A stretch of DNA of 64,000 bases from NCBI GenBank assembly GCA_014904985.1, contig MU128985.1, positions 124,001-188,000 on the forward strand. Reading direction: 5' to 3'. The notes below the pieces were generated by a model. It ran no database searches and was not told where the DNA came from. It saw nothing but the letters and a program-made list of their open reading frames with translations. This document shows, piece by piece, positions 1-64,000 of this stretch. Origin of the DNA: Hydnum rufescens UP504 (taxonomy: Eukaryota; Basidiomycota; Agaricomycetes; Cantharellales; Hydnaceae). Numbering within the stretch: the first letter of the stretch is position 1; the number at the start of each line of letters is the position of its first letter. A program made the position numbers and the translations under genes.

Positions 1-932
1 GTGATGACTGCCGTCCACTCTCTACAAATGAACAAATTGTGGACCTAACAAGGGCGGCCAAAACGAATAGAGCAAGCTGCGGCTATATCCGAATTGTGGT
101 TACATCAACCCACAAAGCCCTGACTCCCGTGGAAAAATCTGCTATAGGCTGCTGTTTTGGGCGCCGCTTCATCACGCGCCATGACCCTAAGTTCTGATCC
201 CTGGGAGTATGCCCCGAAGCTTATTGCTGTAGCGGTTGGTTCTGAAGGGAAGAATGTTTTGTCAATGAACTTGAATGGTGGACAGCCTCTTATAGGAATC
301 TAACAATAGGCCGCGCACTTGTGGAGCCTCAGCATCCTTCCTGACGGGAGGGATGGGCGCTGGCGTCCAGATCTGCCTAGCCTATCGGTTTCTTTAGTGT
401 CCCTGCCAGTGGAGGGAGTTGTCTCCTGGGTTACCATAAATTGACATTAGCAGATGCTCTTTGGGATCTTGGGGCCGCGATTCCTTGTTCTTTCTGCAGA
501 GGCACCATATCTTCGTGCCACTGATCGTCAGGCGCCGTTCTCAACCCTCATTTCGTTGTTGCTCGATCATTTAGCGATCTCTTGTCCCGGGGACTTTTCT
601 TGGATCATTAGTGTAATTGCTGTTTTCTCCTCTGTCTTAAATGCGACCACGCAACCTGCTGAGAGATCAGGGACCAGCAGAGTCTCTCACGATCCAAATC
701 GGGAGGGGCGTGGGTCTCGATTCGACGTCGGCCTCTTTGCTCGCGGATTGATAATGAGGGTAATACTTGTATGTAAATCTGGCGGTGCTGCGTGTGCACG
801 CGAACTTTGTCAAGAGCACACGGTACTTACGAAGAATATCCTCGTCATGCCTGTATAAATTTCTTTGTCAACCACGGTGCAAGTCTGTCTCCTCGCCCAA
901 CGAACCCAACACCGGCGGCTTGACACACGGTT
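1..932. other. intergenic, no gene recognised
   Basis: No recognisable protein was found on either strand. Short open frames exist, for example a 40-codon ATG frame at 181-303 and a 134-codon frame at 454-858, but neither shows a domain, signal peptide or convincing splice pattern. The stretch ends at the start codon of the transcription factor gene. Confidence 0.5.
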
Positions 933-3042
933 ATGACCTCGATCTCTGAGCCGGTGCGCCGTGTGGCGTGCCTCGAATGCAGGCGAATGAAGACAGTTCA
1001 GTGTTCCCTGACTCGTGTGTAATGAAGAGACTCAACTTCTCGATGCATATACTTTGGTAGAAATGCACTGGAGGCACAGTGTGTGTCCGATGTGTCCGAC
1101 TATTTCGGCCTTGTTGCTATGAGGCCACAGAACGCAAGTCCAGAAGTGAACGGCTCGAAGACAAGTTGCAGAAGTTAGAGCATGAAATCGAAACCCTCGA
1201 GTCTCGTCGAACCGGAGCGCACCCCCACCAGCGGGGCAAAGACTTGGGACCGAGCAAAGAGCACGCAGGATCCTCCACGGCTCCTATTCAACATTCTCTT
1301 CCGATATTTCCCGAATATCAAGTGGAGGCATCCGATACAAGCCCAGGAATAGTTTCGCAACAGGACTACGAGGCGGGATATGGGTCCGCAATCCCTCGGA
1401 CAATTATCGAAACGAGTTTGTATCGATGGGACACTAATACTGACCTTCCTCCCGAGTTGAAGGGATACCTGTATGCCTCAGTCAGCTTCAGCTTCGCTTG
1501 TGACCCATGTTCTAACTCTCCTCTACTTCTGAAGAGTACGCATATTCCTCCCATTCCGGAGTCATTATCTTTTCTATGTGGATCCTTCAAAATTCCTCCG
1601 AAGGGTCCTCCTCAATCCTCTGCATCCACGTTCCATCCATCCCGTACTGTTGAACGCGATTTATGTGGTCGCATGTTCCATTGGTGGTGGTTCTTGGTCT
1701 CATTTCGAACCCATTTTCCTCGTTCGGACTAGGACCCATCTCGAACACTCACTTGCACTTGCTGACCGCTTAACTCATTTCATGTGGGCGTCAGTGATCC
1801 TTGGTCAATATTATGGCCTCGCCGATAGACAACTGGAAGCTTTTAATACGATGTCGCCTTCGATCAATTTCGCCGTTGGTTTCGGGCTACATCGAAATCA
1901 TCGTGCACTTGGGCAAGGAGGTCCACTTGGGCTAGCTGCAAACCAGATCATTGAAACCGACGATCCGATGAATTTGTGGAACGCCATGTATCTTACGGAT
2001 CTCAGCATTGCAAGTTATGGTGGATTCCCTCCTTCTGCCCCTGAGCAGGTGTGGGTGACAGTATTAAGGCGCCCCTCTGCTCGTTTACGCTAATAGGTCC
2101 TGCCCAGAACGGTATTTACTTTGATACTCTGTTGTCCGGTCAGGCCGAGGTACGCACAGTGTTCTATATGATAACGTACTTCAATGATGGGTCAGGATCC
2201 CTTGCAAATAGGGGTCTCTGGATGGCGGTGATTTATCTCTGAGGGTCAGAATTGAGACATTATATGCTGCAATTCGGCAATTCAAGATGACGAGTATGTT
2301 GCGTTTAGTTGTGATCATTTTCTCTCTTTGTGCTCGCTCATCTGCACTGTCTAGCTCAATCGAATGGCCAGTCTCCGGACTTCCAATTCCATTTCGAATA
2401 CTTTGCCACCATTATGAACAATTTCCTTCAAGTCCTCCCTCCTGTGACAGACCCGCGCGGCATTCAACGTATCGAAGCGTACAGCCCGGTCAACCCACAC
2501 ATGGTCCCCATACATTTTTGTTACCATGCATCGACAATCGTATTGTATAATATGATTATTGAACATGATAACCAGGCTTACCGGAAAGTCGTCGACGCTG
2601 CCCACGCAATGGCGAATTTGTCTAGAGCTCTTCATACATTTGGACCAATCTCGGCAGTACAAGCTTGTGCTCAAACTGTGGCTAGTATCACTATTCTCGA
2701 GCGGCTTGGGCCTCCTTCCTGATGATAACTTTTTTTCAGCCCTTCGTTTATTGCGGGTGCGAAGTCTTCATCCGCGAAATACGCCGAACCCAGGGTAGAA
2801 CGTCAGAGGAACAGATATATGAGAACTTTGTTGCGCAACAGGGTCTCGATGCTCTTCTTGGTTTGCTACTGGATTTGACCAGACTGTACCCTGTTTGGCG
2901 TAAGTGCCCATTTTTCTCTCATACCCGATCTTTCTCTCCGATGGGATCCGCTGGCTGACGACCACATCTCGTTTTGCTAGTCCGTTGCGTAGTCGGATTA
3001 CGTGCCGTGTTGGAAGGCCACGAATCTTATAATATGATTTGA
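933..3042 (+). CDS. Zn2Cys6 fungal transcription factor
   Basis: Putative nuclear DNA-binding regulator. The start ATG at 933 leads into a zinc-cluster half (ACLECRRMKTVQC). After an intron at about 1014-1076 comes the second half (CVRCVRLFRPC), a basic linker and a predicted coiled coil (RSERLEDKLQKLEHEIETLE). The middle matches the fungal-specific transcription factor domain: HPVLLNAIYVVACSIGG, then LEHSLALADRLTHFMWASV and FAVGFGLHRN at about 1640-1880. Coding continues through several introns (exons near 2330-2720 and 2740-2900). An intron from 2900 joins a last exon with a stop at 3040-3042. Cysteine spacing in the first half is C-x2-C-x7-C, one residue longer than the usual x6, which may reflect a splice-site misreading or real divergence. 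Target genes are unknown. Confidence 0.78.
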
Positions 3043-4166
3043 TCTGATTCCTCCCACCTCTTCTCACGTCTAGATGGGCTTGATCTCGATACATTCCCCC
3101 TTTCCTGACACATGTTACTTTGGTTAATTTTTCTTCCCCTCGTTGTAAGGGTATGACACCCTGGTTTGCCCCCGTTGGAGAAACCTTGAGCCGCCAAACA
3201 ACATTCATCCTTCTGGAATCCACTCACAGCTTGATCCTGAGTAGGTCGGAGCTCAATCAATGTAGAGCAGTGCTAGAATCTAGGTTTTGGAAAAAAAAAT
3301 CACTTCTCATCATTCTCTGCCCCCTGCCTCCGCAACCTGAAAGTTGGGATCCAAAAATTGCACTAGGAACGACTTTGATTAGGGGCCCAAGGAAGGACAA
3401 GATAGGTATCCCACCCCCGATCCGTTCCCGTCGACGAAACTGTGAACCGGACACCATGTAAATGAGGACTCCGTGTGGTATTGGGTGCGGTATCTCAGGT
3501 CAAAGGGTCTGGAGATCTGTGGTCATGGACGTCTTCTCTATTTTTATTTTCTCTTCAATGTATGTACAATACCCTCTGGACCTTCGGTGCTCTTGGCGCC
3601 CCTCTGGAGCAGCCGGTAGTTGCAGGCTAAATATCGAGATATTCATCATTATCATCATCCCACCCCCGATCACCGCCGTTTTCACGTTGATTGCGGTCTG
3701 CAGGACCCCACCCCCCAGAAAATATTTTTCCTGCGCCGACATCAGATATATAGAGGCAAACAGGTCCTTCTGTGCTTGCCTGAAATATTCCTTGGAGTTG
3801 TAATTTGCCGGAGCTTCAAAGTTGAGGTTTTGGGACTCTGGGACAGTAATTTGTCATTTTCAAGAGAGTGGCTGAAAACTATGAAATAGGGGCTGAGCAA
3901 AACTACAATCCTCTTAGTCCAAAGGCACGACGACGCAGAGGAGGCCTAGCGAATGCAGGAGTAGCCGTGTCGGCAAGTGCCGGATTGCTTCCGGCCGTCA
4001 TGGCGCGCGTCTGGTCGATTCGCGCTGCTGGGAGGGGGACTCTAGGCAGCTTCTTTCCCGACCCCCCCACCCTTCATTTTGTCTACAAACTGGCTTAGTC
4101 GTGAGAGTGGCAGATAATCCCACCCACCCACACAGTCATATCTGCCGCCCTCACGCACCGAGATCG

Positions 4167-4184
4167 GCGAAGCAATTGCTTCGC
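4167..4184. repeat. 18-bp perfect palindrome
   Basis: GCGAAGCAATTGCTTCGC reads the same on both strands. It lies in gene-free DNA, next to the GCAAAACTG cluster. It could be a dimeric protein-binding site or part of a degraded mobile element; no function can be assigned. Confidence 0.8.
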
Positions 4185-4290
4185 AATCTCTCGCACAAGA
4201 AAAAGACAAGTGTTTTGCCGATGAGCCAACGGATACAAACTCGCTAGCTGAGACAAAAATGAAAAACACAAGCAGAACTGGAAAATTTTC

Positions 4291-4489
4291 GCAAAACTGA
4301 CGCAAAACTGGGCCAGGCACCATACTCTACTTTCACTTCATTTTGGCCAGGTTGCGTTTATGATGACAAAGCATGATTCACACCGCTCAGCTTAGTAGGC
4401 CCTTTCGAGAAAGCAAAACTGAAGGAAAAATACGGATCACAACTCAAGCAAAACTGAGGCCAATTTTGCATCAGTTTTGCCTCAGTTTT
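4291..4489. repeat. cluster of GCAAAACTG motifs with inverted pair
   Basis: GCAAAACTG occurs in direct orientation at about 4291, 4302, 4413 and 4448, and in reverse (CAGTTTTGC) at about 4472. AAAACTGAGGC (4450-4460) and GCCTCAGTTTT (4479-4489) form an 11-bp inverted repeat with an 18-nt loop. This is compatible with subterminal repeats of a decayed DNA transposon, but no complete terminal repeats or target duplication were found. Confidence 0.6.
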
Positions 4490-5018
4490 TTCTACAGTAC
4501 CATATGCATGAAGCCCCCTAATGAATTGAAATATCTACGACCCTTTTTTTCCCTAAGCAAAAAGCTATAGTTTTTGATGTTCAGGTGTTGGACATGCATA
4601 TGAGCTGTTCATGCTTGCTCCTACAGACGGCTAGGCTTGTCGAACATACTTGAAACCGTCATATGGCTCCCCGAGTATATTCCTAGCTTTCTTTCGGTAC
4701 TTGTGTACCACCGGAAGCAAATAGACATCGCCCCCTTTACCCCTTCTAATGGAGTACTATTTCGAATGTTGGTTCAGCGAGATTGAATTCCCCCAAAGGA
4801 GGCGAAAGTCTCAATATGTAAGGACCTCAATGTAAAGCGAATATGTGGCTGAAAATCTGTGAAGGTCAAGCGGGATCGTACCCTAGGTCAGCCTGAAGCT
4901 TATGTTGGAGCACCTGACAATGCATGTATAATGGATAATTATATTTTTCCTTCGCAGGTAGTTAATACACGTTGGCCAACATTGTGAATGTAATAAATGA
5001 AGAACGACGAAGGAAACA

Positions 5019-5462
5019 TCACGACACCAAGGCTTGTGCGATCTGCTGAGTTCTGGAAAGCGGGGTGGTACACTCAACCACCGTACCACGACGGCCCACA
5101 AGTGGGAGTGCGGCGCATACGGTCCCAGAAGGACACGGTGTGACCGAGTACATCCCATCACCACCGCATTTTGCCAATTGCAGCTCGATACAAGCCACCG
5201 CTCCCGCTGGACACGCTAGCCTGAGTATCACATATCAGTGGGAGCTTACGGGTTCAACTAGGGAGAATTGGCAGACTAACGGCAAGTGAAGGGCGGTGTA
5301 CGCGTTATTAAGGTTTATAGCCTCCATTCCATTTTCTGTGTCCAACGCGATCAGGGGGGTAATTATTAGGATAGACCCGATGTAATTCAACTTACGGTAG
5401 TTAACCGAACCAGAAGAAGAGACGGCGTAGCTGCTGGTGGATTTGGTCAAATACCTATGCAT
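5019..5462 (-). pseudogene. truncated CBM19-type protein gene
   Basis: This copy corresponds only to the C-terminal part of the larger paralogue at 7824-9174. Two introns give a good join. One (GTAAGT...ACACAG) precedes NGMEAINLNNAYTAL. The other (GTTAGT...ACTCAG) precedes a cysteine-rich CBM19-like module: CPAGAVACIELQLAKC, then CPSGTVCAALPLV and VECTTPLSRTQQ. The paralogue has CVTGQNACVNSSFAQC and CAALPLVNSPGTSITC at the same positions. No signal peptide and no equivalent of the paralogue's N-terminal 200 residues was found upstream, so I call it a 5'-truncated copy. An unseen upstream exon is possible. Confidence 0.55.
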
Positions 5463-6742
5463 TGGAACTTAGCGGCGTTCTCGCATTTAAAACATCGTGA
5501 GAAAGCACACACTTAACGCTTGATGACACGCTGGCCACAGACGAAGATTTATACTCAGATTTCCACAATGTACTGTTCCCAAGTTCTTGGAGCTTGGGTG
5601 CTAGGGTGCATACCTTGAGTCAGTGCGCTTCAAATCGGGGGAGCCACGTTGCTCCACGGATCGCATGGGGAAACGCCTTTACAAGGAGTAAGGAATTAGA
5701 ATATGGGAACGAGGGATGAGAAAACTCACACGGCATCCAAAGCCATTTTGGAAGTTGAATTACCTCGATCCACGCATGCTGGCAAGGAGAAGACGGGGGA
5801 AAAAATTCCCAAGAGAATAAGACACAGCGTCATCGAAGATGTGAACATGTTGGCGGCGAGCAGGATGGAGGTTGAGAGAAGGATGGAAAAAATCGAAGTA
5901 CGAGAATAACACTGGGTCCTTTAAAAAAAGGAGAACTGAAGAAGACAGAGGCAGGAGCGACGGTGGAAAGCGAATGTCGATGCTGGAGGACGAGAGGCCG
6001 TGGACGAAATATACGACGAATTGTTCAAGTTATACGGTGCAGGCACGCTGAATTGACTACCAGAATTGTTAATCGTCCATTTAGTGTTGACAACGGTAGT
6101 TGTAAAACAATGCTCTTGAAAGGCATGATTGAGAGGCATGAAGAAAGGCGCACAAACAAAGGCATTTGACTTCGGACAACATCTGGATGCAATCTGAGAG
6201 GTCTAACCGGAGACCGGCGAAATATCACCGGTAGTGTTGCCGCGACTCGGCTTGGCTTAGATCTTAGTTTCGGGCCACAGGCACGAGCGTAAGAGCTGGT
6301 CTGCAACTGCCGGCTGAACTTGTGCTCGTCTGAGAGTCCGCAGCGCAGTCCCGACAATCGCCACGACGCCCGCTGCTCGTTTCCGCCTCTCCCGCCCATG
6401 GAGCGAGTCCTCTCCTAGTGGCAGTAGGTTAATACCTGGTCAAATAATGCTACGGTCTCAGTGACACGTGACACGTGACATATCGTATCGCTAAATGGCC
6501 TTGTGTATCACAAGAGACCATATCACCATACAGTTGTAAGTGTCACAAATAAAAAGAGCTGAAAACTGTGGAAAATGAAGCTAGAATGATGCCTGGTGTC
6601 ACCCCGCACGCGAGTTCCTCAGCGATATATGCCGTCATTGGGAATCATTTCTTCATCCTCATCCTCCTGGGGATTCCACATCATGCTGCCACTTATTAGC
6701 CTTGGAAGTACACCTTGTGTGAAGGCTAATGAGGCAGGGACC

Positions 6743-6890
6743 CAGTGTCTATCCGTATTAGGGAGAACAACTGAGGAGGGTGTATATCTACCTAATGAGG
6801 GGACTACACAGGTATTAATGTATCTAGGGTCTAGTGTTATGAACGGGACTTTACCTCAGTGTCTATCCGTGTTAGGGAGAAAGACTGAGG
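6743..6890. repeat. 34-bp direct repeat, 114-bp period
   Basis: CAGTGTCTATCCGT followed by A or G, then TTAGGGAGAA and CTGAGG, occurs at 6743-6776 and 6857-6890 with two or three mismatches. Weaker similarity (ctaatgagg) precedes each copy. Two copies of a diverged minisatellite-like unit. The frame 6596-6934 reads through both (QCLSVLGR twice), but nothing else suggests a protein. Confidence 0.6.
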
Positions 6891-7568
6891 GAAGCCCGCG
6901 GGCTAGTTTCGGCATGTACCTGATTGGAGTCTAAGACTCCCAACAAAGGCGATCTGCATCCCATTCAATTTGTGAATTGATCAATTAGGCTCAGCTCCGA
7001 TAGGCACACCAGTTTCCTGAGCATTCGCGATTTTGGTAATTACGGTTCTTATTAATGTCCTGGTGGGGTCAGGTCCTCCATCAGTGGTCTACCATAGGGG
7101 CGTGACAGAAATTATGTATCACGCGATTATCACTAAGACCGTTACAGTAGGGATTCCGCAGTTCTCGAATGGTGTGGATGCACATTTGCTCAGGTCCTTA
7201 GGTCTGAGTGCTAGATTGGCACCAATTCGTATGAACTGAGAATATTACAACTGGCTAAGTCGTACGATCGTGTAGCGAGAAGCCCCCCCTGACCCCCAGA
7301 TTGCCCGTCCCGCCCAACAGTCAATCAGCACGTCCTATGCACTTGATTTGCTTCACAAACCACACAAATATAAGCCAGGAGTAATGATTCCGGACAAACG
7401 ATGAGCAGAGTGAATTGCTAGTCTTGACTTGAAACGGACGGGCTCGGGACTCAAGTCAGCTTAGCTTAAGTCTGAGTCCACTGCAACACTAAGATTCACC
7501 GGTTATATCTGGTGCAGGCGCGGGTTTTTCGTATCACCAGGTTTAAAGTCTGCTCATGTGAGGGTGTT

Positions 7569-7589
7569 GGGCGCTCGAATTAAGCGCCC
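7569..7589. repeat. stem-loop GGGCGCT/AGCGCCC
   Basis: A 7-bp perfect GC-rich stem (7569-7575 with 7583-7589) with a 7-nt loop. It lies between CACCAG and CTGGTG, which could extend the fold. Located about 240 bp beyond the stop of the CBM19 gene on the opposite strand. Function unknown. Confidence 0.55.
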
Positions 7590-7823
7590 CCTCTGGTGAC
7601 AGGATGTCTTGCGGATCCAGAGGCCACACGCCTAGATCACATGTGCTATCAGTGGGCCCTTGCACCAGTAATACTCTTCCAGAAAGCTTCTAAGCAGTTC
7701 CGAGAAAATAGATCGTGTATCACGCAAGAAGGTGCTATATACGTGTAGCACCTACGTCCAAGACCTAGCACCCTCGCGGGCGTTCATAGTCAACGTAGTG
7801 CAGCTAGTGATCCAGCACTATAT

Positions 7824-9174
7824 CTACGATGAAATAGCGGCGGATATCCTAGTATCCCTATCTGCTGCAGTCGTACAGGTAATCGAGGTTCCGGGAGAAT
7901 TAACAAGGGGGAGGGCAGCGCATATCAATCCATTTCCACAAGACGTGAGGTCAAAGTGATTGCCGACGCACTGTGCAAAGCTGGAGTTGACGCAGGCATT
8001 TTGACCCGTGACGCACGATGAACTGGATGACATCTGGTTAGTGAAGCAAACATCAAACGACAGGTCGACTGACGAAGCCGTCAGAGTGGCAAACTTAGCA
8101 TTGAGTGCTTGCGCTTCCAGTCCATTTTCTGTCGTTGAAGAGAACACAGGGCTCAGCTCAAAGGAATCCACGAGGAGATAGCTAAACTGACGTTTCTTGA
8201 AACCCTTACTGCTGGCAGGGGTCGACGATGGCAATGGCGACGCGGCAGGACTGGAAAAAAAGGCAAGTTGTCAGTCCTGGATTATTCCCACATTTATCGT
8301 GCACGTACTTCAAAGCTGGACAGTTGAGTTTTTCCGATTTGGAAGCCGTCGCACGATTTGCAGCATTATTTATTCCCGGATTAGTCGTAATATCTGTTAG
8401 TTGGGTACCATCTGCTATCGGGCCTGACGGATTGGCGGGGCTACACAAGCGGAACATCGGCCTCAAAGTAGGGGAGGAAGACTGGGGATACTCACCAACT
8501 CCCAGCAGGACTCAACGGGGCGGTCAACCCTAGGGGAATAGTACCTAGTGCGCCCACAGCGACATTACCAGTGAACACTTTTTCGTTGACGCCCGCAAAT
8601 TGGCACTGGAACAACCCATGGAGTTCGGCATTCCGGGGCGATTTCTGGCAATAGAGCACAGCGAGGGAGTCTGGCGCGTTCCGCGGTTGTTGGACAAAGA
8701 CCTGTGTGAGCGATATCATCTGCGCATTGTTCGGAAGCGTTTTAGCCAGATCGATCATGTTGTCAGCGGCATCTACATAACAATATACGTCGGCCAATCG
8801 TAGATACAGAACGAGGGTGCACACCTTGATGGTCGCAAGGATTTCCAGCGGCCAACAGAGTAGTGAAGGCGGCCACGGAGACTGTGCCACAGTTCTGCCC
8901 CCCTCCGGCAGTTTGCTGTGCAGTCAATAGCTTCGTCAGTACATGCGAGCACTGAACCATCATCAAACCCAGATCTTACACATGCCGCCACCCATTTCGT
9001 AGTCTACAGCATTGAGAAATTAATTAGGACACGGGAACCACGATATCGAGGAATATGTTTTCTTACCGAATCTGAAATTACTTGGGCGATACGTTTGGAT
9101 ATCGGGTTTGGAATACCATCCACCGAGAATGTCCAGAAGGCGATCGCAGACAGTATACACCTGATGAGAACCAT
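7824..9174 (-). CDS. secreted CBM19-type carbohydrate-binding protein
   Basis: Likely secreted chitin-binding protein. The start ATG (9172-9174) opens a signal peptide, MVLIRCILSAIAFWTFSVDG. Predicted introns keep frame throughout: GTAAGA...CTGTAG, GTAAGA...GCACAG, a 52-bp GTGTGC...ATGTAG, GTGAGT...TGTAG and GTACGT...TTCCAG. They join QNCGTVSVAAFTTLLAAGNPC, then DAADNMIDLAKTLPNNAQM, a cysteine-containing central domain ending SPAGSCPANPSGPIADGTQL, and a Ser/Pro linker. The C-terminal module with six cysteines (CVTGQNACVNSSFAQC, CGNGLICAALPLV, ITC) resembles CBM19, the chitin-binding module of yeast Cts1-type chitinases. No chitinase catalytic domain is present. The stop TAG is at 7824-7826. 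A TATATATT lies just upstream of the start (about 9184). A truncated paralogue lies 2.4 kb away on the same strand. Role inferred from the binding module only. Confidence 0.82.
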
Positions 9175-11036
9175 GGCAGAGAATATATAATAAATGCAAC
9201 AACCTAATAATGAGAGAATGGAAAGGAAAATGGCGATTGAAAAGTTAAAGAAGATAGAGCACCAGGCCCAAAGAAGAGGGAATGTGTAAACGCGAGGGGG
9301 GTACCTTCGAGGACGGGAAACTATGACTATTGCCCATCCGTCTTATATGCGCGTAGACAATACCAGGTCCCAGACTTGACGTTGTTAGGCCAACTTCATG
9401 GTTGCACCCGAGACTCTTGGGTGTCCGAGGAACCTTTCACCCACATGACAATGGTTTCCATCTACATGCGCTCTATGATCGTGTCTGGAAACCATACATA
9501 TGTCTCGCCAATTGTGGTGAACGCCGGAGAGGAGACGTGTCTTAGTGGCCACGTGATCTTGAAAAACCGATCAAAATACGTTACGTAATACAGCTCAAAC
9601 TCAACGCCCTTTGGTCCTAAAACCTGTTCTCTCCTGTGGCCTCCCACTTTGTGCAACTTTATCACTCAATGATAAGGTCTTAACTCAGGCCCTCCCCTCC
9701 AAAAAGGAAACGAAACAAGTGGCAACGGGTGGCACTAACAGGCGTTTCAGAGGCCTTACCGATTTTACTTTACATGTATATTGGCACCCTTGTGCCTGGG
9801 CACTGCAACTCTGTTCTTTCCAACTGCACAGAAATAGCCCCTGAATTCAAACCATGAGGCGGTGGAAACCAAGAGAGGGTTCAACCTTCTACTAGTCCAC
9901 CACAAGGGATCTATAGCCAGACACCACTCAGGGAACACATACATCTTACATTGTTATGTACGGTAATTTGGAATGATACAACGATGTGGGCGCACGGGTA
10001 GCACAGAGTAATAATTTTGACCGGGAAAGGTCATGGGATGAAGCTCTGAATCATCCCCGTGGACAGCAGTGGGAAGCGGAAGCCTAAGAAATCGAGAAAA
10101 CCACCACAAATTTTATTACAGTGATGGGTATTCCATATGTCGCGATGGTAGTGAATAGAGATAAGATGTAGCAGAACAAGTCACATGTATTCGCATAGCC
10201 CAAAACTATACAGGCATCTCGGCAATTCCCGTCACACACCTAGGCTCGTTTTCTAAGAAATGGTGAGCAACCTTGAGCTGCGACTATCTGCACCTTACCG
10301 ATGCTCCGCTGTCGTCTTTACTAGCCTTCCCAAAAGACTTTCCGCACGAAGCGGATTCTTGCCAAGGCTTCGCGCCAGAACCGGTACGTTCGACATGCAA
10401 TTTGGCCTTGTTGCAATATCTGATGCTTGAACGTGGTTAGCCCCATTCCCCAATGGTTCCGTTTAAAAACTGGGACAAAGATTCAAGTACGTTTGGCATG
10501 CTTGTCCTGTCCATTGATCGCTATTTCGTACGGTGTGATTCTGAAGATTTTTCGTTATCTTAGTATAACTCCAAGCGTCGTCATTGGAGGCGAACAAAGC
10601 TAAACATCTAATCTCTCTTTCTCGCTCCTATGGTGATCGAGCCTTGGACCTTCCGACGCTAAGCAGTGGTGTTAGGAAGTCCACGGCGAGCGGGAATTGG
10701 GATTGGCTTGTTAGTTTTTTTTCTATTCAGCATGCTCTATGGCTTTTGTTATCAACATGCCTCATACTGCAACACGCATGATGTGAAACCAGAGCTCTCC
10801 ATGCATAATTCTAAGCCCGGTCGACGTGATCCTGTTGATTCTCAGAACAGGCCTAACGGGATTCCTAACATCTACTTAAGAGTGATTGCGGCTCTAAGAT
10901 GTTCTTAAGCGCTACAGATCCCCTTTCTCAAGAGTCGTGGACGGAGATGCAGCAGCTGGTGCAGCGCCCATACTGACCTGGGGTCCACATGTATAAACAA
11001 CTGAATTGCTCTTTACGTTGTCAAGTGTTCAACCAC
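9175..11036. other. gene-free stretch
   Basis: No gene is supported on either strand; open frames are short and without domains or plausible splice chains. The right end contains the promoter of the FKBP gene. Confidence 0.45.
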
Positions 11037-11897
11037 AATGCATTGTCGCCCCCTCCTTCTGATTCTCCTCCTTCCTTTGAGCATCTTGGCCTCGGATTTC
11101 CCTTTGGGAATCAAGGTCGACTACCTCCCTGATGTGTGTGACATCAAGACCCGAAAAGGTGAGTATTTTACGTGAGTAATCCTGGCCGTTTAGACCGATG
11201 TCCTGACTAGCAGGAGTCTGAAGGCGACCAGATTGCTGTGCATTATGTTCGTAGCGTGCAATGGAGAAGGACATATTTCTTAATGACCCTTTCGTGGTGT
11301 CATTCAGACAGGAACGCTTCTTGAAGGGGGCTCCAAGTTTGATTCGAGGTTCGTTCCACCATGGTTTGCCACAGGTCGTTATACAGATTCTCAACGATTT
11401 GAATAGCTTTGACCGTGATACACCCATCGAGTTCAATTGTGTGTTCAGCGTTAGAGATTGTTCTATACCCGCTCATAGGCACTTACAACAATCGTCATCC
11501 CGCATGTAGTGGGCCTGGGTCGAGTGATTCGAGGTACGAGAAATATTAACCATTGCAGTGCTTGGATGCGAATGAGCTAATTGACTTTGATCACTCGTCC
11601 GAAGGATGGGACGAAGGTCTCCTCGAGTACGACTGATTTCTTTGGATCAATCCGCGCCGCCATCTAATGGATCTCTGTTCGATTTCCTTAGTATGTGTGT
11701 TGGCGAGAAGCGCACCCTTACCATCCCTTCTGGCATGGCGTATGGTTCGTTCGTTCCTGCCCTCACCTTCTGCCTTTTGTGACTATTTGTTATGACCCAG
11801 GCGAGCGCGGTTATCCACCCGTCATTCCCAGAATGCCGACCTCAAGTTTACTACCGAGCTTGTCTCCATCACGGGGCGCACGAAGAAGGAATTGTAA
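11037..11897 (+). CDS. ER-type FKBP peptidyl-prolyl isomerase (frameshifted as read)
   Basis: FKBP2-like proline isomerase of the secretory pathway. MHCRPLLLILLLPLSILAS is a signal peptide. Seven exons join cleanly: KVDYLPDVCDIKTRKG, GDQIAVHY|TGTLLEGGSKFDS, SFDRDTPIEFN, LGLGRVIRG, WDEGLL, DMCVGEKRTLTIPSGMAYG and ERGYPPVIP. These cover the FKBP core with the drug/substrate-pocket residues expected in the family. Some acceptors end in AAG. After VIP one base is missing at about 11827-11833 (gtcattcccagaatg). Beyond it, the correct C-terminus appears in the next frame as DLKFTTELVSITGR, ending TKKEL at a TAA (11895-11897). KKEL resembles an ER-retrieval signal. As read, translation would run on to 11991 in the wrong frame. 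Sequencing error is the likeliest explanation; a recent null allele is the alternative. Confidence 0.87.
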
Positions 11898-11984
11898 GGG
11901 TGAACCGGGAAGATGCCCTAACCTTCGAAGTCATTATGTCGAGCATTCAGCGTTTTTTCTCAGGCAAGGCGGATATGTACAGGT

Positions 11985-12405
11985 GGGCTGAAAGGTGGTC
12001 ACTTTGTGCTGGAAAGGTCTTTCAATGTGATATATCCCGATGGGCAAGAGTCAATCCCTTGAAGCTAATGCTATCTTTCATGAGCATTGCCGTGGCGTCG
12101 ACACGCAACACTTGGGACCTCCTTCATGGTGCTTTCACTATACGTTACGTGCATAGCCCGGGACGACAAAGCTCAATGCTACATGAGACTGGAAGGAACT
12201 ACCATTTTCGTATACACGTGGAAAGTTAGTGCGCACACGCACGAAAAGATTCGCGATAAGGGAGAGGTTCCATGGAGGTGTGATTCCATATTGCATCAGA
12301 AAGTATCGACTGCGCAATGAACAATTCAATGAGGCTCTCATCAAGAAATTTGTCTGCAAATTCGAACACCTGGAGGATTCGGGGACCATGTCACCGGGGC
12401 GCTAA
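11985..12405 (+). CDS. unresolved coding-like locus
   Basis: Not recognised. Successive protein-like stretches change frame: EANAIFHEHCRGVDTQHLG then PPSWCFHYTLR (12060-12150), ARDDKAQCYMRLEGTTIFVY then TWK (12160-12225), and YCIRKYRLRNEQFNEALIKK then FVCKFEHLEDSGTMSPGR to a TAA at 12403-12405. A GTTAGT donor follows TWK, so part of the change may be an intron near 12226-12262. The earlier change looks like an indel. It begins about 90 bp after the FKBP stop on the same strand. It is either a short lineage-specific gene with errors or a decaying gene. Confidence 0.38.
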
Positions 12406-12735
12406 CGAAAACCTACCATTGAATCAGTACTACTAGTGTGGCCAGACTCAAATCCAGTCGAGCCACCATAATGGGAAAGTCGGATCCCAAGCGCAATCAT
12501 TTTTGTCAAAGGACTTGCCTCGATCTCAAGCCGACCCAACGTTGAGTCCCGGCGCCTATAGTTCTCTCCACGAGATCTATTTGATATTTAGTTTTAAATC
12601 AGTATATGTGATGCTTCTTACAGTACGATATTCCGAAATGTTATAAGCTGGGGTCGCTCCTTGATTTTGTTTGGGATGTGCAATCGACACCGGAGAGATC
12701 CGGCCTCCGAGGTTGCAGCCAAATCTTGCTTCTTC

Positions 12736-14461
12736 ATGGCAGACATTAGAAGTCGCGACTATGCTGAGATTTCAAGCGTGCAATTTCTGACCCTCCCAGT
12801 CGATGTAATTCTAGATATAATTCTCCATCTTGACGTTCAAGATATTCTCGTGCTACAAGGCGTACGGGTTCTGTCACGCTTCGATTCGCACCCCGCGTAG
12901 ATCTGATCTCCGATCCCCATTTTAGACATGTCGTTTTCTCCAAGAAATCACCGAAATGCGTACGGTCTGGCTCAGCGCTATCCATCGCCGGATCCTATCG
13001 AACGGCTTGTCCCTACCCTTACCTCACGATGTGCCTCTATCCCAACTCCCCGCTGCTGGTCTCAAGGCTGTGGCGATATACGTCGTGCGTCTGGATCTAA
13101 ACTGGAAGAGTCCCCGAGCTAGGCCTTGTAAGCTTCTGGAACTATCGCCGGAAACTCCTGCTGTCTATGTCCAATTTGCGTTTCTTGTGCCTGGGACTGC
13201 TGGCCGGTGTCTGTTGACTGTCACGGGCGGATCCATGATTAGTTTTTGGGAGCTTGATTCGCGTCTGCGAAGGTCGAAGCGGGTGGGCGGGTGGACTGTT
13301 GAGGGATCTATCGTTGATGTTGTATGTAACAGTGACCCTACCGATCCAGCCACAATCGGGGTTAGGACTGTATCTCAAGGGTATGTTATTTAAAATGTGA
13401 TTGTCCTTTTTTAAATTATTATCCTCAACCAATTCCTATCAGTCGGAAAGTTGTTGTACTATATAATGTCTCGATGAGAGGCTCAAATGGAACGACGAAG
13501 CTGGAATTTAAGGAAATATTCCGGATGGGGACCCTTGGCCGTCTCAAACTCTTGCGCGGAAACCTCATTGTATTCTATGCGAGAATAAATTCGTTCGGAT
13601 GCCTTTACAACTATCGAACGGGCGTATCAGTGGGAATGGAGACTCATGGTCTTGCTAAACTTGTGGTGCGTATGCTCGCTTTTTTTTGGGTACGCTAATA
13701 GTTATTGACATCGGGTAAAGCGGGCCACATGTTTGGCTATTGAAGTGCTGAGCGACTATATTATTATCATTCAACCTACCAGTGTCGATTTATTCGAATT
13801 ACCCGAAGTTGTCACGCAGAATGACGTTGAAAACCCCCCAGACGGAGGACCGCATCCAATAATCTCTGCACGGCTCGTCAAAACCAAGTGTCGCCCCCCA
13901 CAGTCGGAATGGACTGCAGGTGCCATAATTCCCTACACGGCACCATATCCGGCGAAGCGAAGCACGCCAGCATCACGACCAATCTCGATCCTAATCCGGG
14001 AGCGAAGCGAGAACAAATGTGTCATCCATTACCATATAGTATACCCACCAAAAGGCCTCGCGCCCGTGGGCTCCGATGCTCCTTGGCGCCATCCCGGGCT
14101 TGATACTGGATTCCGCCCAGCCCAAATGCGCTATGGCGTCCGCCAGCATTTCTTCCAGGAAATAGTCGTCGCCCCCGCGAGTGGCCGCGGGCTGTGGCTC
14201 GAGAACGTGACTGCTCCAGGCATGACGCACACGGCGGAGAGGCTCATGATTTTCTCTACCGTTCCGCCGACAAAGGGTGATGAGTGGCCTATGGTGGACA
14301 TTGGGGATGCGAACCGGGAGGGCAGTATAAGGTGGTCCGCAAAGAATTTTCCCGAGGCAGTTCGATATTGTTCGTTTTGCTCTTTCGATGACTCGGTTGG
14401 AAGAGTGGTTGTCGCCACTCAGGATGGCCGGGTCAGGGTGCTAGAGATGGCGCCTTCTTGA
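12736..14461 (+). CDS. F-box protein
   Basis: Probable substrate adaptor of an SCF-type ubiquitin ligase. MADIRSRDYAEISSVQFL precedes an F-box (LPVDVILDIILHLDVQDILV then LQGTCRFLQEITEMRTVW). The F-box is completed by removing an intron (GTACGG...TTTTAG, about 12861-12925). The body continues AGLKAVAIYVVRLDLNWK, VPGTAGRCLLTVTGGSMISF, then after an intron at about 13381-13440 RKVVVLYNVSMRGSN. After another (about 13672-13720) comes a long last exon with LAIEVLSDYIIIIQPTSVDL and DDSVGRVVVATQDGRVRVLE. The latter repeats suggest a beta-propeller-like C-terminal half. The frame is intact through the stop at 14459-14461. Its last exon end and 3' flank are copied at 18051-18358. Substrate unknown. 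Confidence 0.8.
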
Positions 14462-14683
14462 TCAAGGCAACAGGGTGGCGGCTTGGATGCTGATTACATG
14501 TTTTTGATCTCGCGCCCACGAGTCATTTTATTATTGTAATTAGCTGTTGGCCTCCACAAGAACTTCAATTCCTGATGAAGACGTGTAAAACCGGAATGTT
14601 GGGAACAGATTCATTATAATGAGCAAACATGGACGAGTGTATGAGAAATATAACAATGAAGATAATTGAGTGAATAGACTATG
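14368..14683 (+). repeat. source copy of a 3'-end duplication
   Basis: The last ~94 bp of the F-box gene plus ~220 bp of 3' flank are nearly identical to 18051-18358, in the same orientation. Shared landmarks include ctctttcgatgactcggttg, gatcaaggcaacagggtggc and aacttcaattcctgatgaag. Differences are a few substitutions and small indels. Confidence 0.9.
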
Positions 14684-15880
14684 TTAGGATATTCCACCAG
14701 TGGAGACGGTGCGGACTTCATCCCGAGGCCTCCGCTGTTTCCTCGGACCGGTTCTCTTTCTTTTCCTGGCTAGGCTTGGGCGGCCATAGGTCCGAACACC
14801 CTGTAACGTGCCCGATGCACGGCCCGTCTGTATTGTATGTATATAACAAGCGCTTCGCGCTACGATCAACCGTGCTTGCTGTTCTTCGCTTCTGCCCAAC
14901 TTTAACAATCTTGAATGTCTACCAACCAAATATACCGGCAATTCAAGGCACTTGTGGATGTACCTCGACCGCGCTTGAACTTCACTCTAAGGCTTCTTCC
15001 AGCCGTCCATGAGCAATTAAGGGGGATCAGGTGAAACAGCGATGGGCAGATTCATCAGAGCGATCACCACAGTTGGGGGGGGGGGGATTCACCAAACTTT
15101 GCTGTTCAATCCCCTGAGGGTCCTGTCGTATCGGTGAGGACCGTAAACATATGCTGAGTTAGTGAGAGTTACGGTGTTCGAGCGAGATCTCCCCCCGATT
15201 ACTCACCGGGTGAGGACGAATTTGGATGATCAGAGAGCCTCAGTTACTCGGATGAATAAAGGTGCATTACGGGGAAAAATATAGAGAAGATCCCTAATAT
15301 TTGGCAAGCCATAAGGGTGATCTTTTATAACATTTACAGAGGGTAGAAGAACACACGAAAATGGAAGAGGATGAAGTACAAGATGTCCTAATGCTGGTGG
15401 TGCTGGCGAGGAAGAGGGTAATAAGTCCCCGGTGGAACCTGGCTGCAAGATCCAAATGGTAGATTGGCAAATAACAATTGGCGAGGTCATCTGCATAGCC
15501 TCACAGGGGCCTCCAACGTCGCGCGCGGCCACTTCCGTATTCACTCTCTCCAACATGAGTTACGAGTGCTATCGCGTCCTAGCAACGAGATAAACACAGA
15601 GTATATGTATCCCTGTGCATCACCTACACAATCTTTGACCAGCAAATGAGATTACTATGCAGCTCATTGACCGTGTCAATTTTCTGTAGGCCAGCTAGCT
15701 GGAGGTGCCATTGATGTACTAGGGAGAAATGAGCAACAGGCATCTGGATAAAAATGGGTGGTCAGATCACTGTCATACCCTTAAAATTTCCCAGTTTCAT
15801 CCGCTTTCATACCAAAAATTATAGGGTAAAACTTGAATTGCGTAGCCCAAGGGACTGAAATTCTTGATAACGATAATTTT
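14684..15880. other. gene-poor stretch
   Basis: No gene is assigned. A basic 85-codon frame on the minus strand (14684-14941, containing RKRKRTGPRKQRRPRDE) has no ATG start and no known domain. A run of 12 G lies at 15075-15086. Confidence 0.4.
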
Positions 15881-16978
15881 TCAGTTTTGAGTCTCCTCCA
15901 CCACATCTCGAGACAAAGGAACAAAGTCTGGAGAGCCAGGTCGGGGCGGAGCAGGCCCAGCCAGGAGCCCGGCATCCCTCGCATCTAGCCAGGCAGTCAC
16001 TTCATCGCGGAGTTTCCACCGTATCGGCTCTATGAGCCTGACACCCTCTGGTCCATCCCATTGCTCGCCTGCAGGTTCGCACCAGCGCCTTCCGTTTCCC
16101 TCGGCCCAATGATTCCAAAAATTGGCGCCATGCGGATTCGGGAATATTTTCGCGCGCTGTGGATCGACATCCCGGACCCCGAGAAGCGCCAGGTGAAGTC
16201 GAACCCTGGCCTCGTCACCTGTCATGTAAAGGCATTCTTCCCAATCGGTATCGGACTCGTCCTCTCGCAGGCCGGCATGCCCAAAGTCAATGATACACGC
16301 CTTGGTGGGTTTTTCTGGTTTCGCCGGGAAGAAAATGATATTATCATCGCGGAGGTCATTGTGAATGACACCATGCACTCCGATGGCATGGACAGTCGTG
16401 ATTAAGGCGCGCGCTAAAACCCTGGAAATAGTTGTTGGGTCCACAGTAGCGAGAGTCTCGCCTGGAATATACTCCAGAAGGAGGACGTTTAGTACGATGG
16501 GACGTTGAATGTCAGGGTGAAGAGTTCCGAAGCCATAGCAGCGTGGAATACCGTCTCCTTGCAGGTGTCGCAACCGGGTGTACGCCGCTAGCTCCGATTG
16601 GAATGCAAGCTGCATCGCGCGATAGGAATACTCTTCCCAAAGTACCTCGTCAAAGTCAAGAAAATTCATCTCATCATAGTCATCCTCACGATCCCCCCGT
16701 ATCACCGCTGCTCGACGCTCCGCAGCAGCGAGTTCATTCTCCAGGGACCACGGATGATTAGAGTCGCTGGAGCGCGTTAGACGGTCTTCGATAAAACGTG
16801 GGTCAAAAATCTTTAGGATCATAGGCGAGGGCGTTCCATTAGGAGCGCCATGAACATCTACAAGGAAGACCTGACTTTTTGTAAACGGCAAGAAGGGTTT
16901 GATCACTGTAGCGGTGCACTCCACAAACTCATTACGACCACTCCAGTTCACAGCGATAGACAGGGGATTCTGGTCCAT
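15881..16978 (-). CDS. protein kinase-like protein
   Basis: Single long exon of 365 residues from the in-frame ATG at 16976-16978 (the frame is open to 17023 without ATG). Kinase-fold landmarks, numbered from this ATG: a beta-3 lysine in PMILKIF (about K56), a hinge-like LLLEYIPGETL (about 166-176), a catalytic loop HNDLRDDNIIF (about 206-216, Asp208 and Asn213) and a metal-binding IIDFGHA (Asp231). There is a long acidic insert before the helix-C region. The layout resembles small fungal kinase or aminoglycoside-phosphotransferase-like proteins with unknown substrates. A coding-like stretch upstream (17066-17266) is probably its true N-terminus, separated by an in-frame TGA. It lies between the two copies of the F-box 3'-end duplication. 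Confidence 0.72.
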   Translation of the reverse strand: MDQNPLSIAVNWSGRNEFVECTATVIKPFLPFTKSQVFLVDVHGAPNGTPSPMILKIFDPRFIEDRLTRSSDSNHPWSLENELAAAERRAAVIRGDREDDYDEMNFLDFDEVLWEEYSYRAMQLAFQSELAAYTRLRHLQGDGIPRCYGFGTLHPDIQRPIVLNVLLLEYIPGETLATVDPTTISRVLARALITTVHAIGVHGVIHNDLRDDNIIFFPAKPEKPTKACIIDFGHAGLREDESDTDWEECLYMTGDEARVRLHLALLGVRDVDPQRAKIFPNPHGANFWNHWAEGNGRRWCEPAGEQWDGPEGVRLIEPIRWKLRDEVTAWLDARDAGLLAGPAPPRPGSPDFVPLSRDVVEETQN

Positions 16979-17065
16979 GGGATGCCGGGAGAGAGCGTTG
17001 TGAGGAAGCAGTTCCGAAGGCACGCTTTCGCTCCCATTGAGGTCGACCGGCGTGTGCCGAGAAAT

Positions 17066-17266
17066 TCAGGGGGCCACACATTGATCTGCTGGCCAATCAT
17101 CATCATCTCCATACACAATACGCGGAGAAGCCCAGTCCCATTTCAGTGTCAGAGTGGGGGATGAAAGAAGCACTAAATTAATATATAAACCTGCAAGAGA
17201 TGCACCAAGTCTCCCCCTCTCTTCTCTCTCTGCAATGTCGTACCATGTGTGGAATTCTTCATCCAT
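17066..17266 (-). other. probable upstream exon of the kinase-like gene
   Basis: An ATG at 17264-17266 opens MDEEFHTWYDIAEREERGR, followed after a possible intron by WDWASPRIVYGDDDDWPADQ. It is in the same reading frame as the kinase, but a TGA at 17066-17068 (ccc TGA att) interrupts. Reading one base over gives INVWPPEFLGT, which also looks coding, so two compensating indels or a splice site could explain the break. Treat the N-terminus of the kinase as unresolved. Confidence 0.4.
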
Positions 17267-17424
17267 AAAGAGAGATATTTACACATACTACTGATTATTC
17301 ATTGCAGAAACAGCAGAAAAATGTCTTCAAAGAAGTCCTCGCTCGACTGCAGGAAAGGGCGGGAGTACTTGCCGTCGGTTGGGATGCAAGTCACAAGTGG
17401 ACGTCACTACATAATCAGCGAACG

Positions 17425-17814
17425 TCAATGATGCCCCGGGGCTATAAGGTTGGTGTAATGGGGGACAGTCATGGAGGATATCATGTGGGGATCTGCTGGA
17501 CGAGTTCGACAAGATTCATTTCCCCGACGGCGCCTGTGTACCAGGTCCCGGTACCGGCCCAAGGTAATAATCCCCCTGGGGCGCAGGAAATTATTGATGC
17601 CCTGAAGAATGCTATCGAGGTACGGGTTCAAATATCTGAAGGCGCTTGGTAGCAAAACTAAATAGTTGTAATCGTCAGAATCTTTGAGCCACGACACAGG
17701 CATAAGCTTCGGGAGATTTATTGATTCCTCAAACAGTGCACACAAATCACACTGTAAAGCCATGTATTTTTGATATGCGTCTCGTAACATACAAAGATAC
17801 ATGAGTGGGATCAA
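17425..17814 (-). CDS. hypothetical small protein
   Basis: Not recognised. 129-codon frame beginning with MIPLMYLCMLRDAYQKYMAL; later ESINLPKLMPV and RYLNPYLDSILQGINNFL. Between these two a short intron-like segment (GTCGTG...CTTCAG, with ctgac) could be removed. No signal peptide or domain was seen. It lies between the kinase-like gene and the duplicated F-box fragment. It may be a chance frame. Confidence 0.25.
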   Translation of the reverse strand: MIPLMYLCMLRDAYQKYMALQCDLCALFEESINLPKLMPVSWLKDSDDYNYLVLLPSAFRYLNPYLDSILQGINNFLRPRGIITLGRYRDLVHRRRRGNESCRTRPADPHMISSMTVPHYTNLIAPGHH

Positions 17815-18050
17815 TTATTCTTCTGATGAAGGTGGGTGGATATTAGGGCGTGCGAGGAGCTATCACTTTCGGGACTTTTAGCACAATAAACCAAGCCCCC
17901 TGAAAGCTATAGGAAAATATAGAAGGGAAGTGCAGCGGGGCTACCGGGGGCCAAATCGCGCGACGGGGGATGAAATACCGGTTGGAGGGTCCCATGTCGG
18001 TTGAGGCGGTAAAAATTACCGGGGGCGCCGTTCCAGGTTGCTAAAATCAG

Positions 18051-18358
18051 TTGTTCGTTTTACTCTTTCGATGACTCGGTTGGAACAGTGGTTGTCGTCA
18101 CTCACGATGGCCGGGTCAGGGTACTAGAGATGGCGCCTTTTTGATCAAGGCAACAGGGTGGCGACTTGGATGAGTTTTCGATCCGGCGCCTGGGAGCCAT
18201 TCTATTCAATTAGTTGTTGAGGCCTCCACAAGAACTTCAATTCCTGATGAAGACGTCGTCTGAAACCGGAATGTTGGGAACAGATTCATTATAATGAACA
18301 AACATGGACGACTGTATGAGAAATATAACAATGAAGATAATTGAGTGAATAGACTATG
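18051..18358 (+). repeat. duplicated fragment of the F-box gene 3' end
   Basis: Copy of 14368-14683. It begins abruptly with ttgttcgtttt inside the last exon (CSFDDSVG region), keeps the stop codon and 3' flank, and ends at gtgaatagactatg. The fragment has no start and cannot encode an F-box protein. The two copies are direct repeats flanking about 3.4 kb that holds the kinase-like gene. Confidence 0.9.
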
Positions 18359-18620
18359 ATAGTTCCCTGCGAACCCTCAGTCACGAGATGGTAACGAAAG
18401 ACCTGTGGATATATGAGGCGGGTAATGTGCATTAATGAGAGGTTTACTAAGAACTGCCTTTCCCGGCCACTCGATATTAGGGGTTGTTTAATGTTTCCTG
18501 CCGACGTGAAGAGCGATGGCATGATATGCGGGTACCGAAGCAGTGAAGGAACCATGCGTGACCGTAATCCTGTAACGGGTCGAAATCATTATCACATAAA
18601 CAACACAATAAGGAGAAACA

Positions 18621-20754
18621 CTAAACACACGTCATGCCAGGACAGTGTTCCGCCGTCGATAACCCACCAACTATGTCGCAGTATTTCCCATCTGGAAGCG
18701 AAGTGGAAAACGTGGCATCCCAGATCGAGCCGTCGTTATTGATGACAACGTATCCAATTGATCCTAGGAACGGAATAGTGATTGATATGACATGCCTCAA
18801 TCGCGAGGCGTGAGAATGAACAGGAGAGTACCTCTACCAAACGCAATCTGCTGGTTGGTCCCAGTGACCCAATGGTTCATCTTTGATTCCCCGACTCTAT
18901 TGTAGAAGTCGAGCATCCCGGTGACCTCGGGCCAGCGATGTTGACATTCCCTGAAGAAGAGGAAAGAAATCTCAGAGGGAGATGACAGGCGCGGCGTCAA
19001 ACGCACCAGCCAGATGTGGGGCCATCCCCACTGCAGTGACCTGTCGTCGCATGCGACGAATAAGCCCCAATGTATAGTGTTGCTGAGGTGAAAGGAAATG
19101 AAGAATACTCACCGCCGCTGGGAGCACCGGCATCACTTTCGGTGAAGCTATAGGCAGAATGAATGGTCGGGCGCCGTATGGGAAGGAGAGCATAAACACA
19201 TGGGCCAGGATGTATGCACGGTGGTTAGATTGATAGGTCAGGGTAGAATTTAGCTGTGTGTGGTTGGAGATGAGGTTTCACCAATGGTGATGAAGTAAGA
19301 AGATTAACTGCTGCAGCTCACGCGCTCAGTGTCATGGCTCGCAACAAATACATTGGCTCCATTGGAATTGATCAATCCACGATCGTTCAGATCCCGGAGA
19401 GATGAGATCCCGTCGGTGATGAAGGCGCTCTTTAAAGTCCATGCATACCGGAATCTGAAAGGGAATCATATAACAAGATTACTCGCAAGAAATCGGCGAG
19501 ACTAGCACGCACTCTTGAACTTTCCCTGCTGCTGTATGTAAAGCGATCCATTTCCCGGTAGTATCAACTATTTCTTGGGTGATGTACACCTGTGGAAACC
19601 CGTTCTAGGGATTGCATTTCGAATACCAATCTTGCACAGCACGTACCGGCCGCGAGAGACGGCTGAGAATGTTGTTTATTGATGCAGGCGAGATATCTGA
19701 TCAAATGCCGACACGTGAATAGTCGAATCTTCCCTGGGGAGGGAAGACCTTACGCTTAGCAGCATCAATACGGAGACCATCAGCACCAAGACCTATCAAG
19801 TCGTTAGCATGTTGGGCAAGACGCTTCCGAACTCGCTCGCTCTCAGTATTGAGACTGCATGGATTCATTAGATCGAGAGGACTGAGCGTCGGGCTTCAGG
19901 CTCACTCGGCTAGATTCACGAGTTGGCAGGTCTCAAGTTGAGTTTCATTTTGAAAGTTGTCTGAAAACGAGCAGGGGAGATAAATCCAGCAAATTAGAGA
20001 CATTGGAAACATTGCTTACGAATTTCATCGCCAGGGGTACCTACATTCCACTAGTAAATCATTTGCAGGAAAAACAGGAAACATAATGACGTACCGCAGT
20101 GGTGGAAGTCCTTGGAAAGGGTTAAGCTGAACAAGAGAGAAACCAAGCGAACCATGAACAAAAATATATACACACATTATAGTCGTAGATTCCAGGATAA
20201 TCATAATGAGTAAAGTTATGGCCAGCGATTCCAGTGCCAGAATCTAATGCCGTCATGTGATTGATCACGACGTCAACGATCACCTTGACGCCGACGTTGT
20301 GGCACGCATCGATCATAGACTTGAACTCGGCGCGGTTTCCTCGTTTGGAAATAATGTCGTAAGATACAACCTGATAGTCAGTCCACCATTGGGGGCCCCT
20401 GATGTGTTCTGTTGAAGTGGAGACTGGATAATGGTGGGAAGAGATAGGGCTGGCTCAATCACGCCGAATCGCGCTACGGAACGTATGTCCTGACCTTGAA
20501 CGTATCCATATCCAGCGCTTGCAACAAAGGGGCATTCGTCTTGAACTCCTCGCCAGTCCCAAGCCCATAGACTGGCGATGGCAGCTGTGGATGCGATTAT
20601 TTAAGGGAGAGAACGCACGCGTCCAATCATAACGCGTTTCCTCACTCTTGGAATTATGAGGAGAACGCGAGACTAAGGAATGTGATGAGGTAGGAATCGC
20701 CTGAACACAGCTGAGAAGAAAGGAAAAAGGAACGACTGCAAGTGGGTAGAACAT
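18621..20754 (-). CDS. secreted alpha-amylase, GH13
   Basis: Starch-cleaving enzyme with signal peptide [19 protein letters not shown]. About ten exons show the family in order. An N-terminal stretch ([20 protein letters not shown]) is followed by [15 protein letters not shown]. Conserved region I is VDVVINH. Then DFHHCGTPGDEI and [18 protein letters not shown] appear. Region II is [14 protein letters not shown], with the nucleophile Asp. Region III is VYITQEIVD, with the acid/base Glu. Region IV is FVASHDTER, with the third Asp; here Ser replaces the Asn usually preceding HD. The C-terminal part has [28 protein letters not shown], then [20 protein letters not shown]. The stop TAG is at 18621-18623. 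One base is missing at about 19163 (ggcgcccgacc); the next frame then continues [18 protein letters not shown]. It shares a 158-bp promoter region with the methylesterase gene. Confidence 0.92.
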
Positions 20755-20912
20755 GACTAGAAAGGGGATCGAGAGGGGGGAATCGAGGAAATGAATATGA
20801 TAGTCCTTACTTATAGGTAGCTACTCAATTGGCGCGCATTGCCGTCAACTTGTGGCCCAATAGAGCGGACGCACCGGACTTAGCCGGGGCGGGCCCTCAA
20901 TTCTTTGCAGTC
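20755..20912. promoter_or_regulatory. shared divergent promoter, amylase / PP2A methylesterase
   Basis: The two start codons are only 158 bp apart on opposite strands, so promoter elements must be shared or overlapping. GC-rich gccggggcggg (about 20883-20893) and a G-run (aggggggaatc, about 20772-20782) resemble SYGGRG sites bound by CreA/Mig1-type carbon repressors, which commonly control fungal amylases. The regulatory role is inference. Confidence 0.5.
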
Positions 20913-22517
20913 ATGAGTCTCCTGAAATCAGCTATGAATGCACGAATTGCGAAACTGCCAGCCATGCCGCCGTATCCCTTGTCGGGTGATGGAAATCACG
21001 GGGATGGCGATGACGACGAAGAGGCTGAGGCGCGCGACGGACTTGGGAATCTCTCCCTGGATCCACCTCTTCCGAAACATAGAAGATTCCTTCAATCCTC
21101 AAGCGCAAAGGCCCCCGATCCGGCCTTGAGTCCTCTTTCGGCATCTACACACTTCGCTCAAGCTATACAGGTCTCTGTTCCCCTGTCCGATCTTGATTTT
21201 CGTGTATACATCACTCCACCTACTGTCGCTACAGACGGGAATGGTAAATATGGCAGTATTATTGTCTGTCATCACGGTGCTGGGTATTCCGCTTTAAGCT
21301 TTGCTTGCCTTGCCAAGGAGGTCGTTCAGAGTACCTCTGGAGAATGCGGTATCATGGCATTTGACGCTAGGGCGCATGGTGGGTGCAGAATGTGTGTCTT
21401 TACGTGCGATTTATATATTATCACAATCAAGGGAAGACGACTTCAATATCCAATCCAGGTCTTGATCCCCCTGAACTAGATCTCTCACTTTCCAATCTTA
21501 CGAATGATTTCGTAAATTTGCTTTCGACATTGTACCCTTCTCCCTTGGCGAGCCCATCGCTTATAGGTGGTCTGACGTCCCCTTCACTGTTCACCTTGAT
21601 TCTAACTCGTGTATGTGTAGCTTGTGGGCCATAGTATGGGTGGCGCCGTTGTCACCAACGCGTCAGGCAAGCTCATCGAGAAAGGATATTCATTGTGCGG
21701 TGTCGCTGTCCTGGATGTTGTTGAAGGTTGGTTTCCTGTTCTTAGGTGGCACCGTCACAGTGTTGCATCCTGTGGTAAATGAGATGACCTTCTTGTCGCG
21801 ACACGTTCCTTTGTGCTCTCCAGGGAGCGCTATCGAAGCCCTTCCACATATGCACACACTGCTTGCGTCTCGCGTTGAGGGGTTCGCAAGCCCCGAGGAT
21901 GCGATAGCCTGGCAGTGCGTCTATTTCTCCAACAACAGTCTTACACTGCCAAGGGCTCTTGTGCTAATACTTCTGAACAGCACGACAGGTCATACTGGCT
22001 CTACGATACGCAATGTATTTTCAGCCCGGCTCTCTGTACCTTCCCTCATTGTGCCTTCCACACCTGACGAAATTAGCGCGGGGATCCCCCAATGGAAGTG
22101 GCGCACGCCTCTGAAATCAACTGCACCGTACTGGGAAAGTGAGCGTACCCGTGACTCTCCCTTTCGGGATCAGAACTAATTTCTGCTCTCCTGTCGCAAA
22201 TACTCAGGTTGGTTCGCAGGGCTATCAAAGTCATTCCTCGCCACTCGAACCGCCCGCTTGCTTGTTCTCGCAGGAACTGACCGACTCGATCGGGAGCTAA
22301 TGATTGGCCAGATGCAAGGGAAATTCCAATTAATCGTCGTGCCAGATGTTGGGCATATGCTGCATGAGGTAGGCCCCCTTCAAGTGTGCGCCTTCAAGAA
22401 TATCTTAAAAGCAATTTCTAGGATGATCCTGGTCGGATTGCTGAAATACTGGTGGAATTTTGGAAGAGGAATGATAGACCCATACTTCCTGGAATTAAGA
22501 AAGTCGGGGAGAGATAA
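20913..22517 (+). CDS. PPE1: protein phosphatase methylesterase 1
   Basis: Alpha/beta-hydrolase that removes the C-terminal methyl ester of the PP2A catalytic subunit. MSLLKSAMNARIAKLPAMPP matches the family start and fixes the ATG at 20913. Core motifs: VYITPP, then GSIIVCHHGAGYSALSFACL (oxyanion region), IMAFDARAHGKT, the nucleophile elbow GHSMGGAVV (about 21625-21650), VAVLDVVEG (catalytic Asp) and VVPDVGHMLHE (catalytic His, about 22340). Further family stretches are SAIEALPHMHTLLASR, then PQWKWRT, and FAGLSKSFL. The tail DDPGRIAEILVEFWKRNDRP follows the last intron, and the TAA is at 22515-22517. All junctions resolve except the one just before GHSMGG, where the frame is off by one; this may be a base error or an unrecognised splice site. 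Lies 189 bp upstream of SEY1. Confidence 0.92.
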
Positions 22518-22705
22518 ATTCACACCCCAGCTTCGTTTCTTGATGTTGTACTGTACCTCTACCTTGTACTACCCGGGATCCGAGCAAAAAGCCGCATTGG
22601 CATTCAGAGCGTGTCAACCGCCTCCGGAACCAGATTTTAACTTCCACCCTCGACAGCGACACCACCAGGGCGACGCAAGGCAAGCTCACGTTTGGTCTCT
22701 AACGC

Positions 22706-25700
22706 ATGCATCTCAATGGAACCTCTGCGCACAAGGTGTTAGAAAATCCCACTGCACTCAACGCTATGTCCTCGCTCCCCAATGGGACCACAAAGGCTCT
22801 CACAAACGCGGTTCTAGCTGCCCAAACCACCAATGATGCAGCCGGGGCACCTGTGCAGGTCATCAATGAGGAGAAAAAATTCACGCCCGACCTTAGCGGG
22901 TATATTTCAAGCTGGGGACTCGCTGAAGCTGGCTTCAATTACGACGTCGTGGCTGTTTTTGGCTCCCAGTCTACAGGCAAAAGTACGCTACTAAACCGTC
23001 TATTTGGTACATCCTTCGACGTCATGGATGAAACGCACCGGCGGCAAACGACCAAGGGCATATGGATGTGCCGAGGCAAGGGAATGAACGTCATGGTCAT
23101 GGACGTCGAAGGCACAGATGGGCGTGAACGCGGCGAGGACCAAGATTTTGAAAGAAAATCAGCTTTGTTTTCCCTCGCTAGCTCGGAGGTCCTTATTGTC
23201 AATATCTGGGAGCATCAAATTGGTCTCTATCAGGGTGCCAATATGGGTCTTCTCAAGACCGTCTTCGAAGTTAATTTAGGCCTGTTCGGGAATCGTGGGT
23301 CTGAAGGGTATGTGTGATTATCGCCGAGGCTGAACATGATCCTGACTGGTTTATACACATCCACGTGGATGCAGCATGTCTCAACGCACCCTACTCCTAT
23401 TCGTTATTCGCGACCATGTTGGGTCAACCCCACTTGCAAACCTCGCCCAAACACTCCAAGCCGATCTTACCAAAATATGGGACTCGCTTTCTAAACCTCC
23501 AGAGCTCGCTGACCGCCATCTCACTGACTATTTCGACCTTTCATTCACTGGTCTTCCTCACAAAGTCCTTCTACCAGAGAAATTTGAGGCTGAGGTCGCC
23601 GAACTTAGGAAACGGTTCCTGCACCGTGAACGAGATGATTACGTGTTCAAACCTGCGTACCACAAACGGATTCCGGCTGATGGAGTGGCACACTATATGG
23701 AAGGCATCTGGGTATGCCTTCTTGGAACCCCTGTATCCGGTTTCATGAACTAAATTACTTTCTCCTTGTACCCATGTTATGCTATGATAGGAACAAGTGC
23801 AAACAAATAAGGACCTTGACCTTCCAACTCAGCAAGAACTTCTCGCCCAGTTCCGCTGCGACGAGATTGCCACAGTCGCGCTTGAGCAATTTACAGCACA
23901 AGCTAAGCCACTGCGCAAACCGATCGAGAGTGGACATGTGCTCGAGGCCCTAGGCAAATCCATGCGATCCTGGAAAAATGAGGCATTAGGTCTACCGTTT
24001 CAAATTCCCTCATCCCTATTCGTTTATTCACATTTGGCCACCTTTTGCAGCTCGATTCGATCGCGATGCATCTCGATATCACCAAGGTGTCTATCATCGG
24101 AAACGCGGGGATCTGGTCGTGCAGCTTCATGCCACACTTGGCCCGCTATTCCTCGGACAATTGAAAAACCTCCACAAACTCGCGCTTGCGAACTTCAAAC
24201 GAGAGGTCGTTGAGGGTGTCAAGGGCGATGGATATGATTTTGGTGAGCTTGTAAGAAAGAGTCGGGAAAAGAATGAGGGCGAGTTCGTTGCTGGTGCCCT
24301 TGGTGGGTTTCTCCCCGTCGTTTGATACAATTTCATAATCTGACCGACGAGAGGACTACAGAGGGTTTGGTGGAGGGCACGGATTGGACATACGAAGAAG
24401 AACTCGATCTTCTCAGACAGGAAATCACTGTCATTGCGGACCAATGTCGCGCAGACGAAACAAAGAAGATGATTAACCATATCGAAGTGCGTCTTCGGTG
24501 TCTCTTGGGAATCAAGTGCTACAGCTCAAGTCTTTCATTTAGCGCACGTTGAAGCGGCAGATTGCAGAGCCGATAGAGCTGGCTCTCAACAAGGCGGTGC
24601 CAACTATGTGGGACAGTGTTCTTAGAGTCTTCACCGATACCCTTGGCAAAGCCACCGCAACATATCTAATAAAAGCCAAAAGTGCGCGTATCTCTACGCA
24701 CCGAGTTGCCTCGGGTATCTAACCTTGGGTCCCATTTCCGCGCAGGTTTCAATTGCACTGAAGAAGAAAACACTGCATCACTCAACATCTTACGACGGCG
24801 CGCATGGCAAGCCTTGCGAGCGAAAGTGGACGAACAAACCTCCGACACTAGTATTCTCGCCAAATTAAGATCCACTTTCGAGGATCGCTTCCGCTATGAC
24901 GAAAATGGGGTCCCGCGGGTATGGAAGCCCGACGATGATATAGATGCCGCCTTTCGCAAGGCTCGGGACCAGGTAAATTCCCTCGTTAATGTTGAAGACG
25001 CTGATACCAACACAGTCTGCATCGTAGACTTTGGAACTTGTCCCGCTGTATGCAAAGATTCAACCCGTCGACACATCACTAGAAGTCAGCCTCCCATCAG
25101 ATGGTGGAGATGAGCTTCTCGCTGGGGAAGGTGAATTCGACTTCGCTGCTACACTTGTCGTTTTCTCCGAGTCGAAGCAGGTCGACTTGGTGGCCAAGTT
25201 CCGGCGAGACGCAGACGCCTACTATGTCGAGGCCAAGCGATCAATCGTCAGCAGTGTTTCCCAGATCCCAATGTGGATATATGCCCTCCTCGTCGTCCTC
25301 GGCTGGAACGAGGCAGTGGCGATCCTTTTCAATCCCATCTATTTCGCTGTACTTCTCACTACCCTGGCTTCTGCGTGAGTCTCTCCCCTTCGTTCCCTCA
25401 ACGGACTCGTGTCTCAATGGGTTGCCCTCCAGGTACATGATTGTAAAACTTCATCTCGTGGGACCTCTAATGAATATCACCCAAGCCATTGGCGGCGAGG
25501 TATGTGGCATACTCTCATTCCTACCTTCCCTTGCTCTAGGTAGCAAACACCATTTACTCCCCGATAGGTGCGACGACAAGCAACAAATCGTCTACGAGAG
25601 CACTTCAGCGAGCCTCAACTCGCGTCACCAGTCACCGTCCGGAATCGGGATTCTACTCGGTCAGACGACACTGACGATGAGTTTCGGGTGCGCACAGAGC

Positions 25701-25726
25701 GCAATGTCACGTTCGCGGCGCAGTGA
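22706..25726 (+). CDS. SEY1: ER-fusion dynamin-like GTPase Sey1
   Basis: Atlastin/RHD3-family GTPase that drives homotypic ER membrane fusion. The first exon (ATG 22706) carries the G domain: P-loop [28 protein letters not shown] and [20 protein letters not shown]. Later exons include [94 protein letters not shown] and [19 protein letters not shown]. Near the C-terminus, [20 protein letters not shown] and [17 protein letters not shown] form the membrane hairpin, and a cytosolic tail ([13 protein letters not shown]) follows. The TGA is at 25724-25726. All introns I tried keep frame (for example GTGGGT...ACTACAG before [12 protein letters not shown]), so this gene seems intact. Length is consistent with fungal Sey1 (about 800 residues). 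Confidence 0.95.
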
Positions 25727-26789
25727 ACTATGGTTTCTTGTTTCTGTCATACACTAATCGCATGCATGGACAATTGAGGGTATCTTTCATCGTCGTTGCG
25801 AGTTGCTTGTAAATGCACTAAAAGGCGCTTAGCACTTGAATTTAGAACGACGTTAGGGACAGATCGTTCCCCCGCTTGTCTTAATTATGACTGATTTTGG
25901 CGCGTAGTACGAGTGAGGAAGCTTTTTTCAAATACTTGTGTTTTCTCAGGTTCTCCTACTCCACCAAATATATCTAATGCGTCGGTGCGCCCAACAACTA
26001 CCGGATATCCTAGGCAATCGGTCTTGTCCATCGTGAACGATACAGTATATAAAATAAACCGCCACAATCCACCTTTAACCTTGACCATGATGATGATGTT
26101 ATCAGTCTATATGCCTAAAAAGGCATGTGGTATTTGGGTAAGAATGCAGGTGAGTGGTGGGCAGCGAGGGAGAGACTTATGCAGCTATGGAGAGGGAAAT
26201 GAGCAGAGAAGCTCGATGTTCCCGGCTAAGTCCGATGGCTACTAGTATTCTATTCGTTCTTGCCACGAACAAATCCATGTACAATCGCATCTATGTGCTT
26301 ATTTCCCTTCAAAAGTCTCATGCGAAGACTATGTTATCTGTGGAGTATTCTGGACTATCTTTCCTAGAGTTCTGGGGTCGTCGAGGGTGCTTGAAACTTA
26401 ATTGTTCCTGAGATGAGCCTCTACGATACCTCTATGGATTACAAATACACCCCACAGATCGCTTCCGTTTTGCCTGCACGGTCATATTTATGGCCACGTT
26501 CCCAGTACTACGCGACAATATTTTGTCCACATTTGGCGCGTGTCGGATCACCTCCTGACAGTTATCCCCCCCCCGGAAATATCTATCCGGGCGATATTGA
26601 GAAAATGTAAGCCTTGCAACTACTTCATCATCATCCAGGAGAGGAGCAAATTTGTGTAGCAGACTTTTTTGGTTCCCCTTGCAATTGCTAATGATTTGCG
26701 CTGAATAAGGGATTAAAAGTCTTTGACGTTTTCGCTTCCCAGCTCCATCCATCCCCTCGACCGTAAACATCTCTAGCTAGGTCTCTTTG
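25727..26789. other. gene-free stretch
   Basis: 3' flank of SEY1 and unassigned DNA. Frames of up to 112 codons on either strand show no domain or splice support. Confidence 0.45.
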
Positions 26790-27923
26790 ATGGCATCAGA
26801 AATATCCAAGCCTCGTCCATGGAGACACCATAACGGAGAAACAATTGCCATTGGGTCCTTCCTACAGATCAATGCAAACAATGCCCAACTGCGCTTGGAG
26901 GGGGGCGAGGTCATGGATGTCCCCCTGGTAGATCTACGTCGAAACGACCTTGCTTTCCTCCTTGCTCCCCCAAAGGACGCTAACCTAGTGAGTCATCCAT
27001 TGCCTGACCACTCATATTCTTCTCAAACCATTAGCAGCTCGGCGCAGGTGCCTTGTCCAGTGTCATGGCGCCTGATGATGAGCCCCCTCTCACCATCAGT
27101 GCCCAGACTCTCCCTCTCCTTGCGAAGAGTCCTAATCCCATCCTATGGCCGGTATCCCAATTCTGTAAATCTGTCATGGATTCTAATTCGGGTCTGGATG
27201 CGCTGCTCAATGCCCACGTGACGCTCGCCACATCCTACCATGAGCCAGGAGTGAGTTCCGTATTCCTGATCCGATGTATACGTCCCCGATCGGAATCATA
27301 CTGAACCAAGAGCTGCAGGTTGTTGGACACGACTACGTCGTTGTACGGATACATACCAGCTCTGACATACTTACCGAAGCTAATCAGATCTGGCTCCGTT
27401 GCCAACGTAATCCGGGGGCGTACGATAAAGGAGCAAACATAGCTGCTCTGTATCGATTGCTCACGGCGAAACGGAGGGTTGCAGCAGTGGATAGCGTTAA
27501 ATTTTCCATTGATGAATCCAAACTCCGAAATACTGCTGATGACAGGTTCATTTTGACGTCGAGGTTTGAAAGTGTCCAATTGAGACATCTTCTTTCTCTG
27601 TTGGAAATCATCCATTCCACATCCCCTTCTTATGACTTGCTAACCTGTAATTCATGGTCCGCTCCACTGGTTCGTTTCCTCATGCGAAAGACCCCCATAA
27701 CAGTGATCTTGATTTTGCTAGGTGGTTTTCGGATGCTATTATCAAGACCCTTGATCGACTTGGGGAGAACTGGGATAATCGAGTAAAACTTAGCCTATGG
27801 AGGAAGCTCACTATGGCTTTAGGGGGGGGTACTGAGAAAACTACCCGTGAAGTGGCCAAACAATTCCTAGGTCTCAACTCACCCAGCTCGCAACCACTGG
27901 GGGTACGTATCTCATTTCGATAA
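26790..27923 (+). CDS. unrecognised protein, copy 1 of a tandem pair
   Basis: Function unknown. ATG 26790 opens MASEISKPRPWRHHNGETIA. Introns GTGAGT...CATTAG, GTGAGT...CTGCAG and GTCCGC...TGCTAG keep frame. They join LLAKSPNPILWPVSQFCKSV, VVGHDYVVVRIHTSSD, IWLRCQRNPG, DSVKFSIDESKL, LRHLLSLLEIIHSTSPSYDL and then LTCNSWWFSDAIIKTLDRLG. The last exon ends LGLNSPSSQPLG, where a GTACGT donor suggests a further exon; without it the frame stops at 27923. The order of motifs is repeated in the next gene, so this is a real family. No signal peptide or membrane segment seen. Confidence 0.65.
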
Positions 27924-28040
27924 TGCTCTTCCGATTCGTGATTGTGACGCGATGCGATGGCGTTCCGCATCCTGTTTCCGTGTGATTACTTCATCACGCC
28001 ATATAGCCCGGTCCATCGCATGGCTCAGCCGGTCCAGCCG

Positions 28041-28851
28041 TTATGGGGAAATATTCCAGCCTTGGCGACGTGGGTGCCGTAATTCCGGCATCTTTGATGA
28101 GTCCGTTCGTTCCACAACTTCTCCCCGTTCCGTCATTTGACCAGAAGTATTCACAGGCTCCATTGATCCATTTGTATCTACTGTCAGAACTCTTGGGGTG
28201 ATGGATTGTCCCGTAGCCACGCTCTGCGGCCTCATTCGCTCCAACCCAGCCACAGGAAGTGGTAGAATACATAGTTTGGTGCGGCGGAGAAGGACTGCAG
28301 GAGTGAGACACGAGTTCATCCTGCTTCGTGTCAGTATTCCAACCATGACGGATATGTGGATTCGCCTCGAACGTTCTGCTCGCACCCGCGCAGGGTCCCC
28401 CGTCGCCTCATTGTCACAGTCGAACTTTCCAACCAATGACACAGTGAGTAACGATGGCCGAGTCCGAGCTGGGCTATTTATCAATGCTTATGGCCTATAG
28501 TGTAAAGTTTCGGAAAAGGACTCCAGTCTCCTAACGGATGATGTTAGCTTCATCGCAGCCATCGTTGAATTCGGCACTCCACCCAGCCTCGACAATCTAG
28601 AGCGATTGTTGAGGATTATCTCTGAAGAGTCTAAAATTTACAATGTTCTCAAAGTGCGTCGTTATCTTGATTCTTACCCTGGAGGCATCGAAATCTCACG
28701 CCATCGCGATTGCTCCCAGGAGAACTGCTGGTTCTATGCAACAATCATCCAAGATGTTCTCGCAAAATGGTGTGATGGAATTTTACAAGGAACTTTGTCC
28801 CACCTGAAGTTTGGTTGGGAGGCGCGCGACCGGATACATGCTCGGAGGTGA
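28041..28851 (+). CDS. unrecognised protein, copy 2 of a tandem pair
   Basis: Function unknown. It shares the layout of the gene at 26790: RHEFILLRVSIPTMTDMWIR and RLERSAR align with the HDYVVVRI...WLRCQRN part. NDTV...SEKDSSLLTDDVSF aligns with the DSVKFS part, and SLDNLERLLRIISEESKIYN aligns with RHLLSLLEII. VLK|ENCWFYATIIQDVL, across an intron GTGCGT...CCCAG, aligns with LTCNSWWFSDAIIKTL. The stop is TGA 28849-28851. The start is uncertain: an ATG at 28041 (MGKYSSLGDVGAVIP) needs a frame change near 28155 (acceptor TTCACAG) to enter the main frame. The 5' end might instead belong to the last exon of copy 1. Confidence 0.52.
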
Positions 28852-31800
28852 AGTTCTGCACTTACGCTATAGCGGCACATTTGGCTGATAATCTTCATCT
28901 TGAAGAGACGAAGTTATGAACCTGGCAGGTGGTGCATAAGGGGCATTTCCTTCTCCCCTTTCGTTTGTTCCGATATTTCTCCGCTGTACGATGTATTCCT
29001 ATATCCCGGGGGCTGGCCATGACCTGTAAGTAAAACTTGTAGTAATGCGGAAGCCAGAGCACTCTCCATCAATCTCGAACTGCTTTCGAACTCTCAAGAT
29101 GGACAACAATCCGTATATCTCTCGAGTGCCCCAAAAATCGTGAGGATGGACATTGCAGAATTGATAAACGATGATAAATGAGTGTCCATATGGCCGGGCT
29201 CGTTCCCACCATGCCGTGGGTTCGTGTCCTAGCAGGCCCTGAGCCCTCTTCGATCCGTCCTATCCAAACCGGGTCTACTGAGATGCGAAAGATTAAGACA
29301 TCTGCCTAGGGGGTCGAGTTCTCCTAGACTAACACGGTGTACCACGTGTCAAACCGAGTGTTTCGAACATCCAGAGCGGAAAGGGTACAGATGGTCTATT
29401 CAGACTCGAGGTGTGTCATCCGTCTGCCCGCGATTTCAACTCCCCTGCTTTAGAACCAGTTTTTCATTCTTTGATATTGGATATATTTGGTTCTTCGGCC
29501 TGGGATAGGATAGGTAGGTCCGGGAAAGAGGTGTCGGGAGACGTCTAGCTTGAAAACGTGTTCATTGCCCCATACGTGGCTACCATGCTATCCCGTGTAA
29601 TTGAGCAAGACCTACCATCCACTACGTCGAAAAAATAATCGAGGACACCGGAAGGCTCTGGTGCCCACCAGGATCGTAAAAAAAAACTTTTTCCTTGCTG
29701 AAATCGCTCAGTCAAACTTGGCCAAATAGACTTCGTTCAAACGGGCTTTGGCCACAGATATTGGTCATTTGAAAACAGTGACCTTGCCGTTAGTCTGCCG
29801 ATCGGTTTGTTATTCAATCTAATCAAGTACTGGGAGGGAGGGCACGTGATTTTCACCAGCCGCAGTAGAGAAGATGCCGACCATGCTGGACCAGGGGGTA
29901 TGCGTTTCGGATCTACATACCGTGCTCCGAATTTCGTCCAGAGAACACAACAAGCTTCCGAACTGCGACCAAAAGGAAGAATGTATCACGATGGCACTGC
30001 CCATTCAGTTGAGCGCTCGGTATCATCACATCCCTTCATGATGAGATTGAGCCGAACACAAGCCCAATGTTGATGAGAATCTGGGCGGTCGGCAGGAAGG
30101 ATCTTGGGCAGGGCCCAAATCAATGGGCTTCTTCTGTGCAAAATTGTGAAAGGGATAATAACGAGGTGAATTGGACCATCCACCCGATTCACATTCAGCT
30201 TGTGGTCCTCATACCAATTGCAGGGTGAAGCTCCCATGGCATATGAAGCAGTCAAAAAAGGCGTGCTGATTGATGCATCCAATGGCCCAGATTCCCAATT
30301 GATAAGCTTAGTAGGCTTCTGTGGAGCAAAGACGAAGAAGGGTCATAAACCAAAGAGGATGATTTGGACCGTTGCCTACAAACCAGAGGGACAGAGCAAA
30401 AGCAGTAAGACCTCATTGAATAATCTTACCAGTGCCCCCACAGGACGATTATGGGAATCACCACTGGTAGGCTAGAAAACTTGATCCCAATGGTGAAGGT
30501 TTTGTGAATGACTAACACAGAGGAAGGAGGAATGAGAGACGGTGAAAATGAAGGGAACATGCCACCACAGCTGTTGGATGGGTTGTCGATGGGATTGAGG
30601 GGGCCGACCTCGCGGGGGATGACCACTGCCTCGAGGAGAATCGGGTGACTTGGACGTGGGATATTTTGACGATTGTAGTATATCTTCATCGCTGTTTTTC
30701 CAGAGCCAAATACGGATATCTCAGGAATCGTACTTTGGCTGAAGTCTACAGCGAAATGTTAGCGAGATTAATATTACGCCATCCATTATGTGAAAACAAC
30801 AGGAGCCCCCGAGGTGGTTAAGCAACAGCAGGTTATATATATCCATGTCCTAACGAACTGCTGATGAGATGGGGAAATGGGGCATAAAATGTTGCTGCTT
30901 GTGACTAGATGTCAGAGTGCGGGTTTGTTGACCAGCCCTACCGGGAGTGATAGATGTATCAGGAGACTTAGTCAACAGATTTGGCCAATTTTGGCTGCTT
31001 TTTGAAGTCTGGAGCCTCTGGGCCTCAAAAAAGAACAACCAAAAGCTCTTGACCGAGTTTTCTGATGCGCATCTTGAAATAATGTTCTAGTTGGGGATTA
31101 ATGTACGTACGTTGGCGAGGTTCGAATTATAAAGCGTGACGGGCATGAATTGCGAGTCCTCAGTTGCAAACTCGAATAAATAGCTCTAGCGAGAGAAGTA
31201 CCAGCCCGGCCCGGCAATTCCCAAGATTCCCACGCTCCCACGCTCCACCGCCTTGTGCCGTCCACCATGCACATTAATAACGTTCCTTAACCTGCACCGT
31301 TTTTTGAAATGCGCCATTGGCAAGGAACCTCAGCATTTGTAAGGAGCGGGGAACGTGCAACGAAAGGTTTTCCAGCGAATGATTGTGCTTTTCTATTAAA
31401 CAGGGATACTTGTTTAATATGCATATTCTGCATGGCCGAGCTAGCCGATGTTCGATTTCTAGCATGCTCTGGTCCAGACCTTTCCTTTCCCCCGAGACGT
31501 TCGGTTCTTGTCTTGGCTTCTCGATTTTCCCTGATCCAAAAATCTCAGACAAGTCGGGCATTCGACCCTGTATTTGTGTGCTTGCAGCTCTCAGAGGCTA
31601 CTAACAAACGTGCCGCGAACCGAAAGCATTCCTTTCGTGATGGTACACACCTTGGCTTCTGTTATGGATGATGGGAACTCTATCGACGTCCATGCGCCCG
31701 CAGGATTCTTCTCAAATCTGTGCAAATAAACTCCCGTCCCATCAGACTCAAGGGGACCCAATGCGTGATGAGCCAGATCCGAAGACCTGGCTTTAATCAG

Positions 31801-32144
31801 ATGCCCTAGGCACCCCTCAAAAATCCATAAGATGGTTGTTTTTCGCCACCCGAATCACCATTTTGAAAAGCTAATACGGTTTCTCATCGATCGGGGCTGA
31901 AACTGCGACCATCATATTTGACCACCCTTCTTTCGTTGTTCTCAACTCATCCACGAGCGGCGTTCATTGGCGTATAATCCCCCGTGCCTCTGTGTTGCAC
32001 CATTACTGCCACGTTCGTACCACGCGTAAGCTGATTCCTCATCATCTTCTATCCGATTATCATAATAAGAACGGATGTAGGGGCATAATGGGAGCAAAGC
32101 TAGGCTCTCCCCCATTCCAGACTTCTTAACACCCCTCTATCGCG
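28852..32144. other. gene-free left half of duplication unit A
   Basis: No gene is supported. From about 29221 the DNA is a diverged copy of the stretch starting at 33613, with about 750 bp present only here (about 29520-30270). Conservation between the copies does not favour codon positions, so short frames here (for example 31309-31671) are unlikely to be genes. Confidence 0.5.
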
Positions 32145-33252
32145 ATGACTGTTACAACTACCACCGAGACCTTCACTGAAATCTTCACCAGGCTCGCCAA
32201 GAAGTATAAAAACTACGCCCCTGCCGCTGCGCTATTCTACTGGGACAATGGTGCAACCCATGGTGTCCGCGTCGAGGCTCCCTCCATTTTGAAGGAGTTC
32301 GTCGACAACGTGGCCTGGGGAAAAGGTATATTTATGTAGTCCAACCAGTCGATGGGCTAATAACATCCCCGTCCTCAGATCCTGAGGGCACCCTGTTCTT
32401 CAACGATGTAAAGGACCTCGACAATGACCCACCGATGACGACGACTGGAGCCACTACAACGTATACTACAACACGAACGTCGAGGCTAGCCAGCAAGCCG
32501 TTGTAGTCCAATTCTACGCAGATACCCAGGGCAGCTTCTTCGCCGAGGTATGGCACGTATCCTTCTTCTGATCTTCTCATGAATCTTACCTGTGTACTAG
32601 TTCGTTGGCAAGGACCCAGTGCGTCCCCTGAACCACTATGGCCCTGATGGTGACACTAAATGCAATTCTATCTCAGTCTCGTGCCGTCACCTACATCTTG
32701 GAGGCTAGGAAGGGCCGTTTCCTGCCTCTTAACAGCGGAAGTGCCTCTGCCCACGTCAAGAAGAAGAGTAGTGAATCGAAAGTTACCGTCAAGATCTCCG
32801 CCATCGGCAAGGAGGTCACTTTTAATGTCCCCGACAATTCCGCCGCTCAAGATATCGGTTCGCGTTCTCAATATCCTTGTATTCTCGGATGTGGGCTCAT
32901 GGAAACCTCAACAGATGTGTGGGGAAATCTTACGTTCAAGAAACTGAGTGACCTGAAGTCGGGTACGCTTTCGGTTGTGAACTACAACGACGACAGGATT
33001 CTCTTCTACCCGACCAACGGACAGCAGGCGATGCATGCTATTGTGAGTCCCCCTTTTCATATGCCTTTTGACTTCGGACATCTCTTATTCGCTTTATGTA
33101 TAGTTCATTCGTAAGTGTATCTGCTAAGCGCCTAAGGGACTCACATGATGCGTTTGCCTTTAGCGATCGAGACTACTGCTGCGGATGCGACTGCTCTTGG
33201 AACGTACTACTTCGTGACCAGCTCGGCGACGGCGACCTGGAGTGATATTTAG
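32145..33252 (+). CDS. unrecognised protein, duplicate A (frameshifted as read)
   Basis: Function unknown. Exon 1 MTVTTTTETFTEIFTRLAKK then KYKNYAPAAALFYWDNGA and ILKEFVDNVAWGK. An intron (GTATAT...CCTCAG) leads to DPEGTLFFNDVKDLDND. One T is missing at about 32433 (gacccaccg here, gaccctaccg in copy B), which shifts the frame. Later exons are clear: VVVQFYADTQGSFFAE, FVGKDP|SRAVTYILEARKGR, HVKKKSSESKVTVKI, DVWGNLTFKKLSDLKSGTLS, VVNYNDDRILFYPTNGQQ, a 7-nt microexon (33104-33110) and a last exon ETTAADATALGTYYF...TWSDI with TAG at 33250-33252. No signal peptide. Length about 260-270 residues when spliced. Copy B is intact at the shifted position, so the lesion is copy-specific or a base error. 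Confidence 0.68.
33104..33110 (+). other. 7-nt microexon TTCATTC
   Basis: Flanked by an acceptor (tttatgtatag) and a donor (gtaagtg). Including it joins QAMHAI to ETTAADATAL in frame via F-I-P. The same microexon with the same borders is at 36775-36781 in copy B. Confidence 0.6.
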
Positions 33253-35813
33253 TCTACCACAGCTGGAGGGCATGGAACGATTTCACTTTTCAGAAACTGA
33301 TTGAAGCTACGAGATCGGCGAATACTCCTGTACGTACAAGTCTCGTCTAGCAAAATGTAACATGATGTATGGTTGTACTGCGAGGGAATCATGATGACAC
33401 TTGAAATGATTTCACCCACGGTATCCTCCCGAGTAGTCTGTTTCTGGATTAGATGGATGTCGCGGCTTGGGGAAGTACGTAAATGCCCCTGACATTAATG
33501 ACGGTGCCAATGATAAAAATGGACAGTAATGAATCTGACTACATCAACTAGAGTGGAGACAGGTGGCAGAGGGGCAAGCGCGAGGTCTAGGGAGGGTGCA
33601 GGCCCTGTTTCCGTGTCCTAGCAGGTCTTCAGCCTCTTCGATCCGTCCTACCCAAGCTAAGTCTACTGAAATGCACAAGGTCAAGACATCTGTCTATGAG
33701 GACACGCTCTCCTAGACTAGCACGGTGGGCCACATGTCAAACTGAGTGTCTTGAACGTCCAGAGCCCAGAGGCTATGGGTGGTCTATCGGGCTCGAGGTG
33801 TGTCGTCTGTCTGCCCGCGATTTCAACACTCTGCTTTGGAACCAGTGCCGCATTCTTCGATATTGCATATATTTGCTTCTTCGGCCTGAGATAGGATAGG
33901 TAGTTCCCAAATCAATGGTCTGGATTCCGAACTGACAAAGATGGTAGGCTTCTATGCAACAAACCAGCGGGGCTCACGAACAAAAGAGGATAATTTAGAC
34001 GTTTGCCTATGATCAGAGGGGTGGAGCAAAAGCAGCAATACTTTTTTGAATGATCTTACATGTGTTCCCACAGGGCGACTATGGGAATCATTATTTGAAG
34101 GCTAGAAAATTATTCGGACATGATGCTGCTGATGAACATGTTGTGAATGACTAATATACGCAATGAAATGGAACTAGGGACCGTACCGCTACAGTTGCTG
34201 AAAGGATTGCCAGCGATTATAGTATATCTTCGTCGCTGTGTTTCCAGAGCCAAATACGGAGATCTTGGGGAGCGTGCTTTGGCGAAGCCTGTACCGAAAG
34301 GTTAGCGAGATCAATATTACGCTATCCACTAGATGAAAAACAACGAAGCTCCGGAGATGGCTAAGCACCAGATAAATGTATCCATTCCATGACCTAACGA
34401 AGAACTGTTGAGGTGGGGAAATAAGGCATAAATTTTTGTTGCTCGTGAGTAAACCTCAACACGGGGTTGTTAATAACCTCCACTGGAATTCATAAGTGAG
34501 AACGGGGAATCTATCGCTGAAAAGCCTTTCGCTCCACTTTCTCCGCGTCCTGACAAATGACAAGGTCCCCTGCGAATAGCGGGTCTCAAAAAACACCACA
34601 GGTTAAGGGGAATGAATTAACATGGATGGTGGACTGTAGATGCAGACGAAGGGCATGGAGGAGAACTGTTGGAATTGGGGATGGGTGAGCTCTAACGCTC
34701 ATCGCTTAGTTAGTGTAGTCTCTGGATAGTTCCTCTGGATGTACCGAAATTTCCTCAAGTGTTAGCTTGAGCTCTGATAAAACAGTCCGTCTTTCCTCTC
34801 GTTGCGAATCCAAGTGGCTCCGCAGCGATTCTTCAACAAGACAGTGGAAAACGACGAGGGGGAGCGTGGGAAATTGAGGATCGTGGGAATTGCCGGGCTC
34901 GTATTCCTTCGCTAGAGCTGTTATTCGAGTTTGCGGACTGAGCGTCAAAGTGCTCACAATTCGGCCCCACCGTGCTTTGTAATTTGATCTATTGACCACC
35001 GTCTATGTATTAATCCCAAAGCAGAGGCTTCTTTCACGATGCCAGATGACTATGCTCTTCTAAACATTGATGCTTGTCTAATATGCATGGCCGAGGCTGC
35101 CGATGCTCGATCTCTGGCAATTCTCTGGCCCGAGACCATTTCTTTCCCTGCAGATGTTCGGCTCCCCTCATGGCTTCTCGGCTTCGACCTCTCTGATGAT
35201 CCAAGAATCTCAGACAAGTCTAGCACTCGACCTTGTATTCCTGGGATTCCAGCTCTCGGAGGCTTCCAAAACATGCTACGAAGCAAAGGAGTGTCCTCTA
35301 TGAGGGTTTACACCTTGTTTTCTGTTTTGCATGATGTGAATCATATTAGCTGCGACCTCCAAGCGCTCGCAGAATCCTTCTCACTATTTGCGCAAATAAA
35401 ATCCCGTCACATCAGACTCAAGGGGACCCAAGACGTAATGAGCCAGTCCAAATAAGACCTGGCTGTAGTCAGATGCCCTAGGCACCCCCCCAAAACTCAA
35501 CAAGATGCTTGTTCTTCGCCACCCGAATCACTCTTTTGAGAAGCTACTACAGTTTCTGATTCATCGGAGTTGAGGTTGCGATCATCATATTTGACCATCC
35601 TTGTTTCCTTGTTGACTCATTTAGGCGCGGCGTTTATCAGCGTGTAATCCTCCGTATCGCTGTGCTGCGCCATTACGGCCACGTTCGTACCACGCGCCAG
35701 CCGATTCCTCATCGTCTTCTACCCGATTATCATAATGAGAATGGACGTAGGGGTATAAAGGGGGCCCAAGTCGGGCTTTCCCCCATCCCAGACTTCTCAA
35801 CACCTCTATCGCG
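33253..35813. other. gene-free left half of duplication unit B
   Basis: No gene is supported. Mostly diverged repeat of unit A, including the block with cctagactagcacggtgg. A 97-codon minus-strand frame at 34706-34999 and a 138-codon plus frame at 35039-35455 are not conserved as proteins in unit A. Confidence 0.5.
35754..35759 (+). promoter_or_regulatory. TATA box of duplicate B
   Basis: gggTATAAAgggg lies 55-60 bp upstream of the ATG at 35814, a usual spacing for a fungal core promoter. The same position in duplicate A reads ggggcataatggg, so its TATA box is lost. Confidence 0.6.
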
Positions 35814-36921
35814 ATGACTGTTACAACTACCACTGAGACCTTCACCGACATCTTCACCAGGCTCGCCAAGAAGTATAAGAACTACGCCCCTGCCGCTGCG
35901 CTCTTCTACTGGGACAACGGTGCAACCCATGGTGTCGCGTCGAGGCTCCCTCCATTCTGAAGGAGTTGTCGACAACGTGGCCTGGGGAAAAGGTATATCT
36001 ATAAAGTCCAACTTGTTGATGGGCTAATAACATCTCCGTCCTCAGATCCTGAGGGCACCCTGTTCTTCAACGATATAAAGGACCTCGACAATGACCCTAC
36101 CGATGACGACGACTGGAGCCACTACAACGTATACTACAACACGGGCGTCGAGGCTAGTCAGCAAGCCGTTGTAGTCCAATTCTACGCAGATACCCAGGGC
36201 AGCTTCTTCGCCGAGGTATGGCACGTATTCTTCTTCTGATCTTCTCATGAATCTTACCTGTGTACTAGTTCGTTGGCAAGGATCCTGTGCGTCCCTTGAA
36301 CCACTATAGCCCTGATGGTGACACTGAATGCAATTCTATCGCAGTCCCGCGCCGTCACCTACACCTTGGAGGCTAGGAAGGGACGTTTCCTTCCCCTTAA
36401 CAGTGGAGGCGCCTCTGCCCACGTCAAGAAGAAGAGTAGTGAATCGAAAGTTACCGTCAAGATCGCCGCCATCGGCAAGCAGGTCACTTTTAATGTCCCC
36501 AACAATTCCGCCGCTCAAGATATCGGTTTGCGTTCTCAATATCCTTGTATTCTCGAATATGGGCTCATCATGAAACCTTAACAGATGTGTGGGGAAATCT
36601 TACGTTCAAGAAATTGAGTGACCTGAAATCGGGCACGCTTTCGGTTGTGAACTACAACGACGACAGGATTCTCTTCTACCCGACCAACGGACAGCAGGCG
36701 ATGCATGCTATTGTGAGTCCCCCCTTTCATGCGCCTTTTTTGCTTCGGAGATGTCTTATTCGCTTCACGTGTAGTTCATTCGTAAGTGTATCTGCTAGCG
36801 CCTAAAGGACTCACATGACGCGTTTGCCTTAGCGATCGAGACTACTGCTGCGGATGCGACTGCTCTTGGAGCGTTCAACTTTGTGACCAGCTCGGCGACG
36901 GCGACCTGGAAAGACATTTAG
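35814..36921 (+). CDS. unrecognised protein, duplicate B (frameshifted as read)
   Basis: Duplicate of the gene at 32145 with the same exon layout. Exon 1 has lost two single bases relative to copy A: gtgtcgcgtc (A: gtgtccgcgtc) near 35937, and gagttgtcgac (A: gagttcgtcgac) near 35967. The next exon is intact where A is broken: DPEGTLFFNDIKDLDNDPTD then DDDWSHYNVYYNTGVEASQQ and VVVQFYADTQGSFFAE. Later exons match A: AVTYTLEARKGRFLPLNSGG, HVKKKSSESKVTVKIAAIGK, DVWGNLTFKKL. After the microexon (36775-36781) it ends ETTAADATALGAFNF...TWKDI, TAG 36919-36921. A TATA box precedes it. Either both copies are dead at different points, or the sequence has base errors. Confidence 0.68.
36775..36781 (+). 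other. 7-nt microexon TTCATTC
   Basis: Same microexon as at 33104-33110, between acceptor (cttcacgtgtag) and donor (gtaagtg). Required to keep the last exon in frame. Confidence 0.6.
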
Positions 36922-37450
36922 TGTACCACAGTTGGAGGGCATGGAACGTTTTCACTTTTCAGAAACTGATTGAAGCTACGAGATCGGCATGTTCCTGTAC
37001 ATACGAGTCTCGTCTAGCAACTGTAACATGATGTATATGGCTGTACTGCGAGGAAATCATCACGGCGCTCGAAATGATTTCACGCACGGTACTCCTGAAT
37101 AGGTCGATTCAAGTACGAGTGTCGAAGGCTGCACCAGAGGTGACAGGAAACGCTCAAAGCCAGTGACATGGTCCCTTTGAAGCTTCGATATTCGAACCAA
37201 GTCACAAATATTTGGCAATCGCAAGACTGCGAAACTGAAGACTGATCTTGAACTACAGTACTTTACTCCGCAGGTTCATGACCACGATGCTTCTGCGTCG
37301 ACATCGAAATATCACAATGATCCATGTGGGTGGCTATTTCTACATATAATGATACAAACGTGCAAAAGCAGATTACAGCTATGCATCAGTGCTGAAAGAT
37401 CTGGTCAATGAGGAATGAGGTTAAAAAAGAGGGGATTACAACTCCTCTTA
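36922..37450. other. intergenic between convergent genes
   Basis: 3' flanks of duplicate B and clpX. The duplication ends near 37095. No gene seen. Confidence 0.5.
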
Positions 37451-40075
37451 TCACGGAAATCCACTCCCTCCACTGCTACGCATTCGAGCCTTCTTCTCTT
37501 GCTTGCTCTCTTTCTCCACTGATTCAGACTCCATATCGGGATTGTTATCAGTCTTATTGGCCGCCCTCTGCTTCGCATCCATCTCCTCTTCCGCGGCGAG
37601 AGCGCCATAGAATGCATGTTGTTCCCCTCTTGACCAATACGATGCTGGCCGCCTGGCTTGCACAACTGCAAGATCGACCAATACATATCGTACACTCTAC
37701 GTGCCCCGGATCTTGTTAGTAATCCATTTCTTTTTACCTTCTGATGTTCTTGGGATCACACGTACCGAACCACTAAAAATACGCAATCAATGTAACCACT
37801 TAAAACGCGGGGATCGACGGAGGATAGGACTTACGGGACATCATACATGGATTCCAGAAGCAGGCCCTCCATGATTCCTCTCAGGCCACGAGCACCCATG
37901 CCCCTCTTCACAGTCATTTCACAGATTTCTCGCAAGGCAGGCGTTGTGAACCGGATCTCCACTCCACTGTAACCAAACAGCGCCTCGTACTGTTTTGCAA
38001 GTGAGCCGCGCACCTCAGTGAGGACGCGCATGAGATCCGAGGTGGTTAGAGGGTTAAGGGCCGTAATCGTTGGTATCCGAGATGTGAATCTGATAGAGGT
38101 GAGGAATGCATCCTCAACTTCCTTCACACACGACGAGAAGACACGTACTCAGGAATAAAGCCATATTTGATAAGATCTTTAATACAGGGATCAGCACTTC
38201 AATCCCAAGGGCGTGCTTGGGACCGAAACAACTCACCAACAGGTTCAACAAGTTCGTAAGGGTTAATTTCCTTCATCTCCGAGTTGCGAGTAAAAAATGG
38301 CATAGATGAAGCGCCGTGGGTTTGTCCGATGGAGAATGCATCACTAGCCAGCGCTGCACCGAATCCAATCGACTTGAAATGATATGAGTCTAAAACAGGG
38401 ATAAATCGACCGTTCAACTGACCCCTTTGGCTAACCGAGACTGGACGACTTTATCAAGGCCAACAAAGGCGCCAGAAAGAATGAAAAGGACATCAGTCGT
38501 GTCAACCTGATATGTATCACTCTTGGCTAGACACGCGATTGCAATCAAGTCATCAGGCCTTTTCTTGAAGATCATGAGTGGCCGGATGACTCACGACCAG
38601 AGGGTGGGCTAACGATCCCTCCAAGCGGTCCTTTCCGTCCTCTCCCCGCACCAATGTTCCCAGCTCCCACACTACCAGGAGCTCCTCCACTACTAGGGCC
38701 TACAATATCGCTCCCCCCACCACCCTCGACACCCTTGGCGTTAACGTTAACAACACTACCTTCGAGCATCCGCAATAGGCCTTGCTGAACTCCTTCCCCA
38801 CTGACATCTCTGGACGAGTCGGAACTTGGGCTAGATCGCCGGGCGAGTTTGTCTGCTTCATCGAGGACTATAATGCCGATGCTAAAAGCCGTGGAGATAA
38901 GACGCAACGTATTTGAAGATGAGTTAGCCCACACACCCAGCACGCCCGACGTCCAATTTGAAGCTTGAAGCTAGAACACAGGGGGCCAATGAAATGTTCA
39001 ATCATGGTCTATATGACGTAGAAAAAGAATCCACGCACAAGTCGATGCACCACCATCTCTACGTCTTCGCCAACATCTGTGAAGAGAATCAGTATTTTTC
39101 ACTTCCATTGACTCGAGCATGCAGCTACTCACATCCTGCCTAACAGAGTATGATATTATGGGGATAAGCAGAAGAAGGCACTAAGCGCAAAGGAAGCGGA
39201 CCTGAGTCAAAGTCGTCGCATCACTCATTGCGAATGGAACATCCAATACGCGCGCGAGCGTTCGGGCAAGTAGCGTCTTTCCAGAACCTGTTGGGCCCCT
39301 ACGCGAATTTCAAAGAGTCGATATGATATATCCACCGTGCTGTTCAAAACGAACGAACATTAATAGCACATTACTTTTATCGAAAATTGGGGCCATCGCA
39401 TTCGTTAGTAATGGTGAATGACTGGCCGAACCGCGGTGTGGATTCGAATTCGAAGATTGGCGACGGTTTGGATGGGGTCGAAGGTCCAAATGGGGTGGGG
39501 CTTAAAAGTTTCGATGGATCAATACCACCTTGAATCTTATGCCTGATGAATGATACCCACGATCGGCTCCATCTGGCTCAAAAGTATGACCATCCCACTG
39601 GGTGGACGATGAACCTGCGGTTGCTTCCTCCTCTAGACTCATCAGTGTCTGCATCTTTGCTCGGACTGCGGCAGTGCGTTGTCAGCTCGCCTGGCCGGTT
39701 ACGATCAAATGCGGTGCACCTCTATTGTAGTGGTTGAAGACTGCCACAGAAAGGACTTTTTTTGCACGATCCTGTCCAACAACATACTTGTCGAGATATT
39801 GTACTAGCTGTTGTCACACTTTTCAGCTTCCCACCATACATGGCTAGGTACCTGACCTGACTGACTTGTCGTGGACTACTCAGGAAGAAGCCGGGATTCC
39901 AGCCAGTCTCGTGCCCTCCTCCACGTTCTCGCTGTCGCTCCCTCTCAAAGGCATCGCCATCATCGCGTACGGCATTCTCATATGTCCGTGAATGAGACTT
40001 GATCGTCCGTCGGATGCGCAAAAACGTAGGGGGATAGAGTCGCCCAGAGAGAGTTAATGATGGTGGCCTGTGCAT
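37451..40075 (-). CDS. mitochondrial ATP-dependent unfoldase ClpX
   Basis: AAA+ unfoldase acting on mitochondrial matrix proteins, with or without ClpP. The N-terminus from the ATG at 40073-40075 is Arg-rich ([20 protein letters not shown]), fitting a mitochondrial presequence. Then [20 protein letters not shown] and VAVFNHYNR, the hallmark ClpX entry. Walker A is [20 protein letters not shown]. The pore loop [15 protein letters not shown] is assembled across a 7-nt microexon. Walker B is [15 protein letters not shown], then [16 protein letters not shown] Gly/Ser-rich insert ([14 protein letters not shown]...RGRKGPLGG) follows. Further parts are [74 protein letters not shown] and [21 protein letters not shown] charged tail ends SSGGSGFP at 37451. 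No zinc-binding N-domain is evident, as in fungal mitochondrial forms. Confidence 0.93.
39133..39139 (-). other. 7-nt microexon in clpX
   Basis: On the minus strand GCAGGAT lies between acceptor ctctgttag and donor gtgagtagc. Splicing TTLTQ | GCA GGA T | AT GTT GGC rebuilds the ClpX pore-loop region QAGYVGEDVE exactly, so the microexon is well supported by family conservation. Confidence 0.75.
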
Positions 40076-41303
40076 CACTCGCCCCCTTCGTCAGAGCGGA
40101 TGTCACAGGTAGGAGTGACCGGGATTTACCGTGAGCAAAAAGGAAACACTGAATAGGTTTCTCTATTGTCTCTTGCGATTAAAGGGGCCGTACTGCGGCC
40201 ACGACACTGTCTGGTTTAGAAGGTGATCAAGAAATCGCAGGCACTGGAATTTGAAACTACGGTCGTAGTTGCTCAAGTTTTGACGGGACAACAGATTGAG
40301 CAGCAGTCGAAGGGTGTTGGAAATTTTTTCCAAGACAATTGGAAGCCTAAAACCGGATATTAACAGTGAAAGGAAGGGGGCAAAATAATTTTGAATTACT
40401 GTAAAGGAGAAATTATGAAAAGTGTGTTATGATGTCGTAGTCCGTCGGGCATGAATAGGTCATTAGTACGCCAACAGTCGTCCAGGAAGCTTGCCTGACT
40501 TTTCTTTTTTAGGGGGAGGGGGGGAAGGACGATTCTTAAGCGGCTAGGCCATGCGGTATCCTTTCCAGAGCTGCGCCACAATGCTATTCAAGCAATGATC
40601 GATGTGAGGGCTCCAGGTGGTGGATGCAGAAATTCCACCAAAACCAGATAGAATTCTCTCACCTTCAATAATTTGTGAAAGCGTGCGCTGGTGTCACCGA
40701 TAACTGTGCCGGTTCTAACGCAGCGACCTGATATGCCAGTATTGTGAGTGGAGTCTTTCGATTGTATCCCAAGCGTCCAGTTGGTTTTTTTGGTTCTGCA
40801 TGAGTCCACCTTCGGGGTATGCGAAAGACTGTTGAGAAACTGGCCCTTGGTGGTATTTATTGAAGTTAGGGAAGGGTCCGTTCCACCATCCCCGCATGAG
40901 CTGATCTCTCAATGCCTCATCTCGAGGTACATTTTGTTCAAGACAAAAGCACGGCGTCAGGTCCTTGACTTCAAATACTGTAGCGGATCTTAATGTAAGA
41001 CTCCGACAACTCGCATCGCCCCCGATCATCACCCACACATTTGTCTATGGCGCTGGCCTTATCATAATGCCATGGCCACATCCACAGGTTGGAAACTAGA
41101 AGGAATGTCATCTTCAGAGATAGAGCACCCAATCATCCAAGAGAGGCAAAAAACAACTGAGAGAAAAGGTGTTGCTGGCGGTTATATCCGGATTTGTGTG
41201 CCAGTGAGGTTTCTCACTCATGATTACATAAGTCCGACATGGGAAGGTGAGCTTGGCAAGCAAGGCAACCATCTTTCTTCGCCTTGCTCGTCGTTGTGAA
41301 GAT
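40076..41303. other. gene-poor stretch
   Basis: Upstream of clpX and of the F-box-like gene. A 105-codon minus-strand frame (40715-41029 from an ATG) containing RDEALRDQLMRGWWNGPFPN looks slightly protein-like but has no known domain or splice context. No gene is called. Confidence 0.4.
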
Positions 41304-42687
41304 ATGACCACCATGACTGCCACAATACAATCACTCGTTGATGCCGGCCGTATTGCTATGGTGGGAGGCGGGAGTAAGCCCATCACGATCAACTCACCAT
41401 GCCATGCCTGTGCTCCACTCCGAATACCGTACGAACTCTTTCGCCCAATCATTAGCCACGTCCACGATCCTCGGGATCTCCGCAACCTTGCTGTTGCGTC
41501 CCGTGTCACGCAGCCAGATGCTGAGCGGTACTTGCACGGCGTGGTGAAGGCCCGAGGCGTGCGAGAGGTCATCGCCCGTTGCCGTTTCTTGGTGCAGAAT
41601 CCACGTCTTGCGCTGCTCGTTCGTGAGATTGTTTTTCGAGATAATCCAGAAAAGTCTTGGGTGACTACTGAACCATTGGCTGGGCTGTATTCATTGATAT
41701 CTGGTATACTAACTCCATTCACCGTTGTTTGGTTGGGCACTTATGCTGGACTTGTGGACTAGCGGCACTTCGGAATGTGCCAAGATTAATCCGTCTTGAT
41801 GCCTCGATTCTGCCTTCCAATGCCCTTCCTCGGAATTGCCCATTCCGGCTAGAATCATTTACGCACAATAATCTTGTCATTGGCCTAGACGCCGTCCAAT
41901 TCTTCACCCAACAACCCGATATCCAAGATCTGACACTCAACCCATTCTCATATTACGAGGTTGGCGTTCCGAAAAGCATATTCGATCTGCGTTCTGAGCG
42001 CTTCCTGCCTAGATGCACCATGACGACGAACATTACCGGCGGCAGCTCTACACCGTCTTGCCTAACTTAACGTCACTATCATGTGGCCTGTCTGTAGCAA
42101 TTCGTCTGGTGAAGAACCGACCTATCACACGACTCATCATCCCCGCTCGACCTGATTGCCTTGAGTCGGATCAACTGGATCGCGTTATCGCAGCCCTCCA
42201 GTCTTCGCCATGTGGCTCCCTTCGACGGCTCACCATCGAAAGGCGGTTTGCTGGCCGCGACGGGCTAATCTGCATCACGAAAGGATTGCGCGAGCTGCGT
42301 TCGCTTAGCCTTGTCATATCGTACACTTCTGAGGTAAAATTAAGATCCTCTCTTTCAGAGACATCTACTCAGTTGAAATTTATACGCGGATGTGCACAGT
42401 GGCTACAGGATCTGCATGCGCTCCCATATTTACGAGTCCTTTCCGTGTTGGGCGAAACATATTTTGACGCACATGACCCGACCCCTGTGCTAGACGATCT
42501 GCGAACCGCCTGTAGCGAACTTGGCACGGTCTATATTCGTCGTAGCGAACTATCGTACAGCGCTGATCAGTGGGTGTATCGGCACCAAGGCGAAGGCGCG
42601 GGCGCCACCATCGGTGTTACTGGCGGCGGTGGGGAATGGGTTTGCACAGGAGACGTGGACATGCGATACGTCGAATGGGATGAGTGA
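41304..42687 (+). CDS. F-box-like protein
   Basis: Probable F-box-like adaptor of basidiomycete type. ATG 41304: MTTMTATIQSLVDAGRIAMV. An F-box-like motif at about residues 39-80 (LRIPYELFRPIISHVHDPRD then LRNLAVASRVTQPDAERYLH) is followed by VREIVFRDNPEKSW. An intron (GTATAC...GACTAG) leads to RNVPRLIRLDASILPSNALP and FFTQQPDIQDLTLNPFSYY, which look like leucine-rich strands. At about 42010-42030 one base seems missing (cctagatgcaccatg). The next frame continues LYTVLPNLTSLSCGLSVAIR, RPITRLIIPARPD, RELRSLSLVISYTSEVK and CAQWLQDLHALPYLRVLSVL, ending MRYVEWDE with a TGA at 42685-42687. Substrate unknown. Confidence 0.7.
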
Positions 42688-43805
42688 ACCCTGCCGATCC
42701 CGATTGTCCAGCTCGCCTGGTAATCGGTTTTCTCCCTCGCAACTCCCCCAGTCTGATCCATTCTTGTCTTGTTCAGACGCACTCCCCGTCAGTCCTTCGT
42801 TCTCAGTTGTGAACCCCCACTTCGGATTAATCTCTCGGTCCAGTTCCCTCAGTGTCTTTGTTGTTGCATCACACATCATGGCATCACCTCCACCTGCAAC
42901 TCTATCTGCAACTCTGTTCCTTGTTTTCTCCGCTAGGCCTGTTTGCTTGTCTGTGGACATTTGTCATTGTGCGATTCTGTGTGTATGTAGAAGTTGAACA
43001 CCCCATCTTGTATATCAGTGATAATATCACGCCAAGTAGCACGCAATAGGGAGTTTCGCGATAGAAGTCGAATGAACACAATCACCTGATGTCGTTTTGC
43101 CTTGTTTTGGTAATATTTTGTGACCAACGTTCGCTATTGTGAAACGCCTTATCATCCGGTGCAGAAAAGCAGCACCAGCATGACAGCAACTCTTCGACAA
43201 CTCATATTATTGGAACAGGCATACGCGGGGCTAATTGACAAACAGCATTGTTCCTTAGAACGACTTTGGGAAGTCATACCAGAGTATCTGTCCACCTATA
43301 TCATGCATACAACCAGCCAGTACAGTGCACTGGCTTCCCTCGTAGCATGGATATCACGTGGCCTGTATCAAAGCGCCTAGCGCTACACATGGATCGATCA
43401 AGGGGCAAACTCACAAAAAATCGGGTAATTTTGGGCGCCCAGACCAACCTAGCCTCCACCTCGTGTCCCACCCCCATTTTTGGGTCTGGTCACCCGGTGT
43501 TTTTGCCACACTTTCCTGCGAAAATTGATTAATCTCAGACAGTCGGGTTTAAGGCCGGGGATTATTAGTATTAGTGCTTTGCCGCCGCTACTGATATACG
43601 ACAAGAAACCGACGTTTTGAGCGTTCGGGCGTCATTACTCTCCCCTAGCCTCACACTGCCACGCCTTCCACAATCTGTCAGTTTACTGTTTCTTCATTGC
43701 CCCACACACCATCTCTACGTACGAAGCGCAGCAGCTACCACCCGGACCATGAGTGTTCCACCCATCTCGCAAGCCGACCACTTCATTCCTTACTGCGATC
43801 CTTCA
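42688..43805. other. gene-free stretch
   Basis: No supported gene. Pyrimidine-rich stretches (about 42740-42950) and C-rich segments near 43440-43500; frames are short. Confidence 0.45.
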
Positions 43806-44681
43806 TCATTCTGACAACTCTAGGTTGGGGAATACAGATGTCAAATATTGCATTGAAGAAGACAATTGAAAATCCTCACGTCCGCGGAAGGGGGACAAGC
43901 CATCAGTATCTTTTCGCTCCAGGAAGTTGGCAATGAGCGTTAAGCCATACGTGTCGTTTTCTGGGAGAGAGATGATGGGCGCAGGATCCATAGTCCACCC
44001 GAAGGTGCCACCCTTTCGAAACAACCCTATCTCCTGCCCGATTGGCATGCAGGAGTCCAAGTCGATGATCACTGCATTTCCGTCGTCATCGAGCATAATA
44101 TTGGTGGGGTTAATGTCATTGTGCACGAGATTAAGGGTGGTGTGCAAGAAGTGCAATCCTTTTGAAATGCCATCAAGAACCAGATGAGGATCCACCGTAC
44201 AGTCTCCGTTCTGAACAGCATCGTGCAGCGAGTGTCCATACTTCTTTAAACATAATGCGGTAAAATAGCCACCGTCACGCACACATCCATAATATACGCA
44301 TATATTTGGATGACGGTGCTGTTTGAGGATTTCGTAGATTTCCGCCTCGGGCTCGATGTCCACACCAGGTGCCCGGTTCGGACCATCACTACCAGCGCCT
44401 TCGGGATTGTAATTGTCAGGCAAGAATATGCGTGTCATTTTCATATAAGAGTCGGCGGGGATTGGACAGGGTGACTCGGTTAGAGATGCACCCCAACGTC
44501 CCCTGAAAATCTTCATGCAGATGGGACGTGGAGTAGGAAGGCTGTCGAGGTCGAATGACCCGTCCCTCGAGGAGTGACGGAGCTGGTAATAATTGCCGTC
44601 ATCCTTCCATACAATGATAGTATGGTCAAACCCATATGTTTGTTCGTTCCACGCTTCATAGTTTTTGACGAGTTGTCGCAT
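43806..44681 (-). CDS. protein kinase-like protein, DFG variant
   Basis: Single exon, 291 residues, ATG at 44679-44681. Kinase landmarks: ICMKIF with the beta-3 Lys57, EAEIYEILKQHRHPNICVYY (Glu114 as helix-C glutamate), LHDAVQNGD, KGLHFLHTTLNLVHNDINPT with catalytic Asp189 and Asn194, IIDLDS (Asp207; DLD in place of DFG) and KGGTFGWTMDPAP as activation segment. ENDTYGLTLIANFLERK looks like the helix-F DxYGL region. No glycine-rich loop is obvious; the N-terminal 50 residues are atypical. Small fungal kinase-like proteins of this type are of unknown function. The family retains its catalytic residues, so activity is possible. Confidence 0.78.
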   Translation of the reverse strand: MRQLVKNYEAWNEQTYGFDHTIIVWKDDGNYYQLRHSSRDGSFDLDSLPTPRPICMKIFRGRWGASLTESPCPIPADSYMKMTRIFLPDNYNPEGAGSDGPNRAPGVDIEPEAEIYEILKQHRHPNICVYYGCVRDGGYFTALCLKKYGHSLHDAVQNGDCTVDPHLVLDGISKGLHFLHTTLNLVHNDINPTNIMLDDDGNAVIIDLDSCMPIGQEIGLFRKGGTFGWTMDPAPIISLPENDTYGLTLIANFLERKDTDGLSPFRGREDFQLSSSMQYLTSVFPNLELSE

Positions 44682-45113
44682 CGCTGTGGTGGAGGTCGTC
44701 TAGTATACCCCGGAAAGATTGACCAAATTAACAGAATGAAAGTAGGAGGTATTGACCCACCAGCAAGGAGGCATTCCTGTTGGATGGCTGGTGCAATTTC
44801 TAAGTCTGCATACATAGTACGTAGGTCCGAAGTCCGAGTCACTATTACGTAACATATTCAAATCATTAACGGATGTATATTTGACTTTCAGGCCCATCTG
44901 GTAAATATGGGAGACTAAGCGCGGGGGAAGCCACAGGACAAACTGAGACTGAGACAGATCCTAGATGTATTCCAATATTCACCATGACCGTGAAACAAGA
45001 TAGTATACATTTACAAGTGTGATGTTACATGCGGAGGAGTTTATCATAGCCTTGTCTACTCTCCATTCAGATCAGCCAGTCGTCGACCTCTGTTCTTTGC
45101 CAAAAAAAAAGCA
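44682..45113. other. intergenic
   Basis: Upstream of the kinase-like gene. No gene recognised. Confidence 0.45.
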
Positions 45114-45419
45114 CTACTGCAAGGGGAATGTCCTGTTGCACATATAGGAGAACTCACCGAAGGAAGAGGTACGTAATTCCTCGAATATTTGCAGGTTGTC
45201 GACTTGCAATTTACTTTGTAGACATATCTGGAGCCGTCGGCACGGTGCCCAGCTGCAAAAGTACACATTGACACTGGGATTTGATCGATATTCAATCCAC
45301 CTGGAGGGCAATGGCATGTTTCTGTCAAATCTCCGATGTACATGACTAGAAAAGACCATGTTGTTCGCGTCAATATGCTTTCCTTCACTCATGAAGATTT
45401 CGTAGTGGTGAAAATACAT
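45114..45419 (-). CDS. putative small cysteine-containing protein
   Basis: Not recognised. ATG at 45417-45419: MYFHHYEIFM. An intron (GTGAAG...TTCTAG) leads to MYIGDLTETCHCPPGGLNID, then VSMCTFAAGHRADGSRYVYK and VNCKSTTCKYSRNYVPLPS. A GTGAGT...TTGCAG intron is followed at once by TAG (45114-45116). The product would be about 73 residues with five cysteines. No signal peptide is convincing, so secretion is doubtful unless an upstream exon was missed. The splice sites are good but the gene is small and unconfirmed. Confidence 0.33.
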   Translation of the reverse strand: MYFHHYEIFMSEGKHIDANNMVFSSHVHRRFDRNMPLPSRWIEYRSNPSVNVYFCSWAPCRRLQICLQSKLQVDNLQIFEELRTSSFGEFSYMCNRTFPLQ

Positions 45420-47108
45420 GCCGCTTCTTATCAGAAAGGTGTTAGCAAACTATCTACTCAAGCATCTAGCCTCTACATAGAGGCTGGGAGCCGCTTGAGT
45501 GCTCTTAAAATATAGATAAGGAGTTTGTAAGGGCCTGACCTATGACGGGGTATGGTGCACGAGCAGGATCAAGTCACAACTTCCACGCTCTCGGCGCTTG
45601 GAACGCAATTGATCACGTAATCTCAGACCTTGGCCACCCACTTGCAGAAGACGAGTCCTAGCACTGGTCAATCCTTGAATGTGAATTCCAACACAGATTA
45701 CCAATCTCTGACTGACCCTCCTATCCAGTTGGAATTCCAGTCTGCGCATATTTAGCTTACTTGGGCTGCCAAAATAGGCTAGATTGGGTTGAGGATAAGA
45801 TATAGAACACTCGCTAGGCATAGGCATAAATATAACGACTAAGGCCGACTGTGCGGCAGAGTCCTCTACCAGCTCGTCGTTTGCGTTCTTTTTGTTGCAG
45901 AGAAACACATGTAGATCTATTTGGGCAAGTAATCAGAAAGAAAAAACCTGCGTCTTCCCTTCATCTCTGTTTGGTAGCAATGTCAGTATGTCTCCCAAAT
46001 AAGGAATCCGTCTGCTTACAACCGACCAAAGGCCTTTCCATTTTATCGTCATTATCTGATCCCGTGGATTCTCTCACGCAGCATTCGAATTCCTCTTTAT
46101 CGATGAGAAGCCTTTAGGAGTTGGGAAAACAGGGGTTGAGGCGGGAGTTGCTGTTTTTCTCAAGGATTATTCATCTGTTAAACGCACCATAAATGGCTTG
46201 TTTTTCGGCGGGGCTGATGTTGAATTTTTCAGTGTTTGTTAGTTCTGCGGCGCGCTACATGGAACAGGGGATAAACCATATGGCAAGGAGGTCGGAAAAC
46301 GGAAATACGCAGCAAGTCTGAAACAAATGACAAGGGAGGAGGATAACGAAGAGATGACAGAACAGCGGAGGGTCCTGGAATGCAGCACTATCACGTGGGT
46401 GGACGCGCACTTTTCTCAGAGGTCCCGTCTATTTTAGGCCGCCAACACCCGCTAGGTAGCGGGAGTTGCTCATAAGCCTGTCGGTTGTTGTCCTCGGAAC
46501 ACCAGCGATGATTCCCCCCAATCCCCTTCCCTCACGTACCGGTGACCTCTTATAATTTGTCCGACGCTCCTCAACGAGCTTGACATTCCATGAAACGAAA
46601 GCAGGCGCATAACATAAACAGAGATTGCATTGTCTCGTATCTCGATGTCGCTAGTGCAGGTACAGACTTGGTGTAAACGTGGATTTATCTATCGCTATCA
46701 TGTGAATTGATTGCAGGGGTGGCCGAGGCCTCCCGGGACCCTCCGCTATCCGCTTTATGTGCGATGATCAACTGTTGGGGTTCACGTGATCGATGGGGAT
46801 AGAAATTTCAGCCAGGTGTGCTCCTGAGGGCAAATCATCGCAGGAAGCCATGCGGCCAGGAGTCTATGTATTATTGTACGTGTGCGAAGCAAGAATGAAA
46901 ACACATCAGAAAGTGCAGTGGAGATGAATGAAAACGAGAGCGCCCGAGTAAAATAGAAGCACATGTGTAAATACATCGTATGGTCATGGCAGGAGTAACA
47001 ATGAGGTATCAGTCGATCCGTTCCTTGTAGTATGGAGCACTTCGTTGCAGTCCTTGTATCCAAGGCCTCGTGTACTTCCTGTGTAAGGATGGGCCGCGTT
47101 CACCCTAT
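45420..47108. other. gene-free stretch
   Basis: No gene is supported. A 122-codon minus frame at 45540-45908 and shorter frames show no domain. The right end is the 3' flank of the giant repeat gene. Confidence 0.45.
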
Positions 47109-50100
47109 TCAAATATGGAGAATAATTGTAAAGGAGGACACTTGGATAGAACGGATGACAGGATGACAAACCAAGAAGGGCCCCAAGATCGAAAAGAATA
47201 GAGATAGGACCAAGAGAACGGTGAATCGAAGCAGGTCATGAAGGCGCGGAAATACGACCTCGCTGAGGAAGAACCAGAAGAGGTAGGTGAGCTCGAACGT
47301 CATGTCGATAAGGAAGCCGCCGATAATGCTAAAGAAGCCAGTTGATTGTGGGACGGTTTGTATTGTGCTTGCGAGCTCGATCTGCGGGAAAAAGTAGTAC
47401 AACAGGGATACAAACCCGTGAGTGAGGTTCTTCCTGGGTGGAGGACGGGGTTGGAGCCGATGGGTATCGTGGGTTCGGGAGGAAGGTGGGGACCCTGGTG
47501 TAGGACGAGCGGGGTTTGGGGAACGTACAAGGGTATCTGTGTCGATGGTAAGCTCACGCGGCAGGGCATGGAGCTGTGCAATTTCATCCTCGGCTTCGAC
47601 ACCGGGTCCACTGGCGGGGGCAGAAGCCAGGCCGATATCACTGATAGGAGGAGAAGGATAGCCGGTAGTATCAGAGGTGCCAGAGGTCAGTGGCTTATCG
47701 AGCTTGGCCGGTTCGAAGCCATCTATTGTGAGATAGACAATTGTCAGTATTCAGGATCGGAAGCGGACGATATACGATATCACTTGCCATTGAGAGCCAG
47801 TTCACTGTTCGTGGGGGTCAGTGACATACGTGGTGTCTCCACTTTCACTTCGCTAGTGCCCAAGTTCTCCACGCTTACAATTTCCGGTGAAGTAACAGTG
47901 TCTACATGACCGGAAAAAGCCATCAAAATTCCATCAGGGAGGGTGGAGAGCAGTATCACTCACCGGTCATGAGAGGGGGAGCGGATGAAGGTTGAGAGAG
48001 ATCTGGCGAAATTGCTTCCGCCGACGTTGTGACAGTCACGTGCTGCTGCACCGCTGCTCCCTCCTCTTTCGGTTCCTCGGGTTCGGCTTCCCCTGAAATT
48101 TCAGTCGCATCGTCCACATCCAAGGTAGTGGCCACAGGAGATGCAAATCCGACATGTCGTACCGGAGCCTCCGGAGCGGAGGAGCCCGCTAGGGATAGAG
48201 AAGAACCCAAGGCCAGCGGAGGCGCGTCATTATCAACTTGAATAGGATCTGCTGGCACCGACCACTCTATGGCTTCGACATTGATTACAGGGCGAGTAAG
48301 AATGTCACCGTGATCTGGCGATTGAACAGCACCCAAATCTACTGGCACTGGTGCGTTCGACGATGGCTCTGTTTCCTGGACACTCGTCTCTTCGTAGGCT
48401 GAAGTATGCAGGATTTTAGCATCCAATGGTGCAACAGGAGGGGGCCGATTTGAGTCAGTATGGAGGGGAATTTCTGCGTCGGAGTCCGAGTGTGCCCTAT
48501 CGTCTGTGTTCAGTGGCGCGATAGGAATGGCCTCGTCCGCGGGAGGATGAGACGTGTTGAGTTCTGGATCGGCTGTGAAATGGGCGGGCACACCAGTCTC
48601 TGCTCCATGTGATCCAGCCATGAGGCCATCCTCTTTGTGATCTGGGGTGGTCAGGACTTCGGGAACAAGGCTGTCCAATGCAACGTGCTCCAGATTAACC
48701 CCCGTTTCAGATGTCCCAGGAACCGCAATATTATCTTCTTCGGCGTCAGCGCCGGTCGGTATTGCCTCGATTGCATCGACAGTATGACGATCCGGGGTCC
48801 CTGAGGTTTCAGGATTCAGTTCGTCCGACGCAGTGTGGGATGCGTGGATTTCTGGGCCAGGTGCAAACTGCCCGACATGTTCCGGTGACTCAGCGGCTGC
48901 CCCTGCGCTTAGGTCAACCTGCAGAGGTTCTCTGTCTTTCACCTCTGGTTCAGAAGGTCCAGACAATGCAATCCTATCTTCTTCGGCACCTGTGCTGGGT
49001 GGCGTCGCCTCGGCCACATCAGTTTCCGGGGGAGTCGATTCAACTGAAGTTTCCGGAACGGGCCCGTGCGACACAATCTCGTGTTCGTGAAAGTCTGGAT
49101 CAGGATCGATCTGCATGACCGGTTTTGGTTCTTCCACAGCTGACCCTTGGTTTTGAGGAATTAGAACAGTTCCCGTGTCCACTGGTGCAATAGAAACGGA
49201 TTCATCCATTCCAGGGGCGGGCGAATCAACCGCTGGGGGAGGGTCAAGCGGAGTAACGATATCGTCTCCGGCGTGCACGCCGGGGACTAGAGCCTCGGCC
49301 ACATCGCTAACTCGAGGGTCCAACGGATATGAAGTTTCGGAGACTTGTCCATCTGACGCAGTGTGGCCCAGACCGTCTTCTGCGTTAGCTGGTCCGGACG
49401 GGACAATCTCAGACTTTTCGATAGGTGCACTGAGCTGCGGGGCGGGGGTAGATCGGTAACATCAGCGTCCCAATGAGTTGGAGTCTCAAGAACAGGTCGC
49501 TCAGACGCAGTAGGGGTCGGGTCGTCAGGGGGTCCAGGCGTGATGGCCATAGGCTCTTCGTTGGATGCACTAGGCAGTGGGCTTCGGCCACATCGGCCAC
49601 ATTGGGTCACTAGGAGCTGGAGCCGGATCGTTCTCTGATTCAGGGTCTACGGGCGTGATGGCCCTAGGCTGTTCAATGGGTACACTGTGCACCGGGGCCC
49701 CAGCTACATCGATGCCGGGAGTATCAAGAACGGGTCTCTCCGAAGAAGTAGGGTCAGAGCGACCTCTGGCTCGGGCAGTCCGGGTGTGACAGCCTTGGGT
49801 TGGTCGGGTGCACTGGACACTGATGTTTCAGACACATCAATATCAGGGGTATCAAGAATGGGCCCCTCAGAGACAGTAGGGGCCAGACTCTCCTCTGGTT
49901 CAGGGCCTCCGGGCGTAACAGCCTTAGGCTGTTCCACAGGTGCGCTGGGCACCGGGGCCTCCGCCACATTGATAACGGGAGTATCAAGAATGGGTCTCTC
50001 AGAGGGAGGGATCAAAGTGTCGTCTGGTTGAGGCAGTCCGGGTGCGATGGCCCTAGGTTCGTCGGGTGCACTGGGCGGTGAGGTTTCGGCCACATCGGCA

Positions 50101-53100
50101 ACAGGAGTACCAAGAATGGTTCCCACAGACACAGAGGGGGGGAGACTGCTCTCTGGTTCAGGGCCTCTGGGCGTAACGGCCCTAGGGTGTTCGACGGATG
50201 CACTGGGCACTGGTGCCTCAGCCCCATCGGTAACAGGAGTATCAACAATAGGTGTCTCAGACGCAGCAGGGGTCAGATCAGACAGTCCGGGTGCGACGGT
50301 CCTGTGCTGTTCGTCAGGTGCACTGGGCAGTAAGGCTTCGGCAACATCGATAGCAGGAGTATCAAGAATGGGTCCCTCGGATGCAGCAGGGCCCAGACCG
50401 TCCTCCGGCCCAGGCGATCCGGACGTGATGGTCCTCGGCTGGTCCTCGGATGCACTGGGTAGTGGGGCGTCAACCGCATCGGTAACAAGAGTATCAGTAT
50501 CAAGAACAGCAGCGGGGGTTAGATGGTCCTCTGCTTCAGGCAGTCCCGGCGTGATGGCCCTAGGCTGTTCAACAGGTGCACTAGAAGGGAGGCCTCAGCC
50601 ACGTCGATGACTGGAGATCCAGTATCAATTGGAGTATCAAGAACGGGTATCTCAGACGCAGCAGGGGCCAGACTGCTCCCTAGTTCAGGCGGTCTGGGTG
50701 TGACGGCCCAGCCTTTTCGATAGAGGTACTGGAAGGTGAAACTTCAGCCACCCCGATAATTGGTGCTTCCCTATCAATTAAAGTATCAAGGATGGGCCTT
50801 TCAGACACAGTAAGGTTGAAGACTTACTCTGGTTCAGATGGTCTAGACCCGACGGCCCTAGGCTGTTCAACAGATGCACTGGAAGGCGAGGCCTTAGCCA
50901 CCTCGATAACTGGAGCCTGCCTGTTAATTGAACTATTAATAATAGGTATTTCAGACGCAGCAGGGGTGAGATAATACTCTGATTCAGGCGGTCCGGACGT
51001 GACTGCCCTAGATTGTTCGTCGGATGCACTGGGTGCCGGGGCTTCAACCACATCAGCAACCAGAGTGTCCTGGAGAGTTGGACTATCAAGAACAAGAACG
51101 GGTCCCTCAGACGCAACGGGGGCCACATCGCCCTCTGGTTTGGGATCCTCTGGGGCGACACCCCTACTAGGCTGTTCTTTGGATGCGCCATTCACTAAAG
51201 CCTCGGCCGCATCGATAGCAGGTGTATCCAAATTAATTGCAGAATCAAGAACGGGTAGATCAGACGCAACAGGGGCCAGATTGACCTCTGGTTCAGGTGG
51301 TCCGGACACGAGGACCCTTGGCAGTTCATCGGATGGAGTGGAAAGTGAGACTTCAGCCACGTTGATAACTGGAGCCTCCCTATCAATTGGAGTATTAAGA
51401 ACGGGGCTGTCAGGCATAGTAGGGTTGAGATCTTACTCTGGTTTAGGGGGTTTGGGCGTGGCGGCCTCGACAGGTGCACCGGGAGGTGAGGCCTTAGCCG
51501 CATCGATAAGTGGAGCCTCGCTATTAATTGGAGTGTTAAGAATGGGTCTTTCAGACGCAGTAGGGGTGAGATCGTACTCTGGTTCAGGCGGTGTGGGCAT
51601 GACGGCCCTAGGCTGTTCGTCGGATGCACTGGGTGCCTGGGCTTCAACCACATCGGCAACCAGAGTGTCCCGGAGAGTTGGACTATCAAGAACGGGTCTC
51701 TCAGACGCAGCAGGGGCCACATCACCCTCTGGTTCAGGGCCTTCGAGGGCGACACCCCTACTAGGTTGTTCTTTGGATGCACTGGGCACTGGAGTCTCGG
51801 TTGCATCGACAACGGGCGCATCCGCATTGATTGGAGAATCAAGAACTGGTCTCTCAGATGCAACAGGGGCCAAATTCTCCTCTGCTTCAAGGGACCCGGT
51901 CCCGATGTCCCTAGGCTGTTCATCGGATACAGTGGAAGGTGAGGCTTTAGCCACGTCGATAACTGGAGGTTCCCTATCAATTGGAATATCAAGAAGGGGT
52001 CTCTCAGACGTAGCAGGGGTCACTTTGGAATCTGGTTCAGGCATGACGACCCTAGGCTGTTCATCGGATGCGATGGGCGGTGGGACCTTAAACACATCGG
52101 CAGGAGCGTCCAAATTAGTTGGACCGTCAAGAACGGATCGTTCAGACGCAACCGGGGGCTGATTGTCCTCTGGATCAGGTGATCCAGACGCAACGGCCCT
52201 AGGCTGTTCTTTGGATGCATTGGGAGCCAGGGCCTCGGCGGCATCGACAACTGGAGGTTCCGTATCAATTGGAGAATCAAGAACGGGTCTCTCAGACGCG
52301 GCAGGGGCCACATTGTACTCTGGTTCAGGCGGTCCGGACGTGACGACCCTCGGCTGGTCCTCGGATGCACTGGGCAGTGGGGCTTCCACCGCATCGGTAA
52401 CAAGAGTATCAGTATCAAGAACAGCAGCGGGGGCTAGATGGTCCTCTGCTTCAGGCGGTCCCGGCGTGATGGCCCTAGGCTGTTCGACAGGTGCACTAGA
52501 AGGGGAGACCTCAGCCACGTCGATGACTGGAGATCCCCTATCAACTGGAGTATCAAGAACGGGTATCTCAGACGCAGTAGGGCCAGACTGTTCTCTGGTT
52601 CAGGCGGTCTGGGTGTGACGGCCCCAGCCTTTTCGATAGAGGTACTGGAAGGTGAAACTTCGGCCACCTCAATAATTGGAGCTTCCCTATCAATTAAAGT
52701 GTCAAGGATGGGCCCCTCAGACGCAGCAAGGGTGAGGGCTTACTCTGGTTCAGGTGGTCCAGACGCGACGGCCCTAGGCTGCTTGACAGATGCACTGGAA
52801 GGGGAGGCCTTAGCCACATCGATAACTGGAGCTTCCCTATTAACTGAAGTATAAATAATAGGTATTTCAGACGCAGCAGGGGTGAGATCGTACTCTGATC
52901 CAGGCGGTCTGGGCGTGACTGTCCTAAATTGTTCGTCGGATGAACTGGGTGCCGCTTCGACCAGATCAGCAACCAGAGTGTCCTGGAGAGTTGGACTATC
53001 AAGAGCGAGTCCCTCAGACACAACAGGGGCCACATCGCCCTCTGGTTTAGGATCCTCGGGGGCGACACCCCTACTAGGCTGTTCTTTGGATGCGCCATTC

Positions 53101-56100
53101 ACCGAAGCCTCGGCTGCATCGATAGCAGGTGAATCCAAATTAATTGCAGAATCAAGAACGGGTAGATCAGACGCAACAGGGGCCAGATTGACCTCTGGTT
53201 CAGGTGGTCCGGACTCGAGGACCCCAGGCTGCTCGTCGGATGCAGTGGAAAGTGAGACTTCAGCCACGTTGACAACTGGAGCTTCCCTATCAATTGGAGT
53301 ATTTAGAACGAGGCTCTCAGGCACAGAAGGGTTGAGATCTTACTCTGGTTTAGGGGGCTCGGGCGTGACGGCCTCGACAGGTGCACCGGGAGGTGAGACC
53401 TTAGCCGCATTGATAACTGGAGCCTCCAGATTAATTGGAGTATTAAGAATGGGTCTTTCAGACGCAGTAGGGGTGAGATCGTAGACTGGTTCAGGCGGTC
53501 CGGCCCTAGGTGATTCGTCGGACGCACTGGGTTCCGGGGCTTCAACCACATCAGTAACCAGAGTGTCCCGGAGAGTTGGAGTATCAATATCAAGAACGGG
53601 TCTCTCAGACGCAACGGGGGCCACATCACCCTCTGGTTCAGGAGCTTCGAGGGCGACACCCCTACTAGGTTGTTCTTTGGATGCACCGTTCACTGAGGCC
53701 TCGGCCGCATCGTCAACAAACGTATCCAAATTAATTGGAGAATCAAGAACTGGTCTCTCAGATGCAACAGGGGCCAGATTCTCCTCTGGTTCAGGGGGTC
53801 CGGATATGACGTCCCTAGGCCGTTCATCGGATACAGTGGAAGGTGAGGCTTTAGCCACGCCGATAGCTGGAGCTTCCCTATCAGTTGGAATATCAAGAAC
53901 GGGTCTCTCAGACGCAGCAGGGGTCACTTTGGACTCTGATTCAGGTATGACGACCCTAGGCTGTTCATCGGATGCACTGGGCGGTGGGACCATAAACATA
54001 TCGGCAGAAGGAGCGTCCAAATTAGTTGGACCGTCAAGAACGGGTCGCTCAGACACAACCGGGGGCTGATTGTCCTCTGGATCGGGTGATCCAGACGTGA
54101 TGGCCCTAGGCTGTTCTTTGGATGCATTGGGTGCTGGGGCCTCGGCCGCATCCACAACTGGAGGTTCCCTATAAATTGGAGAATCAAGAACGGGTCCCTC
54201 AGACGCAGCAGGGGTCACATTGTACTCTGGTTCAGGCAGTCTGGGCGTGACGACCGTGGAGTGTTCGTCGGATGCGCTGGACGATGGGGCCTTAAGCACT
54301 TCGACAGCAGGAGCGTCCAAATTAGCTGGACTGTCAAGAACGGATCCCTCAGACGCAACCGGGGCCTGATTGTCGTCTGGATCAGGTAGTACAGGTGTGA
54401 CGACCCTAAGCTGTTCGTCGGATGCAATGGCCTTAAGCACATTGGCAACAGGAGCATCCAACTTAGTTGGACTGTCAAGAACGGGTCGCTCAAACGCAAT
54501 GGGGGCCTGATTGTCCTCTAGATTAGGTGGTCCAGACGTGACGACCCTAGGCGGTTCGGCGGATGCACTAGGCACTGGGTCCCCCGCCACATCACCAACA
54601 GAAGCATCCCGAGGAATTGGACCGTTAAGAACAGGTTTCTCAGAGGTAGCGAGTTGCAGATCAGTCTCTGGGTCCGACGGTCTAGGCGTGACCGTGCCAA
54701 TGCTAGGCTCTTCGACGTACGTAGTGGCCGCGGGGACCTCGAGCACATCGGAAATAGGATCTGATGAAGGTTCAGGGACGTGCTCCTCTGATGTAGGGTG
54801 ATGTGGGCCCATGTCCCCTGGCTCCTCTACAATCAGGGGAGTTTCTGCGTCAAGTGGTATGGCGGGACCGAGTTCAGACGATTCAATTTGGTGCTGATCA
54901 ACCTCTGGTTCATGCGGTCCAGACACGTTAATGCTAGCCTGCTCGACTGGTCCACTGGGCAGTGCAGTCTCAACCGGAGCAAGAGCGCGAGATTCCGAGG
55001 CAGTTGATGCCTCCACATCGTGGGGAGCCTCCTCGAAGGCGGGGGGGACAGACGGGACAGACGACGATCCCGTGTCTCTTTCAGTGCCAACCGTTAACGG
55101 TTCTGCAGCAGGCTGCACCGACACCGGTTCCTCGACTATTGGAGATGGTCCGACGGCGATTTCTGCATCGACTGGGGTCTCCTCGATGGTAGCAAGCGTG
55201 GAAAGAGGGGACGATGAAAGCAAAGGCAGGGAAGATGGAACGTGTTGGGTCGTGATATCATCAGATGCCAATGCCGAGGTGGCATAATCAGCTTTGTCGG
55301 AGGGGACGTTCACCGGATGGTCAGTGTCCTCCTTCACATCGGATGTACCATTAACGACGGACTTGACTGGGCTCTCAGAGGGCGCAGGGAGGCCCGTCGA
55401 TATCAGAGACGTTGGAATGTGTTTGCTCGTAATATCCTCCGACGTATCATCCGGTTCTTTGATTGCGGTGACTGCGCCGGCCCAGCATTATCATTGCGAC
55501 TAATCTCAGGAAGAACCTCTTCAGGAAGCGTAGGCTCGACCTTGTCCAGTGCGACCGAGGACGAAATCACAGGACTTGAAAGAACAGTGAGAGATATTGA
55601 CGAAGGAGAATCGTTCAGAGTCGGTGGTTCTTTTGTTTCTGACCTATTCGATTCATCGTGGAAAGGGGATGTGATCCCGGGGAGCAAGGTATCAACCAGA
55701 CCATGTGCTGTCTGAAAGAGAACAGTCCCAGGTGACTGCGTTTTCAGGCCAAGACCATTAGACACCAAGGGGTTCTCCTTCCACGTGACAGCATTGTCTG
55801 GCGGGTTGGTCCTTGTCGAATTACTGGTCGAGATGCTCGGCTTCGAGGGTATATCTGCATCCTTCCGGGTTCTAGCCTCGCCAAGCCCGAGAGCCGCCAT
55901 GGTAGAAGTCACGGGCCGAAACAAGTTGGGAACCGGTGCACGGGGACTCTCTACCTGGGACTGGGACTGGGGTCGAGGTCCAAGTCCCAATGAAAATTGC
56001 GCCACACCTCCCGCCGCCCCCTTTCCAGGAACGATGGATGGAGGCGCGGGGATATGGAAAGACGTTTGTCGTCGTACAGGGCTCACTCCAGCAGACGATT

Positions 56101-56813
56101 GAGGAGATAAAGGTCGCCCAGAAGCGGATTCATCTGCGTCGCGAGGCGCACCGATCTGTGAACCGGCGCTGCTGGTGCTGAATTTGCGGTTTTGGGTGCG
56201 GGGAACCGGTGGGGGTGGTTCAAAAGGTCCGCGTTGCAATGGAACTTGAGAAGAATTCTCTTCTCGAGGAACGTAATCAGGTTGGACGAGAGGTGAGTAT
56301 GGTGATCCTTGGTCCTCGGAACGAGCAGGGAGACCGAATGATACAGGTCTGACCCTCGATGATGGTCGGCCGATGGAAGGAGACGATGGGGACTCCAGAG
56401 CTAATGGAGAGGTCGGAGTATAGCCTGTAGCGACAGACATCGGTGGGGAGGTGGGAGGGAAGGACACTGGTCCTCCAGATCCTAACCCGTATGGTGGTGT
56501 GTACGGTACATTGTTTGGATCATAGGATGGGATCAGAGGCCTTGTAGGACTGGTGTTAGCTGGTGGCAATGGCGGAGATGCATTTGCAATTGCAGGAGGT
56601 GCGCTGCTAGCACCCACTGGCGAACGTGCAGGGCCTGCAGACCGAGAGAGACCATAAAGATATATGCAAGAACGAAGAATGAACCTACTCACCTGCTACA
56701 GCTGACTGGGGAACAAAATCAATAGATGATGTCCGAGTCCTCGATCGCAAGTATCGTCGTGGCGAGCTGATCGAGTTGAACGGGGAGCTGGAGGGCGGGG
56801 GAGGCACAGACAT
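47109..56813 (-). CDS. giant repetitive membrane protein
   Basis: Function unknown; nearly 10 kb and about 3,000 residues. Exon 1 (ATG 56811-56813) is MSVPPPPSSSPFNSISSPRR, then an intron (GTGAGT...CTGCAG) into a Pro/Ser-rich region (RSPVGASSAPPAIANAS; YTPPYGLGSGGPVSFPPTSP). The centre holds about 36 acidic, Pro-rich repeats typified by SERPVLDSP..APVVDVAEA..PSASDEQPRAVT..PPEPE. Then comes a non-repetitive acidic part (48-49.3 kb) and two short introns near 47940 and 47820. The C-terminus has two membrane segments, IIGGFLIDMTFELTYLFWFF and LLRFTVLLVLSLFFSILGPF, ending SSFTIILHI at 47109. The frame is broken by single missing C/G bases near 55485, 52585, 50707, 50583, 49755, 49607, 49583 and 49445; restoring repeat consensus at each puts the frame back. 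Four 57-bp internal introns are proposed. Long plus-strand frames here are mirrors of the repeat. Likely a membrane-anchored, disordered protein. Confidence 0.72.
50771..50827 (-). other. proposed 57-bp intron within repeat (4)
   Basis: GTAAGTCTTC...TTGATAG. Counterpart of the one at 52687 in the other higher-order copy; the donor matches the GTAAGT consensus. Confidence 0.6.
51380..51436 (-). other. proposed 57-bp intron within repeat (3)
   Basis: GTAAGATCTC...TTGATAG. Counterpart of the one at 53287 in the other higher-order copy. Confidence 0.6.
52687..52743 (-). other. proposed 57-bp intron within repeat (2)
   Basis: GTAAGCCCTC...TTGATAG. Same length, phase and internal TAA as the other three; splicing joins PEPE to EAPII in frame. 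Confidence 0.6.
53287..53343 (-). other. proposed 57-bp intron within repeat (1)
   Basis: GTAAGATCTC...TTGATAG, phase 2. Contains an in-frame TAA at its donor. Splicing joins PKPE to EAPVVNVAEV in frame. The matching segment is exonic in most other repeat units. Confidence 0.6.
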
Positions 56814-57457
56814 GTGTGGCCAACAACGCGAGCAGGTGAAAAGTATGAGAAGTAGCGATAATTATATAAATCTGATTCTCGCCAGACTTGCTCCTCCCCC
56901 GTGGTTAGTGCAAGCCACTTCGAATACGGCAGTTGTCAAAAACTGAATAGCACACGTGGCTGAGATACGATTGTCGACAAGACTTGCAGGGCGCTGATGT
57001 GAAAATCGAGGCGCCTGAGATGGGGAGAGCGCTTGAGATATGGAGGGCGCTTGGGAAAAGCTCACCATTGCGCCTCTGGGGCCCTGGCTGGTGGACAACA
57101 TCCGCCGTCCGGAAGCAACTAACATGGCTTCGGTGAAGCTCGCCCTAAATTTTCTTCGAAGGTATTGCATCCAATTGCCCTATCCGAGTTGACTGAGGCC
57201 GAGTGCAATGGACCTGTCCGTCTTTAGCCGACTGACAACGGCACGTCAGGACTGGACATTGTGCTCCACAAAAGAGCACTGCCTCTAGTTTCTTCTGTAC
57301 AAAAGTCCAAGCTTGAGCTACTGGGAACAACATCACAATGGTACACAAACCCTGTTCAATCAGGGGAAGTGATGCCTACCCCAAAGCATGCGTGAATTAT
57401 AGTACATCTAATTCAAACCCCCCCGCCACTACCACTATCCCCACCCACGCGCCATCG
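56814..57457. other. intergenic, giant gene promoter / elongase 3' flank
   Basis: Lies upstream of the giant repeat gene and downstream of the elongase gene, both on the minus strand. A minus frame here encodes a small SQAPS-type repeat (SQAPSISQALSPSQAPRFSH) but has no supported start or splice link; no gene is called. Confidence 0.45.
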
Positions 57458-58744
57458 TCAGTGCCTCTTCTTAGAGTGCCCGTTCCCGTTGGCATGCACT
57501 CTTCCACCGCTCGCTGGGGCCTTATACGTACGCAAGTAAAAGTCGATGAAAAGGAAGAGGTACGATGTAAGGATCAGAGCCCGAATACTTGCGACCCAGG
57601 TGTTCCTGCGCATTCGGTAACATAGGGAAGGTTGAGGTACCCGGCATGGCTTGCTCCATTCCATACTGCGGAGGTCTAAGGTGAATAATCTCCTCTCGGA
57701 CACCGCGGGAACCATGACCGCACCAACGAAATAGACCGCACAAAGATCAATCACGAATTGAGTAATTTGCATTGAAGTCAGATACTTCTTCCACTGTGGA
57801 TCGCTCGTCGTCAACGATGGGGCGGAAACAATGACAATCGGGAAATGCTGAGCCGCACCCATATCTTGGCACCTCCAGCAGTTGCAAAGTAGTAATAATC
57901 TGATGAGTAAGATGATCAGTTTCAGGCCAGTGTCTCCCAGTTTCTGACTTACACATGAGAACGTGAACGATGAGATTCAGTACAATGGGGACCCAAGACT
58001 ACACAGAAGGGAATTCAATACGAAAGGTAGGGAAGACCACATGGAACTGCTCGTACCACACTGGTCTTGCCGTCCAACTGTGTATAACACAGAAGCGCAG
58101 TTGCCGAATGATGAAAAACATGCAAGAAGGCTAAAATATTCCGATTCAGATGGCGTTTACAACAAACATCGATAAACACTTGCGCACCCAGCGGCTTCTT
58201 TTTGAGAGCAAGGAACACCGTATCGATCAACTCGACATACTGGGAATGACAGGGAAATTTGTCATGGGGCGCTCTTGGAAGCATAAATGGGAAGGGATGG
58301 ATTCACCTTGATGTAGTAATTGATCATGTAGTAGAACTCAAGCCGCTAATACGCGTGAAAAGCATGATCCGTGAGCAGAACCTCACGGAGCACGAGAGCC
58401 TATCATCTTACTGGGGTCCACGATTGAGTATCACAAATGGCATTGAGCAGCCCATCCTTGAAAATGATAGGGGCTGCTTCCTCGATGATCAGCGCCAGCA
58501 AGAGACCACTCCCCACGGTAAGCAAAATGTTATGGGCTTGGAATAACAAGGTGGCCTTGAATGGTGGCCGGCCCTTCATGAACTGCTTGATGGAGAAGAT
58601 AGTCGCCAAGTAGACAGCGATGACAGAGAAGACCACGGGAGTCGTGGAGAGCGGTGTAACACCCTTTTCATAATGAGTAAGGTAACTCGGAAGGGGTTGA
58701 GACCGGTTGGACGCAACAGAAACGAGAATGTCAGCGATCGCCAT
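57458..58744 (-). CDS. ELO-family fatty acid elongase
   Basis: ER membrane condensing enzyme for elongation of long-chain acyl-CoA (ELO/ELOVL family). ATG at 58742-58744: [20 protein letters not shown]. Exon 1 carries membrane segments ([39 protein letters not shown]). Then the [18 protein letters not shown] motif (KxxExxDT), a 57-bp intron, and the catalytic histidine box [20 protein letters not shown]. Further on are [19 protein letters not shown] and [20 protein letters not shown]. The last exon has [13 protein letters not shown] and a polar tail ending NGHSKKRH, a KKxx-type ER-retrieval signal. All five hallmarks of the family are present and the frame joins without lesions. Chain-length specificity (Elo2- or Elo3-like) cannot be told from sequence alone. 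Confidence 0.92.
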
Positions 58745-60604
58745 TAGATGTGCATGGGCAACAAACAGGACATTGAGAGATGTTTGGATTTAAGGGGGAC
58801 CTCAAACACCGTGGGAGCCCCATGAGTCCGGAACTCATCCCACCTTGCCGCAAGTTGCGATCTCTCTGGGGACAGTTGGTTGGGGAAGCTTAACCAGGAA
58901 TTCGCACCGAGAAAGAATCGACACTGCCACCGGCAATTGTCTTGGGGTAGGCTTAATCTCGTCCCGAGCTCATTACAAGGCGGTAACAGGCTAGCAGAAA
59001 ACCTTTAACTCCAAGAGTGGGTCCTACCGCCCCATGTTGATCAGTATCCATCCCACCCAACTCCCTTATCCAATTTGGGGGATACCAGAGCATTCTGTCC
59101 TCTTGAACGAACCTCTTTGGTAAACAAAATTTTCTCGTTCATGATCCGCTCCCATCCGCACCGGCTGAACAATGAGGCTTTGTACGCCCGAGAGTACTTT
59201 CCGGATGGATGTTTATAGGCTCGTGCCCTGCCTCTCGTCGCATATGGCGGATTATTTCGGTGACCACACCGCGGAATAGGGGGTAATTCTGACAGCATCT
59301 CACAGGGACTAGACTGCTCATCCGTTCACGACGTTGCGCAGGACCAATCTGATACAGGAGCCTCACGGCTACGTAGATGCACTTCCACCAGCATTCCTGC
59401 ATGACACGCACGCCTGGATCAACCAGGCATTGCCTGATGTAGCGCAGAAGGGGTCCTACGATCGCGAGCGCACTGCAACTCAAATCGTTTGATCCGATCC
59501 GTCTGAGGCGAATATTCGAGCAAGCGCCGAAACGAGATATCCCTTTATCGTCAAATCCTCTTGGTCCAAGGCTCAGTGTCAGTGAATAGGCCTATCAACG
59601 GGTGATACCTCCTGGGTCCCCTGATCACGCGGAATACATTGGAGCCACTCACGACGCTCCGATAGCCCAGTTTAATTTTCTGAAAGGGAGCTGAACGCAA
59701 AGCACCTTTTGAGAGCTCGCTTTTTGGAATGGTTTGTGTGTGTTATGAAACTCCGTATTGTCCAATGGCGCTGTCAATGCTTGTGTCTGGGAGCAGTAGC
59801 GTCACACAGCAGAAACAGCCAATAACCTACGGAATAACGGGAGATATTGAGGAATGCAGCTACGTAGCTACCGCCTGATGATGAAGGCATTTGAGTAACA
59901 ACAGAATATGGTGTTCCTCATCGAGCACTCGGACCGACGCAGGTTTCCACTGATCGCTGAAGAATTATTATCATCTGAATCGATACCTACCTCTCACAGA
60001 GGAATTTTTTGTCGAGGGGGGGAATTGTCATTCTATTTAAGGCTTGTGCGATGATAAGAATTGATTCCCCAAAGGAGTTGCTTCTATTGGGGTGGGGACT
60101 CATTTGTGGAATTCGAGGTGTCAAAGTCACTTTGGGGATATCTTTGGCAGCGGGGACACCCAAACAGCTGATCGAGATCGGAATTGAATCAAACAGCACT
60201 TTTCATACCTTGAGGCAAAAGACTCTGTGATCGTCTGTTCGCTTGGGGGAGAGGATGATGATCCCTCACGCTTGTTGTCCTTCTAGCCTGTCCGTCATCT
60301 GTTAACGTCACTGGAAAGCAAACAGACTTTGAACCGTAACAAGCATTCCGGTAATGAACATCCGCTCAATAAATAGCATCCGGTCGCAGGAGAACGGTCA
60401 CTCTGATTTCAACACTTCACTTGCACTGACGCGGCGACAAGGCGAACGAGGCTCTTGCTCAGTGCAATTTGGGCCGCTCTGGTTTCTTCGCTCTCCTATT
60501 TTATAGCCTCTTTTACTCCTTTACCTGTAGGTGTGGTTCCAGTGCGTCGTGCCGTGCCACACGTTCTGCGTGTTCTCATATACTCTCGTAGGCTTGAGAA
60601 CGTC
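58745..60604. other. gene-free stretch
   Basis: Between the divergent elongase and hotdog-protein genes. Frames up to about 114 codons (59139-59483) lack domains. The right end holds the promoter of the hotdog gene. Confidence 0.45.
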
Positions 60605-62025
60605 ATGGCAAGGCTAAATCGCCCCGCTTTATATAGTGCACTTGCCAAAGCTGCACTGGTGACAGGCCTCTCGTTCACCCAATCGCGCTACATCCCTCGC
60701 ATCCCCCGCGTTTTTAAATGGGTCGTCGTGTTCTTCTACGTGCTTAACATTCGGGCCGCCCCTCTTAGCTGGCATTGTATGTTCTCCGCTCTCTCTGACA
60801 ACGCCGAAGTGGAGAAAACTGACGGGTTCCTTGGACAATCTCATAGTCCGCATTTTATATCCATGGTTCTCCGCTCGATGGGGGAATCAACTAGCCGGGA
60901 AAACTGGGGGACTGCGCGGGAAATTAGCCCACCTCCATAAGCACTCTCTCTTGAATCAGAATCCTCTAGACTATATCGAGGTCTGGCGATATAAAGCACA
61001 TATTTCCGACTGCGACTATAATCTTCATCTTAGCAATTCTGCGTATGCCAAGGTGCGCCTTCACCCTACAGTTCACGGTGTATGTTGTCTTGTTGCTAAT
61101 GTGATACCCGCACAGAATCTCGACTTCGTTCGTATGAATGCGGCTGTGCGACTTTTCCCAGGCTTCCACGGAGCGGGAGGAACACTGGCGCTGGCGGGTG
61201 CCCATTTCTATTGGATCAAGGAAATTCCTATGTTTGCAGATTACGAGGTCCGACTTCATTTTGGGGGCTGGGAAGAAAGCAAGGTACGATTATCATGCAC
61301 AGCTAGGCTGTGAATACGACTAACGTACCGGCGGCTGTGCAGTGGGTATATCTTTTCGGCCAGTACGTTACTTACCCCAAATCAAAACGGGGCTCGAAGC
61401 CTGCGAAAGCTATCGAAAAAGCGAGTGAAAACGCGGCGCCTACGGCAGAAGATGCTGCAAAGAACCTTCTTAGGGGTATCAAGCCCAATAGCCTCGGAGT
61501 TTCTAGTAATTCCTTGGTGATAGGAGATTCCATGGTCATTGTCCCAGAGGGTTCCACAGACTCGTCCGCACTCCCCTCGGGTCTAGCCACTCCAGCACTA
61601 CCTGGGACCGTGTCTCCGGGCCCCTCTCATCCCCTTCTCTCTATGTTTCTACCTCCAGAAGGCGCGACTGTACATGCCGTGGCGATTTCGCAGTACTGTT
61701 TCAAATTCGGGCGGATTACCGTCCCCCCACGCGTCGCATTGATCGCATCGGGCTTCGGCGCCGCCGGTCTCATTCCAAATCTCCCTCCGTCTGCTCCTGG
61801 ACATGGCAAGACGCGGTGGGATAGGCTGCAGGATGTGAGGGCGGGGAAGGAAGGGAAGGGAAAGCTGAAGAACTATTGACCGGGGGGTGGAAGGATGAAA
61901 GTGAGGGCGATTTCTGGTCCTTTGAGGAGTTCGAGTCGGAAGCAAGGAGGAGAGGGGAGGTGTTTGCGCGAGTGAGGACTATGATGGAAGGGTTGGGACT
62001 CGAAGCTTCTGCACCTAAGGCATGA
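60605..62025 (+). CDS. THEM6-like hotdog-fold (thioesterase-like) protein
   Basis: Member of the fungal/animal THEM6-like family, with a hotdog fold related to acyl-CoA thioesterases. The substrate is unproven. The first in-frame ATG (60605) gives MARLNRPALYSALAKAALVT. A membrane-associated stretch (PRVFKWVVVFFYVLNIRAAP then LSWHFRILYPW) follows across intron 1. The hotdog core is YIEVWRYKAHISDCDYNLHL then SNSAYAK|NLDFVRMNAAVR, HFYWIKEIPMFADYEVRLHF, and WVYLFGQYVTYPKSKRGSKP. A long variable linker and VHAVAISQYCFKFGRITVPP follow. The frame then slips at about 61850-61862 in an A/G-rich run; the next frame gives KAEELLTGGWKDESEGDFWS and FEEFESEARRRGEVFA, ending EASAPKA with TGA 62023-62025. 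As read it would stop early at 61879. Base error is likely. Confidence 0.82.
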
Positions 62026-62848
62026 GGTGCGTATTGCGGTTACAGTAATGCTATTTTTTCCCCTGCTTTGTGTCTCTGCCTTGTGTGGTGCAAAATTCCT
62101 TGCACTGGTCGTTTTTATTTGCACTTTTCTTGCACTTACTTAGATCTTCGATTGCGTATCTTCAGAATTAATGATGAGTCTTATTACTACAGTGTGTGAA
62201 GTGAATATGGCCAAAATATGCTGGCGAGCAATACGCGTGGTTAGGCGACTGGTATTAACGGGATGAGTGCAATGTATGACACGGGCGCTTATAGATATGA
62301 CAAGAGCCTGGTAGTAAGAGATAACAACCCTGGAAGTGGCTGTCAAGCGAGAGCGCTTCACTGGGGGTCAGGCACGAACAATATCGCTAAGGCGACGCGT
62401 CGAATACCCTGCGTAGAGCCGACATATTGACGACCCCGGATAAGCGTGTCGGTGACGTAATCAAACGGTTGAATTACTGTATGGCTTCTGATTCATTCCG
62501 CTCACTTGTTTCAATCGGGAGAACTACGCGCATGTGCGAATGCGAGAACGTGCGAAGGACAATTGGGTGCATAGTCCGCACGCCAATCGACTGTCGGGCG
62601 GGACGGCCATTCTGTGACATAAGGGGGAGGAGAGCCTTCCTTCGTGCTTCTTGGCCCGTCATTCCTAGTAATTTCCAAGAAAAAAACTCAGGAATCATTG
62701 ATAAGACCCCGGCCCACTCTAGCAGTTCACACCATGCCTGTATAATTGCTAAGACATCTTACAAGAAATTCAAAAGGCCATTGGGCGTGAAGCAATAGGT
62801 GGAGCGGCTCATCAGAATCGATGCGGTGAAGGGAATGACACGTCGAGT
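62026..62848. other. gene-free stretch
   Basis: 3' flank of the hotdog gene; frames of up to 123 codons (62427-62798) show no domain. Confidence 0.4.
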
Positions 62849-62850
62849 TA

Positions 62851-63180
62851 CTGTAGCCGTCTTAAGTCTAACAAACCTGTCACGTCACACCCAGGCTCCG
62901 AGTGTTACCAAGGCTAACAATAACGTCACATTCGGGGGGGTTATTGTTAACAATATTGGGGTGTCACATGATGACCAGGGGGTGGGGCGGAGCGAGGGGG
63001 GGGGGGGGAGGGAATTTCCACCAGATTCAGCATAGAAATGACCCGTCCTTTCCGACCCACGGGGTCACATATTGTTACTTTTCTAGGTGTCACACCCAAT
63101 CCGACCCCCCATTGTTGTGTTAACTTGCTTGAGTGTCACGTCACACAGCCGCAGGTTTGTTAGACTTAAGACGGCTACAG
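62851..63180. mobile_element. MITE with 29-bp terminal inverted repeats and TA duplication
   Basis: CTGTAGCCGTCTTAAGTCTA plus acaaacctg (62851-62879) is perfectly repeated in reverse at 63152-63180. TA flanks each end (62849-62850 and 63181-63182), the target duplication typical of Tc1/mariner-type elements. The 330-bp interior has no transposase but repeats GTGTCAC/GTGACGTG-like motifs near both ends (for example tgtcacgtcacac at about 62879 and gtgtcacgtcacac at about 63133). This is a non-autonomous element mobilised in trans; the perfect repeats suggest recent activity. Confidence 0.9.
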
Positions 63181-63182
63181 TA

Positions 63183-64000
63183 TTCACGCGAGCCCGGGAC
63201 CCGACTACTGTCTTGTGTGGCGTGGTGGTAGTGGTGGGAGTCACTTTTGCGTCGGACTGGCTCTGGGTAATGGCCAGGCGCCTAAGACGGTCCATTTACA
63301 AGGGATATGAAGTATGTGATTCACCTTGTCCCGGGTTTTGATTCCTCTTTATTAGACCTTCATGCCTAATCGGCCTTCCCTTCCTATTCTGAGGGTCTCC
63401 CCTGCCGGGGCCCTGCGGCGGTCCCGCCGCGGCAGGTTCCTCTTTGTTTTGGGGCATGGTCCAAATACCCACAGAATAAAATTGTGAGGCCATGGACTGA
63501 GTCCAAATGCTATAGTGCACTCGGCTTTGTGAACACACGCATCTGAGTATGGGGTCACTCCTGTCACTCAATCAATCTCCAAAATAGGCAATCGGAGGAC
63601 GCCGATAAATCGTTGGGGTTTAAATGATGCACGTGCACCTACATGGCGAGGGCGAAAACTCGTCTTTCCAGTGTGTAGTTCACCCTACTTCGCGCAGATT
63701 TCCGTTGCTAGAGTGAGCTTCTGGTTGTGCAATCATATCCGCAGAGACAGGCGGAGGTGTGAATTGGTCTCAGTCGACCGGTTCTCATTTAACATGAACC
63801 CCAATGGATCGAGGAGGAGGCTACGTCAAGGCTTACTCCGTACTACGCCATAATCTTCCATCCTACCCCAGTTCTCCTTGCCACCATTGCCTTGGTTCAC
63901 TACACCGGACCGTTCTGGAGAGTGTGTACAGCCTGAAGGGACGAAGATTCTTCCCCAACCATAATGATAGACTTGGTCTCGAGGCGGTCGTTTCTCCATC
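63183..64000. other. unassigned right end
   Basis: No gene is supported. A GC-rich hairpin region lies at 63401-63436 (outer arms CCTGCCG/CGGCAGG, inner GCGGCGG/CCGCCGC). A short minus-strand ATG frame starts at about 63998 (MEKRPPRDQVYHYGWGRIFV) but could be chance; it is cut by the window edge only if an upstream exon exists. Confidence 0.35.

What the first reader, a model, noticed from the sequence alone, without database searches (positions are those of the whole stretch)
50771..53343. Four candidate introns born inside a protein-coding repeat
In four repeat units of the giant minus-strand gene, the codon after PEPE/PKPE is TAA; paralogous units have TAC or TAT there. The change turns GAGTAC... 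into GAGTAAG, a consensus 5' splice donor. Exactly 57 nt later each has TTGATAG, a plausible acceptor that also exists as ordinary coding sequence (IDRE) in other units. 57 is a multiple of 3 and the junction restores GAG GAA GCT. The four come as two pairs in the two 1.91-kb higher-order copies, so two origins predate that duplication, and all splice features were kept. This looks like intronization of repeat sequence, with the stop codon hidden in the intron.
Basis: partly seen in the sequence, partly recalled or inferred. Interest (0 to 1): 0.82.

Follow-up and report, generated by a model that had tools for sequence, protein, structure and literature searches.

The report
Coding repeat caught turning into introns
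In a hedgehog-mushroom gene built of repeated coding units, seven units carry the same 57-letter stretch that looks like an intron, and in four of them a stop codon would end the protein unless that stretch is cut out of the RNA; this may show intron birth step by step inside one gene, but no RNA evidence has been seen yet.

Summary
In detail: four GAGTAAG(N45)TTGATAGGGA segments on the minus strand, none in shuffles. The genome is very probably Hydnum rufescens UP504.

Scored against 61 introns inferred in the same genome, the four lie at the 39th to 82nd percentile. Only seven 48-70-nt in-frame pairs in the array score that well; all are this 57-nt segment: four with TAA, three with TAC. So TAA did not create the donor: GTACG is a commoner donor (10 of 61) than GTAAG (1 of 61). 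None of 24 paralogous units has either signal in register. Coding changes probably made donor and acceptor first; the stop came later. One origin or two is unresolved.

For: no other in-frame stop, five 3n indels between the 1.9-kb copies, stops only at donor codons. Against: seven apparent frameshifts, weak dN/dS, no RNA. Best reading: intronization multiplied by repeat duplication, about 0.6. New variant of a known kind.

The parts
53287..53343 (-). 57-nt intron candidate 1 (GTAAGA...TTGATAG) holding TAA at 53342-53340
   Evidence: (39th percentile of 61 sampled introns)
52687..52743 (-). 57-nt intron candidate 2 (GTAAGC...TTGATAG) holding TAA at 52742-52740
   Evidence: (46th percentile)
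51380..51436 (-). 57-nt intron candidate 3 (GTAAGA...TTGATAG) holding TAA at 51435-51433; removed in deposited model P0004
   Evidence: (49th percentile)
50771..50827 (-). 57-nt intron candidate 4 (GTAAGT...TTGATAG) holding TAA at 50826-50824; removed in deposited model P0004
   Evidence: (82nd percentile; a 99-nt acceptor scores slightly higher)
54169..54225 (-). homologous splice-like 57-nt segment without a stop (GTACAA...TTATAG)
   Evidence: score 12.43
52837..52893 (-). homologous splice-like 57-nt segment without a stop (GTACGA...TTAATAG)
   Evidence: score 14.81
51521..51577 (-). homologous splice-like 57-nt segment without a stop (GTACGA...TTAATAG); kept as coding in P0004
   Evidence: score 11.81
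52321..54227 (-). higher-order copy A (13 units, 1907 bp)
50406..52320 (-). higher-order copy B (13 units, 1915 bp)
49700..54680 (-). array of about 150-bp coding units (about 50 codons, PEPE...ASERPVLDTPIDREAP type); ends approximate
55403..56813 (-). N-terminal part; deposited model P0001 (BS47DRAFT_1055596, 450 aa) with one intron, 56692-56635
50680..52044 (-). deposited model P0004 (BS47DRAFT_1055862, 416 aa) that splices candidates 3 and 4
47012..49209 (-). C-terminal part; deposited model P0005 (BS47DRAFT_1055700, 668 aa), hydrophobic stretch near its C-terminus (by eye)

Best explanation
The four 57-nt segments are young spliceosomal introns made from coding repeat sequence (intronization). 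Inferred steps: (1) in one subfamily of the 150-bp coding units, two missense changes of the type GAC-to-TAC and TGG-to-AGG made a GT donor and an AG acceptor 57 nt apart and in frame, so the segment could be left in or spliced out without loss of frame; (2) in one or two of these units TAC became TAA (still a working donor, GTAAG), so only the spliced form gives full-length protein; (3) the 1.91-kb tandem duplication doubled the stop-bearing units to four. The three splice-like TAC units are the uncommitted stage. Shown: sequence anatomy, splice scores, absence of both signals from the 24 paralogous units tallied, persistence through the duplication. Inferred: splicing itself, the direction of the changes and the order of steps.
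For: Candidate scores lie at the 39th, 46th, 49th and 82nd percentile of 61 introns inferred in conserved genes of this genome; median length there is 65 nt. Only seven 3n GT..AG pairs of 48-70 nt in the array 55050-50525 reach 11.2; all seven are this segment, 4 with TAA and 3 without. The C88a ORF (3567 nt) has 0 and 5272 nt of tubulin and EF1A coding sequence has 0. Of 319 one-step nonsense changes (31 of 34 units, the four TAA units counted in their TAC state), 32 fall in the seven segments and 14 at their donor codon; all four stops are at the donor codon. The decayed paralog C88b has 10 stops in 722 codons, 7 of 10 aligned to CAA, CAG or TGG codons of C88a. Indels between the 1.9-kb copies are 3, 6, 9, 6 and 3 nt plus three 1-nt ones, with no stop other than the TAAs. 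TAA segments differ more between twin copies (13 of 114) than homologous segments of other units (40 of 602), p = 0.08. Splice competence (score 11.2 or more) is kept by both twins in 2 of 2 TAA pairs but in 0 of 3 non-TAA pairs with a competent member (too few to test). Deposited model P0004 splices candidates 3 and 4 exactly. The gene's C-terminal end is matched by P0006 (252 of 292 residues identical), on a 1048-bp JGI contig that reads straight through the three intron positions, as a cDNA would.
Against: No RNA was seen. Seven apparent frameshifts break the gene, six of them 3' of the second TAA, while the eight loci kept for intron sampling (about 2,380 matched codons) gave one frameshift call, at an intron edge in L054. 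dN/dS between the 1.9-kb copies is 0.72 and not below chance by permutation (p about 0.1); no new stops has chance 0.10-0.13. The ratio of amino-acid-changing to silent codons is no higher in TAA segments (10:3) than in homologous segments (27:9), p = 1.0. GTAAG is 1 of 61 donors. For candidate 4 a 99-nt acceptor scores slightly higher than the 57-nt one. JGI's model of the decayed paralog C88b holds 10 introns, 6 at or below the 10th percentile, so a predicted intron is weak evidence. My gene-structure script also chose all four, but it forbids stops, so it had to hide them. No deposited protein of 366-1163 aa covering the first two segments was found.
Confidence: 0.6

Rival explanations
1. 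The gene is decaying. The four TAAs are one or two ordinary nonsense mutations copied by the repeat duplication, the frameshifts are real, and the splice-like context is chance plus a gene finder's wish to dodge stops.
For: Seven apparent frameshifts, six of them 3' of the second TAA; exon dN/dS 0.72, not significant; paralogs C88b and C225 look decayed; JGI's predictor places weak introns in C88b.
Against: No other in-frame stop beside seven frameshifts, while C88b has 10 stops beside 16 frameshifts. All four stops are at the donor codon (14 of 319 one-step sites) of segments that score like introns. Five 3n indels. C-terminal end matched by P0006. But paralog C88c also shows frameshifts without stops (3 and 0 in 619 codons), so this pattern is not unique.
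Confidence: 0.25
2. The segments are optionally spliced in all seven units (exitron-like). In the TAA units retention gives truncated proteins or nonsense-mediated decay, so splicing efficiency sets protein length or dose.
For: Three stop-free units score as well as the TAA units; 57 nt keeps frame in all.
Against: No isoform data; splice signals of the three stop-free units are weakened or lost in their twins, which suggests no upkeep there; P0004 keeps the 51577 segment as coding.
Confidence: 0.1
3. The stops are read through or are sequencing errors.
For: The assembly may hold indel errors; the source paper says only that genomes were made with Illumina, PacBio or both (passages).
Against: Four positions carry the same TAA, shared between 91% identical copies; an indel error mode does not make TAC-to-TAA. 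No read-through signal was sought.
Confidence: 0.03

Closest known systems
Intronization hypothesis (Catania and Lynch 2008, PMC2586383; passages seen)
   Same: Predicts short new introns, length a multiple of three, holding a premature stop, from coding sequence, with an alternatively spliced phase
   Different: Here the candidates sit in a coding tandem repeat, stop-free and stop-bearing copies stand side by side, and duplication multiplied them; splicing is not shown
Intronization in Cryptococcus (Roy 2009, PMC2740785; abstract and passages seen)
   Same: Basidiomycete; new introns from exonic sequence by new boundaries; five cases among 28,256 introns, four of the five also seen unspliced in cDNA
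   Different: Those are cDNA-supported; none is described as a repeat unit in the passages seen
Repeat-expansion introns of Cryptococcus CNN00420 (Sharpton 2008, PMC2395259; passages seen)
   Same: Near-identical introns multiplied inside one gene by repeat expansion
   Different: There the introns are EST-supported and no origin from coding sequence is described in the passages seen; here the intron candidate itself comes from the coding unit
Exitrons (definition recalled; one search gave only a listing)
   Same: In-frame splice-competent stretch inside a coding exon
   Different: Four of the seven carry a stop, so retention does not give the full protein

Membership tests
Spliceosomal intron (GT-AG) | GT donor and AG acceptor at intron-like distance with home-genome strength | tested here: met
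   all four at the 39th-82nd percentile of 61 introns inferred by alignment
Spliceosomal intron (GT-AG) | branch-point-like site (YTNAY) upstream of the acceptor | tested here: inconclusive
   read by eye: YTNAY about 15 nt upstream in three of four (TTGAC, TTAAT, TTGAT), CTAAA in the first; 35 of 41 sampled introns have one
Spliceosomal intron (GT-AG) | removed from mature RNA | not testable with these tools
   no read or cDNA data for this strain; deposited model P0004 is a prediction
Intronization (Catania-Lynch type) | homologous sequence is ordinary coding sequence elsewhere | tested here: met
   other window units read through it; none of 24 paralog units tallied has GT or AG in register (36 paralog hits, the 12 weaker than E 1e-20 left out)
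Intronization (Catania-Lynch type) | length a multiple of three with a stop inside the segment | tested here: met
   57 nt, TAA in each of four
Intronization (Catania-Lynch type) | faster evolution than comparable coding sequence | tested here: inconclusive
   13 of 114 against 40 of 602 in homologous segments, p = 0.08; no difference in replacement to silent ratio, p = 1.0
Pseudogene | random stops and frameshifts | tested here: inconclusive
   seven apparent frameshifts but no stop outside the four donor codons

The most novel reading that the evidence does not exclude
One gene family holds a full intronization series: 24 paralogous units elsewhere in the genome without either splice signal in register, three units of this gene with both signals and no stop, and four units in which a TAA makes splicing obligatory, the last seven in one transcript and multiplied by repeat duplication, so that the effect of the stop on splicing and on upkeep of splice sites can be read within one RNA.
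Probability: 0.4. Interest if true: 0.75.

Novelty: new variant of a known kind. Interest (0 to 1): 0.52.

Why it matters
How introns first arise is an old open question, and intronization cases are rare (five among 28,256 introns in Cryptococcus, PMC2740785). A tandem array with stop-free and stop-bearing copies of the same splice-like segment would give internal controls in one transcript: same promoter, neighbours and cell. Ordinary RNA-seq of Hydnum would decide it. It would also show that duplication of a coding repeat can multiply a home-made intron.

Tried and rejected
TAA as donor-making change: rejected, since GTACG is used more (10 of 61) than GTAAG (1 of 61) and TAC units score equally.

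Two separate origins: not shown; the unit tree does not join the two pairs, but one clade is not rejected (AU p = 0.31). The neighbouring three units are duplicated at 81-83% identity in copy A (77-90% in copy B) while the stop units are at 72% in both.

A longer intron (about 206-248 nt, worked out by hand) from donors 2 and 4 that would also hide nearby frameshifts: noted because the three frameshifts inside the 1.9-kb copies lie within 250 nt of those donors. The gene-structure script allowed introns up to 300 nt with a length cost beyond 80 nt and chose the 57-nt ones. Not pursued.

Selection by dN/dS and stop counts between copies: in the expected direction, not significant.

RNA families: no match in the window at gathering threshold nor in 49-57 kb at E 0.1. 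Pfam: no match for the four proteins given; NCBIfam: none for three.

Literature searches. In these listings I saw no report of intronization inside a coding tandem repeat with stop-bearing and stop-free copies; five papers were opened (passages or abstract only), the others were seen as listings.
Full report
What the locus is. The window lies in a 63-Mb genome in 539 contigs. The N-terminal part of the gene matches protein BS47DRAFT_1055596 of Hydnum rufescens UP504 (P0001, 98% identity; 99.5% and 100% in its two exons), so the organism is very probably that ectomycorrhizal mushroom. The minus-strand gene runs from about 56.8 kb down to 47.0 kb: a Ser/Pro-rich N-terminal part, an array of about 150-bp coding units (about 50 codons each), and a C-terminal part with a hydrophobic stretch. 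I infer one gene, by its likeness to the open frame of paralog C88a; the public annotation holds at least three separate models here, P0001, P0004 and P0005. Paralogous arrays lie on C88 (three places) and C418. The first C88 copy has an open frame of 1189 codons and, by my reading of translated motifs, is followed by a kinase-like domain (not tested by a family search).

The observation. Exactly four places in the window fit GAGTAAG, 45 nt, TTGATAGGGA, all on the minus strand in the array; 100 shuffles give none even with 2 mismatches allowed. They form two pairs in two 1.9-kb copies that are 91.4% identical. Removing the 57 nt keeps the frame in each. Small errors in the finding: two of four junctions are not GAG GAA GCT, and most other units do not have TAC or TAT at this codon (5 and 1 of 34).

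Are these credible introns for this fungus? I aligned template proteins to loci of the same genome and took 61 introns from eight loci: four of nine tried (three tubulin-type, EF1A) and four of nine tried (Arf-type). Left out were poor or less certain alignments, among them L045 (eight introns, 36% identity), L069, L074 and L075. The introns are inferred by alignment, not from RNA; donors GTAAG and GTGAG had a small bonus, which works against my finding that GTAAG is rare. Median length is 65 nt, 70% lie between 50 and 70 nt; donors GTGAG 11, GTACG 10, GTATG 7, GTGCG 5, GTAAG 1; acceptors CAG 29, TAG 26. On donor and acceptor matrices from them the four candidates score at the 39th, 46th, 49th and 82nd percentile. 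In the array from 55050 to 50525 only seven in-frame pairs of 48-70 nt reach 11.2, and all seven are the same 57-nt segment: the four with TAA and three without (54225, 52893, 51577). The 3567-nt open frame of paralog C88a and 5272 nt of tubulin and EF1A coding sequence have none. With lengths up to 100 nt allowed, other pairs score as high; the best of 993 is a 99-nt pair from candidate 4's own donor.

What this changes. The step from TAC to TAA did not make the donor: GTACG is a commoner donor here than GTAAG, and three TAC units score as well. In 24 paralogous units (of 36 paralog hits; the 12 weaker than E 1e-20 were left out) the codon is GAC or GAT in 18 and the acceptor codon TGG in 20; none has GT or AG in register (two decayed C88b units have TAG there, one base out of register). 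The likely order is therefore: missense changes make GT and AG in one subfamily of units, and the stop comes after. Within the window array, 9 of 34 units have both signals, 4 have one, 21 have neither; shared descent of units inflates this association.

Are the stops random? The array offers 319 one-step nonsense changes in 31 of 34 units (three units of odd length skipped, the four stop units counted in their TAC state, one of these over its first 60 nt only); 32 fall in the seven segments and 14 at their donor codons. An earlier count found 307 in 30 units, 7 of them making a GTRAG donor. All four stops are at the donor codon: chance about 0.04 if there was one origin and about 0.002 if two, ignoring mutation bias. 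The tree does not settle one or two (AU p = 0.31). As a control, the decayed paralog C88b has 10 stops and 16 frameshifts in 722 codons, with 7 of 10 stops aligned to CAA, CAG or TGG codons; C88c has 0 stops and 3 frameshifts in 619 codons.

Was the sequence still coding after the stops arose? The stops are shared by both 1.9-kb copies, so they most simply predate the duplication. Since then the copies gained indels of 3, 6, 9, 6 and 3 nt and three 1-nt deletions in short homopolymers, and no other stop. Exon dN/dS is 0.72 and inside the segments 1.07; permutation does not reject neutrality for the exons (p about 0.1), and absence of new stops has chance 0.10-0.13. TAA segments differ at 13 of 114 sites between twins, homologous segments of other units at 40 of 602 (p = 0.08), but the replacement to silent ratio is the same (10:3 and 27:9, p = 1.0). 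In both TAA pairs both twins keep strong splice signals; in the three non-TAA pairs with a strong member the twin has lost or weakened them. Each of these is weak alone; most, not all, point the same way.

Annotation and expression. Deposited model P0004 (BS47DRAFT_1055862) removes segments 3 and 4 exactly and keeps the stop-free 51577 segment as coding. That is a prediction: the model for decayed C88b (P0002) contains 10 introns, 6 at or below the 10th percentile of the home introns. My own structure script places all four segments as introns too, but it may not cross a stop, and at its default setting it also bridged the frameshifts with poorly scoring introns. A 665-aa query upstream of segment 1 found no model covering segments 1 and 2 among proteins of 366-1163 aa. 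Protein P0006 comes from a 1048-bp JGI contig and reads straight through three intron positions of the C-terminal end, with 252 of 292 residues identical. I infer that it is a cDNA from a relative, so the gene's 3' end is probably expressed and spliced there. It does not reach the array.

The case against. Seven apparent frameshifts break the frame near 55477, 52590, 50705, 50590, 49750, 49600 and 49450 (my reading). The eight loci kept for intron sampling gave one frameshift call, at an intron edge in L054; two discarded poor alignments, L043 and L047, gave one call each. So the assembly is not generally bad, and the gene may be in early decay. Against decay stands the lack of ordinary stops and the C-terminal end shared with P0006. 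Accurate resequencing would decide. The source paper says only that genomes were made from Illumina, PacBio or both (PMC7550596, passages).

Comparison with the known. The picture fits the intronization hypothesis (PMC2586383, passages), which predicts short, stop-bearing, 3n introns with an optional phase. Roy found five cases in Cryptococcus (PMC2740785, abstract and passages). Sharpton and colleagues described introns multiplied by repeat expansion in gene CNN00420 (PMC2395259, passages). A 2025 study of animal exons assigns few indels within exons to intronization, 2.0% of deletions (PMC12457776, passages). What is new here, if splicing is shown, is the combination: origin in a coding repeat, committed and uncommitted copies side by side, and multiplication by duplication.

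Verdict. Observation confirmed; interpretation partly supported; mechanism about 0.6 likely; interest 0.52 because the decisive RNA test is missing and the kind is known.

Noticed in passing
window 47787-47723 (-): Probable GC-AG intron (GCAAGT...CAATAG, 65 nt): P0005 and P0006 both read NDGFE across it, which fits this boundary. Read by eye.
   Followed up: partly
G000:C88 about 22.6-26.2 kb (L036), 37.0-38.8 kb (L038): Paralogous arrays; the first is in a 1189-codon open frame followed by sequence that looks like a kinase (motifs recalled, no family search). The second has three frameshifts and no stop in 619 codons.
   Followed up: partly
G000:C88 about 29.4-31.7 kb (L037) and C225 about 22.3-23.4 kb (L040): Decayed paralogs of the array (10 stops, 16 frameshifts in 722 codons) and of the C-terminal part (four frameshift calls and stops).
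   Followed up: partly
P0006: 292-aa protein on a 1048-bp JGI contig, 252 of 292 residues identical to the spliced C-terminal end: probably metatranscriptome cDNA of a related Hydnum (inferred).
   Followed up: partly
L074 (C57) and L075 (C244): 98.2% identical 3.3-kb stretches on two contigs, with seven gaps, six of them 1 nt; possibly two haplotypes kept in the assembly.
   Followed up: no
window 22703-25110 (+): Exons that look like a Sey1/atlastin-type GTPase (recalled motifs, not tested).
   Followed up: no
window 15884-17065 (-) and 43809-44699 (-): Open frames that look kinase-like (HNDLRDDN, HNDINPTN motifs, recalled, not tested).
   Followed up: no
window 52588-52527 (-): A GTCTGG...CTCCAG pair of 62 nt would bridge the frameshift near 52590 in frame; moderate score only.
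   Followed up: partly
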